In this document: positions 1-64,000 of the stretch, one piece after another
Numbering within the stretch: position 1 is the first letter of the stretch
Layout: every line of letters begins with the position of its first letter
Source: Opitutia bacterium
GTDB lineage: Bacteria; Verrucomicrobiota; Verrucomicrobiia; Opitutales; Opitutaceae
Direction of reading: 5' to 3'
NCBI GenBank assembly: GCA_947453695.1
Contig: CANGHW010000016.1
Coordinates: 1-64,000, forward strand
Length of the DNA stretch: 64,000 nucleotides
Translations under genes and position numbers: made by a program
The notes under the pieces: generated by a model
What the model saw: the letters and a program-made list of their open reading frames with translations, nothing else
The model's database searches: none
Told to the model about the DNA's origin: nothing

Positions 1-1
1 C

Positions 2-91
2 GATGACATCAACCCGACGCGCATCGTGCCGCTCGGGCCCATCCTTGATTTCACGGCACCGCACGGACGGGACATGCTCGGCCGAGTCTGA
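2..91 (+). CDS. C-terminal end of an unidentified protein (partial)
   Basis: An open frame enters from the left edge and ends at a TGA at 89-91, giving the last 29 residues of a protein that ends in ...HGRDMLGRV. There is too little sequence to assign a family. The frame is contiguous with the edge and the next gene on the other strand converges on it, which is consistent with a genuine gene end. It could also be a chance open frame of this length. Confidence 0.4.
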   Translation, partial: DDINPTRIVPLGPILDFTAPHGRDMLGRV

Positions 92-151
92 GGCGCGCTG
101 TTCTTCGCACCCAAACCAAGATCCAGCCAGCCGCGGCTAACGCCAGCCCGG

Positions 152-502
152 CTAGAGCAACGATATTAGTCCACGCCAGCGCAGCCGCCTTAGCCTCACC
201 GATACGGAGCGAACAGTGAGCGAGCTCACATAAACGGCGATCGCCGTGAAGCCGGCGGCACCGAACCACGCGCAGGCGGTTACCCACGAGTGCGACGAGG
301 GCACCGGCGCTCCGCATAACTCCGGTCCGCCCAGACCGAGCGCCACACCGAAGCCCGTGTAAAGCGCGAGACAAAGCAGGCACTTCGGCGCGACTGTGAG
401 CAATGTTGCCGGCAGCAACCACCGGACGATGCGGCGCGCGCCTGCCGGGCGGATAAGGTTAGCGTGCGGCGGCGGCCGTGGCGGAAGGTTCGTAGCGATC
501 AT
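152..502 (-). CDS. Small membrane protein with a PKCxxC motif, possibly frameshifted
   Basis: This 116-residue frame encodes a predicted inner-membrane protein of unknown function. A first hydrophobic stretch carries the motif APKCLLC, seen in a family of small bacterial membrane proteins with a PKCxxC signature; a second helix follows near WFGAAGFTAIAVYVSS. I chose the ATG at 502, which overlaps the end of the DUF899 gene by 44 bases; an upstream start at 577 would add a tail that looks non-native. After the second helix this frame becomes arginine-rich and stops at 152. The neighbouring minus-strand frame (about 220 down to 51) instead continues with a strongly hydrophobic helix and RR, as if it were the real C-terminus. 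A one-base shift near 200 is therefore possible. No function is assigned. Confidence 0.5.
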   Translation of the reverse strand: MIATNLPPRPPPHANLIRPAGARRIVRWLLPATLLTVAPKCLLCLALYTGFGVALGLGGPELCGAPVPSSHSWVTACAWFGAAGFTAIAVYVSSLTVRSVSVRLRRLRWRGLISLL

Positions 503-1205
503 GGTGCCGGAGCCATTGCATGCCGTAGTCATCGTTCGCCTCGTCGCGTCCCTTCGGCACGAGGTCGAGGAGATCATAAGTGGTCATGACGAGTTCCACG
601 CCGCGACCAAAGGTCGAATACGTGTGATAGACATCACCGGCCGCATCGCGGGCAAAGACGCTGATGCCCGGCGCCTCCGTCTGCGGGAAATTCATCCGGT
701 GGTAATTGTAGTAAACGCCGCCGCGTTTGATTTCCTCCTCGGTGAACGAAACGGCGAAATCCTGGTTGAAACCCGTGCCGTGCGACGAGACCCAGTTGAC
801 CTCCCAGCCCATGCGCTCCTTGAACGGCAGGATGTCCGCGAGTGGCGCGTGCGAGATGGCGGCAAACGAAACGTCGCGTGCCTTTAAGTGGACCACCGTC
901 GGATTGAGATGATCCATCATGAAGGAGCAGCTTTTGCAGCCCTGCTCCCAGTCGGGCCCGAGCATAAAGTGCTGCACGATGAGTTGGCTGCGGCCCCCGA
1001 ACAGATCGGCGAGCGTGACCTTCCCGTCCGGCGAATCGAAGCGATAGGGCTTGGTCATCTTCACCCATGGCAACTCGCGGCGACGCGCGGAGAGTTTGTC
1101 GCCGAGACGGGTGTATTCTTTTTCGGCCGCGAGGAGTTCGAGACGAGCCGCGAGCCACGTTTCCGGGGAGACGACCGTAGGAGGATGAAACGAATCAGTT
1201 TTCAT
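459..1205 (-). CDS. DUF899 family thioredoxin-like protein
   Basis: This 248-residue protein matches the DUF899 family, which has a thioredoxin-like fold and is usually annotated as a predicted dithiol-disulfide oxidoreductase; the true substrate is unknown. Visible family hallmarks are the N-terminal helix with ...LAAEKEYTRLGDKL, the RRELPW segment, the phrase FMLGPDWEQGC followed by KSCSF with two cysteines spaced CxxC, and the late YHTYSTFGRG block. There is no signal peptide, so it should be cytoplasmic. It lies in the same direction as the SRPBCC and ArsR genes upstream, with a 135-base gap. DUF899, SRPBCC and ArsR genes are often found together. The ATG at 1205 is preceded by a pyrimidine-rich leader with no Shine-Dalgarno. 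Confidence 0.88.
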   Translation of the reverse strand: MKTDSFHPPTVVSPETWLAARLELLAAEKEYTRLGDKLSARRRELPWVKMTKPYRFDSPDGKVTLADLFGGRSQLIVQHFMLGPDWEQGCKSCSFMMDHLNPTVVHLKARDVSFAAISHAPLADILPFKERMGWEVNWVSSHGTGFNQDFAVSFTEEEIKRGGVYYNYHRMNFPQTEAPGISVFARDAAGDVYHTYSTFGRGVELVMTTYDLLDLVPKGRDEANDDYGMQWLRHHDRYEPSATAAAAR

Positions 1206-1340
1206 GGGAGGAAAGGGATGAAAAAGAAGAACCGATGAGCAGGTGAATTCAGCACCGGCCGGGAAAGGGACCAGGCCGTAGCCTCGGCTGCGCGAGACAA
1301 GGGCAGCAGCGGAAAGTGACGCCGTCGGGCGTCCGATAAA

Positions 1341-1913
1341 CTACGCAGGAGTGCGTAACTCCCCGGCAGGCCGGAGCTTTTGGTAGGCGGCTTCGTGCTT
1401 GGCGTGCATCGCCCAGAATCCCGGCAGCGGCGCGCCCTCGAGCACGGTGAGGAGAATGGCGAGGTGTGTGTGCCAGCCCGAGGCGTAGTTGCAGAGCTCG
1501 TCACGCTCCTCCGCGCTCATCGTGCGATGCGTGAGCACGAGCAGCACTTGTTTCCCCTGCGGTGTGAGTTCGAAGGTCACGATGGAGTCGTGGCCGCCGA
1601 ACGTATACGACAGCACGTGCGGCGGCTCGTAGCGCAGCACGCGTCCCTCGAAGGTCACCCCGGGATCCTGCACGTGAGCGTATTTCGCCGGGGGCGTCTC
1701 GCCGGGCGCGAGATTTTTATGATGCATCGCAAACACGACTTTGCCCCCGGCCTGCGGCTCCACCACGCCACCACAAATCCAGCGGGCACGCTTCTCGGAG
1801 TCTGTGAGATAGTCCCAGACCCGCTCGATCGGTCCGGGCAGCAAGCGCACGAGGCGCACCTCACCGGGAGTGGGGAATTCACCGTAGGCGGAATTATCAA
1901 TGGTCGATTTCAT
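1341..1913 (-). CDS. SRPBCC / AHSA1-type START-like domain protein
   Basis: This 190-residue protein has the SRPBCC (activator of Hsp90 ATPase homologue 1-like) fold, which forms a hydrophobic ligand pocket. Typical features are the early ...RLLPGPIERVWDYLTDSEKRARW block, the central GGxxxF strand, a YEPPHVLSYTF strand and the C-terminal helix ending near a WAMHAKHEAAYQKL segment. The start ATG overlaps the stop of the upstream ArsR gene in an ATGA arrangement, so the two are almost certainly co-transcribed and translationally coupled. ArsR-SRPBCC pairs of this kind are widespread. The ligand is unknown. It is probably cytoplasmic. Confidence 0.9.
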   Translation of the reverse strand: MKSTIDNSAYGEFPTPGEVRLVRLLPGPIERVWDYLTDSEKRARWICGGVVEPQAGGKVVFAMHHKNLAPGETPPAKYAHVQDPGVTFEGRVLRYEPPHVLSYTFGGHDSIVTFELTPQGKQVLLVLTHRTMSAEERDELCNYASGWHTHLAILLTVLEGAPLPGFWAMHAKHEAAYQKLRPAGELRTPA

Positions 1914-2245
1914 TTGGTCGTCTTCCTTGCCTTCTTCTGGGCGGTATCCTCGGCGCGCAACTCACGCTCCAAGGCATCGAGATTCTTGCTCCAATAATTG
2001 CGCGTGCGCTCCAACCACGCCTCAAGCTCATCGAGCCCCCGGGGGTTGAGCGACTGGATGCGCGACTGTCCTTCGGCGCGAGTCATGACGAGCCCGGCTT
2101 CGCGGAGCACATTGAGGTGCTGGGATATCGCCGGCGCACTGAGATCAAACTCCTCCACCAGCTCGCCCGCCGTGCGCTCGCGCTGGGCCAGCAACTCGAC
2201 GATGCGTCGGCGCGTGGGATCGGCGATGGCGGCGAGACTTTCCAT
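1910..2245 (-). CDS. ArsR-family winged-helix regulator
   Basis: This 111-residue DNA-binding protein of the ArsR/SmtB type has a winged-helix core covering residues 1-85 (ADPTRRRIVELL, then the recognition helix LSAPAISQHLNVLREAGLV). It lacks the CxC metal site of the metal-sensing branch, so it belongs to the branch that accompanies SRPBCC proteins. Its stop overlaps the start of the SRPBCC gene by four bases. It probably represses its own operon from the AT-richer segment at 2246-2300 that separates it from the divergent gene at 2389. The C-terminus is lysine-rich (KKARKTTK). Confidence 0.92.
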   Translation of the reverse strand: MESLAAIADPTRRRIVELLAQRERTAGELVEEFDLSAPAISQHLNVLREAGLVMTRAEGQSRIQSLNPRGLDELEAWLERTRNYWSKNLDALERELRAEDTAQKKARKTTK

Positions 2246-2388
2246 ACCGACACTTGTTTAAGTTATTACTTAATTAAGCAAGCGCAAAATCTATTTCAGC
2301 GGAGCCTTGCCCCAATTGTTACGTGCAAATGTTGGTATGAATTTGGTTTTGCCGGATGCACTTCACTGCGGCTCGCTCCGGATGCCCC

Positions 2389-4095
2389 ATGGTTTTCTCC
2401 CGTTGCTATCCCTTCGTCTCGCTCTGTCTTCTCGTCACCGGACTGCGTGCGCTTGCCGCCGACGCTGGCGATTGGCCGGATGGCGCCGGCGCACGCTTCC
2501 GCGGGGAACCAGCCTCGGTCTTCGGCCCACTCGCCCTCTTTCGCACCAAGGAGGCCGTGCTCAAACGCGTGCCACTTCGCGCGCTCTCACCCGAGGACTG
2601 CCAGCGGTTCCACCGGGCAATCGCCGACCAACCCGCGCGCGCCGCCCAATGGTCCGACGCTCGGGGCAAAGCGACCCGCGAGCTAGTCGGCACGACGAAG
2701 CAGCTCGATTTTACCTCGCGCATGCTCGTTCCCGCGAAGCTGGCTGCGCAACGTGAGCCCGAACTGCTCGTCGCGCTCTACGGTTATCAAAATCTTCCGG
2801 GCTCGTGGCTGATCGTGAACAATATCGGCCCGAACTATCAACGAATCCAGCGCCTCCATCCCGGACTCGCCTCCAGCGTTTTCTACGGACTCGCGCCGTC
2901 GGCCGCCGAACACGAAAACATGGCACTCACCGCCTGGATGCCGTGGCTGGTAACCGACTTCGCCCAACAGGGTCGGCTCGGAGCCTTGCGGCGATTCGAA
3001 CAAACCGGCGTCGCGCGCTGCGCGATCCTCACCCGGCACGGCGATCCCCTGCTGCTGGAGGAGCCAACCGACATGAACATCGTTCGCCGCTGCGTGGATG
3101 AACTCGTCGCCCTCGCGTGGCTCACTGACCCCTACAACACCAGTGCCTGGGCCGACCGCGAGCACTACGGCCGGGCCGTTCGTCCACTGCAGTTTGCCCG
3201 CACGAGCACCGGTCCGGAACTCATCGGCAATCCCCTCCGACCCGATGGTCTGCGCGTGCGCGGCGTCGGGCGCGTCGAGGCCCAAGTCGACGTCGACGCC
3301 GCCGGCAAGGTGACCGCCGTCACACTCCAACCCGGCTCACGCGTGCCGGAGGCCCTGGCCGGCCCGATTGCCGACGCCGTGCGCCGGAGCGCCGTGTTTC
3401 TCCCCGCGATCAATCATGGTCAGGCCGTCGCCGGCACTTATGCATATGTGCTGGAAGTGCCCCCGGCTAGTGTGGGCCTAGACGCCGACGCTGCGTGGCT
3501 CGATCGCTCGATGCGCGGAGAGATTCCGCTGCGCGACTGGCTGCTGCTCACGAGTCTGCCGGTCGATGAGAAGGATTTCAGCGACATCGAAAGCGTTGGC
3601 CCCGATGGCACCGTGCGGATGAAGGCAGTCGCGGTCGGCACCGCCCAAGTCTCCGGTGCGGCCCAGGCAAGTGCCTTCAATACCAATTTCTTTGATCGCG
3701 ACGGCCCGGCGAGCGTCGCCGCGAAGATCGGCCAGAAGCAGGTGATCGATGGCCGCACGCTCACGTGGCGGGCGGTGAAATCCATCGACGGTTATGTAGA
3801 TATGAAGACCGGCCACAAAGACGGTCCGGACGAATATTGCGTCGGCTACGCGTGGACGGAGATCGAGGTATCGGCCCCGCTGACCGCTTGGCTCGGCATC
3901 GGTAGCGACGATGGCCTGAAGGTTTGGCTCAACGGTGAGTTAGTGAACGACCGCTGGCTCCATCGCATCAGCCACCTCGACGACGATGTCGTCCCGCTGA
4001 AACTGAAAGCCGGCGCCAATCGCATTCTACTCAAAGTGCAGAACAAAACCCGCAACTGGAGCTTTACGGCCCGCCTGCGCTATCGGGAGCGATAA
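2389..4095 (+). CDS. Secreted protein with TonB C-terminal-like domain and a C-terminal beta-sandwich
   Basis: This 568-residue exported protein has a clear signal peptide (MVFSRCYPFVSLCLLVTG, cleavage probably after ALAA). The first half has no family I recognise. Around residues 290-360 there is a segment resembling the TonB C-terminal domain: VRGVGRVEAQVDVDAAGKV, then a PEALAGPI...AVRRSAVFLPA helix and a final strand. The last 120 residues resemble the small beta-sandwich appended to secreted PVC proteins (SDDGLKVWLNGE, then LKAGANRILLKVQNK). The ATG at 2389 was preferred over one at 2356 because it puts the signal peptide at the N-terminus. No transmembrane anchor or ExbBD partner is nearby, so a role in energy transduction is unlikely. 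Function is unknown. Confidence 0.72.
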   Translation: MVFSRCYPFVSLCLLVTGLRALAADAGDWPDGAGARFRGEPASVFGPLALFRTKEAVLKRVPLRALSPEDCQRFHRAIADQPARAAQWSDARGKATRELVGTTKQLDFTSRMLVPAKLAAQREPELLVALYGYQNLPGSWLIVNNIGPNYQRIQRLHPGLASSVFYGLAPSAAEHENMALTAWMPWLVTDFAQQGRLGALRRFEQTGVARCAILTRHGDPLLLEEPTDMNIVRRCVDELVALAWLTDPYNTSAWADREHYGRAVRPLQFARTSTGPELIGNPLRPDGLRVRGVGRVEAQVDVDAAGKVTAVTLQPGSRVPEALAGPIADAVRRSAVFLPAINHGQAVAGTYAYVLEVPPASVGLDADAAWLDRSMRGEIPLRDWLLLTSLPVDEKDFSDIESVGPDGTVRMKAVAVGTAQVSGAAQASAFNTNFFDRDGPASVAAKIGQKQVIDGRTLTWRAVKSIDGYVDMKTGHKDGPDEYCVGYAWTEIEVSAPLTAWLGIGSDDGLKVWLNGELVNDRWLHRISHLDDDVVPLKLKAGANRILLKVQNKTRNWSFTARLRYRER

Positions 4096-4131
4096 CGACG
4101 TGCCGCCTCGCGGAACCGCCTTCGGTCGTGT

Positions 4132-4863
4132 CTAGCGCTTCACTCCGACGATCCGCACCGCCCCCTGTTCCGTGGCTGCCAGTTCCAACTCGAGGCCGGC
4201 AGCGGTGACGAGTGCCCCCACGTTTTCCGCCGAGAGCCGAAGTTTGCGATAGGCGCTGCTGGAGAACCGCCACTGCCCGCCCTCGCGCACGTAGAGCAGG
4301 TCGTTCACCTCCACATGATCCGGCCGGTAATCGAGAAAGCAGGTGAAAATCCGATCCGCCTCACTGCGCACCGGGATAAAACGCGCCGGTCCGGTCAGAG
4401 CCTGCGAAGCAAGATCCCGGAAGCCCAAGACGAGGCGACCGCCAGGTTGCAGCCTAGCCGCCGCCGCTCGCACCAAGCCCGCCACCGTCTCCACGGAGGA
4501 AAGGTGCGTCAGCGTATCGCCCATGCACACGATCAACGCGGCATCGCCACGCAGGTGCGCAGCGAAGTTCAGCAGATCATCCGGCACGACTCGCACCGGC
4601 AGGCCGGCCGAGTGTTCACGTAACTCCGCCAGCAGCGTTTCGTTGAGGTCGAGCGCCACGACATCGAATCCGGCCTCGGCCAGCGGGATCGCCTGGAAAC
4701 CGGAGCCGCACCCGAGGTCGACGGCCGTGCCGCGGGGCCACGACGCGAGACTAAGTGAAGCCAACAACGCGCGGTTGCGCGCGACCGCCGCCTCCCAGCC
4801 CCCGGCCATCCACGTATAAACCGGCCCGAGGAGTTGATCGTAGTGCAATTGGACGTTGGCCAT
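4132..4863 (-). CDS. Class I SAM-dependent methyltransferase
   Basis: This 243-residue Rossmann-fold methyltransferase shows motif I as VDLGCGSGFQAIPLA near residues 45-60, followed by the acidic end of strand 2 (VVALDLNE), motif II around ALIVCMGDTLTHL and a later LQPGGRLVLGFRDL strand. The substrate cannot be read from the sequence. It is the last gene of a tight minus-strand run, 10 bases after the MOSC-like gene and close behind metH, so it may share their transcript. I started it at the ATG at 4863, because the upstream extension to 5079 is low-complexity shadow sequence overlapping the MOSC-like gene. Confidence 0.88.
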   Translation of the reverse strand: MANVQLHYDQLLGPVYTWMAGGWEAAVARNRALLASLSLASWPRGTAVDLGCGSGFQAIPLAEAGFDVVALDLNETLLAELREHSAGLPVRVVPDDLLNFAAHLRGDAALIVCMGDTLTHLSSVETVAGLVRAAAARLQPGGRLVLGFRDLASQALTGPARFIPVRSEADRIFTCFLDYRPDHVEVNDLLYVREGGQWRFSSSAYRKLRLSAENVGALVTAAGLELELAATEQGAVRIVGVKR

Positions 4864-4873
4864 GGCGAAACAG

Positions 4874-5455
4874 TTAGATGGCGTAGACCTTGGCCCCGAG
4901 TTGGATCGTGGCGGTCTTGGGACCGGCAAAGGTGCAGTAAAACCCGCGCATCCCGTGATCCATGAATTGCAGCGCCGCCTTGATCGCCTCGGTGGACGCG
5001 GCGGGGTCGCGCAGGGCGAATTTGCCGAAGGGCAGGCAGGGCGCGGCCACCACGACGTTGCCGAGCGTCGCGGGACCATCGGCGGTTTCGATCACTAGCC
5101 CGGAGGAGACATCGGCCAGCGTGATGCGCGGTGCGGGCCCATCGATGATAATATTCTCCGCGGCATAGCCGAACGTGAAGGAGTCACTGAAACGCGCCCG
5201 CAGGGCGTCGTAGTGTTTCGCGAAACCAAAGCAGAGCGTGTTTTCGCCCCGGCTGCGCGAGAATGGATGCGCCGCATGATGCACATCGACTAGGCAGCTG
5301 CCGTCTGCCGCCGCAGCGCAGGCGCCGCCGGTCGCGAGGAACATCTCCTCCACGACGAGCAACGCTGCGGGATCGAAGTATCGAGAGGGACCAGAGCCTA
5401 TGGTCAGGCTGCTGCGCTGAATCTGGAGGCGGGCAATCTCACCGAGAAACTTCAT
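4874..5455 (-). CDS. MOSC-like domain protein (tentative)
   Basis: This 193-residue cytoplasmic protein looks like a single MOSC (molybdenum cofactor sulfurase C-terminal) domain. Supporting features are an N-terminal strand typed as GEIARLQIQ, a FGYAAENIIIDG segment resembling the conserved GENL block, and a later VVAAPCLPFGKF stretch with a conserved-type cysteine. MOSC domains bind molybdopterin or act on sulfur- or nitrogen-containing substrates, but no substrate is implied here. It is 19 bases downstream of metH and 10 bases upstream of the methyltransferase gene, so the three probably form one operon. The family call is moderate, because the similarity is judged by eye. Confidence 0.55.
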   Translation of the reverse strand: MKFLGEIARLQIQRSSLTIGSGPSRYFDPAALLVVEEMFLATGGACAAAADGSCLVDVHHAAHPFSRSRGENTLCFGFAKHYDALRARFSDSFTFGYAAENIIIDGPAPRITLADVSSGLVIETADGPATLGNVVVAAPCLPFGKFALRDPAASTEAIKAALQFMDHGMRGFYCTFAGPKTATIQLGAKVYAI

Positions 5456-5474
5456 CGCGCGACGCCGGACCGGC

Positions 5475-8400
5475 TCAGTAGTCCAGATACGGCCCGAGCC
5501 ATTTCTCCGACTCGGTCACTGGCTGGTTTTTGCGTGCGGAGTAGTCCTCGATCTGGTCTTTCGAAACTTTCCCCACCGCGAAGTATTTCGATTCCGGATG
5601 GTTGAAGTAGTGCCCGGAAACGGAACTCGGGGGATTCATGGCATTGCTCTCCGTCAGGGTAATGCCGGTGAGCTCGGTGGCGCGAAGGAGTTCGAAGAGC
5701 GGCGGCTTTTCCGTGTGGTCCGGACAGGCCGGATAACCCGGGGCGGGACGGACGCCGCGGTATTTTTCCCGGATGATGTCCTTCATCTCGAGATTCTCCG
5801 TTTTTCCGAAGCCGCAGTAGTCGCGCTGCTTCTTGTGCATCAGCTCGGCGAGCGCCTCCGCGAGACGATCGCCGAGAGCCTTTGCCATAATCGCGCCATA
5901 GTCGTCGTGCTTCGCTTCGAAGCTCTTCGCAAATTCCTCCACGCCGTGGCCGGTCGTAACGGCAAAGCCACCAACAGCGTCTAACCGCCCGGAGGACTTC
6001 GGAGCGATGTAGTCGGCGAGACAGTGGTTAAACTGATCGGCGGGCTTTTCGTTTTGCTGACGCAGGTAGTGGAAGGTCTTGATCACCTGCGTCCGTGATT
6101 CATCGGCGTAAAGTTCGACGCTGTCGCCCACGGAGTTCGCCGGCCAGAAGCCGATCACCGCGCGAGCGGTGTAGCGTTTCTCCGCAATGATCTTTTTGAG
6201 CATCGCCTGCGCATCGGCGTAGAGCTTGGTGGCTTCCGCGCCAACGACTGCGTCCTGCAGGATATCAGGGAAACGACCATGGAGTTCCCACGATGAAAAG
6301 AACGGGCCCCAATCGATGTAGTCAGCGATCTCTTCGAGGGTGAAGTGCTGGGTGACCTGCCCTGGGCTCGCCGCGGAACGCCCCGTGAGCGCCGCCGAGC
6401 GATCGGTGGAAAACACGCGGAGACCGAGGAATTCCGGTTTGGGAATATCGACGGTCGCCCAATCAGTGGGCTGGCGGCGATTGCGCGCTTCGGCGAGCGC
6501 GAGCATTTTTCGCGCGCCCTTGCGGTCGGCAAACTCGACGCGCTGCTTTTCCTGCTTTGCGCGGGTCTCGGCCACGAACGCGGGTTTGTTGTCGGGGTTG
6601 AGCAGTTGCGACACGACGCCAATCACGCGCGAGGCGTCGAGCACATGAATGACGGGCTCGGAATAGTGGGGCGCAATTTTCACCGCGTTATGCGCGGCGG
6701 ACGTGGTCGCACCGCCAATGAGCAGCGGAATCTTGAAGCCCTGCCGCTCCATCTCCTTCGCGTTGTGCACCATCTCGTCGAGCGAAGGCGTGATCAGGCC
6801 GGAGAGGCCGATGATATCGGCGCCCTTTTCCTTCGCGGCGGTGAGGATCTTTTCGCACGACACCATCACGCCGAGATCGATCACCTCGTAATTGTTACAA
6901 GCGAGGACGACACCGACGATGTTCTTGCCGATGTCATGCACGTCGCCCTTCACGGTGGCCATGATGATGCGGCCCTGCGCCTTGGCCGTGCCGCCGGCGG
7001 CGACGAGGTCGGCCTTTTCCCGCTCCATGAACGGCTGGAGATAAGCGACCGCCTTCTTCATCACGCGCGCGGATTTAACAACCTGCGGGAGAAACATTTT
7101 GCCGGCGCCGAAGAGATCGCCGACGACGCGCATGCCGTCCATCAGCGGCCCCTCAATGATGAGCAGCGGCTTGCCGTATTTTTTCCGCGCCTCCTCGGTA
7201 TCCTGATCGATGAACTGATCGATGCCCTTCACGAGCGCGTGCGAGAGCCGCTCTTCGATCGTGCCCTTGCGCCAGGTCTCCTCGACCTTCACGTCCTCGG
7301 CCTTGGTGCCGGAGTTGGCGGCTTTAAGTTTTTCACCGTATTCGACGAGCCGCTCCGTGGAGTCAGCACGGCGGTTGAGGAGAACATCCTCGACGAGCAC
7401 GAGGAGCTCCTTGTCCACCTCTTCGTAGACTTCGAGCATCGACGGATTGACGATGCCCATATCCATGCCGGCCTTGATCGCGTGATAGAGAAACGCCGCG
7501 TGCATGGCCTCGCGCACGGGATTATTGCCACGGAAACTGAAGGAAACGTTGGAGACGCCGCCGCTGACCTTCGCGTGCGGGAGGTTCGCTTTGATCCAGC
7601 GCGTAGCCTCAATGAAATCGACGGCGTAGTTGTTGTGCTCTTCGATGCCGGTGCCGACCGTGAGAATGTTGGGATCGAAGATGATATCCTCGGGCGGGAA
7701 ACCGACCTGATCGACGAGCAGGCGGTAGGCGCGTTCGCAGATGCGGATTTTTTCAGCGTAGGAGGCCGCCTGACCATTCTCATCGAACGCCATGACCACC
7801 ACGGCGGCGCCGTAGCGCAGAATCGTGCGCGCCTGCTCGAGGAACTTCGTCTCGCCCTCCTTGAGGGAGATGGAGTTTACGATGCCTTTGCCTTGGAGGC
7901 ATTTTAGGCCGGCCTCAATGACCTCCCACTTGGAGGAATCGACCATGATCGGGACCTTGGCGATCTCGGGCTCGGAGCCGATGAGCTGCAGGAAACGCGA
8001 CATCGCGGCGACGCCGTCGATCAGGCCATCGTCCATACACACGTCGATAACGTTGGCCCCGTTGTCGACCTGCTGACGGGCGACCGAGACGGCCTCTTCG
8101 TAGTTACCAGCTTTGACGAGCTTAGCGAACTTCGGTGAGCCAGCGACGTTGGTGCGCTCGCCGACCATGAGAAACGTGCCGGGCACCGGGGTGAAGGGCA
8201 GCGAGCCGGAGAGCGCCATCTCCGGCTTCACGATCGTGCACACGCGCGCCGGCTTCTTCTCCAGTTCCTGCGCGATGGCGGCGATGTGCTCGGGTGTGTT
8301 GCCGCAGCACCCGCCGGCGATGTTGCAGAGGTGGCTGTCCGCAAACTCGCCCATGAAGCGCGCCATGTCCTTCGGTTCGAGATCGAAGCCGGTCGGGGTG

Positions 8401-9332
8401 AGCGGATTAGGCAGGCCGGCATTGGGATAGGCAGAGATAAACGTGTCGGCCTTGCCCGAGAGTTCCGCCAAAAACGGCCGCATCAGGTCGGGACCGATCG
8501 AGCAATTGAGCCCGACGGACAGCGGGTTGTGGTTCCGCACGGCGTTCCAAAACGCCCCAACCGTCTGCGCAGAAATCATCGTCTCACCACCACGGCCGAC
8601 GGCCGCGGAGATCATGAGGGGCAGTTTGATTCGATCCTCGGCAAACACTTCCTCGATCGCGACGAGGGCCGCCTTGGCATTGAGTGAATCGAAGATCGTC
8701 TCGACCAACAGTAGGTCCACGCCGCCGGCGATCAGCGAACGCACCTGCCGGCGGTAGTCGGCCTTGCACTGGTCGAAAGTTACCACGCGGAAACCGGCAT
8801 CGTCGGCATCCGGGGAATTCGAAAGCGAGACCGTCAGCGGACCGACGGCGCCGGCCACATAGCGCCGGCGTCCAGTGGCGGCGGCCGCGCGATCGGCGCA
8901 GATGCGGCACTGCCGCGCCGAGTGGAAATTGATGTCGTGCGCGAGTTCCTGGAGGAACTTGTTTTCGATGACCTCTTGATAAAACGCGGGCGTTTTTTTG
9001 CCCCCCTTTTCCCGCGGATCCTCGATGAAGAACTCACTCTGGCCGATTGCGGTCGCCGAGAAAGTATTGGTCTCGATGATGTCGGCGCCGGCGTCGAGAA
9101 AGCGACGATGGATGTCACTGATCTGGTCCGGACAAGTAAGAGAATAGATGTCGCCGTTATTCTTGAGGTCCTTGGGTGCGTCCTTAAACCGTGCGCCGCG
9201 TGCCTGCTCCTCGGTAATGCCATAGGACCGGATCGTCGTGCCCATGGCGCCATCGATGATGACCATACGCTCCGCGAGGGTGCGGCGTAGAGCGACTTCA
9301 GCTTCGGTCATGGTGGGCACGGACTTGGACAT
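5475..9332 (-). CDS. metH: Cobalamin-dependent methionine synthase MetH
   Basis: This 1285-residue protein transfers a methyl group from 5-methyltetrahydrofolate to homocysteine via cobalamin, in the cytosol. All modules are present in order. The homocysteine-binding barrel is at the N-terminus (DGAMGTTI) and has zinc-ligand cysteines in NCSIG (about 275) and GGCCGN (about 342). The pterin-binding domain follows ([16 protein letters not shown], about 390). Then come the B12-binding cap and Rossmann domains with the axial histidine in DVHDIGKN (about 795), and the C-terminal reactivation domain ending ...KWLGPYLDY. Length is normal for full-length MetH (about 1230). The first gene of the operon, it is divergent from a BtuB-like receptor carrying a cobalamin riboswitch. 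The riboswitch lies on the opposite strand and should not control metH directly. Confidence 0.98.
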
Positions 9333-9370
9333 GGCCGGACGATAGGAGCGAACGAGGGGTTGGCAAGGCT

Positions 9371-9402
9371 ACGCATCGATGCATCGCTATGCGTTGATGC
9401 GT
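9371..9402. promoter_or_regulatory. Imperfect inverted repeat in the metH leader
   Basis: Two 14-base arms (ACGCATCGATGCAT and ATGCGTTGATGCGT) flank a four-base centre and pair at 12 of 14 positions. The repeat lies 39-70 bases upstream of the metH start on the minus strand. It could be a transcription-factor operator or, if transcribed, a leader hairpin. It does not resemble a SAM riboswitch that I can recognise. Confidence 0.5.
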
Positions 9403-9439
9403 TGTGACAGAGAAAGGTGTTGCGCGGGCGAGTCGCGGG

Positions 9440-9678
9440 GCGTGAGGTGCGCGAGCCTGATGTTCTTTTTCACTTTCGGGAAACAGGGAAGGCCGTGAGA
9501 ACCGGCCACAGTTGCGCTGCGGTATCGCATCACAGACCCCCACCGCGCCGGCCCTTCAGGCGGCGCGGGCAGAGCCAATCCGGGACTTCGGTGCCGGGTG
9601 AAGGCGGGGGCGAGGCGCCGTGACATGGGTCGCGGCACATATGCGGAGTCCGAATATCTGCTCTCGCGAGGCTCACGC
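9440..9678 (+). ncRNA. Cobalamin (B12) riboswitch aptamer
   Basis: The region carries the cobalamin-riboswitch landmarks in order. A GGGAA followed by a small GGCC/GGCC hairpin begins the core at about 9487. The B12-box-like segment CAGTTGCGCTGCGGTA follows at about 9509-9524. A GCCAATCCGGGAC...GGTGAAGG block comes next, and near 9653 the 3-prime core reads GTCCGAATATCTGC. The ends close into a P1 helix: GCGTGAG plus CGCGAG at 9440-9455 pair with CTCGCG plus CTCACGC at 9663-9678. It precedes the BtuB-like receptor gene by 125 bases in the same direction, the classic arrangement for repression of B12 uptake by adenosyl- or aquocobalamin. Confidence 0.88.
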
Positions 9679-9747
9679 GTTCGGCGCGAATTGCGCGCAC
9701 CGGCCGCGAAATCTTCATCGCAAAAATGAAGCGTGAGAGTGGCGGCC
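9672..9747 (+). promoter_or_regulatory. Putative riboswitch expression platform
   Basis: The heptamer GCGTGAG that forms the 5-prime side of P1 (9440-9446) recurs at 9731-9737. The 3-prime P1 strand CTCACGC (9672-9678) can therefore pair with either copy, giving two mutually exclusive folds. Between them are CTTCAT/ATGAAG (9713-9718 with 9726-9731) and GGCCGC/GCGGCC (9702-9707 with 9742-9747) helices. There is no T-run, so control may act on translation. This is a reading of complementarity, not a computed fold. Confidence 0.55.
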
Positions 9748-9802
9748 CCATCCGGTGACGGCGGGGGATTCTGCTCTTGCCCTGTTCGCTCAGCAGACAT
9801 CC

Positions 9803-11656
9803 ATGACCAAACTCCTCCCGGCCGCGCACCTCATGCGCGCGGCTCTCCTATTTTCCTCCGCCAGCCTCGTGCGCGCCCAAACGTCGCCGCCGGCGCAGCT
9901 CGATCCGGTCATCACGACCGCGACCCGCACCGCCACGGCTCCGCAATCGATCGGCTCCGTCGTCGACCTGATCTCGGGCGCGGAACTCGGGCGCCGGCAG
10001 GCCAACACGCTCGCGCAGGCGCTCGGCGCGGTCGCCGGTGCCCCGCACTTCGCGACCGGCGCGAACGGCGCGGTCTCGTCGCTCTTCCTCCGCGGCTCCA
10101 ATTCCAATCAAACCCTCTTCCTCGTCGATGGCCTGCGCCTCAACGACCCCAACACCGACTACATGGTCTTCCTCGGCGGCGCGTGTGTCGGGGCCTGCGA
10201 CAGCCTCGAGATCGGCCACGGCCCGCAAAGCACGCTCTACGGCGGGGAGGCCGTCGGCGGCGTGGTCTCGCTCCGTGCGCAACGCGGCACCGGTGCGCCC
10301 TCGGGCAGCGTTTCCTTGGAAGCCGGCAGCTTCGGCACCGTGCAGGGTGCGCTCTCAACCCAAGGCGAACGCGGCGCCAACGCGTGGAACTTCTCCACGC
10401 AAGGTGGCCACACCGACAACGAGCGCACGAACAACGTCTTCGACTCCGCCAATACCACGCTCCGCCTCGACCGCCGCGTCAGTGAGCGAGTCGCGCTTGG
10501 CGGCACCGTGCGCTGGTTTCACGGCGTCTATGGCGATCCCGGCGACCGCTACACCAACGACCCCGACAACCGCGAGCGCGAAGACAACGTGCTCACCACA
10601 GCATTCGCCGATCTGAAGCTCGCCTATACCTGGACCGCCCGCGCCGTGCTCGGCGGACAGGATCGGCGCTTTGTCGCCGAAACGCCGCGCACTGGCCGAG
10701 CCACTGGCATCACTGTCGTGAAAAACCGCCGCGCTGTGCTCGACACCCAGACGAGTTACACCGGAATCGAGCGTCACCGCGTGACGGGCGGCTTCACCGC
10801 GGAGGCGAACCACACGCGCAACACCGGCTTCGGTGACATCAACAAAAAGCAGGGCCTGCTCGCGGTCTTCGCGCAGGACGAATGGTCACCCGCAGACGAC
10901 GTGTTTCTCACCGGCGGTCTGCGCAATGATGACTTCGACACCTTCGGCCGCGCCACCACGGGACGCGCGACCGCCGCTTGGCTCATCGTGCCGAAGACGG
11001 TCAAACTCCGCGCGAGCTACGGCACCGCGTTTCGCTCGCCGAGCTTCCTCGATCTCTACGGCACGAGCGCCTTCTACGTCGGCAACCCCAAACTCCGCGC
11101 CGAACGTGCCCGCGGCTGGGATGCCGGCGCCGATTGGTATCTCGCCAACCGCCGCGGCACGCTCAGCGCGACGTGGTTCAACACCGCCTTCGCCGACCTC
11201 ATTGCGAGCACGCCGAACTTCCGCAGCGTGGAAAACATCCAACGCGCCCGCACCCGCGGCGCCGAACTCTCCGCGCAAACCACCTTGCCCGGAGCGATCG
11301 AAGTGCGCGCCAGCTACACCTACCTCGAAGCGCAAAATCTCACGACCGCAACCCGCCTGCTGCGACGCCCACGGCAAAGCGGCAGCGTCGACGCGTGGCG
11401 CGCGTTCGCCGGCGGGATCAGCGCGGGCGCCGGCCTGACCTTCGCCGCCCACCGCCGCGACGTGGACGCCAAAACCTTTCGCCAGATCGACGCCGAAGAC
11501 TACTCCGTCGCACGCCTCTACGGAGCGTGGCAGCTCACCCCACGCCTCACTGCAAAAGTGCGCTTCGAGAATCTGCTCAACGAGCGCTACGAGGAAGTGA
11601 ACGGCTACCCGGCATTGGGGTTCGGTGCGTTTGCAGGCGCAGAGTGGAAGTTCTAA
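9803..11656 (+). CDS. btuB: BtuB-like TonB-dependent vitamin B12 receptor
   Basis: This 617-residue outer-membrane receptor is predicted to import cobalamin. It begins with a signal peptide ending at VRAQ, followed by a short TonB-box-like region (DPVITTATRT), a plug domain (about 40-160, with LFLVDGLRLND and GPQSTLYGGEAVGGVV) and a barrel ending in ...GAFAGAEWKF, whose terminal phenylalanine is the barrel-assembly signal. Its size is close to BtuB (about 600) and much smaller than the saccharide receptors elsewhere in this window. The cobalamin riboswitch immediately upstream identifies the likely ligand, and the divergent metH supports it. The start at 9803 was chosen to give a proper signal peptide. 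No ABC transporter (btuCDF) is adjacent. Confidence 0.9.
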   Translation: MTKLLPAAHLMRAALLFSSASLVRAQTSPPAQLDPVITTATRTATAPQSIGSVVDLISGAELGRRQANTLAQALGAVAGAPHFATGANGAVSSLFLRGSNSNQTLFLVDGLRLNDPNTDYMVFLGGACVGACDSLEIGHGPQSTLYGGEAVGGVVSLRAQRGTGAPSGSVSLEAGSFGTVQGALSTQGERGANAWNFSTQGGHTDNERTNNVFDSANTTLRLDRRVSERVALGGTVRWFHGVYGDPGDRYTNDPDNREREDNVLTTAFADLKLAYTWTARAVLGGQDRRFVAETPRTGRATGITVVKNRRAVLDTQTSYTGIERHRVTGGFTAEANHTRNTGFGDINKKQGLLAVFAQDEWSPADDVFLTGGLRNDDFDTFGRATTGRATAAWLIVPKTVKLRASYGTAFRSPSFLDLYGTSAFYVGNPKLRAERARGWDAGADWYLANRRGTLSATWFNTAFADLIASTPNFRSVENIQRARTRGAELSAQTTLPGAIEVRASYTYLEAQNLTTATRLLRRPRQSGSVDAWRAFAGGISAGAGLTFAAHRRDVDAKTFRQIDAEDYSVARLYGAWQLTPRLTAKVRFENLLNERYEEVNGYPALGFGAFAGAEWKF

Positions 11657-11694
11657 GTTTTGACCACCACGGGCGCGGAGTGTGGAGTCGTCGC

Positions 11695-13488
11695 ATGCGG
11701 CTTCTTTCCACCTCTCTCGCCTATTTGATGTTCGGGTCGGGGCTTTGCACGGCCGCTGAGATTAATCCCGCCGAGACGCGTGCGGCTCGAGACTACGTTC
11801 CTGATGTCGTAGCGCTGGCCACGCCTTCGGCGAGTGAACTGCGCGAGTTGGTGGAGCGTTACGTCGCTGACAAAGCCGAGGTCGAGCGCTTCGCGAGTGT
11901 GAAGTCCTCGACGCTGCATCAGCAGCGGATGCGAGAGTTCTTCACGACCTGGCAGACGAAGCTCGCCGCGCTCAACTTCGACCGACTCGGGGTCGACGGA
12001 CGCATTGATGCGACTCTGCTGCGCACCCGCCTCGCCCATGAGATTCGCCTCCTCGATCGCGAAGCGAAGCGCACGCAGGAGATCGCGCCTCTGCTGCCAT
12101 TTGCCGAAGATATCGCGGCCCTGCAGGAAGCCCGGCGCTTCCTCCGTCCCGTCGATCCCAAAGCCGCGGCCGCAACGCTTGAGCGCGTGCGACTCGCCCT
12201 CGACAAGGCCCGCACGCCGCTGGAGAAGCCCAAGAGCGACGACGCCAAGGCGTCTCCACCGGTCTCGAAAGTCGTCGCGTTTCGTGCGGCCAACCGTCTC
12301 GACGAACTCAAGAAGTCGCTCGAGGAGTGGTTCAAGACTTACGATGGCTACGACCCCGCGTTTGGTTGGTGGACCCGCGAGCCGCAAAAGCAGCTCGTCG
12401 CCGCGCTCGACGACTACGGCAAGTTTCTCCGCGAGAAGGTCGCGGGACTCGACCCCAAGGCCAAGGACGCACCGATTATCGGCGATCCGATCGGCCGCGA
12501 CGGGCTGCTCGCCGATCTCGAGAATGAACTGATCGTTTATACCCCGGAAGAGCTGATCACGATCGCCGAGCGGGAGTTTAAGTGGGTCGACACCGAACTG
12601 AAACGCGCAGCCCGCGACATGGGCCTGGGCGACGATTGGAAGGCCGCGCTTGAGCGGGTGAAGCAAGCCTACGTCGAGCCTGGGCAACAGCCGGCCCTCG
12701 TCCGCGACCTCGCCCTAGAGGCCGCCCGCTTCGTGCAGGAGCGCGATCTCGTCACGGTGCCGCCGCTCGCCGCCGACGTGTGGTTGCTCCGCATGATGCC
12801 GCCGGAGCAACAAAAGGTCGCGCCCTTTTTCCTCGGCGGAAACGACATCCTCGTCGCCTTCCCGACGGATGCGATGACGCAGGAGGAAAAGATGCAGAGC
12901 CTGCGCGCCAACAACCGCCATTTCGCGCGCGCCACCGTCTTCCATGAGCTCGTGCCCGGACATCATCTTCAGTGGTGGGCCCGGGCGCGCTTCAATCAAC
13001 ACCGAGACCTGTTTTCGACGCCCTTCTGGGTCGAGGGCTGGTCACTCTGGTGGGAGTTTCATCTCTGGGATCTGAAATTCACCGCGACGCCCGAGGACCG
13101 CATGGGCGCACTTTTCTGGCGCGCTCACCGTTGTGCGCGCATCATTTTCTCGCTCAAATTCCATCTCGGCGAATGGACGCCGCAGCAGTGCATCGATTTT
13201 CTCGTTGATCGCGTCGGCCACGAGCGCGCGAGTGCGACCGGCGAGGTGCGGCGGTCGTTCAACGGCAGCTATCCCCCGCTCTATCAGGCCGGCTACATGC
13301 TGGGCGCTCTCCAACTCCGTCAACTCTATGCCCAGGTCGTCGGCACCGGCCCCGGCCAGATGTCTGAGAAACAGTTCCACGACACGATCCTTCGCGGCGG
13401 CACGATGCCGATCGAGATGGTGCGCGCACTGCTTACTCAGACGAAACTGCCGCGGGACTTTCGCGCGACGTGGCGCTTTGCAGATTGA
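11695..13488 (+). CDS. DUF885 family metallopeptidase-like protein, exported
   Basis: This 597-residue protein of the DUF885 family is predicted to be a zinc metallopeptidase. It has a signal peptide (MRLLSTSLAYLMFGSGLCTAAE) and the gluzincin-type motif HELVPGHH around residue 418, with a downstream glutamate-containing segment VEGWSLWWE as the probable third ligand. The substrate is unknown; relatives are thought to act on short peptides or on carboxyl esters. The ATG at 11695 fits the signal peptide, and a longer in-frame extension back into the receptor gene is spurious. It lies 38 bases after the btuB-like gene on the same strand and could be read through from it. Confidence 0.85.
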   Translation: MRLLSTSLAYLMFGSGLCTAAEINPAETRAARDYVPDVVALATPSASELRELVERYVADKAEVERFASVKSSTLHQQRMREFFTTWQTKLAALNFDRLGVDGRIDATLLRTRLAHEIRLLDREAKRTQEIAPLLPFAEDIAALQEARRFLRPVDPKAAAATLERVRLALDKARTPLEKPKSDDAKASPPVSKVVAFRAANRLDELKKSLEEWFKTYDGYDPAFGWWTREPQKQLVAALDDYGKFLREKVAGLDPKAKDAPIIGDPIGRDGLLADLENELIVYTPEELITIAEREFKWVDTELKRAARDMGLGDDWKAALERVKQAYVEPGQQPALVRDLALEAARFVQERDLVTVPPLAADVWLLRMMPPEQQKVAPFFLGGNDILVAFPTDAMTQEEKMQSLRANNRHFARATVFHELVPGHHLQWWARARFNQHRDLFSTPFWVEGWSLWWEFHLWDLKFTATPEDRMGALFWRAHRCARIIFSLKFHLGEWTPQQCIDFLVDRVGHERASATGEVRRSFNGSYPPLYQAGYMLGALQLRQLYAQVVGTGPGQMSEKQFHDTILRGGTMPIEMVRALLTQTKLPRDFRATWRFAD

Positions 13489-13509
13489 GCGCGGCCGCGC
13501 CGAAGTCCC

Positions 13510-15255
13510 CTACTCGATGTCGGGGTCTCCGCCTGCGAGGACGCGGTCGAGTTGGCGAAAGTTGATAGGCTTGGCGAGCAGCCCGATCATGCCGGCTCGT
13601 TGGCAGCGTTCGCGATCTTCCGGAAAGACATTGGCCGAGAGCGCCACAATGCGGGGCGGAGGCGCATATCCTGCCTGACGAATAATCGCCTCGGCAGCGG
13701 CATAACCGTCGACCTCCGGCAAGAGCAGATCCATCAGCACGAGGTCATAGCGCTTTCGCTCCGCCGCCTCGATCGCGAGTCGTCCATTCTCCACCAAGTC
13801 CGGTTCAAAACCCCGACTCCGCAAGTAACTCTCGATCAACAATCGATTCGGCGGCTGATCTTCCGCGACCAGGATCTGCAACGAGGTGTCCATCTCGGGC
13901 GCCGAGACGTTCGCCGCTGACACTGGGAAGGGCCGCAGCACGACGACCGGCACCCGGATCGTGAAATAAAAGGTCGAGCCGCGTCCCGGCTCGCTTTCGA
14001 AGCCGATTTCTCCTCCGAGCAAACGCGACAGCCGGTCACTGATGGCCAGGCCCAGACCCGTGCCGCCATAGTGGCGGGTCATGGAGGAATCCACCTGGCT
14101 AAACGGCTTGAACAATCGGTCGCGTCGATCCGCTGGAATACCGATCCCGGTGTCGGTCACCGCAAAGCGCAGCACGCAGGTCGCCCCGGTCACCACGGGT
14201 TCCGCGAGTTGGACCAAGATGCACACGCTGCCCTTGGCGGTAAACTTAAGCGCGTTGCCCACCAGGTTCACCAGGATTTGGCGTAGCCGGTGGATATCGA
14301 CTTCGATGTGCGTCGGCACATCCGGCGCGATCTCCTTGGTGAGAATCAGTCCTTTGGCCGCGGCCCGCGATTGGAAGAGCGTCACCACGGAATCCAAGAT
14401 CGTCGGCAGCGCGAGCGGCTCCGGATGAAGCGAGAGTTGCCCCGCTTCGATCTTCGAGAAATCCAAAATGTCATCGATCAGCGAGAGCAGCGACTCACCG
14501 GCGGTGCAGATGATATCGACCCGTGACCGCTGCTCCGTAGTCAGCTCCGACTCGCGCAACAAATCGGAAAACCCGAGCACGGCGTTGAGGGGCGTGCGGA
14601 TTTCGTGACTCATCACCGCAAGAAACTCGCTCTTCGCCCGGTCCGCCGCCTCCGCCCGTTCCTTGGCCGCGCGCATCTGCCGCTCCGCGTCTTTCATGGC
14701 CGTGACCTCGATACAGGCGGCGATGATCTCCTGCACGATGCCGTTTTCCTGGCGAGGGCGCATGAGCACGAAGAGCTCCACGCCATCCTGCGTGGCAAAG
14801 CCCAGCGTGACCGCTTCACCCGTCCACGCCCGCCCAAAAGCCTCATTGAGCAGTTCCACCTGATTGGGGCCTGCCACATCCTCGACAAACTTGCCCTCGA
14901 TCTCGGCCGGCGACTCGAAGCCCAGCCGGTGCAGGAGTTGGCCGCGACACAGTTTGTAGCGAAAGCCGGCGGGAGCCTTCACCACGCTCATGATCATACC
15001 CTGCTGAAAATCGAGCACCTGCTGGTAATAGCGGACGACTGCGGAAAGCTGATTCTCACTCTCGCGCCGCAGACGTTCATTCGCCTCGGTCAGTTCTGCG
15101 GAGGTCACCTCGAGGGTGTTCTCCACAAACGCGTGGTCCGCCTGAAAGCCTGTGTAGGCCGCATCCACCGCCGCGAGAAAATCCTTCCAAGCGGGATCCG
15201 CCGGATCGATCCGGGGGAGGTGCTTGCGCAATTGGCGGGTTAGGAGCGGATTCAC
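13510..15255 (-). CDS. Soluble hybrid histidine kinase with PAS and receiver domains
   Basis: This 581-residue signalling protein has no transmembrane helix, so it is cytoplasmic. Domains in order: a helical N-terminus (1-75, coiled-coil-like), a PAS-type sensor (about 80-190), HisKA with SHEIRTPLN and the phosphoacceptor His217, and HATPase (N box LVNLVGNALKF at about 330, G1 DTGIGIP near 370, G2 GGTGLGL near 400). It ends with a receiver domain (about 460-575) with phospho-acceptor Asp509 in LVLMDLLLPEVDG. No separate response regulator with an output domain is adjacent, so the downstream partner is unknown. It starts 13 bases after the stop of the FIST gene, so FIST is probably the ligand sensor in the same operon. 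Confidence 0.93.
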   Translation of the reverse strand: MNPLLTRQLRKHLPRIDPADPAWKDFLAAVDAAYTGFQADHAFVENTLEVTSAELTEANERLRRESENQLSAVVRYYQQVLDFQQGMIMSVVKAPAGFRYKLCRGQLLHRLGFESPAEIEGKFVEDVAGPNQVELLNEAFGRAWTGEAVTLGFATQDGVELFVLMRPRQENGIVQEIIAACIEVTAMKDAERQMRAAKERAEAADRAKSEFLAVMSHEIRTPLNAVLGFSDLLRESELTTEQRSRVDIICTAGESLLSLIDDILDFSKIEAGQLSLHPEPLALPTILDSVVTLFQSRAAAKGLILTKEIAPDVPTHIEVDIHRLRQILVNLVGNALKFTAKGSVCILVQLAEPVVTGATCVLRFAVTDTGIGIPADRRDRLFKPFSQVDSSMTRHYGGTGLGLAISDRLSRLLGGEIGFESEPGRGSTFYFTIRVPVVVLRPFPVSAANVSAPEMDTSLQILVAEDQPPNRLLIESYLRSRGFEPDLVENGRLAIEAAERKRYDLVLMDLLLPEVDGYAAAEAIIRQAGYAPPPRIVALSANVFPEDRERCQRAGMIGLLAKPINFRQLDRVLAGGDPDIE

Positions 15256-15268
15256 GCGCGGGCAGGAC

Positions 15269-16417
15269 TCAGGCTTCCTCGTGGAACACGGTCAATGTCA
15301 TGGTCTGGTTGTGGAGCTCACAACTGTGAGCGTCGCCGCTCGGGCAGATCTCGCCATACGAATAGAATCCCGCCGCGCTCGTGCCGGCGCCGAGGAGCGC
15401 AAGCGCCGTCTCGACCTCCTCTTCGACGCGCTGTCCCATCACGAGCTTGCGGCCCACGCAGCTCACGAGGACGGCAAAACTACCGCCGGCAACGTCCGTC
15501 GGAGCCGAGACCGCGGCGTGCCGCGCCGCTTCTTCCGCCCCGACGACCAAGTCGTCGCCACCGGCCTTCATTAGCCGCACATAGGCGCCTTCGGGAATAT
15601 CACCGGCAAACGTGAGCGACTGGCTGGCCTCATCAATCGCGAGGATCGTGCGCACGAGGCCATCATTGGCATCGCGATGGGCCAGCAGCTGGAGCGGAAA
15701 CAACAGCCCCGTGGCGGGCAGGCCCGCCGCCCGCTCTCCCAGGTAACGCTTGTAGAGCGGCAACGCCGGTTGTCCGTCGAGCGAGCGCAGGACATTGCCC
15801 TTCGATTCCGTCACGAGCCGGCGCGGGCCAAAGGCCGACCAGCCACCGGCCGAGCCGTAGCGCACCTGCAGTTTCTCCCCGTAAAATCCAATCACGACGA
15901 TCCGGTTGGGCGCGAGGTCGGCGCCGAGACCGACCAGCGTTCGGCGGAAATTTGCTCCATCGCCGGCGAGGCCGCCCGTGACCGAGATGTTTTCCGGCAA
16001 GGCCGAGCAAAATCCCTCCGACAGAGCCGTGCCGTTGACCACCAGGCCGTCACTTAGCACCAGCACGTGCCGCAGGTCCGGGGCGGCGACTCTCCGGCCC
16101 AGCTCGACCGCGGCGGAAAAGCTCTCCGTGGCCGACTCCACCACGATGGATTCGGCCCGCACCCGCGTATGCGAAAATGACACCGCAAGTGCCGCCACCG
16201 AATCGTCACGCACCGTCGCACCGAGAATCTCCCCCGCCGTGCTACAGCCGACGACGAGCGCGTCGGGAAACCGGGCCACGAGCGCCGCCACCGGCGAGGG
16301 ACTGGTCGTCAACGCCGAGGTCGACCCAAAATAGAGCACCAAATCGGCACGCTCCACCTCGCCGGTCGCGAAGTTCCAGCCTGCGGTGGGGGTCCACGCC
16401 AAAGGGATCGATTTCAT
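15269..16417 (-). CDS. FIST N/C domain sensory protein
   Basis: This 382-residue protein contains the FIST_N domain (residues about 30-225, ...DALVVGCSTAGEILG..., GGLAGDGANF) followed by FIST_C (about 225-370, LYKRYLGERAAG and the terminal FYSYGEICPSG). FIST domains are proposed ligand-binding modules, possibly for amino acids or other small molecules, and are usually coupled to signal-transduction proteins. Here it is immediately upstream of a hybrid histidine kinase, which matches that expectation. No signal peptide is present. I used the ATG at 16417; an upstream ATG at 16462 adds 15 residues that do not look like part of the fold. Confidence 0.92.
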   Translation of the reverse strand: MKSIPLAWTPTAGWNFATGEVERADLVLYFGSTSALTTSPSPVAALVARFPDALVVGCSTAGEILGATVRDDSVAALAVSFSHTRVRAESIVVESATESFSAAVELGRRVAAPDLRHVLVLSDGLVVNGTALSEGFCSALPENISVTGGLAGDGANFRRTLVGLGADLAPNRIVVIGFYGEKLQVRYGSAGGWSAFGPRRLVTESKGNVLRSLDGQPALPLYKRYLGERAAGLPATGLLFPLQLLAHRDANDGLVRTILAIDEASQSLTFAGDIPEGAYVRLMKAGGDDLVVGAEEAARHAAVSAPTDVAGGSFAVLVSCVGRKLVMGQRVEEEVETALALLGAGTSAAGFYSYGEICPSGDAHSCELHNQTMTLTVFHEEA

Positions 16418-16528
16418 CAGCTTTGTATCGCCCAAAACACCGCAGGAGTGAAGAGACCACAACCACCTAATGTGCGCCTCAGTGAAGTCCGCACGGCGGC
16501 CCCACCGCGGTGCACCGCAGAGAACATC

Positions 16529-18355
16529 TCAATCGAAGGCCTGGCGTGAATTGGTTTTAAGATAGATGAGAATCTCATCGGCAAATATCTGCCCAAATTC
16601 AGCACGTTTTTTCTCTCCCATCCCGGGAATGCCTTCCATGCGCTCGATGCGATCCGGGTAGCTTCGCGCCATGGCACGCAGCGTCGTGTCGCCAAACACA
16701 ATATAGGCCGGCACTCCGCGTTCGTCGGCCAGCTTTCGCCGGAGGGTGCGGAGCCGGTCAAACAGGATCTCGTCGCACTCGACATCCCCTTCCCGACGCG
16801 TGACGCGCTTGGCCTTCGGGAGGTCGAGCGGCTTGGTGAGCGTAATCGGCGTGCGCGCGCGCAGGACCGCCATCCCTTCTTCCGAGACGTTTAGCGTAGC
16901 GTATTCGCCTTCATCGATGCCGAGGTAGCCGAGCCGCACCAGCTCGCGCCCCACTGCCGCCCACGCCGGTCGGGAAAGATCCTTGCCGATCCCGTAGGTG
17001 CTGAGCCGGTCGTGGCCCCACCGTGTGATTTTTTCCGTGTCGGCGCCGACGAGCACTTCGACCACGTGATTGAGCCCGACACCGAAGCGGCTGTTCTGCC
17101 GGATGCGGTAAACACACGAGAGGAACTTCTGCGCCACCAGTGTGCCGTCGTAGGTCTCGCGCGGCTCAGAGCAGTTGTCGCAGGCCCCGCAGTTATCGAG
17201 GGGGAATCGCTCGCCGAAATACTCCAACAACTCCGCCCGCCGGCACCCCGCGCTCTCCGCGTAGTGCACAATCTGGCGGAGCTGCGCTCGGGCGATTTCC
17301 TGCTCCTGCTTGTTCGTGATCTCGTCGAGGAAATGCGTCTGTTTCGCGATGTCGCCCGCGCTGAAGAGGAGCAGGCAATCACCCGGCAACCCATCGCGGC
17401 CCGCCCGCCCGGTTTCCTGATAGTAGCCTTCGATGTTCTTCGGCAGATCGTGGTGGATGACCCAGCGCACGTTCGGTTTGTTGATGCCCATGCCGAAGGC
17501 GATCGTCGCACACATGATCCGCGTATCATCGCGGAGAAACGCCTCCTGGTTGCGTGCCCGCTCCGCGGCATCGAGGCCCGCGTGGTAAGCCCGCGCCGCG
17601 TAGCCGCGCCCCGCCAGCGCCTCTGCCACCCGCTCCGCCGTCGCCCGGCTAGCGCAGTAGACGATGCCGCTCTCGTGCTCCCGCTTGCGGATGAAATCGA
17701 TGATCTGCTTCGAGGGCTGGTCCTTCGGGATGACGCGGTAGGTGAGATTAGGACGGTTGAAACTCGCGACGAAGATCTGCGTGTTGCGCAGCTTCAGGTG
17801 CTTGATGATGTCGTCGCGCACGCGTCCGGTGGCGGTCGCGGTGAGCGCCATCACCGGCACCCCTGGCAGGGCCTCGCGCAATTTCGCCAGCTGCCGATAC
17901 TCCGGCCGGAAATCGTGTCCCCACTCCGAGACGCAATGAGCCTCGTCAATCGCGAGCGCGACGACGTTCCACGCCTTCAGGTTCTCCAGCCACGAATCGA
18001 GCATCAGCCGCTCCGGCGCGACATAGAGAAGTTTATACTGGCCACGATGCAGACCAGCCAAACGCGAGCGCGCCTCCTTCTCGCCGACCGAAGAGTTGAG
18101 AAACGTCGCCGCCACGCCGCTCGCCTGGAGTTGGTCCACCTGATCCTTCATCAACGCAATCAAGGGCGAAACGACGACCGTCAGCCCGGGGCGCGCCAGC
18201 GCAGGAAGTTGGAAGCAGAGCGATTTCCCCCCGCCCGTCGGCAACAGCGCAAAGACATCCTTGTCCGCGAGCGTAGCCTCGATGATTTCGCGCTGGAGCG
18301 GGCGAAAGGTCGAGTAGCCGAAGATTGTCTGGAGCAGGCGCAGGAGGTCGGACAC
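16529..18355 (-). CDS. recQ: ATP-dependent DNA helicase RecQ
   Basis: This 608-residue 3-prime to 5-prime DNA helicase of the RecQ family acts in recombination and replication-fork repair. Motifs: Walker A PTGGGKS (about 39-45), DEAH box IDEAHCVSEWGHDFR (about 137), SF2 motif VI as YYQETGRAGRDG, a RecQ zinc-binding region with cysteines in AGCRRAELL and CGACDNC, a winged-helix RQC domain and a C-terminal HRDC domain (FDRLRTLRRKLADERGVPAY). It is a full set for a bacterial RecQ. The start is uncertain. I preferred the GTG at 18355 (VSDLLRLLQTIFGY) because the ATG at 18436 adds a glycine/arginine-rich tail and would crowd the divergent gene. Confidence 0.95.
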   Translation of the reverse strand: MSDLLRLLQTIFGYSTFRPLQREIIEATLADKDVFALLPTGGGKSLCFQLPALARPGLTVVVSPLIALMKDQVDQLQASGVAATFLNSSVGEKEARSRLAGLHRGQYKLLYVAPERLMLDSWLENLKAWNVVALAIDEAHCVSEWGHDFRPEYRQLAKLREALPGVPVMALTATATGRVRDDIIKHLKLRNTQIFVASFNRPNLTYRVIPKDQPSKQIIDFIRKREHESGIVYCASRATAERVAEALAGRGYAARAYHAGLDAAERARNQEAFLRDDTRIMCATIAFGMGINKPNVRWVIHHDLPKNIEGYYQETGRAGRDGLPGDCLLLFSAGDIAKQTHFLDEITNKQEQEIARAQLRQIVHYAESAGCRRAELLEYFGERFPLDNCGACDNCSEPRETYDGTLVAQKFLSCVYRIRQNSRFGVGLNHVVEVLVGADTEKITRWGHDRLSTYGIGKDLSRPAWAAVGRELVRLGYLGIDEGEYATLNVSEEGMAVLRARTPITLTKPLDLPKAKRVTRREGDVECDEILFDRLRTLRRKLADERGVPAYIVFGDTTLRAMARSYPDRIERMEGIPGMGEKKRAEFGQIFADEILIYLKTNSRQAFD

Positions 18356-18444
18356 AGCCCGCCACCATGCAACGGCCGCACGGCCCGGCGCACGGAAATT
18401 ATTGCGCCCTTGGCACCCGCCACCCGGGCAGCCCAATCTCGCGC

Positions 18445-19998
18445 ATGCCTTCGCCCCGTCGCTCCGTCCTCTTTTGTCTCGGCCTCACGCTCAGCCTCGC
18501 CGTCTCCACCGCCTCAGCCGCCGCCGCGTCGCTCCAAGAGAAGGTCCGCTCGTGGCGCGTTGCGCAGGAGAGCACGCTGATCGACGAGTATCGCGCCTTC
18601 GTCGCCCTGCCCAATGTCACGATCGACCGCGCCGGCATCCAGCGCAACGCCGACTTCATCCTCGCGATGATGCAGCGCCGCGGCATCGACGCCCGCCTCC
18701 TCACCGTCGCCACACCCAACGCCAACCCCGTCGTCTACGGCGAGGTCAACGTCCCCGGCGCCACCCGCACGCTCATGCTCTACGCGCATTTTGACGGACA
18801 GCCCGTCAACCCCGCGAAGTGGGCACCCGGCTGGGAGCCGTTTAATCCGAAATTCGCCACCGCGCCCGCCGAGCAGGGCGGCAAGCTCATCGAATCGTGG
18901 AAATCCGGCGACCGCGTCGATCCGTCATGGCGCCTCACCGGTCGCGGCAGCGCCGACGACAAGGCCGGCGTCATGGCCCTCCTCAACGCCTACGCCGGCC
19001 TCACCGCCGCCGGCGCCAAGCCTTCCGTGAATCTGAAATTCCTCTTCGACGGCGAAGAGGAGATCGGCTCCCCTCGACTCGCCGAACTCATCACGCAGCA
19101 CCGCGACCGCCTCCGCGCCGATCTCTGGGTGATCCTCGACGGCCCCAGCCATCCCAGCGGACGCAAGACCGTCGGCTTCGGCGTGCGTGGCGACGTCAAC
19201 CTCCACCTCACCGTCTTCGGCGCCAAGCGTCCGCTCCATAGTGGCAACTACGGCAACTGGGCCCCCAATCCGGCCTGGGCCCTCGTCCGCCTGCTCGCCA
19301 CCATGAAGGACGACGAGGGCCGCGTCCTCATCCCCGGCTTCTACGACGACATCGCCCCGCTTACGCCACCCGAGCAGCGCGCCCTCGCCGCAATCCCCTC
19401 CATTGAAGAGCCGTTGCGCCGCGAGCTCGGCCTCGCTCGCACTGAGAAGCCCGGCCGCACGCTCTTCGAGGGCTTCACGCTCCCCACCCTCAATATCAAT
19501 GGCATCTTCTCCGCCGACGTCGGTCCACAGGCCGCCAACATCATCCCGAGCATCGCCCGCGCCACCCTTGATCTCCGCCTCGTCCTCGGCAACGACGTCC
19601 AGCGCCAGCTCGGCAAGGTCATCGCCCACATCAAGGCCCAGGGCTGGCACGTCCTCGACCGCGATCCCACCGACGCCGAGCGCGCCGAGTTCCCCAAGCT
19701 CATCCGCCTCGACACCAAGTCCGCCGGCAACAATGCCCAGCGCACCCCCTTGGAGGCCCCGCTGCCGCGCGCCGTCGCCGCCGCCGTGCAGTCCACCGTC
19801 GACTACCCCGTCGTGCTCATGCCCACCCTCGGTGGCACGCTCCCGCTCATCGTGATCGAGCAAATGCTCGGCACGCAGCTCATCAGCGTCCCAATCGTCA
19901 ATGCCGACAACAACCAGCACGCCGAAAACGAAAACGTGCAGGTGCAGTTCCTTTGGGACGGCATCGAGACCTACGCCGCGATCATGACGAGTTTGTAA
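18445..19998 (+). CDS. Exported M20-family metallopeptidase
   Basis: This 517-residue protein belongs to the M20/M25/M40 peptidase family, di-zinc enzymes that hydrolyse dipeptides, acylated amino acids or similar amide substrates. A signal peptide (SVLFCLGLTLSLAVSTASA) directs it out of the cytoplasm. Metal and catalytic landmarks are YAHFDGQP (His and Asp), the GRGSADDKAG block, and FDGEEEIGSP with the catalytic Glu pair. The lid/dimerisation segment follows with HSGNYGNWAPNP. The exact substrate cannot be told. It is divergent from recQ, with 89 bases between starts. Confidence 0.92.
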   Translation: MPSPRRSVLFCLGLTLSLAVSTASAAAASLQEKVRSWRVAQESTLIDEYRAFVALPNVTIDRAGIQRNADFILAMMQRRGIDARLLTVATPNANPVVYGEVNVPGATRTLMLYAHFDGQPVNPAKWAPGWEPFNPKFATAPAEQGGKLIESWKSGDRVDPSWRLTGRGSADDKAGVMALLNAYAGLTAAGAKPSVNLKFLFDGEEEIGSPRLAELITQHRDRLRADLWVILDGPSHPSGRKTVGFGVRGDVNLHLTVFGAKRPLHSGNYGNWAPNPAWALVRLLATMKDDEGRVLIPGFYDDIAPLTPPEQRALAAIPSIEEPLRRELGLARTEKPGRTLFEGFTLPTLNINGIFSADVGPQAANIIPSIARATLDLRLVLGNDVQRQLGKVIAHIKAQGWHVLDRDPTDAERAEFPKLIRLDTKSAGNNAQRTPLEAPLPRAVAAAVQSTVDYPVVLMPTLGGTLPLIVIEQMLGTQLISVPIVNADNNQHAENENVQVQFLWDGIETYAAIMTSL

Positions 19999-20059
19999 TC
20001 TCGGATACCCGTTCCGCGCACAACCTCGCCGCGTGGTGCACGTCCTGCTGGCACCACGT

Positions 20060-22672
20060 ATGATTCTCTCTCGCCTCCGCGGCCTGTCCGCCACCGCCGC
20101 GCTGCTGGCCTGCGCTTCCGCCGCCTCTGGCGCCGAAGCTGCGCCCACCAATCCCGCGCCCAAGCCGCCGGCCGACGCCCCTGTCACGCTGCAAAAAGTT
20201 GAGGTCAAGGAACAGGCCACCGGCGCCGAGGCCTCGTTTGCCGGCAAAGCCGCCACCGACTCCCTCGTTGAAACCGTCTCCGGCGCCGCGCTCAAGAATC
20301 CCAACGCCCAGACCAGCACCGATCTCCTCAAGGATGTCTCCGGCGTCTCCGTCAACAAGGGCGCCGACGGCTCGTCCAAAGTCTCCGTCCGCGGCCTCGA
20401 CCAGCGGCTGCTCCGTATCACCGTCGACGGCCAGCGCCAGGGCGGCGCCGGCAACGCCCTCGACAGCATCCCGCCCGAGATCGTCCAGTCCCTCGAGGTC
20501 ACCAAGTCCTTCACGCCCGACATGGAGGCCGACGCCGTCGGCGGCGTCATCAACGTCAACACCGGCGGAAATGTCATCAAAAACGCCTACGAGCAGGGCC
20601 GCCACCAGCTCTCATTCAACGCCCTCGAGCCCCGCCTCGGCACGCGCAACAGCCTCACGCTCGCCCGGCCGTTTCGTTTTCTCGCCGAAAAGCCCAACGC
20701 CAGCGTGCTCCTGACGTCGAGTTTCGAAGATGCCTACAAGCGCCGCGAGCGCGTCTCCACGCGCCGCGAGTGGCCCGCGCAGGTGTCGCCCGGTCCCGCG
20801 CCGTTCACCGCACAGGCCATTCCCGTGCTTACGCAGCCGCTCATCGAGTCCACCCTCGAACACCGCCAGCGCACTGGCCTCGTCGCCAATGCCGACGCCC
20901 GCCTCGGCGAGACTGCCCTCTTCGTCCGCGCCAACCTCAGCCGCGACTGGGCCAACCGCAATCGCGACTACGACGACACCAATCCCGCCGCCGGCACGCC
21001 CGTCGCCCTCACGCCCACCAGCGCCACCTTCTCTGGCGTCACCCTCAGCCGGCGCAACCAGCAGCAGGTCTCCCAACGCGACGCCGCCAATTTCTCCGTC
21101 GGCGGCAAAACCCACGTCGGCCACGCCGACCTCGACGCCACCCTCGCCTACACGCGCACGCACGAGTCCGAGCCGCGCACCCTCGACAGCGGAGCCCGCA
21201 CCGACCGCACCTACCGCGTGAGCTACGACCTCGCGCCCAACGCCTTCGCACCCGTCTACACCCGCCGCGACGAAACCAACGCCGCCGATCTCACCAGCGG
21301 CGATGACCCCGCCCGCTACCGCGTCGACTACCTACAGATCGCCCACAGCGATCTGCGCGACGAGGAGATGTCCGCGAAGTTCAACGCCAAGCTTTCCCGC
21401 GGCGGTTCGACCGCCAAGGCCGACGACTACATGAAGTTCGGCGGCAAGCTCCAGCAACGCCACCGCGTCGCCAACCTCGACCGCGACGTCTACGGCGCCG
21501 GCTCCACTCCGCGCACGCTCGCCGGCCTCGTCGGCACACCTTGGGTCGCCCTCAAGACCGTCGGCTATGCCTTCGGCTCAGTGCCCAGCGGCCGCGCCCT
21601 CGCCGACCTCCTCTCCGCCTCCCCCGGTGCGCTCAAGCTCGACCCGACCCAGACCCTCATCAACTCCAGTGGCGGCGACTACACCGCGACCGAGACCGTC
21701 GGAGCGGCCTACGGCATGGGTCGCGTGCGCCTCGGTGAAACCTGGACGCTCCTCGGCGGCGCCCGCGTCGAGGACACTCGCATCACCTCCAAGGCCAACC
21801 AGATGAACTTCGACGCCACGGGCCGCCTCACCGGCTTCACGCCCGCCCATGCCGTCAACGACTACACCGAGTTTCTCCCCGGCCTGCACCTCCGCCACGA
21901 GCCCAAGCCCGGTCTCCTTTTCCGCGGTTCAATCACGCGCTCCCTCTCCCGGCCCAACTACGCCGACGTCGCGCCCTACCGCACGCTCAGCTTCATCGAT
22001 CACCGCAGCCGCGTCGGCAATCCCGGCCTCCAGCCCTACCAGGCCACCAATTTCGATTTCTCGATTGATCGCTACAGCGACAAACACGGCCTCTTCTCGC
22101 TCGCGCTCTTCTACAAGAAAATCGACCACTTCATCGCCGATGCGCAGGACCCCGTGCAAGTCGGCAATCTCGGCCAATTCATCGAATTCCGCCGCATCAA
22201 CGGCGACTCCGCCCTCGCCATGGGTCTCGAGGCCAACTGGCAGAGTCCCACGTGGGAACTCCCTTCCACCCTCGGGCGCGGCTCCGTCGTCGCCAACTAC
22301 AGCTACAACCACGGCGAGGCCCACTACCCCACCCGCCCCGGCGAGAAATTTCCGCTGCCCGATCAGGTGATCTACCAGGGCTCACTCTCCTTCCACGTCG
22401 AGCGGAAGAGCCTCACCCTCGACTGGTCGATGCGCTACAAAACCAAGTGGTGGGAAGACCTGATCGCCCCCGGCTTCGACAACTACCTCAAGGGCGCTTG
22501 GGACGCCGAGATCAGCGGCGCCTACAAGCTCGGCAAAGATACCCGCGTCACGGCCGGCATCACCAATCTCCTCAATCTCCCCGTGCGCCACTACGCCGGC
22601 TCGCTCTCTCGCATGAACGATTCGCAGCGCAATGGCATCGATTTCGCCGCCGGCGTGCAGTGGAAGCTCTGA
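20060..22672 (+). CDS. TonB-dependent receptor
   Basis: This 870-residue outer-membrane receptor has a signal peptide ending near ASGAEA. The plug follows with SVRGLDQRLLRITVDGQ and VGGVINVNTGG, and the rest is beta-barrel ending in ...FAAGVQWKL. It lacks the N-terminal carboxypeptidase-like domain found in the later paralogues at 55.2 and 59.6 kb. The ligand is unknown. Its neighbours, a GH28 enzyme convergent from downstream and an M20 peptidase upstream, do not settle whether it takes up a saccharide, a peptide or a siderophore. The ATG at 20060 was chosen to start the signal peptide; 27 upstream bases are also open. Confidence 0.93.
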   Translation: MILSRLRGLSATAALLACASAASGAEAAPTNPAPKPPADAPVTLQKVEVKEQATGAEASFAGKAATDSLVETVSGAALKNPNAQTSTDLLKDVSGVSVNKGADGSSKVSVRGLDQRLLRITVDGQRQGGAGNALDSIPPEIVQSLEVTKSFTPDMEADAVGGVINVNTGGNVIKNAYEQGRHQLSFNALEPRLGTRNSLTLARPFRFLAEKPNASVLLTSSFEDAYKRRERVSTRREWPAQVSPGPAPFTAQAIPVLTQPLIESTLEHRQRTGLVANADARLGETALFVRANLSRDWANRNRDYDDTNPAAGTPVALTPTSATFSGVTLSRRNQQQVSQRDAANFSVGGKTHVGHADLDATLAYTRTHESEPRTLDSGARTDRTYRVSYDLAPNAFAPVYTRRDETNAADLTSGDDPARYRVDYLQIAHSDLRDEEMSAKFNAKLSRGGSTAKADDYMKFGGKLQQRHRVANLDRDVYGAGSTPRTLAGLVGTPWVALKTVGYAFGSVPSGRALADLLSASPGALKLDPTQTLINSSGGDYTATETVGAAYGMGRVRLGETWTLLGGARVEDTRITSKANQMNFDATGRLTGFTPAHAVNDYTEFLPGLHLRHEPKPGLLFRGSITRSLSRPNYADVAPYRTLSFIDHRSRVGNPGLQPYQATNFDFSIDRYSDKHGLFSLALFYKKIDHFIADAQDPVQVGNLGQFIEFRRINGDSALAMGLEANWQSPTWELPSTLGRGSVVANYSYNHGEAHYPTRPGEKFPLPDQVIYQGSLSFHVERKSLTLDWSMRYKTKWWEDLIAPGFDNYLKGAWDAEISGAYKLGKDTRVTAGITNLLNLPVRHYAGSLSRMNDSQRNGIDFAAGVQWKL

Positions 22673-22705
22673 GCTGACCAACTCCGCGGACTCCCGCCTG
22701 CGCGC

Positions 22706-24019
22706 TCAATGCGAGGGCGGCGGCGGAGCCGCCAGCACCGCGGGCAGCACCCACGGCTTGCCGTTCACGTTCACATTTTTCACCACGAGGTTTTCCGTCG
22801 GCCCGAGCGCGAACTTCTCGTCCGCCAGCTTCACGTCGATGTTCTCCAGGGTAATGTCGCGCAACGTGTCGCCCGGATTGCCGCGCAGGGTGCCGAGCGA
22901 GCGATACGCGCCGCGCACGTTGCGAAGCGTGACATTATTCACCGTGCGCTTCGGCGCGGGCTGGCCCTTCAAGTCGAAAAACTGCGTCCACGGCGCGACG
23001 TTCAACAGGCGCCCGGCGCCTTTCAGCGTGATGCCGTCCATTGTGATGTTTTCGTAGTGCTGCGGGGTGTCAGGCCGGAGCTTGAGGGTGAGCAAGGTCG
23101 CGCTGCCGGACATCGTGCAATTGCGCACGGTCACATTCCGAATCGTCGTCGCCTCGCTGCCGCAAGTGATGAGGCCATTGCCGTCACCGCACTCCACGTC
23201 TTCGACGAGGATGTTCTCCACCGGCGGACTGTCGGCGTCCTTGTCCGCGAAGGGCCCCTTGCTGCCTTTCAGCGCGATATTGTCGTCGTTAGTCGAGATG
23301 TAGCAGCGGCGAATTGTGACATTCTGCGAGCTGTCCACGTCGATGCCGTCGGTGCTGGGACCGCGAATGTTTTTCGCCGCCGCGCTCGGAATCGTGATGC
23401 GCAGTCCGTCGATCACGACGTCGCGGCAGCGGTAGAGATGCAGATTCCAGAAGCCCGAGTCCTGCAACGCCACGCCCTCGATCCGCACGTCGGCGCAGCG
23501 GTCGATGAACATCAGGCGAGGGCGCTCGACTTCGAGATTCGTGCACTTCGGGTTTTCTTTGCGGCGCTGCCAAAACGCCTCCCAGAAGGTCACGCCGTTG
23601 CCGTTGAGCACACCCTTGCCGCCGATGCGCACGCGCGTGAGGCCCTGCGCGTTCACGAGCGCCATGCGCCAGGGTTCAAAATGCCCTTCGATCCGCGTCT
23701 CGCGCTTCGGGTAGTCCGCGATGTCCGTCGATCCGAGCAGCACCGCGCCTTCGGCCAGCCAGAGTTCGACGCCATTCTTCAAGAAGATCGATCCGCTGCG
23801 GAAGGTGCCCGCCGGAATTTCCACCGTGCCACCGCCACCCGCTGCGGTGGCGTCGATCGCCTTTTGAATCGCGAGCGTGTTGAGCGTCGTGCCGTCGGCC
23901 ACAGCGCCATAGACGGTGATCGCCACGCGTTTCGCCTCGGCGGCGAAAGCGAGCAGCGCGGAAAGGAAGTAGACACCGGCTGGCGCCATCACGCGCCGGC
24001 CCCACGGGGAGATTTTCAT
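22706..24019 (-). CDS. Glycoside hydrolase family 28 (polygalacturonase-like)
   Basis: This 437-residue secreted right-handed beta-helix protein belongs to GH28, whose members hydrolyse pectic polymers such as polygalacturonate or rhamnogalacturonan. A signal peptide is followed by the family start VAITVYGAVADGTTLNTLAI. Active-site-like segments are STDGIDVDSS and STNDDNIALKG, with the adjacent aspartates. The usual GHG motif is replaced by GSEA, and the RIK region by LKLRP, as in divergent exo-acting or oligosaccharide-specific members. The start at 24019 is preceded by CTTACCTCCCG, with no Shine-Dalgarno. It points toward plant cell-wall saccharides as one substrate of the organism. Confidence 0.9.
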   Translation of the reverse strand: MKISPWGRRVMAPAGVYFLSALLAFAAEAKRVAITVYGAVADGTTLNTLAIQKAIDATAAGGGGTVEIPAGTFRSGSIFLKNGVELWLAEGAVLLGSTDIADYPKRETRIEGHFEPWRMALVNAQGLTRVRIGGKGVLNGNGVTFWEAFWQRRKENPKCTNLEVERPRLMFIDRCADVRIEGVALQDSGFWNLHLYRCRDVVIDGLRITIPSAAAKNIRGPSTDGIDVDSSQNVTIRRCYISTNDDNIALKGSKGPFADKDADSPPVENILVEDVECGDGNGLITCGSEATTIRNVTVRNCTMSGSATLLTLKLRPDTPQHYENITMDGITLKGAGRLLNVAPWTQFFDLKGQPAPKRTVNNVTLRNVRGAYRSLGTLRGNPGDTLRDITLENIDVKLADEKFALGPTENLVVKNVNVNGKPWVLPAVLAAPPPPSH

Positions 24020-24107
24020 CGGGAGGTAAGACGCCAGCCAAGGTCCGCCGATGCGAAAAGCAGACTGCCGGCACGTCAGACCGTCAGACGCTCCCGCCTG
24101 GCCGCGC

Positions 24108-25082
24108 TCACTTCGCGATCGTGCGCGGGTCGAGGCCCTTCCCGAGTTCGAACTTCGCACCGACCGCCGCCACCACCGCGTGGGCCCGATCCAGGCCGAG
24201 ATCCGCGCGCAGGCGGTAGACGACCTCGATGCCGGTGCAATGGGCGCCGAGGATGTTGTCCACGTCGAAGCCGCGCAATTTTTCGACCGTCCAGTTCAGC
24301 GTGTCTTCCTTCGCATTAAACAAATGCACGCCACCAATCAGCGCATGCACGCGCGCCGGCCGCACCGCCGTCCGGGCCTGTTCGATGGTGTTGATCACGC
24401 CGGCGTGGCCGCAACCGGTGAGCACCACGAGGCCCTGCGCCGTATCGAGCACGAGCGCCATGTCCTCGGGCAGGTTGTCCTCGGCCTCGCCCGTCGGGGT
24501 CGTCATGCGGCCGCTGCCGCTCCAGTTACGCTCGGGATATTTCCGCGGCACGGGTCCGGTGAGCCACACGCCGGGGTAAAGCTGCACGGGTTGCGTGTAG
24601 CTCACAAATTTTCCGCCCGTCGCCTCATATTCGCCTTTCAGCGCGACCATCGAGAGATCCTTTACCCGAGGCACGCCGCTGTTGCGGGGGTAAAACATCC
24701 CTTCGCCCACGTGGGTGTGGGCCAGCGCCGCGGGCGTCTTTTCCATCACCGATTTGCGCAGGGTCATGAATCCGCCCGTGTGATCCCAGTGCGAGTGACT
24801 CAAGATCACGTCCGGCACCGTCGTGAGGTCGACGCTGAGCGAGCGCGCGTTCTTCAGCACGACGTCGGTCTTGGCGCCGGTGTCGAATAGAATGCGATGC
24901 CCGTCCACTTCCACCAGCGCCGCGAAGCCCCACTCGCCGAGTTCGTCGCCGTCCGCGAGCATCGTTGAGAGCACGGTGATCTTGAGCGCCTGCACACGCG
25001 CGCCGTCCGCGGCGCGGGCCGTCGCCAGCGCTGCCCAGCTCATGAGTCCCATCGCAACCAAAATTCGACCGAGGTTTCGCAT
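24108..25082 (-). CDS. Exported metallo-beta-lactamase-fold hydrolase (COG1237-like)
   Basis: This 324-residue MBL-fold metal-dependent hydrolase has a signal peptide (about 1-24). Metal ligands are seen in LSHSHWDHTGG, in TGCGHAGVIN and in LGAHCTG. The overall pattern (FDTGAKTDVVLKN, then IGGVHLF) matches the COG1237 branch named after the dihydropterin aminobenzene-phosphate synthase. Exported members probably have another role, so the biosynthetic name should not be taken literally. It is 88 bases upstream of the GH28 gene in the same direction. The start at 25082 removes a low-complexity extension overlapping the divergent sulfatase promoter. Confidence 0.87.
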   Translation of the reverse strand: MRNLGRILVAMGLMSWAALATARAADGARVQALKITVLSTMLADGDELGEWGFAALVEVDGHRILFDTGAKTDVVLKNARSLSVDLTTVPDVILSHSHWDHTGGFMTLRKSVMEKTPAALAHTHVGEGMFYPRNSGVPRVKDLSMVALKGEYEATGGKFVSYTQPVQLYPGVWLTGPVPRKYPERNWSGSGRMTTPTGEAEDNLPEDMALVLDTAQGLVVLTGCGHAGVINTIEQARTAVRPARVHALIGGVHLFNAKEDTLNWTVEKLRGFDVDNILGAHCTGIEVVYRLRADLGLDRAHAVVAAVGAKFELGKGLDPRTIAK

Positions 25083-25189
25083 GGCCCGCACACAAGCGGA
25101 TTTTCCCTCGCTGGCCAGCGCCAAGCCACCCGCCGCGGTTGACCTCGGCCTGCCCCTCGTCGTCACTCGGGGACCCCATTCCCTTCCCC

Positions 25190-26632
25190 ATGCGCCTGCT
25201 CCGCCTCTTCGTCACCGTCACGCTCCTCGTCACCGCCGGCGCACTGCGCGCCGCCGAGTCCGCCCGGCCCAACGTCCTCTTCATCGCCATCGACGACCTG
25301 CGCGACTGGGTCGGCTTCCTCCAAAAGAATCCCCAGACGCGCACGCCCAACATGGATCGCCTCGCGCAGCGCGGCACGATCTTCACGCGCGCCTATTGCG
25401 CCGCCCCGGTCTGCAATCCTTCCCGCGCCGCCCTCATGGCCGGTCTGCGGCCGTTCACCACCGGCGTTTACGAAAACAACAACGACTGGCGCACCGTCAT
25501 CGCCCCCGAGCGTCCACTGACCACGGCGTTTCGCAACGCCGGCTATTGGGTCGGCGGCGCAGGCAAGATCTACCACGAGGCTTACGCCCGCCCCAGCGAG
25601 TGGGATGACTACCTCGAGAAGGAGGGCAAGGGCCTCGCGAAACAAATCCCTTCCCCGCAGGCCAAGGACGACGGCGTCGGCGGCATCAAGTTCCAACCGC
25701 TCACCAACGACGACACCGCCCTCCCCGATTACCAGATCACCGACTACGGCGTCGCCGCCCTCGGCCGCAAACACGACAAGCCGTTCTTCCTCGCCGTCGG
25801 CCTGCACAAGCCGCACATGCCGTGGAACGTCCCGCAGAAATACTACGATCTCTTCCCCGTCGACCAGATCGTCCTCCCGCCCTACCTCGCCAACGACCTC
25901 GACGACGTCCCGCCCGCCGGCGTGAAAATGGCCAAGCCCAACGGCGATCACGCCGCCATGGTGAGATCCGGCCGCTGGAAGGAGGCCGTCCAGGCCTACC
26001 TCGCCTCCATCGCCTACACCGACATGAACATCGGCCGGCTGCTGGATGCCCTCGATAAATCCGCCTACCGCGACAACACCATCGTCTGCCTCTGGGGCGA
26101 CCACGGCTGGCACCTCGGTGAGAAAGACCACTGGCGCAAATTCGCCCTCTGGGAAGAAGCCACCCGCGCCCCGCTCATCTGGATTGCACCCGGCGTGACC
26201 AAGCCCGGCACCACCTGCGACCGCCCCGTCGACTTCATGACCATTTACCCGACGCTCACCGATCTCTGCGGTATCCCCACGCCGAAGCACGTCGAGGGCT
26301 CCAGCCTCCGCTCCCTCCTCGTCGATCCCGCGTCCGCCTGGAGCCAACCCGCCGTCACCACCTACCGGTTCAAAAACCACGCCGTCCGCGTCGAGGGCTG
26401 GCGCTACATCCGCTACGAAAACGGCGACGAAGAACTCTACAACGAGGTCACCGATCCCAACGAGTGGAAGAACCTCGCCCGCGATCCCGCCTTCGCGGCG
26501 AAAAAGGCCGAGCTCGCCAAGCTCCTGCCGACCCACGACCACATCGACATCGGCGGCCGCGCGGGCGCCGGCGCCGAGGACTTCGGCGACAACGCCGGCA
26601 AGAAGAAGGGCAAGCGCAAGCAGGCCAACTAA
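25190..26632 (+). CDS. Exported sulfatase (iduronate-2-sulfatase-like)
   Basis: This 480-residue formylglycine-dependent sulfatase has a signal peptide ending at ALRAAE. The N-terminal metal site is NVLFIAIDDLRDW. The maturation motif is CNPSR with Cys75 as the residue converted to formylglycine. Other landmarks are PHMPWNVPQKYY and LWGDHGWHLGEKDHW. These features match the iduronate-2-sulfatase-like group of family S1. The C-terminal 40 residues end in a basic tail (KKKGKRKQAN). It removes sulfate esters from carbohydrates in the periplasm or at the cell surface. The gene needs an anaerobic or aerobic maturase encoded elsewhere; none is in this window. Confidence 0.95.
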   Translation: MRLLRLFVTVTLLVTAGALRAAESARPNVLFIAIDDLRDWVGFLQKNPQTRTPNMDRLAQRGTIFTRAYCAAPVCNPSRAALMAGLRPFTTGVYENNNDWRTVIAPERPLTTAFRNAGYWVGGAGKIYHEAYARPSEWDDYLEKEGKGLAKQIPSPQAKDDGVGGIKFQPLTNDDTALPDYQITDYGVAALGRKHDKPFFLAVGLHKPHMPWNVPQKYYDLFPVDQIVLPPYLANDLDDVPPAGVKMAKPNGDHAAMVRSGRWKEAVQAYLASIAYTDMNIGRLLDALDKSAYRDNTIVCLWGDHGWHLGEKDHWRKFALWEEATRAPLIWIAPGVTKPGTTCDRPVDFMTIYPTLTDLCGIPTPKHVEGSSLRSLLVDPASAWSQPAVTTYRFKNHAVRVEGWRYIRYENGDEELYNEVTDPNEWKNLARDPAFAAKKAELAKLLPTHDHIDIGGRAGAGAEDFGDNAGKKKGKRKQAN

Positions 26633-26647
26633 GCCGCCGGCGCGCAC

Positions 26648-26717
26648 GTAGCCCGGAGCTTCAGCCCGGGCTCAGGACCCTCGGTCGCTCACAGCCCCGG
26701 CAAAAGCTCCGGGCTAC
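26648..26717. repeat. REP-like palindromic repeat (GTAGCCCGGAGCTT family)
   Basis: A 14-base arm GTAGCCCGGAGCTT at 26648-26661 is matched exactly by its complement AAGCTCCGGGCTAC at 26704-26717, with a nested AGCCCGG/CCCGGGCT hairpin inside. It sits 15 bases after the sulfatase stop. The element looks like a member of a dispersed intergenic palindrome family and could also end transcription, but there is no T-run. Confidence 0.75.
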
Positions 26718-26906
26718 ACCCCGCGGTCGCATCGTCTCCAGTCCGCGCACTTTTTCGCCAACCTCACCCGGCCCCACGCGTCTGGCGCCGCACGTGCGCC
26801 TGTTTTGGTCCTCGCCCCGCCGCGCCGCCGTCCGCTACGAATTTCCTCTCACTCTTCTTCCCCTCGCGACCGACACCGGCTCGCTTCCCCTGCCCTCCTT
26901 TCCTTC

Positions 26907-29153
26907 ATGCTACCCTTCGCGCTCAGCATCTTCACCGGTGCTTTCCTGCTCTTCCAAGTCCAGCCGCTCATCGGCAAATATATCCTCCCGTGGTTCGGCG
27001 GGAGTCCCGGCGTCTGGACCGCCTGCCTGCTCTTCTTCCAGACCCTCCTGCTCGGTGGCTACGCTTACGCCCACTTCTCCACCAAACTCCTGAAGCCGCG
27101 TGGTCAGGCCGTGCTCCACTTCGCCCTCCTGCTCGCCGCTCTCGCGCTCGGCGGCATCGCCCCGTCGGAATCGTGGAAGAGCCACGTCAGCGGAGATCCC
27201 ACCGGCCAAATTCTCCTGCTCCTCACCGTCACCATTGGCCTGCCCTATTTCGTCCTCTCCGCCACCGGACCGCTCATGCAGCAATGGTTCAGCGTCACCA
27301 ATCCCGGCCTCTCGCCCTACCGCCTCTACGCCCTGTCCAACATCGGCTCGCTCCTCGCCCTCCTCAGCTACCCGGTCTTCTTCGAGGTCAAATTCTCCCG
27401 CCACGAGCAGGCCACGCTGTGGTATGTCGGCCTCGCGCTCTTCGCGTTGATCTGCGGCTGGTGCGCGCTCCGCGTCTACCGCCACCAACCCGCCACGCCC
27501 GACGCCGCCAACGCGGCCGCCGAGGCCGAGGCTCCGGCCCCGCGCTGGGGTGATCGCCTGCTCTGGCTCATCCTCCCCGCCATCGCCTGCATTCTCCTGC
27601 TCTCGACCACCAACAAGCTCTGCCAGGAGGTCGCCGTCATCCCGTTCCTGTGGGTGCTGCCGCTCGCGCTCTACCTCCTCACGTTCATTATCTGCTTCGA
27701 CCACGCGCGCTGGTATAATCGCGGCGTCTTCGCCGCCCTGCTCGTGATCAGCATCGCCGCCGTCTGCCGCCTCCATTCCGCCGGCAGCGATGCCCCGATG
27801 AAACTCCAGATCGCCGGCTACACCCTCGCCCTCTTCGTCGCGTGCATGGTCTGCCACGGTGAGCTCTACCAGCTGAAGCCGGCGCCGCGCCACCTCACGT
27901 CCTACTTCCTCCTCATTTCCGCCGGCGGTGCCCTCGGTGGCGTGCTCGTCGCCCTCGTCGCGCCCGCCGTCTTCACCGAATACCGCGAATTCCACCTCGG
28001 CCTCGTCGCCCTCGCGGCGATCTTCACCGTCGTCTGCTTCCGCCACCGCAGCCGCGCCCTCGCCTTCGGTGCCACCATCGGCGCCGTCCTTACCGTCTTC
28101 GCCATCCCCGGCCTCGAGGCCACCTTCGACGGCAACTCCGGCTACTTCGGCGAACTCAAGGATTTCGTGAAGGACTACAAATGGTGGATCGCCGGCGGCG
28201 TCGCCGCCTTCGCCTCCTGCGCCATCAATCTCCGCACTCGCCGTCTCATCGAGGAGTGGCGCTTCCCGCTTGGTGCCTTCGTCGTCCTCATCGCCGGCAC
28301 GCTCAGCTACGCCGTCGCCGCCGAGATGCGCGCCAAGGAGGCGACGCCCGTCATCCGCGCTTCCCGCAATTTCTACGGCACGCTCAAAGTGTTCGACTAC
28401 TCCCGCGAGACCCCCGAGGACCAATACTACCTCCTCATGCACGGCGCGACCACCCACGGCCTGCAGTTCGTCAACAACGACAAGACCTTCAAACCCACGT
28501 CCTACTACGGCCCGGCCAGCGGCATCGGCCTCACCTTCTCGCACCTCCCCGATAAACCCCGCCGGTTCGGCATCGTCGGCCTCGGCACCGGCTCGCTCAC
28601 CACCTACGGCCGCGCCGGCGACTACGTGCGCGTCTACGAGATCAATCCCGCCGTCGAAGCCCTCGCCCGCGATCCGTTCACCTACCTCGCCAAGTGCCCG
28701 GCCAAGCTCGATGTCGTGATGGGCGATGCCCGTCTCGAACTCGAACACGAGTTGGCCCGCAAAGAGTCGCAACAATTCGACGTGCTCGCCCTCGACGCCT
28801 TCAGCAGCGACGCCATCCCCGTCCACCTGCTCACGAAGGAGGCCTTCGCCGTCTACCTGAAACACCTTAAACCCGACGGCGTCATCGCCGTCCACATCTC
28901 CAACCGCTACCTCGATCTCCAGCCCGTCGTCGAGCGCCTCGCCGCCGAATTCGGCCTGAGCACCGCCTGCATCTCGGACGACTTCACCGAGGCCTGGTGG
29001 TTCTACGACACGACGTGGATGCTGGTGTCGAAAAACAAAGCCTTCCTCGCCCAACCCGACGTCTACGCCGCCACCGCTGATCCCAAAGCCAATGCCCCCA
29101 AAGCCGCCCTCTGGACCGATGACAGCGCGAATTTGTATAGCATCATGAAGTGA
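26907..29153 (+). CDS. Multi-spanning membrane protein fused to a spermidine-synthase-like domain
   Basis: This 748-residue protein has an N-terminal half with about ten to thirteen hydrophobic helices (starting LPFALSIFTGAFLLFQVQPL). Its C-terminal third is a Rossmann domain of the spermine/spermidine synthase type: IVGLGTGSLTTYGRAGD, the acidic VYEINPAV, and LDVVMGDARLELE followed by LALDAFSSDAIPVHLLTKEA. This architecture is common in bacteria and annotated as fused MFS/spermidine synthase, but the polyamine activity is unproven. The residues that bind the aminopropyl acceptor cannot be confirmed by eye. The start at 26907 gives a membrane helix at the N-terminus; the upstream open frame is proline- and arginine-rich and not native. 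Confidence 0.88.
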   Translation: MLPFALSIFTGAFLLFQVQPLIGKYILPWFGGSPGVWTACLLFFQTLLLGGYAYAHFSTKLLKPRGQAVLHFALLLAALALGGIAPSESWKSHVSGDPTGQILLLLTVTIGLPYFVLSATGPLMQQWFSVTNPGLSPYRLYALSNIGSLLALLSYPVFFEVKFSRHEQATLWYVGLALFALICGWCALRVYRHQPATPDAANAAAEAEAPAPRWGDRLLWLILPAIACILLLSTTNKLCQEVAVIPFLWVLPLALYLLTFIICFDHARWYNRGVFAALLVISIAAVCRLHSAGSDAPMKLQIAGYTLALFVACMVCHGELYQLKPAPRHLTSYFLLISAGGALGGVLVALVAPAVFTEYREFHLGLVALAAIFTVVCFRHRSRALAFGATIGAVLTVFAIPGLEATFDGNSGYFGELKDFVKDYKWWIAGGVAAFASCAINLRTRRLIEEWRFPLGAFVVLIAGTLSYAVAAEMRAKEATPVIRASRNFYGTLKVFDYSRETPEDQYYLLMHGATTHGLQFVNNDKTFKPTSYYGPASGIGLTFSHLPDKPRRFGIVGLGTGSLTTYGRAGDYVRVYEINPAVEALARDPFTYLAKCPAKLDVVMGDARLELEHELARKESQQFDVLALDAFSSDAIPVHLLTKEAFAVYLKHLKPDGVIAVHISNRYLDLQPVVERLAAEFGLSTACISDDFTEAWWFYDTTWMLVSKNKAFLAQPDVYAATADPKANAPKAALWTDDSANLYSIMK

Positions 29154-29156
29154 AAA

Positions 29157-29182
29157 GAAGGGCGGACTTCGGTCCGCCCTTC
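29157..29182. terminator. Perfect hairpin after the spermidine-synthase-like gene
   Basis: An 11-bp perfect stem GAAGGGCGGAC / GTCCGCCCTTC with a stable TTCG tetraloop lies 4 bases after the stop codon at 29153. There is no T-run, but stem and loop are typical of an intrinsic terminator. A near copy with a TTCA loop region occurs at 54181, so it may also belong to a dispersed repeat family. Confidence 0.72.
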
Positions 29183-29220
29183 CAAACGTCGCTGTAAGCA
29201 TGAGCGAGTGACCCGCGCCC

Positions 29221-29652
29221 ATGATCTATCTTCTACTCCCGCTTTCCCTTTCTGCCTTTTTCACGGTCTATCTGCTTTGGATTCCAATGCGTCGGTCACT
29301 GCGCGCCCGGCGCTGGGTAAGTCATCCTGCTAAGGTCATTTATTCCAACCTCACGCGGCAGCCATCCAGATTGGGTTACGTCTACACCCTTCGCGTCAGC
29401 GTCACCTACTCAGTCGACATCCCCCGCAAGACTACCGCCGCGCTCCCGAGCCCTTTCGGCACCACACGAGAAGGCTACGCCATGCGACTCACCCAATTCT
29501 TTCACCTTGGTGCAACGGTCCCGGTTTACGTCGACCCGCGTCGCCCTGAAATCGCAATTTTACTACCAGGCGTCGAGCTGCGGGATTGGCTTTTACTGGG
29601 ATTGATGAGTTGCACGGCCATGGGCGCATTCTTCGCAGCATTTGCAATTTAA
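29221..29652 (+). CDS. DUF3592 domain membrane protein
   Basis: This 143-residue membrane protein of unknown function has hydrophobic helices at both ends (about 1-22 and 122-143). Between them is a soluble beta domain typical of DUF3592 proteins: AKVIYSNLTRQ, a YVYTLRVSVTYSVD strand, and VPVYVDPRRPEIAIL. The VYVDPRRPE phrase is the most characteristic part of the family. Codon use and base composition are less GC-skewed than the flanking genes. It stands alone between two hairpins and is not obviously linked to its neighbours. Confidence 0.8.
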   Translation: MIYLLLPLSLSAFFTVYLLWIPMRRSLRARRWVSHPAKVIYSNLTRQPSRLGYVYTLRVSVTYSVDIPRKTTAALPSPFGTTREGYAMRLTQFFHLGATVPVYVDPRRPEIAILLPGVELRDWLLLGLMSCTAMGAFFAAFAI

Positions 29653-29746
29653 CGCCACCCAAGTCCGAGCTGCCACCATCACAAACTCCACCTCCCTCGC
29701 ATACTCCCGCAGACGCAAATAGACCACCAATCTGCCCTGGCACAAA

Positions 29747-29771
29747 AAAGGCCGGTCAGTGACCGGCCTTT
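29747..29771. terminator. Bidirectional hairpin terminator
   Basis: A 12-bp perfect palindrome AAAGGCCGGTCA / TGACCGGCCTTT with one central base is preceded on the plus strand by a run of A. Read on the minus strand, this gives a T-run after the hairpin, as for an intrinsic terminator of the DUF1080 gene that ends at 29807. It can also serve the plus-strand gene ending at 29652. Confidence 0.85.
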
Positions 29772-29806
29772 CGCCAAATTAAACTTTTCAATTCCGCAGC
29801 AGCGTC

Positions 29807-30424
29807 TCAGAGCTCCGCGAGCTTCACGTTCCGATACTCGCACTTCATCACCACGCCGGGGTGGATCTGCAGGCCGATCGGGGCCGCGCCCGAGAACTTT
29901 TCGTCGGTGTATTCCGACGCTTTCTTGCCGTTGATCCAGCAGGTGAAGGTGTTCCCCTTCGCCTGAATCTTGAAGGTGTTCCACTCGCCCTCGGGCTTCA
30001 TGAGTGTCTTCGCTTCTTTCGCGCGACCGATCTCGGGGTAGCCGGGTTTGCCGACGTAGAACGAGCCGGACATGTCGACTTTAAGGCTGCCGGAAATACC
30101 GAGCTGGAGCTGGATGCCGGGCTTGCGCATCTCGATGCCCGTATCGACGCCACGCTCGGTCGTGCCTTTCCAGCGCACATCAAACTCGATCACGAAGTCC
30201 TTATATTCCTTCTCGGTCCAGAGCATGTGGCCCTTCTTCGCCGCGTCGTTCTCGCCGATCAGCACGCCGTTCTCGATGCGCCAAAACGTCGCCGCTCCCT
30301 CGGCCTTGAAGTTCGTGAGGTCTTTGCCGTTGAAGAACGGCTGGAGCTTGGCTTCGGCGGCGACACCGCTGACGGCGGCCGCGAGACAAAGGGAAAACGC
30401 GAGCAGGAGGGAACGGGGTTTCAT
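29807..30424 (-). CDS. Secreted DUF1080 (3-keto-disaccharide hydrolase-like) protein
   Basis: This 205-residue concanavalin-like beta-sandwich protein of the DUF1080 family has a signal peptide (MKPRSLLLAFSLCLAAAVSG). Family marks are the first strand FFNGKDLTNF, WRIENGVLIGEN, and the late segments GEWNTFKIQAKGNTFTCWING and GLQIHPG. Characterised members cleave 3-keto-glycosides, so the protein is a candidate glycoside-processing enzyme in the periplasm. It is separated by 75 bases from the esterase gene upstream and ends 36 bases before a strong terminator. It is shorter than the DUF1080 protein at 54.3 kb and only distantly similar. Confidence 0.9.
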   Translation of the reverse strand: MKPRSLLLAFSLCLAAAVSGVAAEAKLQPFFNGKDLTNFKAEGAATFWRIENGVLIGENDAAKKGHMLWTEKEYKDFVIEFDVRWKGTTERGVDTGIEMRKPGIQLQLGISGSLKVDMSGSFYVGKPGYPEIGRAKEAKTLMKPEGEWNTFKIQAKGNTFTCWINGKKASEYTDEKFSGAAPIGLQIHPGVVMKCEYRNVKLAEL

Positions 30425-30499
30425 CGCCCCGACGCTGGCGGTTCTACCGCGCCGAGGGAAGCGCGTTTTCACCGCCCCGCCACGCCCCGCCTTCGCCGC

Positions 30500-31312
30500 C
30501 TACTTGCCCGCCGTCTGTTCCTGGAAAAATCGCACGATCAGCGCCGAGGCCTCCGCCGGGTAGGTGTGGGTCCCGGGATAGATCAGCGACACAAACGGCG
30601 TGCCGCCTTTCGAGGGATAGAGGGTGCCCGTGATCTTCCCCGCCTGCGCCCAGGCCTCGCCCGTCGCCGCGCAGCCATTGAGTTTCCGCACCAGTGTCAT
30701 CGCGCGCTCCTGCCACGCGAACTTCACCAGTTCGTCGTTCGTGCCCGCCACTTGTAGCGCTGGTTTCGGTTTCAATTTACGCGCCCACGCCGCGCCCGGC
30801 ACCGCCGCCGAGGGCGCGACCGCGGCCAACACGTCGCCACGCTCCGCCCAGAGGAGATAGGTGAACCCGCCGCCGTTTGAGTGACCCGTCGCGAACACGC
30901 GTCGCGCGTCCACCGCAAACTCCTTTCGCACCGTCGCCAGCAGCGTATCGAAAAACTTCAGGTCCCGGTCGCCCTGGTCTCCCGCCGCCTTCTGCCAGCC
31001 GGGTTTCTTGCCTTCGGGATCCGTCAACGCGCCCACCGTGGGTAACCCTTGCGGATAGATCACCACCGCCTCCGGCCAGAGCCGGTGATACCCAAACGAC
31101 AGCGCCGCGTGCCCCATCGTGCCGCCGTGCCCGTGAAACACAAAGATCACCGGCACCGCCCCGCCACCCGCCTTCGTCGGCGCCGCCACGAGGGCCTTCC
31201 GCGCCACGCCGTCGATCGTCCACTCGCGCGTCGCGAGCCCCGCCTCCGCCGCTCCGCAGCGCAGCAACGCCATCCCGAGCAACCACCCTGCCACAGCGCA
31301 CCAATGTTTCAT
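30500..31312 (-). CDS. Secreted alpha/beta-hydrolase (PHB depolymerase / feruloyl esterase-like)
   Basis: This 270-residue secreted esterase-like protein has a signal peptide (to about GAAEA). The oxyanion-hole segment is VFHGHGGTMGH, and the nucleophile elbow is GHSNGG with Ser145. A late PGTHTYPAEA histidine near residue 252 completes the probable triad. The pattern fits the LpqC/feruloyl-esterase branch of the PHB depolymerase-like family. Possible substrates are acetyl or feruloyl groups on plant polysaccharides. It is divergent from the M3 peptidase gene and upstream of a DUF1080 gene in the same direction, so both may be part of one saccharide response. Confidence 0.88.
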   Translation of the reverse strand: MKHWCAVAGWLLGMALLRCGAAEAGLATREWTIDGVARKALVAAPTKAGGGAVPVIFVFHGHGGTMGHAALSFGYHRLWPEAVVIYPQGLPTVGALTDPEGKKPGWQKAAGDQGDRDLKFFDTLLATVRKEFAVDARRVFATGHSNGGGFTYLLWAERGDVLAAVAPSAAVPGAAWARKLKPKPALQVAGTNDELVKFAWQERAMTLVRKLNGCAATGEAWAQAGKITGTLYPSKGGTPFVSLIYPGTHTYPAEASALIVRFFQEQTAGK

Positions 31313-31394
31313 CGTGCCCGGAAGGACGGTTCACGGTCCCCGGACGTTACACGCCACCCCTTGCCAACCTCACCGCGCTGCCCACGCTCGTCCC

Positions 31395-33533
31395 ATGCCA
31401 AACCACCTCTCGTCCCTCCGCTCCACGGTGCACGCCGCCCTCTTCGCGACTGCCATCGGCCTCACCGCCGCCGAACCTCCGCCCGCCAATCCCCTGCTCA
31501 CTGAGAGCACGTTGCCGTTCAACTACCCCCGGTTCGACCTCATCAAGAACGAGCACTTCCTCCTGGCCTACGAAGCCGGCATGGCGGAGCAGCTCACCGA
31601 AGTCGCCGCCATTGCCCAGAACCAGGCCGCACCTTCCTTTGAGAACACCGTCGTCGCCCTGGAGCGCGCCGGGGGCGTGCTTCGCCGCGTGGGCGCCGTG
31701 TTTGGTGCTCTCACCAGCGCCAACACCAATCCCGAGCTGCAGAAGATCCAGCGCACTTTGTCGCCGAAGCTCGCCGCTCACTCTGACGCCATCCGGCTCA
31801 ATCCCGCGCTCTTCGCCCGCCTCTCCACCCTCTACACCGCACGCGGCACCCTCGCCCTCGACCCCGAATCCAAGCGCCTGCTCGAGCGCTACTACAAAGA
31901 CTTCGTCCGCTCCGGTGCCCAGCTCTCCGAGCCCGACAAGACCCGCCTCCGCGCCCTCAACGCCGACCTCGCCACGCTGCAGACCACCTTCACTCAAGCC
32001 GTGCTCAAGGAACGCGACGCCTCCTCCGTGCTCTTCGCCGCCCGCACCGACCTCGCCGGCCTCACTGACTCAGAAATCGCCACCGCCGCGGCCGACGCGA
32101 AGACCGCCGGCCACGAGGGCCAATTTCTCCTGAAACTGCAGAACACCACAGGACAGCCGTCGCTCGCCCGCCTCACTTCGCACGCCTCGCGTCAGCGTCT
32201 CATGGACGCCTCGCTCGCCCGCGGCAGCCGCGGTGGTGAGCACGACTCCCGTGCCACCGTCGCCGCGATCGCCAAGAAACGCGCCGAGCGCGCCGTCCTC
32301 CTCGGCTACGCCCACCACGCCGCCTTCCAGCTCGAAGAACAGACGGTCGGTAGCGTCGAACGCCTCAACCAACTTCTCGCCCAACTCGCCCCCACCGCCG
32401 TCGCCAACGCCCGCCGCGAAGCCGCCGACATGCAGAAGCTCGTCGACGCCGAGCAAGGTGGTTTCGCGCTCACCGCCGCCGACTGGGATTTCTATTCCGA
32501 GAAGGTCCGCCAAGCCCGCTACGACTTCGACGGCGCGCAGCTCCGCCCTTACTACGAGCTCAACCGCGTCTTCCTCGACGGTGTGTTCTTTGCCGCCGGC
32601 AAACTCTACGGCCTCACCTTTAAGGAGCGTAAGGATCTGCCCGTCTACGAACCGACCGTGCGCGTCTTCGATGTCTTCAACGAGGATGGCTCGCCGCTCG
32701 CCCTCTTCATTCTCGATCCCTACGCCCGCTCCAACAAGAACGGCGGCGCGTGGGCCAGCGCCTACGTCGGCCAGAGCACGCTGCTCAACCGCCGCCCCGT
32801 CATCGCCAACCACCTCAACATTCCCCTGCCGCCCGCCGGCGAACCCACCCTTCTCACGCACGACGAGGTCAACACCGCATTCCACGAATTCGGCCACGCC
32901 CTGCACGGCATGTTTTCGAACGTGAAATACCCGCGCTTCGCCGGCACCGCCGTCCCGCGCGACTTCGTGGAATATCCTTCGCAGGTAAACGAGATGTGGG
33001 CCACGTGGCCCGAAATTCTGCAGAACTACGCCAAGCACTATAAAACCGGCGCCCCGCTCCCTGCCGCCCTCCTCGCCAAGGTCACCGCCGCCGCCAAATT
33101 CAACCAGGGCTTCAAGACCACCGAATACCTCAGTGCCACCCTCCTCGACCAAGCCTGGCATCAAATCTCCGCGAGCGAAGTTCCCGCGGCCGATGGCGTG
33201 CTCGAATTCGAAGCCGCCGCGCTGAAAAAATACGGCGTCGATTTCGCGCTCGTCCCGCCGCGCTACCGCACGACTTATTTCTCCCACACCTTTTCCGGCG
33301 GCTACTCGGCCGGCTACTACTCCTACATCTGGAGCGAGGTCCTCGACGCCGCCAGCGTCGATTGGATCAAGCAAAACGGCGGCCTGAAGCGCGCCAACGG
33401 CGACCACTTCCGCGCCACGCTCCTCTCACGCGGCGGCAGCGAAGAAGCCCTCACGCTCTACAAAAACTTCACCGGCCGCGAACCCGACCTTAAGCCGCTT
33501 CTCGTCCGCCGCGGCCTCGACGTCGCACCGTGA
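31395..33533 (+). CDS. M3-family zinc oligopeptidase, exported (Dcp-like)
   Basis: This 712-residue M3-family metallopeptidase has the thimet-type motif HEFGH (around residue 497, in NTAFHEFGHALHGMF) and the typical C-terminal FSGGYSAGYYSYIWSEVLDAASVD. An N-terminal signal-like segment (AALFATAIGLTAAEP) suggests a periplasmic location, as for peptidyl-dipeptidase Dcp, which removes dipeptides from peptide C-termini. The start at 31395 follows a pyrimidine-rich leader; an upstream ATG at 31314 overlaps the divergent gene. Its stop overlaps the GTG start of the RlmN-type gene in a GTGA junction. Confidence 0.93.
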   Translation: MPNHLSSLRSTVHAALFATAIGLTAAEPPPANPLLTESTLPFNYPRFDLIKNEHFLLAYEAGMAEQLTEVAAIAQNQAAPSFENTVVALERAGGVLRRVGAVFGALTSANTNPELQKIQRTLSPKLAAHSDAIRLNPALFARLSTLYTARGTLALDPESKRLLERYYKDFVRSGAQLSEPDKTRLRALNADLATLQTTFTQAVLKERDASSVLFAARTDLAGLTDSEIATAAADAKTAGHEGQFLLKLQNTTGQPSLARLTSHASRQRLMDASLARGSRGGEHDSRATVAAIAKKRAERAVLLGYAHHAAFQLEEQTVGSVERLNQLLAQLAPTAVANARREAADMQKLVDAEQGGFALTAADWDFYSEKVRQARYDFDGAQLRPYYELNRVFLDGVFFAAGKLYGLTFKERKDLPVYEPTVRVFDVFNEDGSPLALFILDPYARSNKNGGAWASAYVGQSTLLNRRPVIANHLNIPLPPAGEPTLLTHDEVNTAFHEFGHALHGMFSNVKYPRFAGTAVPRDFVEYPSQVNEMWATWPEILQNYAKHYKTGAPLPAALLAKVTAAAKFNQGFKTTEYLSATLLDQAWHQISASEVPAADGVLEFEAAALKKYGVDFALVPPRYRTTYFSHTFSGGYSAGYYSYIWSEVLDAASVDWIKQNGGLKRANGDHFRATLLSRGGSEEALTLYKNFTGREPDLKPLLVRRGLDVAP

Positions 33534-34717
33534 ACTCCGCGCTCGCCCACTTTTCCCTCGCCGACCTCGAGCACCAACTCGCCGCCTGGGGCTACAAACC
33601 CTCGCACGCCGCCCGCGTGCTCAGGGCTTACTACGCAGCCGGCGGCACCGTTCCATCGTCCTCCGCTACTGAGGGGCAAGCTTCACGCCTGCACTCGGCA
33701 CACGCCGATCCTGTGGGGCAGGCTTTACGCCTGCCATCCGAGCACTCCGCCCCCCCGCAACACCTCCGCCTCCCCGAAGGCCTCGCCGAGAAACTCGCCA
33801 CCCTCGCCGTTCCTACGCTCAACGCTCAGCCCTCGACGCTCAACTCCGCCAGCACCCTCGCCGCCCGCCAGGTCGCCGCCGATGGCACGACGAAACTCCT
33901 CCTCCGCCTCGCCGATGCCCGCACGGTCGAGTCCGTGCTCATGCCCGATTTCCGGGCCGACCGCGCCGCCGGCTGCATTTCCTCGCAGGTCGGCTGCGCG
34001 ATGGGGTGCGATTTCTGCGCGACCACCAAGACCGGCTTCGAGCGCAATCTCACCGCCGGTGAGATCGTGGAGCAGTTCCTCGCCCTCCGCCGCGAAGCCC
34101 ACGCCGTCGGCCGCAAGCTCCAGACCCTCGTCTTCATGGGCATGGGCGAGCCCATGCTGAATCTCGACCACGTGCTCGCCGCCATTGATCGCATCGCCGA
34201 CAACCGTCTCGGCGCCCTCGGCTGGCGCCAGATCACCGTCTCCACCGTCGGCATCGTCCCCGGCATCGACGCCCTCACCGCCGCCGGCCTCAACGTCCAC
34301 CTCGCCGTCTCCCTCCACGCCCCCGACGACGCCACTCGCGCGCAACTCTTGCCGATGGGGAAACGCTTTCCGATCGCCGACATCCTCGCCGCCGCCGATC
34401 GCTTCCAAGCCAGTCGCGGCCGTCCCGTCACGATCCAGTATTGTCTGCTCCGCGGCGTAAACGACTCGCCCGACCACGCCCGCACCCTCGCCACCGTCGT
34501 CGGCGCGCGCCGCATGCACGTAAATTTGCTCCGCTACAACCCCACCGGCCTAAGCCTAAAGGGTCACACCTACGCGCCGTCCGACGACGACACCGCCGAC
34601 GCCTTCGCCGCCCTCCTCCGCGAACAAAAGATCGTCGCCCACTTCCGCCGCTCCCGCGGCCCCGACATCGACGCCGCCTGCGGCCAACTCCGCCGGCGCA
34701 CCGCCGCCGCGACCTGA
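33530..34717 (+). CDS. rlmN: Radical SAM RlmN-type rRNA/tRNA methyltransferase with repeat-encoded insert
   Basis: This 395-residue radical SAM methylase of the RlmN/Cfr type is predicted to methylate adenosine C2 in 23S rRNA and some tRNAs. The cluster motif is CAMGCDFC inside SSQVGCAMGCDFCATTKTGF. It also has the conserved VFMGMGEPMLN, TVSTVGIVPGI, HLAVSLHAP and the C-terminal AACGQL cysteine. It starts with a GTG that overlaps the M3 peptidase stop. The N-terminal domain is unusual. Between residues about 40 and 105 it contains a proline/serine-rich linker in which the peptide repeats GQASRLHS and GQALRLPS are encoded by two copies of a palindromic repeat that is also intergenic elsewhere in the window. 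The core enzyme is intact. Confidence 0.92.
   Translation: MNSALAHFSLADLEHQLAAWGYKPSHAARVLRAYYAAGGTVPSSSATEGQASRLHSAHADPVGQALRLPSEHSAPPQHLRLPEGLAEKLATLAVPTLNAQPSTLNSASTLAARQVAADGTTKLLLRLADARTVESVLMPDFRADRAAGCISSQVGCAMGCDFCATTKTGFERNLTAGEIVEQFLALRREAHAVGRKLQTLVFMGMGEPMLNLDHVLAAIDRIADNRLGALGWRQITVSTVGIVPGIDALTAAGLNVHLAVSLHAPDDATRAQLLPMGKRFPIADILAAADRFQASRGRPVTIQYCLLRGVNDSPDHARTLATVVGARRMHVNLLRYNPTGLSLKGHTYAPSDDDTADAFAALLREQKIVAHFRRSRGPDIDAACGQLRRRTAAAT
33670..33739. repeat. Two REP-like palindromes inside the rlmN coding sequence
   Basis: Copy one (33670-33695) and copy two (33712-33739) share the form TG(T/A)GGGGC(A)(A/G)GCTT(T/C)ACGCCTGC. Copy two differs by only two compensating bases from the intergenic copies at 46572 and 55076. 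Both are in the same frame and encode GQASRLHS and GQALRLPS. Shortly after lies a CTCAAC-type degenerate repeat (33812-33845) coding TLNAQPSTLNSAS. Confidence 0.85.
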
Positions 34718-35195
34718 GTTCACTCGGGCGCAGCGCGTCTTCGTCCTTCTCGCGTAAAATTCGTAACTGCGTCGAAAGGCAAAGCGGAGGTCGCGGGAGT
34801 CGTCGCCGTGAAATTGCTCCGGACTCCGTCACAGAAATAGCCGCCGCGCACCGTCACCCCCGGCCTACTGAGGAGAGCACCAGTTCGACCTGTCTCGACA
34901 CCCGAAATGCCCATAGCGCGGCCAGCACGGCGGCGAGCACCAGGACCAAAGTCAGGAGCATATTTCCGGTGCTGAATTTTCTCAGCTCCGTCATCGGGAG
35001 CGACCGCCAGCGCTCCGCTTCACGTCTTCCGCCGACGCACGGAATTTCGTCCCTTCGCGCCGCGGTGCACTGACATCGAGGCACGACGCAATTTTCGCCG
35101 TGGCTCGTTCGTTCACGAGCGTAGCTGTGATCATAGCCGGCATCGCCCAGAATCGAGCTAGCCGGCCGTCACACTACACTCCTACGCGCCTCGCC
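34718..35195. other. Intergenic region between rlmN and a TonB receptor gene
   Basis: This 478-base stretch is less GC-rich than its surroundings. Apart from one possible small membrane-protein gene on the minus strand (34854-34994) I see no coding sequence with recognisable features, no RNA gene and no clear terminator. Confidence 0.5.
34854..34994 (-). CDS. Possible 46-residue single-pass membrane protein
   Basis: A short frame beginning at the ATG at 34994 encodes a polar N-terminus (MTELRKFSTGN), one strongly hydrophobic helix (MLLTLVLVLAAVLAALWAF) and a short basic/polar tail. The frame is open to 35084, but the upstream part is arginine- and cysteine-rich and unlikely to be translated. 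There is no Shine-Dalgarno. A membrane micropeptide is plausible but not proven; chance open frames with such composition are less common than usual shadows. Confidence 0.4.
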   Translation of the reverse strand: MTELRKFSTGNMLLTLVLVLAAVLAALWAFRVSRQVELVLSSVGRG

Positions 35196-37955
35196 TCACA
35201 TCCGCGTCGTCACGCTGAAGCTCCACGTCGTGGGCTCCGCGTAGCGGTAGATGTAGTTGGGCCGGCCGGCCGGCGTGTTAAAGGACGTCGCTCCCGTGAT
35301 CCGGTAGCGGCTGTCACCATTGATCGCGTCGTAGATGTTCTGCAGACCGAGCCGGAAGGTCGTCTGGTATTTGTTCATCATCTTCCGGTCGTAGAGCAGG
35401 TAGCCGCTCAGCGGCAGGGAGGCGCCGGCTTTGTAGCTCACGCCGTTGAAGATCGCGACGTTGTAGTCCGGCGTGAAGATTCCGTTGAAGCCGACGCGCA
35501 GACCGCGCACGCCGGGGATCTGGTAGTCGGCCACGAAACTGCCCGTGTAGGGCACGCTGCGGCGGCCCGAGACCGCGTCGGTGAGGGTATTGGAGCCGAG
35601 CACCGTGCGCGCATTCGCCAGCACCGTGGCGGACTCCGCCATCGTGCGGTCGCCACCGGTCGCGTTGGCTGCGGCCGTGCGTTCCTCGGCGGCGGCGAGG
35701 TAGGCGCGGAATTGCGAGAAGTCCGCCTGCGCCCGCACCTTCGAGGTCGAGAACGACACGCGCGTCTGCAAACCAAACCAGCGCTGGCCCTGCAACGTGA
35801 GCTCCACGCCGCGCGCCTGCTCGTTGGAATTCACCGTGCGGCGCTCGTTATTGAGGCCGTTGATGACCGTCACGTATTTCGGATTACTCGGCAGCACGTT
35901 GTTCGGGTTGATCAGGTCTTCGAGCTGCGTCTGGTTCAGCACGTCGGGCGACCAGGCGTAGGCGGAGTTCACGCGCTTGATGTCGTAGACGCCGAGTGTG
36001 TAGGTGAGCTTGCGCTGGAAGAGGTCGCCCTTGATGCCGACTTCCTTCGTCTTGCCGCGCACCGGTCCGATATCGGGACCGTAAAACACCTGGCGCGACT
36101 GCCAGTTAAACGACTCCGAGTTCACGCCGTAGATATTCACGCTGATGTTGTCCCGGCGGAGGATCGACCAAGTCAGGCCCGCCATCTTGCTCACCGCGGA
36201 GAGGTCAAAGGTCGGGTCATAGGTGTAGGCCGCCGGATTTTCCCACGGCATGCCGGGATGGATGAAATACCCGCGCGCATCGGTCGCGTAGGCCGCATCG
36301 GTCGGGATCTTGCGCTTTAGCGCGTTCCAGCTCACGCCCACCAGCGAGTGGAGACGGCCGCCGAAATACTCGCCCGAGAGCGAGGCTGTCTGGGTCTGTG
36401 CGTAGCGGATGTCGACGAAGGGTCCCGTGACCGTCGTGCTCTCGTAGATCACTGGTTTGAACTCCGGCGTGCTCCGGATGTTCGGCAGGAGGAACTGATC
36501 CCAATACGCCGTCGTGCCGAAGCCCGGGTCGTCGAGATAGGCGCGGAGGCGAACACCGTTATTGGCGATCAGTCCCGGCCCGAGGGCGTTGGCGAGGCCG
36601 GTGCGGCGCGAGAATTTCGTGTCGCGCTGCTTCAACGCGGTGACGACGAGGAGCTGCTTGCTCCAGCGACCGAAGTCGAAGGGATACACCGCGGCGACGC
36701 GGCCCGCGACGACAATGTTGCCGAACACCTTGAAGGCAGCTCCGCCGATCGATTCCTCGATGTAGGGACGGCCGGTGCTGTCGACGCTCAAGACGGGCGG
36801 CGTCTGGCTCGTGCCGAAGGAATTGTCGTTTCGGTCCTCGTGCTGGAACTGCTGGTTGAAGGCCGCCTCGATCGCGAGTTTGCCGATCCGCTGTTCGATC
36901 GTGACGTTGGCCACGTTGAAGATGCGGTTGTTGTAGTCCACCGTGCCGAGCATGTTCGTATATTGGTCGAACCCGGTGAAGGTCTTGAACGTGCCGTTTG
37001 GCAGGCGCACGGCCTGCGTCTGGCCCTGCAGGAGCGAGACCTGATTGCCGGAGGGCCCGCTGCGGTCGATGGCGAGCGGCGGATTCGTGGCAGTGCGCAG
37101 CAGAATTTCCCGGTCAGAGGTGTAATACCAGCCGTTGTTATTGAAGCCACGACCCGCGGCGGCCACGTCGTTGATCGCGAGAGCACTGTCGGCGCGCACG
37201 CGGTGCGTCTCGCCGCGCTCGAGCTCCACGCGGATCGTCGTCGTCTTGAAGGGCTCGTAGGTAAACGCCAGGTCCGCCGCGCGGAAGACGTCGTTCGTGC
37301 CTTTCACGTAGGTCTTGTTGCGGCGGTTCACCAGGTTCAGCCGCACAAAGAAGTTCTTCGCCACCTTGCGGTTCGCATCGAACTGGAACCGGTAGGCATC
37401 GTAGGAGCCCACGCTCACGAAGAGCTCTTCCATGTTCCGCGACCGCGCGCGCTTCGTATAAATCGTCGCCTGGCCGCCCGGATTGGAATCGCCGAACATC
37501 AGCGAGTTCGAGCCCTTGTTGAAATCGAACCGCTCCACGTTGTAGGCGTCCGAGGGCACATACCACGTGAAGAAATTGCGCGAGCTGCCACTGCCGCTCA
37601 GCCCGCGATACGTGATGCGGTCGTCGTTGCGCGACTCGAGGCGCGGGGTGACATCCACGCCGGACACGAAGCGCGCCGCATCCTCCATGTTGAAGGCGCC
37701 GAGATCGCGCATGAACTCCGCCGTGATCACGTCAACCGTGACGGGGAGCTTGGCGAGTTCCTGATTCGTGCGGCTGCCAATGAGCGTAGTGGTCGCGAGC
37801 CAGGATTTATCATCAACATCCGCGACGGTGAAGGGCGAGAGCGCCACCACTTCTTCAGTGGAGGGCGTCGCAGGCGTCGACGCCTGCGCGCCGAAACTGC
37901 GACCGGCGGCAATCATGCCGGCCAGGGACACGACGAGACAACGTGGGTAGTTCAT
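35196..37955 (-). CDS. TonB-dependent receptor (FecA/FhuA-type plug)
   Basis: This 919-residue outer-membrane receptor has a signal peptide (PRCLVVSLAGMIAAGRSFGAQA). A short conserved segment VVALSPFTVADVDDKSW follows, typical of verrucomicrobial receptors. The plug contains ITYRGLSGSGSSRNFFTWYV and FDFNKGSNSLMFGDSNPGGQ, and the long barrel ends in FSVTTRM. The plug resembles siderophore-type receptors more than SusC. The gene is divergent from a PAS-AraC regulator, 209 bases between starts, so regulated expression by that protein is likely. It starts at 37955; the open frame upstream contains the shared promoter region. Confidence 0.93.
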   Translation of the reverse strand: MNYPRCLVVSLAGMIAAGRSFGAQASTPATPSTEEVVALSPFTVADVDDKSWLATTTLIGSRTNQELAKLPVTVDVITAEFMRDLGAFNMEDAARFVSGVDVTPRLESRNDDRITYRGLSGSGSSRNFFTWYVPSDAYNVERFDFNKGSNSLMFGDSNPGGQATIYTKRARSRNMEELFVSVGSYDAYRFQFDANRKVAKNFFVRLNLVNRRNKTYVKGTNDVFRAADLAFTYEPFKTTTIRVELERGETHRVRADSALAINDVAAAGRGFNNNGWYYTSDREILLRTATNPPLAIDRSGPSGNQVSLLQGQTQAVRLPNGTFKTFTGFDQYTNMLGTVDYNNRIFNVANVTIEQRIGKLAIEAAFNQQFQHEDRNDNSFGTSQTPPVLSVDSTGRPYIEESIGGAAFKVFGNIVVAGRVAAVYPFDFGRWSKQLLVVTALKQRDTKFSRRTGLANALGPGLIANNGVRLRAYLDDPGFGTTAYWDQFLLPNIRSTPEFKPVIYESTTVTGPFVDIRYAQTQTASLSGEYFGGRLHSLVGVSWNALKRKIPTDAAYATDARGYFIHPGMPWENPAAYTYDPTFDLSAVSKMAGLTWSILRRDNISVNIYGVNSESFNWQSRQVFYGPDIGPVRGKTKEVGIKGDLFQRKLTYTLGVYDIKRVNSAYAWSPDVLNQTQLEDLINPNNVLPSNPKYVTVINGLNNERRTVNSNEQARGVELTLQGQRWFGLQTRVSFSTSKVRAQADFSQFRAYLAAAEERTAAANATGGDRTMAESATVLANARTVLGSNTLTDAVSGRRSVPYTGSFVADYQIPGVRGLRVGFNGIFTPDYNVAIFNGVSYKAGASLPLSGYLLYDRKMMNKYQTTFRLGLQNIYDAINGDSRYRITGATSFNTPAGRPNYIYRYAEPTTWSFSVTTRM

Positions 37956-38164
37956 AGTGGGGTGGAAACGAAACGACCTAAACAAGGTGGGGAGGGTCAC
38001 TGCATCCAAGAGCGCACCGTGATTGTCCACTGCAAATTCTGCAACTCGGCCCCGCACCTCCCACGCCCCGGGGCGGCCACCCCACCCGCCACCGGTCGCA
38101 CGATCGGGAACAAAAGTTTGCCTCTCCCGTCGCGTTGGTTGTCTTCTCCCCGATCAACGTCCCG

Positions 38165-38908
38165 ATGAACAGCGACACGCACATGCTCGCCAACCTTAGC
38201 CGCATCGGGGCGGTCGCGTCGGAAGTGATCGAGCTCTTCGACTTCGTCGCCGACTCCCTTCTCTGGCTCAAGGACGAGGCCGGTCACTATCAGTGGGTCA
38301 ACGTCGCGTTCTACCTCAACTTCGGTCTCCAGTCCCGCGCCGAGGTCATCGGCCGCACCGACTACGATCTCTGCGGCCTCGCCCTCGCCAACCAATACCG
38401 CATCGACGACGAACGCGTCCTCGCCGGCGAGCGCATCCTCTCCCGCGTCGAGCTCGTCGGCCGCTTCGACCACACCGCCCGCTGGTGCGTCACCTCCAAG
38501 ATTCCGATCCATGACGCCAAGGGCCGCGTCGTCGGCACCGCCGGCGTCACCCGCCCGCTCAACGAGCAGAAGCCCGGCACGCCCCCCGACTCTCCGCTCA
38601 GCGGCGCGATCCGCTACGTCAGCCAGAATTTCAACGACACGATCACCAACCGTGTCCTCGCCAAGGCCTGCGGTCTCTCGGTGCGCGCCTTTGAGCGCCA
38701 ATTCCGCGCCACCTACCACAGCTCGCCCCACGACTACGTGCGCCAGGTCCGCGTGCGCATGAGCTGCAGCGCCCTCGTCTTTTCCAAAAAATCCCTCGCC
38801 GAAGTCGCCGGCGAATTCGGCTTCGCCGACCAAAGCCATTTCACGAAGGAGTTCCGCCGCATCATGGGCGAAACCCCGCGCGCCTACCGCGCCCGCTGCC
38901 AGAGCTGA
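38165..38908 (+). CDS. AraC-family regulator with N-terminal PAS-like domain
   Basis: This 247-residue transcription factor has a PAS-like sensor domain in its first half (about 20-135, including LLWLKDEAGHYQWVNVAF and IGRTDYDLC). The C-terminal half is an AraC helix-turn-helix domain (about 148-247, ALAKACGLSVRAFERQF-like first HTH and FGFADQSHFTKEFRRIMG second HTH). The PAS ligand is unknown. Being divergent from the TonB receptor at 35.2-38.0 kb, it probably controls that receptor. The ATG at 38165 was chosen, though an upstream ATG at 38135 is in frame. Confidence 0.92.
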   Translation: MNSDTHMLANLSRIGAVASEVIELFDFVADSLLWLKDEAGHYQWVNVAFYLNFGLQSRAEVIGRTDYDLCGLALANQYRIDDERVLAGERILSRVELVGRFDHTARWCVTSKIPIHDAKGRVVGTAGVTRPLNEQKPGTPPDSPLSGAIRYVSQNFNDTITNRVLAKACGLSVRAFERQFRATYHSSPHDYVRQVRVRMSCSALVFSKKSLAEVAGEFGFADQSHFTKEFRRIMGETPRAYRARCQS

Positions 38909-38934
38909 GGCCGCCCTGCGGGGCACAAAAAAAA

Positions 38935-38995
38935 GAGGGCCGGGACGCAGGCCGGGCGCGGCTTGAGCCGCACCCGACCGTCTATCCCGGCCCTC
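38935..38995. terminator. Large hairpin terminator after the AraC gene
   Basis: An 11-bp stem GAGGGCCGGGA / TCCCGGCCCTC encloses a second smaller hairpin (GCGCGGC TTGA GCCGC-type). The plus strand carries a run of eight A just before the stem, so the minus-strand transcript of the following gene would end in a U-run. It probably ends transcription from both sides. Confidence 0.8.
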
Positions 38996-39060
38996 TCCTC
39001 ACCTCTGGTCTCTCCGCTCTGAGCTCTTAACTCTCGGCTTTGAGCCTTTAACCCTCCGCG

Positions 39061-39798
39061 CTACGCGGCCGCCGCTACGGTCGAAACCGTCGCAGTCGCC
39101 GACACCGGTGTCTTCACCGGCGTCGGCTCCCCGGGTTGATCGGCCGAGCGGGTGCCCGGTCGGTCAATCACGAGGGAGTTCGCGCGATGCTTATTGTAGA
39201 GCGCGGGGTTCTTCTTCCACAGCGGCAGGATCACGCGGTCGAGTTGACCGGTGATGGCCGCGTCGAGCTTGCGGAACGCTTCTTCCAGCTCGTCCGTGGC
39301 GACCGAGCGGTCGACGACGATGCTACGCGGAGCCGCGAGCAGGTCCCTGGCCGTATCGATCTTCTGCTGCAGCTCGGCGAGCGTGGCCACCGTCATTACC
39401 GTCTCGGGGATCGTGCCCAGCGCGGCTGCGACCGCGTCGTGCACGCCCTGACACATCTTGACGCGCTCCTCGAAACGACCGCGGGTGACCACGCGAGGCT
39501 TCACGGCCACTTGGACGGCGAGCTCGGCGAGGCCGGCCCGATCTGCATGGGCGTAAACCAGGCCGGCCACCCACAGGGTTGCCTCCGTCATGTCCTCGAA
39601 GCCCGCGTCGCGGCGCAGGTAAATCGCTTCGAGCGATTGAACCTGGCGCAGCGCCAGGGATTCGACGAGACCGAGACGGTCGAGAAACACGGTCAACGCT
39701 TCGGGCAATCCGATGATATGAGCGTTGTCCGCGGGGTTGGTAAACAGGGCGGCAAGGACGCGCGCCCGGGTGAGCTTGGCATGTTGTTGTGCATTCAT
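39061..39798 (-). CDS. Hypothetical helical protein
   Basis: This 245-residue protein has no family I can name. It is mostly predicted alpha-helical, with no signal peptide or transmembrane segment. It has a leading helix rich in Ala/Leu, a central charged region (RGRFEERVKMCQGVHDAV) and a C-terminal Thr/Val/Ala tail (TPVSATATVSTVAAAA). Codon bias matches the genome and the frame is long and clean, so the gene is very probably real. It is flanked by a hairpin on its 3-prime side. There is no operon partner. Confidence 0.75.
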   Translation of the reverse strand: MNAQQHAKLTRARVLAALFTNPADNAHIIGLPEALTVFLDRLGLVESLALRQVQSLEAIYLRRDAGFEDMTEATLWVAGLVYAHADRAGLAELAVQVAVKPRVVTRGRFEERVKMCQGVHDAVAAALGTIPETVMTVATLAELQQKIDTARDLLAAPRSIVVDRSVATDELEEAFRKLDAAITGQLDRVILPLWKKNPALYNKHRANSLVIDRPGTRSADQPGEPTPVKTPVSATATVSTVAAAA

Positions 39799-40587
39799 GG
39801 TGTTCTATCTATCAAGTGACTATCGTTACTGTGCAGTGTCGGCCCTGGTGGGGCCGTTCCCGGCCGGAATTGGCCGAAAAGGGAGGGTGACGCGGCGCGC
39901 CGTGCGCGGGTCAGGGTGGGAAATTTGGGGGCGATGAGCGCAGGTCTCGGACGTGCGAAGATCGGCAAGGAGCGGTGGCATTTTGTTTGGTGTGGAAGTT
40001 TCGGCGGCGAAGGACTTCGCGCGTCTATACTTCTCTTTACCGGCGAGATTTCGAAATTCGCCGATTCGCCGATATTTTTTCGAAAAATCTTTCGCCGAAG
40101 AAAAAACGCCCCACCTCCGGCCGGCCCGCGTCCCCTTAAAACACACCTTAGCCCCTACCCGTCGCCCGGTGCGGTTTGAGCCTCAGGCCGCCGCTCTTTC
40201 ATCCTAGAAACACCCAATCGAACCTCAGATTGCGCCGGATTTAGTCGTGGCGCGGTGCTTGAGCCCGCGTCCGGAACGATCGGCGTGAAGGTGAAGCGCT
40301 GCAACGGAGTTCTTGGCCCGAGCAGATCGAAAGACGACGATCACGTTTGGGCTAGCAACGACACCGTGAGGCATGCCGCAGAGGGCGGCGTGATCGCGAA
40401 TCGAATCGGCTTCATTCCGCAACAAACAGTCCATAGGCGGCCACTCTGATCGTAATGCCTTGCTTCGCCTGAAGTTGAGGTAGGGCCATCCAAAGGGCAA
40501 AGAACCAAGAAGCTGATTCTGGACTTATCCGTGCTACCTGAGGAATAGCACCGGCGCTCCTTGGTGTAGAACGCTCCTCTATCGTTA
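39799..40587. other. Gene-poor, AT-richer stretch
   Basis: About 790 bases without a convincing gene. Overlapping open frames on both strands around 40225-40500 have no family resemblance and no signal. A run of TTTTTTCGAAAAA near 40073 is an imperfect palindrome. Base composition is lower in GC than the flanks, as is the next 3 kb. Confidence 0.5.
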
Positions 40588-40613
40588 AACTTAATGTTCT
40601 AAAAAATTAAGTT
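40588..40613. terminator. AT-rich hairpin downstream of the LysR gene (weak)
   Basis: AACTTAAT and ATTAAGTT form an 8-bp inverted repeat around a 10-base centre, 27 bases past the LysR stop on the minus strand. The stem is all A/T except two pairs, so it is weaker than the other hairpins. The minus-strand loop is T-rich. Confidence 0.4.
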
Positions 40614-40639
40614 ACACCCGGCGGGCCTACGCCCACCTA

Positions 40640-41551
40640 TCAGAACAGCACGTTCTGAATGAATTCGTCGACGTGTGCAGGAATATCTCGATTCCGTCGC
40701 ACGACGACGACCAGCTCGCGGGTAAAGCGAGCGGGCCATGCAATTCGGCGTATGTTTCTTTTGCGGGCATAGAGCGCGAGGGCACGGATGGGGACGCAAC
40801 TCACACCCATTCCGAGCGCCACCAGATTAATGATTAGGTCGAAATTATCGAGGGTCATGCCTGGTTCGACCACGATTCTTTCGCGCTTCATCCAAGCACG
40901 GAGTCGACGGCCCGTGTTTCCCGAGTCGGCCAACAGCAACCAATTTTGTCGATTCATCCAATCGAGTCGCGCACGCCTCGAGGCTGAATCGAAATCGAGG
41001 GCGGCGTTCGTGGGCGCAATGATGGTGAAAGCATCGGTAAACCGATGCGTGACCCGCAGCGTCCCGGGCAGCCGCGTCGGGGGGCAGACAACGCCGAGAT
41101 CGGTTTCGTTGTTTTCGAGTGCCGTCAGGATTTTTTCGCTGGTATCGGAAGATACCCGGTATCCCAGCTGCGGCAGGCGTCGAAGGTTGGCGTGAAAGAA
41201 ACCCGGCAGATAAGCGAGTCCGACGGAGCGAGAGACCGCGACGCTGATCTCTTTCCTCGCTCCGTTGAATTCCTCGCGGATGCGCCGTAAGATCTGGTCC
41301 ACGTTCCCTAGCAATCGGCCCGATTCCGCCCGCAACATACGCCCGGCCGGCGTCAAGTGGACGCTGCGCGTGGTGCGTTCGAACAAAGCCACGCCTAGGC
41401 TTTCCTCTATCCCCTGCATCTGGCGCGTGACGGCGCTTTGCGTAAGCCCCGCAAGCTCTGCCGCCTTCGTGAAACTGCGGTGCTCTGCAACCAAATGAAA
41501 CAAGTGCAGTTCGTAGATATCGAAAGGGGCCGTCTTCAGAAACTCATGCAT
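40640..41551 (-). CDS. LysR-family transcriptional regulator
   Basis: This 303-residue LysR-type regulator has the N-terminal winged helix (HLVAEHRSFTKAAELAGLTQSAVTRQMQGIE), a linker helix and a periplasmic-binding-protein-like effector domain (about 95-300). The co-inducer is unknown. It is divergent from a small ferredoxin gene whose start is 80 bases away, and two related palindromes lie in this gap, one covering the LysR start codon. By family rule it likely regulates the ferredoxin and itself. Codon use appears less GC-biased than most of the window, consistent with an accessory origin. Confidence 0.93.
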   Translation of the reverse strand: MHEFLKTAPFDIYELHLFHLVAEHRSFTKAAELAGLTQSAVTRQMQGIEESLGVALFERTTRSVHLTPAGRMLRAESGRLLGNVDQILRRIREEFNGARKEISVAVSRSVGLAYLPGFFHANLRRLPQLGYRVSSDTSEKILTALENNETDLGVVCPPTRLPGTLRVTHRFTDAFTIIAPTNAALDFDSASRRARLDWMNRQNWLLLADSGNTGRRLRAWMKRERIVVEPGMTLDNFDLIINLVALGMGVSCVPIRALALYARKRNIRRIAWPARFTRELVVVVRRNRDIPAHVDEFIQNVLF

Positions 41552-41581
41552 TTAATGCATGGAAACATGGCTTTAATGAAT
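41546..41581. promoter_or_regulatory. Two LysR-type palindromes two helical turns apart
   Basis: ATGCATT-T-AATGCAT at 41546-41560 is a perfect 7-1-7 palindrome and overlaps the LysR start codon. A related sequence ATGGCTTTAATGAAT at 41567-41581 differs at three positions and is offset by exactly 21 bases, which places the two sites on the same DNA face. This fits recognition and activation sites of a LysR tetramer. Confidence 0.6.
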
Positions 41582-41630
41582 TTCACGCAGAATCGGAGAC
41601 AAGCTATGCTCACGGCGAACCAACCAAACC

Positions 41631-41870
41631 ATGGCCACCACTACCGAACGCCTGCCTCAGAACATCCTCGGCCGCTACTATGTCGACTCGAGTTGCGTCG
41701 ATTGCGATCTCTGCCGCGCCAACGCGTCCACCTTCTTCACTCGCGACGATGAAATCGGACAATCGGTTGTGCACCGACAACCCATCACGCCTGAAGAAGT
41801 CTTGTTGGCCGAAGATGCACGCGAAGGCTGTCCGTCTGAGTCGATTGGCAACGATGGAGACCGTGTTTGA
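41631..41870 (+). CDS. Small ferredoxin-like iron-sulfur protein
   Basis: This 79-residue protein has the cysteine pattern CVDCDLC, with a fourth cysteine in EGCPSESI. That makes it a single 4Fe-4S (or 3Fe-4S) ferredoxin of the short type in which one central residue may be replaced. Such ferredoxins donate electrons to oxygenases or cytochrome P450s, but no such partner is adjacent. The first residues MATTTERLPQ are polar. It is divergent from the LysR gene, and control by that regulator is likely. Confidence 0.8.
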   Translation: MATTTERLPQNILGRYYVDSSCVDCDLCRANASTFFTRDDEIGQSVVHRQPITPEEVLLAEDAREGCPSESIGNDGDRV

Positions 41871-42310
41871 AGTGCCGCGATACGCTGCAGCGCGAGGTAA
41901 AGAGGCGCAGCAAGTCATCACCCCCCGGCGCCCCGATTAGATCGTCGCCGACAAGATGATCCTAGCTGCACTTCGGTTTATCGTTCCAGCGGCATCTGAG
42001 ACCAAATATCAGGGGCAGTGACAGTCTGGGTGTGTGCCGAAAGGGAAACGACGTGCGATGTGTCGCGATGGACAAACCGCGTGTCCAACAAGCGAAGATC
42101 GAGCGGCCAGTTCACCAGTATTCAATTCGTCCAATTACTGCTAAGGCAGGCACCAAGGCTCGTTGTGCCAAGTTGAACCTGAGTCCCCTATCGGAAGTCT
42201 CGGCGGCAATGCCTAACTTTTTCGGATAACCGAGCTACCTCCGCCTTCGACGATCGCACCAGAGCCTCACACTGGAGCGCCTCTATCGGCGCAAAGACGC
42301 ATGCACTGCA
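41871..42310. other. Region without a recognised gene
   Basis: About 440 bases between the ferredoxin and antitoxin genes. A 65-codon frame on the plus strand (42032-42229) has no recognisable feature and I did not call it. No hairpin with a T-run was seen. Confidence 0.5.
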
Positions 42311-42634
42311 TCAATCAGCAAGCAACACCTCGGGATGCTTGCGGGCGATGTCGAGCAAGCGCAGAGCCGCGCCGGTTGGTCTCCTCCGGCCACGCTCCCA
42401 ACTCGCGGCGGTCACGGTCGGAATATTCATCATCGCGGCGAACACCGGCTGACTCACGTTGAGCTTGCGGCGGATCGAGCGCACCTGCGAAGGCGTGAGC
42501 GGTTTGACTGGCGCGGGCAACGGCATCGTCGCCGTGCGCAGAGTGAGTTTCTGTTTCCCCGTTAGGTGATGTGCGAATGCCTCAACGCTGCCGACGAGAT
42601 CGTCGGCGTTGAACTCAATGTCTTTGGTTTTCAT
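42311..42634 (-). CDS. HTH antitoxin of a type II toxin-antitoxin pair
   Basis: This 107-residue protein has a C-terminal Cro/C1-type helix-turn-helix (LTPSQVRSIRRKLNVSQPVFAAMMNIPTVTAASWERGRRRPTGAAL...). This is the layout of HigA/MqsA-like or RelE-linked antitoxins in which the DNA-binding domain follows a toxin-binding N-terminus. It overlaps the end of the toxin gene by 20 bases. The order toxin-first, antitoxin-second is that of higBA-type modules. It should neutralise the toxin and repress the operon at the palindrome at 42966. Confidence 0.88.
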   Translation of the reverse strand: MKTKDIEFNADDLVGSVEAFAHHLTGKQKLTLRTATMPLPAPVKPLTPSQVRSIRRKLNVSQPVFAAMMNIPTVTAASWERGRRRPTGAALRLLDIARKHPEVLLAD

Positions 42635-42965
42635 GTCTGAATTCTCGTTTGATGGTTTCGACCGCAGCCCTTAACCGTTTTTCCTGATCCGGCGTGAGGT
42701 TCTCCGACTTGGCCTTGTTATAGACATAAAAGAAAATGACCGCTAGGTGCTGAGGAAGGTAGAGATAGATCACGCGCGCACCACCGGCCCGACTACGGCC
42801 TTCCAAGGCCATGCGCACTTTGCGCAAGCCCTGCAATCGTGGGATGATGTCACCTTTTTCCGGGTCTTTGAGTAGGTCGTTTTGAAGTTGTCTCAGAAAA
42901 TGGTCATCGGTGACCTGCGTGATCAGATGAGTGAAAAGCGGCAGTTCGATGAACGTTAGTTTCAT
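42615..42965 (-). CDS. RelE/HigB-type toxin
   Basis: This 116-residue protein is of the RelE/ParE superfamily, HigB-like branch with the signature LLKDPEKGDIIPRLQGLRKVRMALEGRSRAGGARVIYLYL. Ribosome-dependent mRNA cleavage is the expected activity. I start it at the ATG at 42965, which follows an AAGGGG-type Shine-Dalgarno; a TTG at 43007 would add 14 residues and cross the operator palindrome. Together with the antitoxin it forms a module typical of mobile or accessory regions. The downstream antitoxin start lies within its last codons, so the two are coupled. Confidence 0.88.
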   Translation of the reverse strand: MKLTFIELPLFTHLITQVTDDHFLRQLQNDLLKDPEKGDIIPRLQGLRKVRMALEGRSRAGGARVIYLYLPQHLAVIFFYVYNKAKSENLTPDQEKRLRAAVETIKREFRHENQRH

Positions 42966-42990
42966 TTTCCCCTTACCCTGTAAGGGGAAA
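42966..42990. promoter_or_regulatory. Palindromic operator of the toxin-antitoxin operon
   Basis: An 11-bp perfect inverted repeat TTTCCCCTTAC / GTAAGGGGAAA with a 3-base spacer abuts the toxin start codon. One arm also contains the AAGGGG ribosome-binding sequence. A repressor bound here could block transcription, and the RNA hairpin would hide the ribosome site. Confidence 0.75.
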
Positions 42991-43003
42991 TTTTCAAGCA
43001 GGG

Positions 43004-43741
43004 TCAACCCCTTTGGGGATAGGCGCTCCGTTCACCTCGGATTTCACGGCCGCAACGCCAACCGTTTGCCGCCAACCGATACGCCACCGCCTCCCACGGA
43101 CGCGCCAGCGCCTCCGAACGACGCGCCAGCACTTTCGACAGGCTCACCAGAGCCTCCAAACGACGGCCGAGCATAAGCAACCGGCGCACCAGCACCTCCT
43201 GCGGACTCACAAGCTCCTCGAACCAACTCACCAGCAGCTCCGATAGACTCACGAGCACCTCCGCCAGACTCGCGAGCACCGCCAACCAACTCACAAGCTC
43301 CAGCAACCTACCAGCGAGCGCCAGCAACCAACTCACGAGATACTCTGACCGACCGCCGAGCGCGAAAAGCCAACCTTCGAGCGCCACAAGCCAACCTTCG
43401 AGCGCCGAAACCCAACTCCCGAGCACGAGAAGCCACCTTACGAGCGCCACAAACCAAGTCACGAGCGCGATAAACCAACTCACGATCACCCAAAACCAAC
43501 AACCAAGCGCCTCCAACCAACCCACGAGCACGAAAAACCAACCCGCGGGCGCCTCAAACCAACGCACGAGCACGAGAAACCACCTCACGAGCACCGAAAA
43601 CCAACGACCAAGCGCCTCCAACCAACTCACGAGCACCCAAAACCAGCCCACGAGCACCTCCCTCTGCCCGACCACCCCGCCATCCCCTGCCCGATCCCCC
43701 ACCCCAATCTCCGCCGCCCACCCCCAGATCCGAGACCCCAT
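43004..43741 (-). CDS. Trp/Leu-rich heptad-repeat protein encoded by a 21-bp tandem array (uncertain)
   Basis: A 245-codon frame with an ATG at 43741 is built almost entirely of seven-residue units such as SWLEALG, RWFLVLV and SWFEELV. Across about 27 units it shows W or R at the second position and L-V or L-G at the sixth and seventh. The N-terminus (MGSRIWGWAAEIG) and the C-terminus (REIRGERSAYPQRG) lie outside the repeats. Because the unit length is a multiple of three, several frames stay open by construction, so being open is weak evidence. A real product would be a strongly hydrophobic, possibly amphipathic helical protein. It sits directly upstream of the toxin gene in the same direction. 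Function is unknown. Confidence 0.35.
   Translation of the reverse strand: MGSRIWGWAAEIGVGDRAGDGGVVGQREVLVGWFWVLVSWLEALGRWFSVLVRWFLVLVRWFEAPAGWFFVLVGWLEALGCWFWVIVSWFIALVTWFVALVRWLLVLGSWVSALEGWLVALEGWLFALGGRSEYLVSWLLALAGRLLELVSWLAVLASLAEVLVSLSELLVSWFEELVSPQEVLVRRLLMLGRRLEALVSLSKVLARRSEALARPWEAVAYRLAANGWRCGREIRGERSAYPQRG
43090..43656. repeat. Degenerate 21-bp tandem repeat, 27 units
   Basis: Twenty-seven consecutive units of exactly 21 bases, with no insertion or deletion. The approximate plus-strand consensus is CC(n)CCAACCAACTCACGAGCA, with the CGAGCA/G end the best kept. Units differ at many positions, so the array is old. It is not a CRISPR, because there are no distinct spacers. Confidence 0.9.
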
Positions 43742-43976
43742 CTCCTAGACCCCATCACTATCGCCCCCGGCCCCCATCCTCATCCCTCCCTCCGCCCGCC
43801 CGGGCCGCACGCCGTCGCCCCGCCTCCTTCGGCGGGTGTGATATAGGACGCAATTCGACAAAAACTCGCCGTCGGCCTTCTAGCTGATTGCCCGCCGCTG
43901 AACTAGAGTGATCATTCATCGTCCCGCTTGCCTCCGCACCGGGGCTTTCCGAGCCTTCCCCAACCCCTCCCCCTTG

Positions 43977-45212
43977 ATGCTTTTGGTCCCGTCTCCCCGT
44001 CTTGGCTCAGCCTTCGCGACCGCCGCCGTCGCTCTCGCCGCTCTCGCCGCCACCGCCCCGGCGTTTGCCGCTCCGACCATCACCTTCAAGAAACAGATTA
44101 GCGACGGTAAGTTCTACGCCGAGAGCATCGCCGCGGCGGACGTCAATAAGGACGGCAAGATGGACCTCATCGTCGGTCCGCTGTGGTTCCAGGGCCCCGC
44201 CTTCACCAAGCGCACCGAGATGCGCGCCCCGCACGCCTACGACAAGGAGAGTTACTCCGATGCCTTTATCGCCGATGCCGCCGATGTCGACGGCGACGGC
44301 CTCCCTGACTCCATCCAGATCGGCTGGCCCGGTCGCCCGGCCATGTGGGCCAAGAACCCCGGTCTCGCCGGCGGCGACTGGCCCCGCTTCCTGATCCACC
44401 CCTACGTCGGCACGGAGTCACCCCACCTCGTCAAACTCGTCGCCGGCCAGCCGGACGTCCTCCTTTTCTCCGCCTACAAAAAGCTCGGCTACGCCACGCC
44501 CCAACCCGGCAAACCCGAGGCCCCGTGGGTCTTTCACGCTATCTCCCCTGAGGGCGAATGGCAGCGCTACACGCACGGCATCGGCGCCGGGGACATCAAT
44601 GGCGACGGCCGCGCCGACCTCCTCACATACAATGGTTGGTGGGAACAGCCCGCCTCCCTCACCGGCGACCCGCTCTGGAAATTCCACCCCGTCGACTTCG
44701 GCAAGGGCGGCGCCCAGATGTATGCCTACGACGTCAATGGCGACGGCAAGACCGACGTGATCACCAGCGTCGAGGCTCACAAATACGGCATCAGCTGGTT
44801 TGAGCAGAGCGCCCCCGCCGCCGGCTCCACCGAGCCCACGTGGAAGGAGCACGCCATCACGAGCCGCAATCCCGAGGAAAAGCTCAACGACGTCCAGTTC
44901 TCCCAGCCCCACGCCGTCATGCTCGCCGACATCGATGGCGACGGCCTGCTCGACATCGTCACCGGCAAACGCCACTGGGCCCACGGCTCGAAGGGTGACC
45001 CCGAGCCCACCGGCGCCGCCGTCCTCTACTGGTTCAAACTCAATCGCGATCCCGCCACCAAGGCCGTCACCTACACGCCGCACTTGATCGACAACGACTC
45101 CGGCGTCGGCACCCAATTCGTCGTCGCCGACCTCAATGGCGACGGCTTCCCCGATATCGCCGTCGGCAACAAGCGCGGCGTCTTCGCCTTCATCCAACAG
45201 CGCACGAAGTAA
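43977..45212 (+). CDS. Secreted FG-GAP/VCBS-repeat protein
   Basis: This 411-residue secreted beta-propeller protein has a signal peptide (to FAAP, about residue 31). Six calcium-binding loops of the form D-x-N/D-x-D-G are visible (DVNKDGKMD, DVDGDGLPD, DINGDGRAD, DVNGDGKTD, DIDGDGLLD, DLNGDGFPD). Such proteins fold as a calcium-stabilised propeller; the ligand or enzymatic role is unknown. It opens the 44-64 kb plus-strand saccharide locus, 51 bases before the cupin gene, and follows a GC-rich spacer. The leader is pyrimidine-rich. A longer start at 43908 was rejected because the signal peptide starts at 43977. Confidence 0.9.
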   Translation: MLLVPSPRLGSAFATAAVALAALAATAPAFAAPTITFKKQISDGKFYAESIAAADVNKDGKMDLIVGPLWFQGPAFTKRTEMRAPHAYDKESYSDAFIADAADVDGDGLPDSIQIGWPGRPAMWAKNPGLAGGDWPRFLIHPYVGTESPHLVKLVAGQPDVLLFSAYKKLGYATPQPGKPEAPWVFHAISPEGEWQRYTHGIGAGDINGDGRADLLTYNGWWEQPASLTGDPLWKFHPVDFGKGGAQMYAYDVNGDGKTDVITSVEAHKYGISWFEQSAPAAGSTEPTWKEHAITSRNPEEKLNDVQFSQPHAVMLADIDGDGLLDIVTGKRHWAHGSKGDPEPTGAAVLYWFKLNRDPATKAVTYTPHLIDNDSGVGTQFVVADLNGDGFPDIAVGNKRGVFAFIQQRTK

Positions 45213-45263
45213 TCCCTCGTTTTCCATTTTCCCAGTTTTTCAACCTCACCCTTTTCCACCACC

Positions 45264-46535
45264 ATGGCCATCCCCTCCGTCCTCGATCTCAAGATCGTCA
45301 AAAAATCCACGCAGAGCCTCGTCGAAGGCGAGCTCTCCGCTACCGGCGGCCTACTCCGCCTCGCTCCCGCCTGGGTGCCGCGCTCCTTCTTGCAGCCCGG
45401 CCTCCGCATCAAGCTCCACCCCGATGACACCTACGCCTACGGTCTGAACCGCGGCGGCATCGACGAGCGCTGGTTTGCCTCCACCACGCCCACGGCCAAC
45501 GAAGGCCGCGCCTGGGACGAGGGCCTCAACTACGTCGTCGTCGGCAACAAGAAGTTCACCCTCCAGCAAGCCGTCGCCGACACCGGCGCCACGCTCGTCG
45601 GCAAATCCATCTGGAAGAAATACGGCAAGTGGCCCGTCTACTCGAAGTTCTTCGATAACATGGGTCCGATCCCGCACCACATGCACCAGAGCGCCGCGCA
45701 GGCGAAGCTCGTCGGTCAGGAGGGCAAGCCCGAGTCCTACTACTTCCCGCCGCAGCACAACAACGTCGGCAACAACTTCCCCTACACGTTCATGGGCTTC
45801 GAGCCCGGCACGACGAAGGAGCAGGTCAAGCAGTGCATCCGCAACTGGAACAAGGGCGACAACGGCATCCTCGATCTCTCGAAGGCCTACCGCCTCAAGG
45901 TCGGCTCCGGCTGGCTCATCGATCCGTGCATCCTCCACGCCCCCGGTTCCCTCTGCACCTACGAGCCGCAGTGGGGCTCTGATGTCTTCGGCATGTATCA
46001 GAATCTCGTCGAGGGCCGCGAAGTGCCGTGGTCGCTCCTCGTGAAGGACATGCCCAAGTCCAAGCACAAGGACATCGACTTCATCGTCGACCAGCTCGAC
46101 TGGGAGAAGAACGTCGACCCGAACTTCAAGGACAACCACTACCTCGAGCCCGTCCCCGTCGCCGACACCCGCAGCGAGGGCTACGTCGACCGCTGGATCG
46201 TCTACGGCAAGGTCGATGGCGAGCAGCTCTTCACCGCCAAGGAGCTCACCGTCGATCCGGGCACCAAGTGCACGATCAAGGACACTGGCGCCTACGGCCT
46301 CATCTGCGTCCAGGGCTCCGGCAAGATCAACGGCCAGCCCCTCGTCAGCCCGAAGCTCATCCGCTTCCACGAGCTCACCGAGGACGAATACTTCTGCACC
46401 GAAGACGGCGCCAAGAACGGTGTCACCTTCGAGAACACGAGCGCCACCGAGCCCCTCGTCTGCCTCCGCTACTTCGGCCCCGAAGTAAATCCGACGGCCC
46501 CCGCTATGGGCGCGTATCGCAACAATAAGTTCTGA
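45264..46535 (+). CDS. Cupin-fold sugar isomerase-like protein
   Basis: This 423-residue cytoplasmic protein resembles phosphomannose-isomerase-like double cupins. The first cupin has the metal-site segment GPIPHHMHQSAAQ. Later come a PCILHAPGSLCTYEPQWGSDVF block, and a second cupin beginning near residue 310 (ELTVDPGTKCTIKDTGAYGLICVQGSGKING). No kinase or transporter accompanies it. Together with the neighbouring TIM-barrel and oxidoreductase genes it probably processes a sugar or keto-sugar. Its relation to true ManA is structural, and the substrate is open. It is followed by a strong intrinsic terminator. Confidence 0.72.
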   Translation: MAIPSVLDLKIVKKSTQSLVEGELSATGGLLRLAPAWVPRSFLQPGLRIKLHPDDTYAYGLNRGGIDERWFASTTPTANEGRAWDEGLNYVVVGNKKFTLQQAVADTGATLVGKSIWKKYGKWPVYSKFFDNMGPIPHHMHQSAAQAKLVGQEGKPESYYFPPQHNNVGNNFPYTFMGFEPGTTKEQVKQCIRNWNKGDNGILDLSKAYRLKVGSGWLIDPCILHAPGSLCTYEPQWGSDVFGMYQNLVEGREVPWSLLVKDMPKSKHKDIDFIVDQLDWEKNVDPNFKDNHYLEPVPVADTRSEGYVDRWIVYGKVDGEQLFTAKELTVDPGTKCTIKDTGAYGLICVQGSGKINGQPLVSPKLIRFHELTEDEYFCTEDGAKNGVTFENTSATEPLVCLRYFGPEVNPTAPAMGAYRNNKF

Positions 46536-46540
46536 TCACG

Positions 46541-46572
46541 CGGGCCGTGCGCTCCGCGCGCGGCCCGTTTTT
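46541..46572 (+). terminator. Intrinsic terminator after the cupin gene
   Basis: A GC-rich stem CGGGCCG plus GCGC pairs with GCGCG plus CGGCCCG around a short loop and is followed by five T. It lies five bases after the cupin stop. Confidence 0.88.
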
Positions 46573-46600
46573 GTGGGGCGGGCTTTACGCCCGCCATGCC
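46572..46600. repeat. REP-like palindrome (TGTGGGGCGGGCTTTACGCC type)
   Basis: GGGCGGGC and GCCCGCC arms around TTTAC. The same element occurs at 55076 and, slightly changed, inside rlmN (33670-33739). It produces an apparent upstream ATG (46596) for the next gene, which should not be used as the start. Confidence 0.85.
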
Positions 46601-46652
46601 TTTTTCTCCGTCAGCTCAACTTTCCTCTCTCAACCCTCAACTAGTCCCCAAC

Positions 46653-47690
46653 ATGCCCGCCAATAACTTCCCCAAACTACACAACGCCATGTGGCCCGGC
46701 CTCGTCGGCAAGGGCTCCCCCGGCGCGGAACCGTTCATCGAACTCGACACCATGCTCGACATGACCGCCAAGGCCGAAGTCGGCGGCGTGAAGTTCGACG
46801 GCGTCGATCTCTTCCTCTACAACCCGCACACCGACATCGATATTTCCGACGACGGCATCAAGGCCCTCGCCAACAAAATCAAATCCAAGGGCCTCGTCGT
46901 CGGTTCCGTCGTCGCCCCCGTGTGGTTCGACGCCTCCGCCGGCGGTGACGAAAAAGCCCGCGCCAACTTCGTCACCCACGTCCGCAAAGCCGTCCGCATC
47001 GCCGCCAAACTCCGCGAGCTCGGCGTCCGCCCCTACGGCATCGTCCGCATCGACAGCGCCACCGGCGTCACCGCGTGGGACAAGGACCCGAAGGGCACCA
47101 CCAAGCTCATCGCCCAGACTTTCCGCGAGTGCGGCAAGATCGCCAAAGACAACGGCGAGCGCCTCGCCGCCGAAGGTGAGATTTGCTGGGGCGGCATGCA
47201 TTCGTGGAAGAACATGGTCAACCTCCTCGAAGCGGTCGGCATGCCCAAGGTCGTCGGCTTCCAGGCCGACATGTCGCACACCCACCTCTACACGCTCGGC
47301 GCCAATGCCGAGGCGCACCGCATCGTGCCGAAAAAATATAACTACGAGCCCGCCGAGTTCCACAAGGCGATGGTCAAGCTCACCGACGCGCTCCGCCCGT
47401 GGACGATCGACTTCCACGTCGCGCAGAACGACGGCAGCACTTACGGCTCCGGCTCCCACGAGAAGACCGGCCGCCACTGTCTCGCCACCGATCCGAAGGG
47501 CAAACTCAACATCGCCCGCGACTCCGGCTACTGGCTGCGCGACGGCAAGGGCAAGGTCACCAAGAAGATGAAACACATCTGCTGGGACGGCTGCATGTTC
47601 TCCAACGACGTGCTCCTGAAGCAGCAGACGTGGAACGACATCCTCGCCGCCATGATCGAGGTCCGCAACAACCACGGCTGGGTCGGCTGA
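46653..47690 (+). CDS. Sugar isomerase/epimerase TIM-barrel protein
   Basis: This 345-residue protein of the xylose-isomerase-like TIM-barrel superfamily (sugar phosphate isomerase/epimerase) contains the barrel strands [22 protein letters not shown] and [14 protein letters not shown]. Metal-ligand-like acidic/His residues lie in [14 protein letters not shown] and [10 protein letters not shown]. Members of this group act as isomerases, epimerases or keto-sugar lyases. No signal peptide is present. The start at 46653 was chosen over 46596, whose ATG arises from a repeat. It is followed by the oxidoreductase gene after 143 bases holding a palindromic repeat. Confidence 0.82.
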
Positions 47691-47696
47691 TTTTCC

Positions 47697-47797
47697 AAAG
47701 CGCAAAGATGCGAAGCCGCCAAGGCCGGAGCCAATCGGATCGCTCCGTTTCCCGCCTTCCTTCGTTCCAACCTTAGCGCCTCCGCGTCTTCGCGCTT
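47697..47797. repeat. Inverted repeat with 27-base arms (GCGCAAAGATGCG type)
   Basis: The arm at 47697-47724 (AAAGCGCAAAGATGCGAAGC...) is imperfectly complementary to the arm at 47771-47797 (CCTTAGCGCCTCCGCGTCTT...), separated by 46 bases. It resembles a dispersed intergenic palindrome rather than a transposon end. Confidence 0.6.
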
Positions 47798-47833
47798 AAC
47801 TCCGATTCCTCACCTCTCACCCCTCCTCCTACC

Positions 47834-48973
47834 ATGAAACCACTCAACATCGGCATGATCGGCTACGGCCTCATGGGCCGCGCCCACACCAACGCGTTCC
47901 GCCAAGTCAGCCAGTTCTTCAAACTCGAGCACCGCCCCGTTCTCAAAGCCGTCTGCGGCCGCGACGGCGTGAAGGCCGCCGAGTTCGCCGCCAACTGGGG
48001 CTACGAATCCGTCGAGACCGACTGGAAAGCCCTCATCGCGCGCCCCGACATCGACCTGATCGACATCGCCGCGACCAACAACGTCCACGCCGAGATCGCC
48101 ATCGCCGCCGCCAAGGCCGGCAAGATCGTCATGTGCGAGAAACCCCTCGGCATGAATCCCGCCGAGTCCCTCAAGATGGTCGCCGCCGTCGAGAAGGCCA
48201 AGGTGCCGAACATGGTCTGGTATAACTACCGCCGCGCCCCCGCCGTCACGCTCGCGAAGATGATCATCGACGAGGGCAAGCTCGGGAAAATCTTCCACTA
48301 CCGCGCGAAGTTCCTCCAGGACTGGACCATCAACGCCGAAGTCCCGCAGGGTGGCCCCGGCACGTGGCGCCTCGACGCCTCCGTCGCCGGCTCCGGCGTC
48401 ACCGGCGACTTGCTCGCGCACTGCATCGATACCGCGATGTGGCTCAACGGCTCGATCGATTCCGTCACCGGCATGACCGAGACGTTCGTGAAGGAGCGCA
48501 AGCACGCCCTCACCGGCAAGAAGCAGAAGGTCGGCATCGACGATGCCTCCGCCTTCCTCGCCCGCTTCAGCAACGGCTCCCTCGCGACCTTCGAGGCCAC
48601 CCGCTACGCTCGCGGCCACAAGGCCCTCTACACCCTCGAAATCAACGGCGAGCACGCCTCCCTCGCGTGGGATCTCCATGATCTCCACCGCCTGCAGTGG
48701 TTTGATCACCGCGATCCGAGCACGGTCCGCGGCTGGCGCTCCATCCACATCAGCGATGGCGACCAACCCTACATGAAGCACTGGTGGATCCCTGGCGTGC
48801 AGATCGGCTTCGAGCACACGTTCACCCACCAGGTCGCCGACTTCCTCGCCGGCATCGAGTCCGGCAAGCCCGCCGCGCCCACCTTCCGCGACGGTCTCGC
48901 CACCGACTACGTCACCGACGCAGTCCTCAAGTCCGCGAAGTCCGGCAAGTGGACCAACGTCAAGAAAGCCTGA
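47834..48973 (+). CDS. Gfo/Idh/MocA family NAD(P)-dependent oxidoreductase
   Basis: This 379-residue oxidoreductase of the glucose-fructose/inositol dehydrogenase family starts with the nucleotide-binding strand [15 protein letters not shown]. The typical EKPLG block is at [12 protein letters not shown], and the lysine of that motif is the expected catalytic residue. The C-terminal half is the open beta-sheet domain. No signal peptide is present, so it works in the cytoplasm. Members such as ThuB oxidise glycosides at C3 to 3-keto sugars or reduce them. The DUF1080 and ThuA neighbours make that role plausible. It is followed by a terminator. Confidence 0.93.
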
Positions 48974-48989
48974 TCGCTCCACCCTGTAG

Positions 48990-49012
48990 CGGCGCTCTGT
49001 GAGCGCCGTTTT
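48990..49012 (+). terminator. Intrinsic terminator after the oxidoreductase gene
   Basis: CGGCGCTC / GAGCGCCG stem with a TGT loop, followed by TTTT. It begins 16 bases after the stop. Confidence 0.85.
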
Positions 49013-49033
49013 CGTCTGCGTTTCCTCACTGTA

Positions 49034-49066
49034 AGCAGGGCGGGTCCCGGACCCGCCCTGCTTTTT
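49034..49066 (+). terminator. Second hairpin terminator or REP-like element
   Basis: A perfect 13-bp stem AGCAGGGCGGGTC / GACCCGCCCTGCT around CCG, followed by TTTT. With the hairpin at 48990 it forms a double terminator ahead of the giant gene at 49085. The GGGCGG core links it to the hairpins at 29157 and 54181. Confidence 0.85.
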
Positions 49067-49084
49067 CCCTACCCTCCCGCTCCC

Positions 49085-52000
49085 ATGCTTTTCCGCGTCG
49101 CTTTCGTTTTCGCCCTCCTCGCCGGCTCGTTCCTCCGCGCCGCCGCGCCCACCAGCCTCGTGCTCAATCCCCCCGCCGGCGTCAAAGCCCAGGGCAAGCA
49201 CGTCGTCCTCCTCTCCGGCGACGAAGAGTATCGCAGCGAAGAGGCGCTGCCCATGCTCGCGAAGATCTTGAGCCAGCGCCACGGCTTCAAGACCACCGTC
49301 CTCTTCGCCCTCGATGCCGACGGCAGCATCAATCCCAACAACGGCAAGTCCCTCCCCGACTCCGCCGCCCTCGACACGGCCGACGTCATCATCCTGGCGC
49401 TCCGCTTCCGCGCCTGGCCCGACGACGCCATGCAGCGCTTCGAGGCCGCCTACAAGCGCGGCGTCCCGCTCATCGCCCTGCGCACCTCCACGCACGCTTT
49501 CAATTTCCCCGCCGGCTCCCCGTGGGCCGCCTACTCCTACAACGCCAAGGCCCCCTTCGCCGGCGGCTTCGGCAAACAGGTCCTCGGCGAGACTTGGGTC
49601 ACCCACTGGGGCAAACACAAGATCGAGGCCACCCGCGGCGTCATCGAAGCCTCTGCCGCCTCCGACCCGCTGCTCCGCGGCGTCACCGAGCTATTCGGCA
49701 ACAGCGATGTCTACGAAGCCGCTCCGCCCGCCGACGCCAAGATCCTCGCCCGCGGTCTCGTGCTCAAGGGCATGAACGCCTCCGACGCCCCCGCCGACTA
49801 CGCGAAGAAGACCGTCGCCAAGGTCGAGCAGCCCGTGAACTCCCCCGCGATGCCCATCGTCTGGACGCGCGCTTACAAGAACGACGCCGGCACCACTAAC
49901 AAGGTCCTCACCACCACCATGGGCGCCGCCACCGACCTCGAGAACGAGAGCCTCCGCCGCCTCGTCGTCAACGGTGTCTACTGGTCCCTCGGTCTCACCG
50001 TTCCGCCGAAGGCCGACGTCACCTACGTCGATCCCTATACGCCGCGCATGTATGGCTTCAACGGCTACCGCACTGGCCTCACCATCGCCGACTACGCCCT
50101 CGGCAAGACCGTCCCCGTCGGCGGCACCCTCCCGCCCCCCGCGCCCGCCCCGAAGAAACAAGCCGCGCCAAAATCCGCCTCTACCGCTACGTCCACCGTC
50201 GCCCCGAGCGTCGCCGCCGCTGTCACTCCGTCTCGGGCAGCGCCAGCCGCACTGAACGCCCCTGTCTCCCTCAACCCCGGCGAGCGCATCGCCATCGTCG
50301 GCAACACCCTCGCCGACCGCATGCAGCTCCACAGCTCGCTCGAGACGCTCCTCACCGCCAAGTTTCCCCAGCACAACCTCATCTTCCGCAACCTCGCCGC
50401 CGCCGGCGACGAGGTCGTCACCCGCTCCCGTTCCAAGGATTTCGGCACGCCCGATGAATGGCTCGCCAAGGTCCAGCCTTCCGTCGTCTTCGCCTTCTTC
50501 GGCTACAACGAATCCTTCGCCGGCCCCGACGGCCTCGCGAAATTCAAACAGGACCTTGAGGCCTATCTGAACAATGTCCGCACCAAGACCTACAACGGCG
50601 TCGCCGCCCCGCGCATCGTCCTCTTCTCCCCCATCGCCACCGAGGCCATGACCGGCACTGAGTTCGCCGTCCCGGCCGAGGCCAACCGCAACCTCGCCCT
50701 CTACTCCGCCGCGATGGCCGAGGTCGCCGGCGACAAGGCCGGCGTCACGTTCATCGATCTCTTCGCCCCGTCGACGAAACTCTACGCCGCCGCCGCCGCG
50801 CAGGGCCGCAAGCTCACCATCAACGGCATCCACCTCAGCGAGTCCGGCGACGCCGCCCTCGCCCCCGAGATCTTCAAGACCCTGATCGGCGAGTCCGCCC
50901 CGTCCCTCGACACCCCTGCCGCCCGCGAACTCCGCACCCTCATCAACGCGAAGAACGACTGGTGGCGCTCTCACTACCGCACCGTCGACGGCTACAACGT
51001 TTACGGCGACCGCTCCAAGATCGCCTACGAGTCCGTCAAGGATCAGCCCAAGATCACCAACACCCAGATCATGATGGAGGAGATGGCGCAGCGCGACACC
51101 CTCACCGCCAACGCCGAGCGCCGCGTCTGGGCCGCCGCCAAGGGTCAGCCCTACAACTCCGCCGACGATCTCCCGCTCCCGCCCGTCACTCCGTTCGGCA
51201 CCAACAAGCCCGGCCCCAATCCCGACGGCACCTACCCGTTTCTCACCCCGGAGCAGTCGATGGCCAAGATGAAGCTCCACCCCGGCCTCAAGGTTAACCT
51301 CTTCGCCAGCGAGCGCGAATTCCCCGAACTCGCGAAGCCGCTCCAGATGGCCTGGGACACCAAGGGCCGCCTCTGGGTCACCGTCTGGCCGAGCTATCCC
51401 GAACTCACTCCCACCGCCACGGTCAAGGACAAGGTCCTCATCCTCGAAGACACCGACGGCGACGGCAAAGCCGACAAGTGCACCACCTTCCTCGACGGCC
51501 TCAACTGCCCCACCGGTTTCCAGTTCTACAAGGACGGCATCCTCCTCATGCAGGCCCCCGACCTCTGGTTCGTCCGCGACACCGACGGCGACGGCAAGGC
51601 CGACTGGAAGGAGCGCGTCCTCATGGGCCTCGACTCCGCCGACTCCCACCACACCGCCAACTCCCTCGTCTACGAACCCGGCGGCGCCATCCTCCTCAGC
51701 GACGGCGTCTTCCACCGCACCCAGGTCGAGACCGCCTTCGGCCCCGTCCGCAACATCGACGGCGCCCTCTACCGCTACGAGCCCCTGACCGGCCGCTTCG
51801 AGACCTACGTCGCCTACAACTTCGCCAATCCCCACGGCCGCGCCTTCGACTACTGGGGCAACGACATCATCACCGATGCCACCGGCAATAACACCTACTT
51901 CGGCCCCGCCTTCTCCGGTCAGATCGACTACCCCGCGAAACACCCGCGCATGAAAACCCTCTGGGACCGCCCCTCGCGTCCCAGCGCCGGCAGCACGATC

Positions 52001-54178
52001 CTCACCAGCACGCACTTCCCCGAGGAGTTCTGGGGAAATTATCTCAACCCCAACGTCATCGGCTTCCAGGGCATCTTCCGCGTCAAACTCACCCAGGACG
52101 GCTCCGGCATTAAGGGCCTCCGCCAGACCGATGTTGTCCAGTCCACCGAGACCAACTTCCGCCCGATCGACACCTCCACCGGCCCCGACGGCGCCCTCTA
52201 TGTGATCGACTGGCACAACCCCCTCATCGGCCATCTCCAGAGCCACCTCCGTGATTCCAATCGCGACCACGTCCACGGCCGCATCTATCGCTTCACCTAC
52301 GAGGGCCGCCCGCTCGCCGTCCAACCCAAGATCGACGGCCAGCCCATTCCCGCCCTCCTCGAATTGCTCAAGCGCCCCGAAAACCAGATCCGCAACCTCG
52401 CCAAGATCGAGCTCGGCAAGCACCCGTCCTCCGCCGTCATCGCCGCCACCAAGAACTGGGTCGCCGGCCTCGACCAGAAATCCCCCGACTTCGCCCACCA
52501 CCTCACCGAAGCCCTCTGGCTCCATCAGTGGCACAACGTCGTCGACCTCGACCTGCTCAAGCGCGTCCTCGCCTCCCCTGAGCCGCAGGCCCGCGCCGCC
52601 GCCACCCGCGTGATTTCCTACTGGCGAGAACGCGTGCCCAACGCCCTCGCCCTCCTCCGCGAGCGCGCCGCCGATGATGATTCCCGCGTCCGCCTGCACG
52701 CCGCCCGCGCCGCGAGTTTCTTCCCGTCCCTCGATTCCGTCGAGGTCGCTCTCGCCGCCACGAAAAAGCCCATCGACTACTACCTCGACTACACGATCGG
52801 CGAAACCCTCCGCCAGCTCCGCCCGTTCTGGCGCAAGAGCATCGAGGAGGGCGGCAAGGTCGGCGGCGATCTCGCCAGCCTCCGCTACCTGCTCCGCAGC
52901 CTCAGCGTCGCCGAAATCCTGAAGATGACGCCCACGCCCGACGTGCTGGAAAATATCCTCAGTCGTTCGGGCGTCGCCGACACCGCCCGTGCCTCCGCCC
53001 TCACCGGCCTCGCCGAAGCGCGCAAGGCCACCAAGGTCAGCCTCCTCCTCGACGTCCTCAACTCCCCCGCCGAGGTCGACACCAAGGGCGTCGGCCGCCT
53101 CCTCGTCGCTCAACCCGCCGCCGATCTCCGCGCCCACCGCGACGCCCTGCTGAAGCTCGCGCTCGCCGACGCCGCCGAGGGCCGCTCCTTCGCCTGGGCC
53201 GCCATCGCCATCGCCGACGGCACCCTCGACACCGTCTGGACCGAAGCCGCCAAATCGCCGCTGTCCCACGCCAGCCTCCTCGGCGGCCTCCCGCTCATCC
53301 CCGACGTCGCCCTTCGCGCCACCGCCTACGATCGCGTCATGGCCATCCTCGCGCAGCCCGTCACCGAGATCCAGGGACCCGACCACATCGTCGCCGCCAT
53401 TCAACGCGACGCGATCCGCACCGCCGTCTCCACCAAGCGCGACCCGGAGAAAGTCTTCGCCGCCCTCAACGCCATGATCACCCGCGGCGACCAGGTCCCC
53501 ACCGCCGCCCAGGGCATCCGCGGGCTCCCGCGCACCGCGTGGACGGCCGACGCCACCACCCCCGCCGCCACCGCGCTCATCGCCTGGGCCGCCAAGGCCC
53601 ACCCGAGCGAGCGCACCAGCCGCGACTACACCGAGACCATCCAGATCGCCGACGACCTCGCCGGCTCCCTTCCGACCGACGCGGCTGCCCCGCTCCGCAG
53701 CAAACTCGCCACCCTCCGCGTCGCTGTCTTCGTCATTCGCACCGTCCACGAGCAGATGAAATACGACACTCCGCGTCTCGTCGTCGAAGCCGGCCGCGCC
53801 TTCGAAATCATCTTCGAGAACCCCGACGTCATGCCGCACAACCTCGTCGTCGTGCAGCCCGGCGCACGCCTGAAGGTCGGCGAATCCGCCCAGGAGCTCC
53901 CTGCCGGCCACACCGACCGCCTCGGCCGCGCCTGGGTCCCCGAGGACAAGGAGATCATCGCCGCCACCAAACTCCTCGAGCCGCTGCAGAGCGAGACCCT
54001 CAAGATCGCCGCCATCCGTAACGAGGGCGTCTACGAATACGTCTGCACCTTCCCCGGCCACTGGGCCGTAATGTTCGGCCAGCTCGTCGTCACCAAGGAC
54101 GTCGAGGCCTACCTCAAAGCCAATCCCCTCACCCCACCCGCCGCCGCCACCCCTGCCGCGACCACTCACAAACACTGA
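49085..54178 (+). CDS. Giant ThuA / SGNH / dehydrogenase-like propeller / HEAT / cupredoxin fusion, secreted
   Basis: This 1697-residue exported protein has a signal peptide (about 1-21). A ThuA domain covers about 35-330 (HVVLLSGDEEYRSEE, HWGKH). An Ala/Pro linker (350-397) leads to an SGNH-like domain (398-600) with FGYNES and GIHLSESGD. A PVC membrane-bound dehydrogenase-like propeller spans about 716-1080 (WDTKGRLWVTVWPSYPE, DTDGDGKADK). HEAT-like repeats run from about 1085 to 1520. A C-terminal cupredoxin (1546-1685) shows type-1 copper ligands MPHN, VCTFPGHW and VMFG. The copper domain occupies the place where related PVC proteins often carry a cytochrome c. The SGNH domain lacks a GDS serine (GNTLAD) and the usual DxxH aspartate (NGIH), so it may be non-catalytic. 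Oxidation of a glycoside with electrons passed to copper is my inference. Confidence 0.9.
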   Translation: MLFRVAFVFALLAGSFLRAAAPTSLVLNPPAGVKAQGKHVVLLSGDEEYRSEEALPMLAKILSQRHGFKTTVLFALDADGSINPNNGKSLPDSAALDTADVIILALRFRAWPDDAMQRFEAAYKRGVPLIALRTSTHAFNFPAGSPWAAYSYNAKAPFAGGFGKQVLGETWVTHWGKHKIEATRGVIEASAASDPLLRGVTELFGNSDVYEAAPPADAKILARGLVLKGMNASDAPADYAKKTVAKVEQPVNSPAMPIVWTRAYKNDAGTTNKVLTTTMGAATDLENESLRRLVVNGVYWSLGLTVPPKADVTYVDPYTPRMYGFNGYRTGLTIADYALGKTVPVGGTLPPPAPAPKKQAAPKSASTATSTVAPSVAAAVTPSRAAPAALNAPVSLNPGERIAIVGNTLADRMQLHSSLETLLTAKFPQHNLIFRNLAAAGDEVVTRSRSKDFGTPDEWLAKVQPSVVFAFFGYNESFAGPDGLAKFKQDLEAYLNNVRTKTYNGVAAPRIVLFSPIATEAMTGTEFAVPAEANRNLALYSAAMAEVAGDKAGVTFIDLFAPSTKLYAAAAAQGRKLTINGIHLSESGDAALAPEIFKTLIGESAPSLDTPAARELRTLINAKNDWWRSHYRTVDGYNVYGDRSKIAYESVKDQPKITNTQIMMEEMAQRDTLTANAERRVWAAAKGQPYNSADDLPLPPVTPFGTNKPGPNPDGTYPFLTPEQSMAKMKLHPGLKVNLFASEREFPELAKPLQMAWDTKGRLWVTVWPSYPELTPTATVKDKVLILEDTDGDGKADKCTTFLDGLNCPTGFQFYKDGILLMQAPDLWFVRDTDGDGKADWKERVLMGLDSADSHHTANSLVYEPGGAILLSDGVFHRTQVETAFGPVRNIDGALYRYEPLTGRFETYVAYNFANPHGRAFDYWGNDIITDATGNNTYFGPAFSGQIDYPAKHPRMKTLWDRPSRPSAGSTILTSTHFPEEFWGNYLNPNVIGFQGIFRVKLTQDGSGIKGLRQTDVVQSTETNFRPIDTSTGPDGALYVIDWHNPLIGHLQSHLRDSNRDHVHGRIYRFTYEGRPLAVQPKIDGQPIPALLELLKRPENQIRNLAKIELGKHPSSAVIAATKNWVAGLDQKSPDFAHHLTEALWLHQWHNVVDLDLLKRVLASPEPQARAAATRVISYWRERVPNALALLRERAADDDSRVRLHAARAASFFPSLDSVEVALAATKKPIDYYLDYTIGETLRQLRPFWRKSIEEGGKVGGDLASLRYLLRSLSVAEILKMTPTPDVLENILSRSGVADTARASALTGLAEARKATKVSLLLDVLNSPAEVDTKGVGRLLVAQPAADLRAHRDALLKLALADAAEGRSFAWAAIAIADGTLDTVWTEAAKSPLSHASLLGGLPLIPDVALRATAYDRVMAILAQPVTEIQGPDHIVAAIQRDAIRTAVSTKRDPEKVFAALNAMITRGDQVPTAAQGIRGLPRTAWTADATTPAATALIAWAAKAHPSERTSRDYTETIQIADDLAGSLPTDAAAPLRSKLATLRVAVFVIRTVHEQMKYDTPRLVVEAGRAFEIIFENPDVMPHNLVVVQPGARLKVGESAQELPAGHTDRLGRAWVPEDKEIIAATKLLEPLQSETLKIAAIRNEGVYEYVCTFPGHWAVMFGQLVVTKDVEAYLKANPLTPPAAATPAATTHKH

Positions 54179-54180
54179 GA

Positions 54181-54206
54181 GTAGGGCGGACTTCAGTCCG
54201 CCCTAC
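54181..54206. terminator. Perfect hairpin after the giant gene
   Basis: A 12-bp perfect stem GTAGGGCGGACT / AGTCCGCCCTAC with a TC loop, starting two bases after the stop. Its core is the same as the hairpin at 29157, pointing to one repeat family used as terminators. Confidence 0.8.
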
Positions 54207-54257
54207 CTTCTTCCCCCGTCCTTCCTTTCGTCACTCTCTCCGCCTCACCTCTTTCCC

Positions 54258-55010
54258 ATGAAAACCCGCCTCACCTCGCTCACCCTCGCGCTCCTCGCGC
54301 TTTCCACTTCGGCCTTCGCCGCCGCCCCCGCCGGCTTCAAGGAACTCTTCAACGGCAAAGACCTGACCGGCTGGAAGGGCCTCGATTTCTGGTCCGTCAA
54401 GAACGGCGCCATCGTCGGCCAGACCACCGCCGAAAAGCCCACCAAGGGAAACACCTTCCTCGTCTATCAAGGCGGTGAGCCCGCCAACTTTGAACTGCGC
54501 GTCAGCTTCCGCCTCACCGCCCAAAACGACAAATCCTGGGGCAACTCCGGCGTCCAATACCGCAGCAAGGTCGTCGACGCCGCCGCCTTCGTCATCGCCG
54601 GCTACCAGGCCGACATCGATTCGCCGTTCAAATACACCGGCATGCTCTACGAGGAAAAAGGCCGCGGCATCCTCATGAACAGCGGTGAAAAGATCCGCAT
54701 CGGCGAGACCACGATGGTCGAGGACACCAAGAAGAAGGGCGCCACCAAGAAAAAGACTTCTGTCGAGAAACTCCCCGGCGCCACGCCCACCGAAGCCATC
54801 GCCGCCGCCTACAAACTCGGCGAGTGGAACGAGCTCGTGGTCACCGCCAACGGCAACCAACTCCGCCACACCGTGAACGGCGTCGTCACCGCCGAGGTCA
54901 CCGACACCGATGCTTCCATCGCCAAGTCCGGCGTCATCGCCCTCCAGCTCCACGCCGGCCAGCCCATGACCATTGAGTTCAAAAACATCTACCTGAAGAC
55001 CCTCCCGTAA
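54258..55010 (+). CDS. Secreted DUF1080 3-keto-disaccharide hydrolase-like protein
   Basis: This 250-residue concanavalin-like protein has a signal peptide (MKTRLTSLTLALLALSTSAFA). Family segments are ELFNGKDLTGWKGLDFWSVKNGAIVG, the GNSGVQYRSK strand, GYQADIDSPFKYTGMLYEEKGRGIL and GEWNELVVTANGNQLRHTVNG. There is a lysine-rich insertion (KKKGATKKK) around residues 158-167 that is not general to the family. Characterised relatives hydrolyse or eliminate 3-keto-glucosides. Its place right after the giant dehydrogenase-like gene supports a role in cleaving an oxidised glycoside. It probably acts in the periplasm. Confidence 0.93.
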   Translation: MKTRLTSLTLALLALSTSAFAAAPAGFKELFNGKDLTGWKGLDFWSVKNGAIVGQTTAEKPTKGNTFLVYQGGEPANFELRVSFRLTAQNDKSWGNSGVQYRSKVVDAAAFVIAGYQADIDSPFKYTGMLYEEKGRGILMNSGEKIRIGETTMVEDTKKKGATKKKTSVEKLPGATPTEAIAAAYKLGEWNELVVTANGNQLRHTVNGVVTAEVTDTDASIAKSGVIALQLHAGQPMTIEFKNIYLKTLP

Positions 55011-55075
55011 GTTTCTCCCGCGCGGCGGCGGCGCAGCCCACCCCGGCCCGCCCCCGCCGCTTGCGCGTCCCTCGC

Positions 55076-55104
55076 TGTGGGGCGGGCTTTACGCCCGCCA
55101 CCCC
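55076..55104. repeat. REP-like palindrome (TGTGGGGCGGGCTTTACGCC type)
   Basis: Identical in its core to the element at 46572 (GGGCGGGC-TTTAC-GCCCGCC). It lies in the 227-base gap between the DUF1080 gene and the TonB receptor gene; the rest of that gap is GC-rich with no other feature seen. Confidence 0.85.
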
Positions 55105-55237
55105 TGCCCCGTCCGTCGTCCGCTGGTAAGCGCCGCCCCCTCGGTGCCCGTTTGCTTTCTTCCCCACCCCACACCGATTGCCCCGCTGCGCTGCGCGGCC
55201 GTCCTAGGCAACGTTTCCCCTGCCCCGCTTTTCCTCG

Positions 55238-58207
55238 ATGAAACTACCCCGCCTCATCGCCTCTGCCGCCCTCGCCGCCCCGGCGTTTTCGTTGGCCGCC
55301 ACTCTCACCGGCAACGTCTCCAACCAAGCCACCGGCAACCTCCTTGAGGGTGCCCGCCTTGAGGTGCCTGCCCTCGGCCTCTCCGCCCTAACCGACGAGA
55401 CCGGCCGCTTCGTCCTCGCCGCCCTGCCCGCCGGCTCCCACGAAATCGTCGCCACCTACATTGGCCTCGACCCCGTGCGCGTCCGGATCGACGTCCCCTC
55501 CGACCAAGCCACCATCACCCGGAATTTCGATCTCACCACCGGCATCTACAAACTTGAGGTCTTCAAAGTCGCCGGCGAACGCGAGGGCGGTGCCGCCGCC
55601 ATCACCGCCCAGCGCAACGCCGACAACGTCAAGAACGTCGCCGCCACCGACTCCTTCGGCAATCTGCCCAACATGAACGCCGGCGAGGTCGCCATCCGTC
55701 TCCCCGGCATCTACGGCGAACTCGACGCCGGCGGAAATCTGTCCGGCTTCACGGTCCGAGGCATGACCTCCGGCCTCAACACCGTCACCATGGACGGCGC
55801 CATGCTCACCGGCCAGGGCGGCGCCGGGCGCTCCATTTTCGTCAACAACATCACCGGCGCCATGTTCGACCAGGTCGAACTCATCAAGGGCCACACACCC
55901 GACAAGGGCGCCGATTCCCTCGGCGGCACCATCAACTTCAAGAGCCGCTCGCCGCTCTCCATGCGAGAGAAGCGCCGCATCACCTACACCCTATCCGCCC
56001 GCATCGCACCGTCGTTCACCCAGCAAATCCCGCTCCGCGAACAGCGCCGCACCCACGGCCTCGCCTCGCTCGGCTACCAGGAGGTCTTCGACGCCTTCGG
56101 CGGCCGCCGCAACCTCGGCGTCTCCGTCAGTCTCTTCAACTCCGAGACCGCCCTCGGTTGGTTCACTTCCCAGCGCGACTACCAGAACGCCGCCTCCCAG
56201 CCCAACTACCTCTGGGACTACCGCACCGGCGACGTCTACAATCACCGCCGTCAGAAAAACATCACCACCAAGGTCGACTACCGCCTTACTCCTGCGACGA
56301 AACTCTCCTTCCTCGCCAGCTACATCGATCACTCGGAAATTTTCCGCCGCCAATACGACACCCGCGCCTTCACCAACCAGGCGGTCTACAATCCCGCCGT
56401 CGCCACGACCGCCGTCAATGGCATCGAGCCCGGCTACACCGACCGCGTCACCAGCGTGCGCCCCGTCGCCGCCTCCACCATCGACATCACGATGACCGGC
56501 CCGAACAACTTCTTCAATCGCCTGCGCCGCGGCGATATCGGCGCCGAGCACAACTGGGGCCCCTTCCAGCTCGAATACAACGCCCGCTACACCCAGACGC
56601 ACATCAACATCGGCAACGGCGAGGGCGGCGTCCTTGTCAACCGCCTCACCGGCGTCGGCTGGACCCTCGACCGCCGCGAATCCGACCTCTTCCCCAAGTT
56701 CACGCAAAACGGCGGCCCCGATTTCACCAACCCCGCGAACTACCGCCCGTCGCCCACCAACGCCCTCTCCAACCAAAACAACACGCAGCTCCACGAGGTC
56801 ACCGAGCTCCGCGCCGATGCCCGCTACACCTTGCCGCTCGCGTTCCCCGTCATGCTCAAGAGCGGCTTCGTCTGGCGCGAACAAGTGGTCGGCGCGACGA
56901 GCGCCTCGCGCCGATGGAACTACATTGGCACCGGCCCGCTCCGCGCCGAGCCTTCGATCTTGCTGATGGACCAGGTGAAAACCGGTCGCGTCCTCCCGCA
57001 GTGGGAGACGTCGAATTTCATCCGCGCCCGCGAGGTCATCGATCCGTCGATCTGGCGCGAAGACTTCTATTTCCGCGAGACCACCAAATACACCAGCTTC
57101 GTCGACGTCACCGAAACCGTCTCTGCGGCCTACGCCATGGCCCAAGGCAAGCTCGGTAAAGATGGTTTCCTCGCCCGCACCGGCTTTCTCGGCGGCGTCC
57201 GTCTCGAACGCACCGAAAACCAGGCCTTCGGCTGGGTGCGCGCCCGCCGTCTCAGCGGCACCGCTGCCACCGCCAGCGAAGCCGCCGCCGTCGCCGCCGC
57301 GCAGGTCGACTACGCCAACAACCGCCGCACCACCGAGGGCGACTACACGAAACCATTCCCGAGCCTCCACCTCTCCCACGACGTCACCGCCAATCTCAAG
57401 ACCCGTCTGAGCTGGTCCACGAGTTTTGGCCGGCCAGCCTTCACCAACCTCACGCCCGGCGAGACGCCCAACGAGGCCAACGCCGCCCTCGGCGGCAAGC
57501 CGTCGCTCACGATCAACAATCCCGCCCTCCTTCCGCAGACCTCGCGCAATTGGGACGCCACGGTCGAGTATTACTTCGAGCCCGTCGGCAACCTGAGCGT
57601 CGGCTGGTTCCACAAGACCATCCGCGACTACATCGTCAGCGGCATCGAGTCCGGCACCATCGGCACGGGCAACGACAACGGCTTCAACGGCGAGTATCCC
57701 GGCTGGACCATCCTCACCACCGCCAACGCCGGCACCGCGATCGTCCAGGGCTGGGAGTTCAGCTACCAGCAACAGTTCACGTTTCTCCCCGGCGTGCTGA
57801 AGGGCCTGAGCGGCATGCTCAACTACACCCTGCTCGACACCCACGGCAACTTCACCGGCGCCACCAATCTCACCAGCGGCCAGGTGGCCGGTTTCGTCCC
57901 ACGCACGGCCAACGCCAGCCTCTCTTGGCGCTACCGCAACTTCAGCACCCGCCTCCTCGCCAACTACGCGAGCACCTTCCTCACCAGCTACGGCGGCGCC
58001 CAGCCGTGGCGGAATCTCTACCGCGTGAAACGCAACCTCCTCAACCTCGGCTTCTCCTACCAGGTCCGCCCCACCCTCACCGTCACGCTCGACATCGATA
58101 ACCTCACCAACGTCCCGCAAAAACGCTACCGCGGCACCGCCGATCAGGTGGAGTATTTCAACTACCCCGGCACCACCTTCACCGTCGGCCTCAACGGCCG
58201 GTTCTGA
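55238..58207 (+). CDS. TonB-dependent receptor with N-terminal carboxypeptidase-like domain
   Basis: This 989-residue receptor has a signal peptide (to LAAT), followed by a CarboxypepD_reg-like beta-sandwich (about 24-105, [23 protein letters not shown]). A plug with [31 protein letters not shown] follows, and a barrel ends in ...FTVGLNGRF. The N-terminal domain is typical of SusC-like receptors, but there is no SusD partner anywhere in the locus. It is 10 bases upstream of a sulfatase gene, so a sulfated saccharide is a reasonable ligand guess. The gene at 59.6 kb is a close paralogue. Confidence 0.95.
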   Translation: MKLPRLIASAALAAPAFSLAATLTGNVSNQATGNLLEGARLEVPALGLSALTDETGRFVLAALPAGSHEIVATYIGLDPVRVRIDVPSDQATITRNFDLTTGIYKLEVFKVAGEREGGAAAITAQRNADNVKNVAATDSFGNLPNMNAGEVAIRLPGIYGELDAGGNLSGFTVRGMTSGLNTVTMDGAMLTGQGGAGRSIFVNNITGAMFDQVELIKGHTPDKGADSLGGTINFKSRSPLSMREKRRITYTLSARIAPSFTQQIPLREQRRTHGLASLGYQEVFDAFGGRRNLGVSVSLFNSETALGWFTSQRDYQNAASQPNYLWDYRTGDVYNHRRQKNITTKVDYRLTPATKLSFLASYIDHSEIFRRQYDTRAFTNQAVYNPAVATTAVNGIEPGYTDRVTSVRPVAASTIDITMTGPNNFFNRLRRGDIGAEHNWGPFQLEYNARYTQTHINIGNGEGGVLVNRLTGVGWTLDRRESDLFPKFTQNGGPDFTNPANYRPSPTNALSNQNNTQLHEVTELRADARYTLPLAFPVMLKSGFVWREQVVGATSASRRWNYIGTGPLRAEPSILLMDQVKTGRVLPQWETSNFIRAREVIDPSIWREDFYFRETTKYTSFVDVTETVSAAYAMAQGKLGKDGFLARTGFLGGVRLERTENQAFGWVRARRLSGTAATASEAAAVAAAQVDYANNRRTTEGDYTKPFPSLHLSHDVTANLKTRLSWSTSFGRPAFTNLTPGETPNEANAALGGKPSLTINNPALLPQTSRNWDATVEYYFEPVGNLSVGWFHKTIRDYIVSGIESGTIGTGNDNGFNGEYPGWTILTTANAGTAIVQGWEFSYQQQFTFLPGVLKGLSGMLNYTLLDTHGNFTGATNLTSGQVAGFVPRTANASLSWRYRNFSTRLLANYASTFLTSYGGAQPWRNLYRVKRNLLNLGFSYQVRPTLTVTLDIDNLTNVPQKRYRGTADQVEYFNYPGTTFTVGLNGRF

Positions 58208-58216
58208 TCCCCTCCC

Positions 58217-59602
58217 ATGCGCCGCCTTCCCCTTCTCTCTCTTTCCCTCCTTCTAACTTTAGTCGCGACCGCCCCCTTCGCGGCCAAAGCCGCCGCCGCC
58301 GAGCCACCGCTCAACATCGTCGTCCTCCTCGCCGACGACTGGCGCTACGACACCCTCGGCATCGCCGGCAACCCCGTCGTCAAAACCCCGAACCTAGACC
58401 AACTCGCCCGCGAGGGCGTGCGCTTCACGCAAAACTGCGTGACGACGTCCGTCTGCTGGGTCAGCCGGGCCAACCTCTTCACCGGCCAGTGGCTCTCGCG
58501 TAACGGCACCGCCTCGCAGGGCGGCGAATTCACCACGCCGTGGGCCGAGACCTATCCCGGCCTGCTGCGTGCCCGCGGCTACTTCACCGGTCACGTCGGC
58601 AAGTGGCACAACGGCAAATTCCCCGCCGAGCAGTTCGACTACGGCGCCGGCCGCATCACGCCAATGCGCCACTGGCTCAAGCAACCCGACGGCACCGAAA
58701 TTCACGTCACGAAGAAGAACGAAAACGACGCGATGGAGTTTCTCCGCACGCGCCCAAAGGAAAAACCCTTCGTCCTCACGCTCGCCTTCATCGCCACGCA
58801 CGCCGAAGACCAAAATCCGAAGCAATACCTCCCGCAGCCTGAGAGCATGGCGCTTTACCAGGACGTCACCGTGCCCGTGCCCAAGACCGCGACCGACGAC
58901 CATTTCCGTCGCCTGCCGCCGTTCATCGCCAATGACCAGAACGAGGGCCGCAACCGCTGGAAGTGGCGCTTCGACACTCCGGCCCGCTACCAGGAATACA
59001 TGAAGAATTACTACCGCATGGCCACCGAGCTCGATGCGGTCTGCGGCCGACTCCTTGCCGAACTCAAGGCCCAGGGCGTGCTCGATCGCACGCTCATCAT
59101 CTTCACCGGCGACAACGGCTACTTCCACGCCGAGCACGGCCTCGCCGATAAATGGTATCCCTATCAGGAGAGCATCCGCGTGCCACTCATCGTGCGCGAT
59201 CCCCGCCTGCCCGCCGCGAAACGCGGCACCACGAACGAGAACTTCACCCTCAACGTCGATCTCGCGCCTACCATCCTCGCCGCCACCGGCACGCCCGCGC
59301 CCGCCCGCATGCAGGGCCGCGACATCGCACCGCTTTACCTCGCCGCCACTCCGCCGAAATGGCGCGATGAGTTTTTCTACGAGCACGCCACCGTCCGAAA
59401 CATCAACTTCATCCCGTCGTCCGAGGCCCTCGTGCGCAAGGACGTGAAGTATATCTGGTGGCCCGATTTCAAACACGAGGAGCTCTTCGATCTCCGCGCC
59501 GACCCCCTCGAGGAACACAATCTCGCCGCCGACCCCGCTCGCGCCACCCAACTCGCCGCCCTCCGCACCCGTTTCGCTGAACTCAAAGCCGCCGCCAAAT
59601 GA
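58217..59602 (+). CDS. Exported sulfatase with CWVSR maturation motif
   Basis: This 461-residue S1-family sulfatase has a signal peptide (to AAEP, about residue 31). The N-terminal metal site is [14 protein letters not shown]. The formylglycine motif appears as CWVSR (Cys80) in [15 protein letters not shown], with valine where most sulfatases have proline. Other marks are GKWHNGKFP and [20 protein letters not shown]. Substitutions at this position occur in some sulfatases, so activity is not excluded. It lies 10 bases after one receptor gene, and its stop overlaps the next receptor start (ATGA). The three are thus translationally coupled and probably act on one sulfated ligand. Confidence 0.92.
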
Positions 59603-62541
59603 AAATCCCACGCTCACCCCAGCGTATCCCCACCTCGTTCGCGCTCCCGCTCGCTGTCTCGCTTTCCCTCGTTCTGTCCCTCTCCTCCGTCCGCGCCGCC
59701 ACCGTCTCCGGCAATATCGCCAACCTCGCCACGGGCAATCTCCTCGAGGGCGCCCGCGTCGACGTTCCCGCCCTCGGCCTTTCGGCGCTGACCGACAACA
59801 CCGGCCGCTACGTCCTGCCGTCGCTCCCTGCCGGCACGCACGAACTTGTCGTCACCTATGTCGGACTCGACGCCGCCCGCGCCACCGTGACCGTCAGCGA
59901 CACCGCCGCCGCCACCCGCAATTTCGACCTCACCAGCGCCGTCTACAAACTCGACGCCTTCAAGGTCACCGGCGAACGGGAGGGCGGGGCCGCCGCGATC
60001 ACCGCGCAGCGCAATGCCGACAACGTGAAGAACATCGTCGCGATGGATTCATTCGGGAATTTGCCCAATATGAACGCCGCCGAGGTCGCGATCCGCCTCC
60101 CCGGTGTCGCCGGCAATCCCTCCGACGAAAACCTCATGGACGGTTTGACCATCCGCGGCATCGGCCCGGGCCTCAACACCATCACCCTCGATGGCTCGCC
60201 CCTCACGAGTCAGGGCGCCCTCACCCGCAGCACGAACATGAACAACCTCACCGGTTCCATGTTCGACCAGATGGAGCTCACCAAGGGCCACACGCCCGAC
60301 AAGGAAGCCGGCTCCATCGGCGGCACGATCAATCTGAAGAGCCGCTCCCCGCTCTCCATGCGCGAGCGCCGGCGTATCACCTACAGCGCCGGCGTGCGCT
60401 ACGCCCCGCCGTTCACCGAGCAAACGCCCACGCGCGAGAAACACCGCGCCCACCCGCTCTTCAATGTCGGCTGGCAGGAGCTCTTCGATGTCTTCGGCGG
60501 CGAGCGCAACCTCGGCCTCTCGCTCAACGCGTTCTACTCCGAAAACGCGGTCGGCGGCTTCCGCACCACGCGCGATTTCGAAAATACCACCGCCCAGCCC
60601 GCCTACCTCTGGGACTACCGCACCTGGGATAACTACAACAACCGCAAGCAGGCCAGCATCAGCCTCAAGGCCGACTACCGCCTATCTCCTTCCACCAAGC
60701 TCTCACTCAACACTGTCGCGAGTGACGCCGTCGAAACCTTCCGCCGCCAATACGAAACGCGCGCCTTCACGACCCAACAGGTCGGCACCACAGGCACCGC
60801 CGGCATTCTCCCCGGTTACACCGACCGCATCACTGAGGTCCGCGCCGCCGTCGGCTCGACCATCGACCAGACGACCACCGGCCCAGGCAACTTCGCCAAC
60901 CGGATGCGCCGCCTCGACCTCGGTGCCGAGCACGTCTTCGGTGCCCTGCAACTCGACTACAACGCCATCTACACCCAGACCAACATCAACGGCGGTGGCG
61001 GCGGCCGCGGCGGCATTTTGGTCAACCGCATCACCTCGGTCGGTTGGCGCCTTGATCGCACCGACTCCGATCTTTACCCGCGCTTCACCCAGACCGCCGG
61101 CCCCGATTTCACCAATCCCGCGAACTACCGGCCGACCACTTACAACAATTCGATTCTCCAAAACGACGACCAGATCAAGGAGGCCCGCGCCAACGCCCGC
61201 TACACCCTGCCGACGTCGTTTCCATTCTCGCTCAAATCCGGCGCCCTGTGGCGACAGCACTACGCCGACGCCCAGAGCGTCGCCCGCCGCTGGAACTACG
61301 CCGGCACCACCGCACTGCCCGCTGATCCTTCGATCATCACCTTCGACTCCGTGAAGACGGGCCGCCGCATTCCGCAGTGGGAAGCGATCCAATTCTTTGC
61401 CGACCGCCAGCCGATCACGCCGTCGCTCTGGACCGAAGACCGCTACTTCTACGAGCAGAACAAATACACGGCCAACCGCGCCGTCACCGAGACCGTCACC
61501 GCCGGTTACGCGATGGCCCAAGCCCGCTTCGGGCGCACGGGCTTCATCGCCGGCGTCCGCACCGAACGCACTGAGACCTCCAGCTGGGGCTGGGTCCGAG
61601 CCCGCACCGGCAGCACCGTCGCCCAGCAGACCGCCGATCCCGTCGGCTCCGCTACCCGCGACTACGCTGGCACGCTGCGCAAACTCGACGGCAGCTACAC
61701 GAAGTCCTTCCCCAGCGCCCACCTCACCCACGACCTCACCTCGAATCTCAAGGCCCGCCTGAGTTGGTCGACCAGCTTCGGCCGTCCGCCCCTCAACAAC
61801 GCCCTCCCCAACGAAACCATCTCCGAGGCCAACCAAACCCTCACGGTCAATAACCCGGCCCTGCTCCCGCAAAACGCCGCCACGTGGGACGCCACGCTCG
61901 AGTATTACTTCGAGCCCGTGGGCACGGTCTCGATCGGTTGGTTTAACAAGACCATCACCGACTACATCGTCACCGGCACCAACGCCGGCACGATCGGCAA
62001 CGGCACCGACAATGGCTACAGCGGCGAATACGCCGGCTGGACGCGCCTCACCTCCTCCAACGCCGGCACCGCGAAAGTTAACGGCTGGGAATTCAACTAC
62101 CAGCAGCAGTTCACGTTTCTCTCCGGCGTGCTCAAGGGCTTCGGCGCCTCCGCCAACTACACGCTCATCAACACTAGCGGAAACTTCGGTGGCACCACCT
62201 CGCGCAGCACCAACGAGGTCCCTGGCTTTATCCCCCGCACGGGCAACGCCACGCTTTCGTGGCGCTACCATAAATTCAGCACGCGCATTCTCTACAATTT
62301 CACCGGCAGCTACATCACCGCGTTCACCGCCGCCACACCGGGCCGCAATCTTTACCGCTTCAACTACGCCACGGTAAACGCCGGCATCGCCTACCAGGTC
62401 CGCCCCAACCTCGCGCTCACCCTCGACGCCGCCAACCTCACCAACGAGCCTCAGGCGTTCTACCGCGGCGTCCGTTCCCAGATGCAGAACACCATTCTGA
62501 ACGGCACGACCCTCACCTTCGGCGTCAACGGCCGCTTCTGA
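59599..62541 (+). CDS. TonB-dependent receptor, paralogue of the 55.2 kb receptor
   Basis: This 980-residue receptor has the same domain order as the gene at 55.2 kb: signal peptide, carboxypeptidase-like domain ([23 protein letters not shown]), plug ([31 protein letters not shown]) and barrel ending in FGVNGRF. The plug and N-terminal domain are nearly alignable residue by residue, while the barrel loops are divergent, for instance GGGGRGG near residue 470. The start overlaps the sulfatase stop. The pair suggests duplication followed by ligand specialisation. Confidence 0.95.
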
Positions 62542-62563
62542 CCCGCTTTCCCCGCCCCACCCC

Positions 62564-64000
62564 ATGCTTACCCCCACTATTCCGCTGCGCCTACCCCTGC
62601 GCCTCTCCGTGTTGTCGTCCCGCCGTTTCCCTCGCTCGCTCTTTCTCTCCGCCTCCCTCGGTCTCGCCGCCTCCGTCCTCTCCGCCCAGACCGCGCCCAC
62701 CCCGCCCGCCACCACCGCCGCTAAGGCTCCCACATCCGCCGAAGCCGCCGACGCCCTGAAGCTCGAGCAGTTCGTCGTCACCGGCGTCTTCAGCGCCACC
62801 GAGGCCCGCAAGGCCACCACCGCCATCACCGCTGTGAGCGCCGACCTCCTCTCAGAACAGGTCGCCCTCAGCGCCGATGACATGCTGCTCAACGTCGCCG
62901 GTGTCTTCGTCAATTCCTCCCTCGGCGAGATCCGCGGCATGGTTTACTCGCGCGGAATTTCCGCCGACAGCTCCGACGGCGCCACCGGCACTTACTATGT
63001 CTCCATGCAGGAGGACGGCCTGCCGTTTACCAACGTCTCCTTCGGTAATTTCGGCGCCGGCTACTTCAACCGTCCCGACGCCACGCTCCAGCGCATCGAG
63101 GCCGTGCGCGGCGGCAGCGCTTCCATCACGTCCTCCAATTCCCCCGGCGGCGCCTTCAACTACATCAGCCGCACCGGCCCGTCCCGCTACGGTGGCGAGA
63201 TCCGCACGCGCTTCGGCCTCGAGGGCCGCGGCTCGCCTCAATACCGCGGCGACGTCACCGTCGGCGGCCCCCTCGGCTCCAAGGGCTGGGTCTACAACCT
63301 CGGCGGCTTCTACCGCTACGCCGAGGGCCATCGCCCCGTGAAGGGCTACGGCATGAACGACGGCTTCGATGTCCGCGGCAATCTCTTCAAGGACTACGGC
63401 CACGGTTCCATCAAACTCTACGGCAAGTATCTCGACGACCGGAACCACTGGTATGAATACCTCCTCGCCCGCAATCCCGAGGACCCCAAGCAGTATCCCG
63501 GTCTCAGCCGCTACAGCACCAATCTCTTCCCCGCCAGCTCCCACCAATACCCGCGCGAGTCCGACACCCAATTCGCCACCTTCGACACCACCGACGCTGT
63601 CCGTTCGCGTTCCCGCTACCTTGGCGCCGAGTGGAAACACGAGTTCGGTGACGGCTGGTCCCTCGGTCACAACGTCCGCTTCGCCCGCAATTGGGCCGAT
63701 TGGAACTCCTCCTCCGGCGTCACGCCGCGCTCGCTCGACTGGCCGAATTTCTTTTCGACCATGGCCATCCAGTTCAGCGGCGGCGGCCAAAACGGCCGCG
63801 TCCCCGCCGGCCTCTACCGTTTCACCGACCGTCGCAATGGCAACGTCGCCGCCGAGGTCACTTCCAACGGCAATTTCACGGTCAACGCCAACGCCCTCAA
63901 CAACGCTGGTCTCATCGTCCGCTCCAGCAGCCTCCCCAACGCCCAGATCCTCCCCAACGCCCTCTGGACCAATGTCGGCCGCACCGCCAACGAGCACATG
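62564..64000 (+). CDS. TonB-dependent receptor (partial, runs off the window)
   Basis: The first 479 residues of a third receptor begin at the ATG at 62564, 22 bases after the previous stop. After a long signal peptide and linker (to LSAQTAPTPPAT) comes the segment LKLEQFVVTGVFSATEARKATTAITAVSADLLSEQ. The plug follows (GEIRGMVYSRGISADSS and IEAVRGGSASITSSNSPGGAFNYIS). The carboxypeptidase-like domain of the two preceding receptors is missing, so it is not part of that paralogue pair. The barrel is incomplete at 64000 and there is no stop in the window. Confidence 0.93.
   Translation, partial: MLTPTIPLRLPLRLSVLSSRRFPRSLFLSASLGLAASVLSAQTAPTPPATTAAKAPTSAEAADALKLEQFVVTGVFSATEARKATTAITAVSADLLSEQVALSADDMLLNVAGVFVNSSLGEIRGMVYSRGISADSSDGATGTYYVSMQEDGLPFTNVSFGNFGAGYFNRPDATLQRIEAVRGGSASITSSNSPGGAFNYISRTGPSRYGGEIRTRFGLEGRGSPQYRGDVTVGGPLGSKGWVYNLGGFYRYAEGHRPVKGYGMNDGFDVRGNLFKDYGHGSIKLYGKYLDDRNHWYEYLLARNPEDPKQYPGLSRYSTNLFPASSHQYPRESDTQFATFDTTDAVRSRSRYLGAEWKHEFGDGWSLGHNVRFARNWADWNSSSGVTPRSLDWPNFFSTMAIQFSGGGQNGRVPAGLYRFTDRRNGNVAAEVTSNGNFTVNANALNNAGLIVRSSSLPNAQILPNALWTNVGRTANEHM

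Follow-up and report, generated by a model that had tools for sequence, protein, structure and literature searches.

Gene organization and domain architecture

The window, i.e. the whole stretch of 64,000 nucleotides that was analysed, carries on its forward strand a gene (49085..54178) coding for a protein of 1697 amino acids that is conserved in the genus. In one intact open reading frame it joins, in this order, a ThuA-like domain, an SGNH-like domain, a six-bladed beta-propeller (DUF7133), a HEAT domain and an auracyanin-like cupredoxin, preceded by a signal peptide read by eye at approximately residues 1-21 (MLFRVAFVFALLAGSFLRAAA). Matches above the Pfam cut-offs were obtained for DUF7133 (residues 722-936 and a second stretch, 3.8e-72, 244.2 bits against a cut-off of 27), Lipase_GDSL_2 (residues 421-590, 2.8e-10), HEAT_2 (residues 1157-1234, 5.7e-07) and Copper-bind (PF00127, residues 1555-1669, 36.7 bits against 21.2), and the NCBIfam model TIGR02604 reaches 209.1 bits (cut-off 122.2). 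ThuA (PF06283) matches residues 44-300 at 2.5e-05 and 25.1 bits, below its gathering score of 33.4. Two structure models of the fusion, one of them spanning residues 641-1697 with a pLDDT of 90.4, back each domain by its fold, including the helices of a HEAT-type solenoid at residues ~1088-1545 (52346..53719, forward strand). The combination of these five domains in a single secreted chain, proposed in the sequence-only reading, is therefore borne out by Pfam, NCBIfam and the model folds, in the case of ThuA by fold only. An open frame of 1494 amino acids runs antisense to the gene (49691-54175, minus strand) and was regarded as a shadow ORF; homology was confined to the plus-strand frame.

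Upstream on the same strand lie genes coding for a conserved protein of 423 amino acids with no Pfam match (45264..46535), a xylose-isomerase-like TIM barrel (AP_endonuc_2, 46596..47690) and an oxidoreductase of the Gfo/Idh/MocA family identified by Pfam and NCBIfam (47834..48973), whose nearest model is levoglucosan dehydrogenase, below cut-off. Immediately downstream is a DUF1080 protein (PF06439, 3-keto-disaccharide hydrolase, 1.5e-38; 54258..55010, forward strand) with a signal peptide recognized by eye, followed by a large TonB receptor (55238-58207), a sulfatase (58217-59602) and a second large TonB receptor (59599-62541). The position of the sulfatase between the two receptors suggests that the cluster may handle sulfated glycans.

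The other eight genus genomes all contain DNA coding for the cupredoxin of the orthologue (79-86% identity), and the chain from ThuA to cupredoxin is uninterrupted in four of them and in a fifth whose 5' end is cut by the contig, which rules out a frameshift or assembly artefact as the source of the fusion. Two further orthologues lie at contig ends and start within the SGNH domain or shortly before the propeller. The orthologue of the last genome (L072, G004:C976) is split into two overlapping ORFs, which reflects either a genuine frameshift or a fault of the assembly.

A tethered type-1 copper domain

The C-terminal domain (residues ~1548-1673; 53726..54103, forward strand) is recognized as a type-1 copper cupredoxin of the auracyanin/azurin type by the Pfam score given above, by phmmer (9.6e-10 to auracyanin 6kol) and by its modelled fold (TM 0.86 to auracyanins 6kol and 2aan, rmsd 1.6-1.8). 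The His-Cys-His-Met ligand set is complete: His1585 (53837..53839) and, in the loop C1654-TFPG-H1659-WAV-M1663 (54044..54073, both on the forward strand), Cys1654, His1659 and Met1663 are conserved without exception in the 13 aligned relatives. A chance match is ruled out by these scores, the conserved ligands and the fold. The loop has the Cys-x4-His-x3-Met spacing of azurin (CTFPGHSALM), whereas the azurin equivalog TIGR02695 gives 34.1 bits against a cut-off of 105.1, so that the domain is better described as auracyanin-like than as a true azurin. It differs from both in being a tethered domain of a 1697-residue chain. The type-1 copper domain that had been read from the sequence at the C-terminus thus holds up in structure prediction and domain search, with its full set of ligands.

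ThuA-like and SGNH-like domains

The ThuA-like domain (residues ~31-320; 49175..50044, forward strand) resembles 4e5v (Z 17.7) and 1t0b (Z 16.8) in the structure model, and was found fused in the protein's own clade and in one Bacteroidota example (L141). The following domain (residues ~395-606; 50267..50902, forward strand) adopts an SGNH/GDSL fold close to the esterases BT4096 and Axe2 (Z 18-21) and has no conserved nucleophile. G-N-T replaces G-D-S, and residue 408, at the position of the catalytic Ser, is Thr in the fusion and Thr, Ala, Gly or Ser in 12, 10, 3 and 2 of 27 aligned rows, respectively. The Asp of block V is replaced by Asn580, a substitution shared by 24 of the 27 rows, the other three having Asp. 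The name SGNH is therefore valid for the fold, whereas the missing conserved Ser and the replacement of the block V Asp make ordinary esterase activity unlikely, and an active esterase is not supported. It is accordingly doubtful that the substrate handling suggested earlier for the fusion would involve the SGNH domain as an active hydrolase.

The propeller and its possible cofactor

The propeller (DUF7133/TIGR02604, residues ~730-1075; 51272..52309, forward strand), with its DxDGDGxAD loops, finds its best solved fold match with VIA in the PQQ sugar dehydrogenase 3a9g (Z 23.7, rmsd 2.9, 287 aligned residues), and the top matches of this method are PQQ sugar dehydrogenases (3a9g, 7cgz and 2ism, Z 22.7-23.7). 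Hydrolases of the SMP30/DFPase type score nearly as high by fold (Z 21-22 against 23.7), and plain Foldseek, unlike VIA, ranked a luciferin-regenerating enzyme and NHL/Pizza propellers above the PQQ enzymes. A sequence search of the propeller profile against the PDB gave mostly short repeat matches, with 2g8s at E 0.008.

An hhalign comparison with the YliI family (probability 95.8) aligned the catalytic His and Asn. Within the pair His855-His856 (51647..51652, forward strand), it is His856 that is paired with YliI His147, which we take to be the catalytic His of PQQ aldose dehydrogenases, although His855 is the better conserved (35 of 38 aligned rows, against 27 of 38 for His856). Asn915 (37/38) and Arg1026 (26/38) align with YliI residues presumed to contact PQQ. 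The Arg preceding Asn915 is Ala in the fusion and variable in the family, and of the two Arg residues in the RxR pair the second is missing. PQQ as the cofactor of the propeller is thus possible from the aligned residues. PqqE was found above cut-off in none of the nine genus genomes, so that a propeller using PQQ would depend on scavenging it, unless its cofactor is a different one.

These similarities raise the possibility of a PQQ-type aldose (C1) dehydrogenase that would yield aldonolactones with copper as acceptor, outside any 3-keto pathway. The nearest solved folds are indeed PQQ aldose/glucose dehydrogenases (Z 20.8-23.7 for E. coli YliI/Asd, 3a9g and 2ism), and the aligned His and Asn agree with such an enzyme. 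In contrast to these dehydrogenases, the Arg contacts of the fusion are partly lost, its carrier is fused, no Pfam match to GSDH was found on the protein and the genus yielded no PqqE, while the conserved DUF1080 and Gfo/Idh/MocA neighbours suit keto-glycosides better. We consider oxidation at C1 unlikely.

Copper and heme carriers in the source genome

In the source genome (G000), 33 DUF7133 and 26 DUF1080 matches were identified within 6.4 Mb. The C-terminal ends of 28 DUF7133 ORFs were read: a single CxxCH motif is present in 19, four end in a cupredoxin and none has both; of the other five, four are cut off at the 3' end and one (C239) has neither carrier in its own frame. The cupredoxin-bearing ORFs are the fusion and three others on contigs C74, C162 and C7, and a further ORF (C105) has the SGNH-propeller-HEAT layout of the fusion but ends with a CxxCH. 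On contig C239 (L066, 3046-5753), a cupredoxin-bearing ORF overlaps the propeller ORF in a different frame, the cupredoxin being upstream of the propeller.

The fusion shares the propeller-HEAT-carrier layout of the DUF7133/TIGR02604 family, which carries the product name "PVC-type heme-binding CxxCH protein", and differs from it by its cupredoxin end, its extra ThuA domain and the lack of a CxxCH, the motif for which the family is named and which a motif scan did not find within the 1697 residues. Like the fusion, L111, L117 and L141 have no heme motif, pass TIGR02604 and would receive this product name. Since the propeller by itself suffices to pass the TIGR02604 cut-off, copper versions would be misnamed automatically, and a systematic naming error for heme-less chains is likely from the sequence scores.

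Distribution of the copper version across phyla

Outside the genus, at least 585 candidate stretches related to the cupredoxin were found, which rules out that it is unique to this locus. The best 80 were classified; they were picked by a cupredoxin query, so that their counts are silent on the share of heme-only chains elsewhere. They come from Verrucomicrobiota, Bacteroidota, Planctomycetota, Hydrogenedentota and Gemmatimonadota, and the cupredoxin is joined to the propeller in 68 of them: 55 are propeller-cupredoxin chains and 13 are propeller-cupredoxin-heme chains, the rest being seven cupredoxin-heme chains without propeller and five cupredoxins that are alone or truncated. The 13 chains with both carriers belong to Planctomycetota and Hydrogenedentota and place copper and heme in series, the CxxCH sitting approximately 65-80 residues after the copper Cys; the heme domain of one of them (L139) passes TIGR02603. 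Strict exclusivity of copper and heme is consequently true of the C-termini read in the source genome and fails in Planctomycetota. The earlier view that a cupredoxin stands where related PVC proteins usually have heme is correct for the source genome; copper is no oddity among the best 80 loci, and 13 of the 68 fused chains carry the heme motif too, so that "instead of" is too simple.

The seven cupredoxin-heme chains without propeller (L127-L129, L131, L132, L136 and L153) are approximately 620-680 amino acids long, and three of them (L127, L128 and L153) are closely preceded by an SGNH-propeller stretch. In another locus (L077:2393-7365), a ThuA-SGNH-propeller-HEAT ORF is followed directly by a separate cupredoxin ORF of 152 amino acids, as expected of a redox partner.

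In a propeller tree built with a quick method, with several long branches and with heme-only rows all from the source genome, the carrier labels need eight changes against a least possible number of two, which indicates that carriers were exchanged or lost. The presence of a heme motif together with copper in 13 chains argues for copper as an exchangeable, sometimes serial, carrier, and this arrangement, with the CxxCH found in the same position in 19 paralogues, fits an electron-carrier role.

Conserved neighbourhood and related sugar oxidation systems

The order TIM barrel-Gfo/Idh/MocA-fusion-DUF1080 is repeated in those genomes of the genus with contigs long enough to show it, as well as in three loci outside the genus (L109, L110 and L117). 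The gene for the 423-residue protein without a Pfam match is a conserved neighbour too. The secreted DUF1080 protein is a likely partner of the fusion, and the conserved operon points to a 3-keto-glycoside pathway. Five Gluconate_2-dh3 matches in the source genome indicate that other sugar dehydrogenases may feed this pathway.

It could also be the Gfo/Idh/MocA protein that oxidises the sugar, the fusion being a binding scaffold at the cell surface whose copper domain senses or buffers copper. This would agree with the dedicated NAD-type oxidoreductase adjoining the fusion and with the missing nucleophile of the SGNH domain, a sign that one or more modules of the chain are no longer catalytic in the customary way. 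No signal peptide was seen by eye on the Gfo/Idh/MocA protein, which probably places it in another compartment, and the swap with heme suits electron transfer better than copper sensing; we regard a scaffold as very improbable.

In Caulobacter, a DUF1080 protein was proposed as a 3'-ketolactose hydrolase working with the lactose 3-dehydrogenase LacABC, both adjoin sugar epimerases and a reductase, and BT2157 of the DUF1080 family is a 3-ketotrehalose hydrolase (PMC9007349). The LacABC system resembles the present locus, as we interpret it, in its extracytoplasmic sugar oxidation beside a secreted DUF1080 protein, epimerases and a reductase (PMC9007349), and differs from it in that LacABC is a three-component membrane-bound enzyme whereas the fusion is a single propeller-copper chain. 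An Agrobacterium operon that cleaves 3-keto-glycosides encodes two oxidoreductases, one of them a glycoside dehydrogenase, together with a pair of sugar isomerases/epimerases of the TIM-barrel type (PMC10628242).

The only biochemical assay of a family relative that we found in the open-access literature concerns Lac161_ORF7 (AGW45552), a verrucomicrobial TIGR02604-HEAT-heme protein that was purified and released glucose from lactose, and which its authors read as a novel beta-galactosidase, i.e. as a hydrolase (PMC5342196). It resembles the fusion as a verrucomicrobial TIGR02604-HEAT protein with a carrier domain, and differs in having heme for copper and in that ThuA and SGNH domains were not reported. 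Together with the closeness of SMP30/DFPase folds, this report speaks for a redox-independent glycosidase or lactonase, in which the propeller would hydrolyse or eliminate the glycoside and the cupredoxin or heme would be structural or metal-storing. A glucose-release assay cannot, however, tell hydrolysis from oxidation followed by cleavage, and a position occupied repeatedly by either of two unrelated redox domains, together with chains that hold both, all with intact ligands, is hard to explain without electron transfer; a catalyst of this kind therefore appears improbable to us. No description of the copper version was found in the open-access literature, and a search for ThuA, 3-keto and Verrucomicrobia gave nothing relevant.

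Proposed function and significance

The reading that we tentatively prefer, rating the scheme as a whole somewhat short of an even chance, is a secreted or periplasmic glycoside dehydrogenase linked to electron transport, with a tethered copper acceptor. The DUF7133 propeller would oxidise a glycoside, the C3 position of a hexose unit being the likeliest site, and pass electrons singly to the type-1 copper domain, which would deliver them to the respiratory chain. A c-type heme would take the place of the copper domain in most paralogues of the source genome, and in planctomycete relatives copper and heme are arranged in series. The ThuA-like and degenerate SGNH domains may serve to hold or orient the saccharide, either as such or in its keto form. 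Cleavage of the 3-keto-glycoside would fall to the secreted DUF1080 protein encoded alongside, and conversion of the keto-sugar, inside the cell, to the Gfo/Idh/MocA and TIM-barrel enzymes. Within this scheme the domain content, the ligands of the copper site, the swapping of carriers in the family and the recurring gene order are observed, whereas the redox catalysis, the substrate, attack at C3, the cofactor and the path of the electrons are inferred.

A broader extension, which we consider possible though rather doubtful, is that these proteins, from Verrucomicrobiota, Planctomycetota, Bacteroidota and further groups, represent a novel kind of respiratory glycoside 3-dehydrogenase that the label "heme-binding" has concealed. 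The beta-propeller would be its scaffold, and the tethered carrier could be copper, heme or copper followed by heme. The copper fusion itself belongs, as a variant, to a known family of which little has been characterised; it is widespread, easily misnamed and no singular curiosity. DUF7133 is highly multiplied in the source genome, yet a single glucose-release assay is the only biochemistry found for the family. Judging by the copper versions, the C-terminal domain would be an electron carrier that can be exchanged, and this makes a redox role of the DUF7133 family directly testable.
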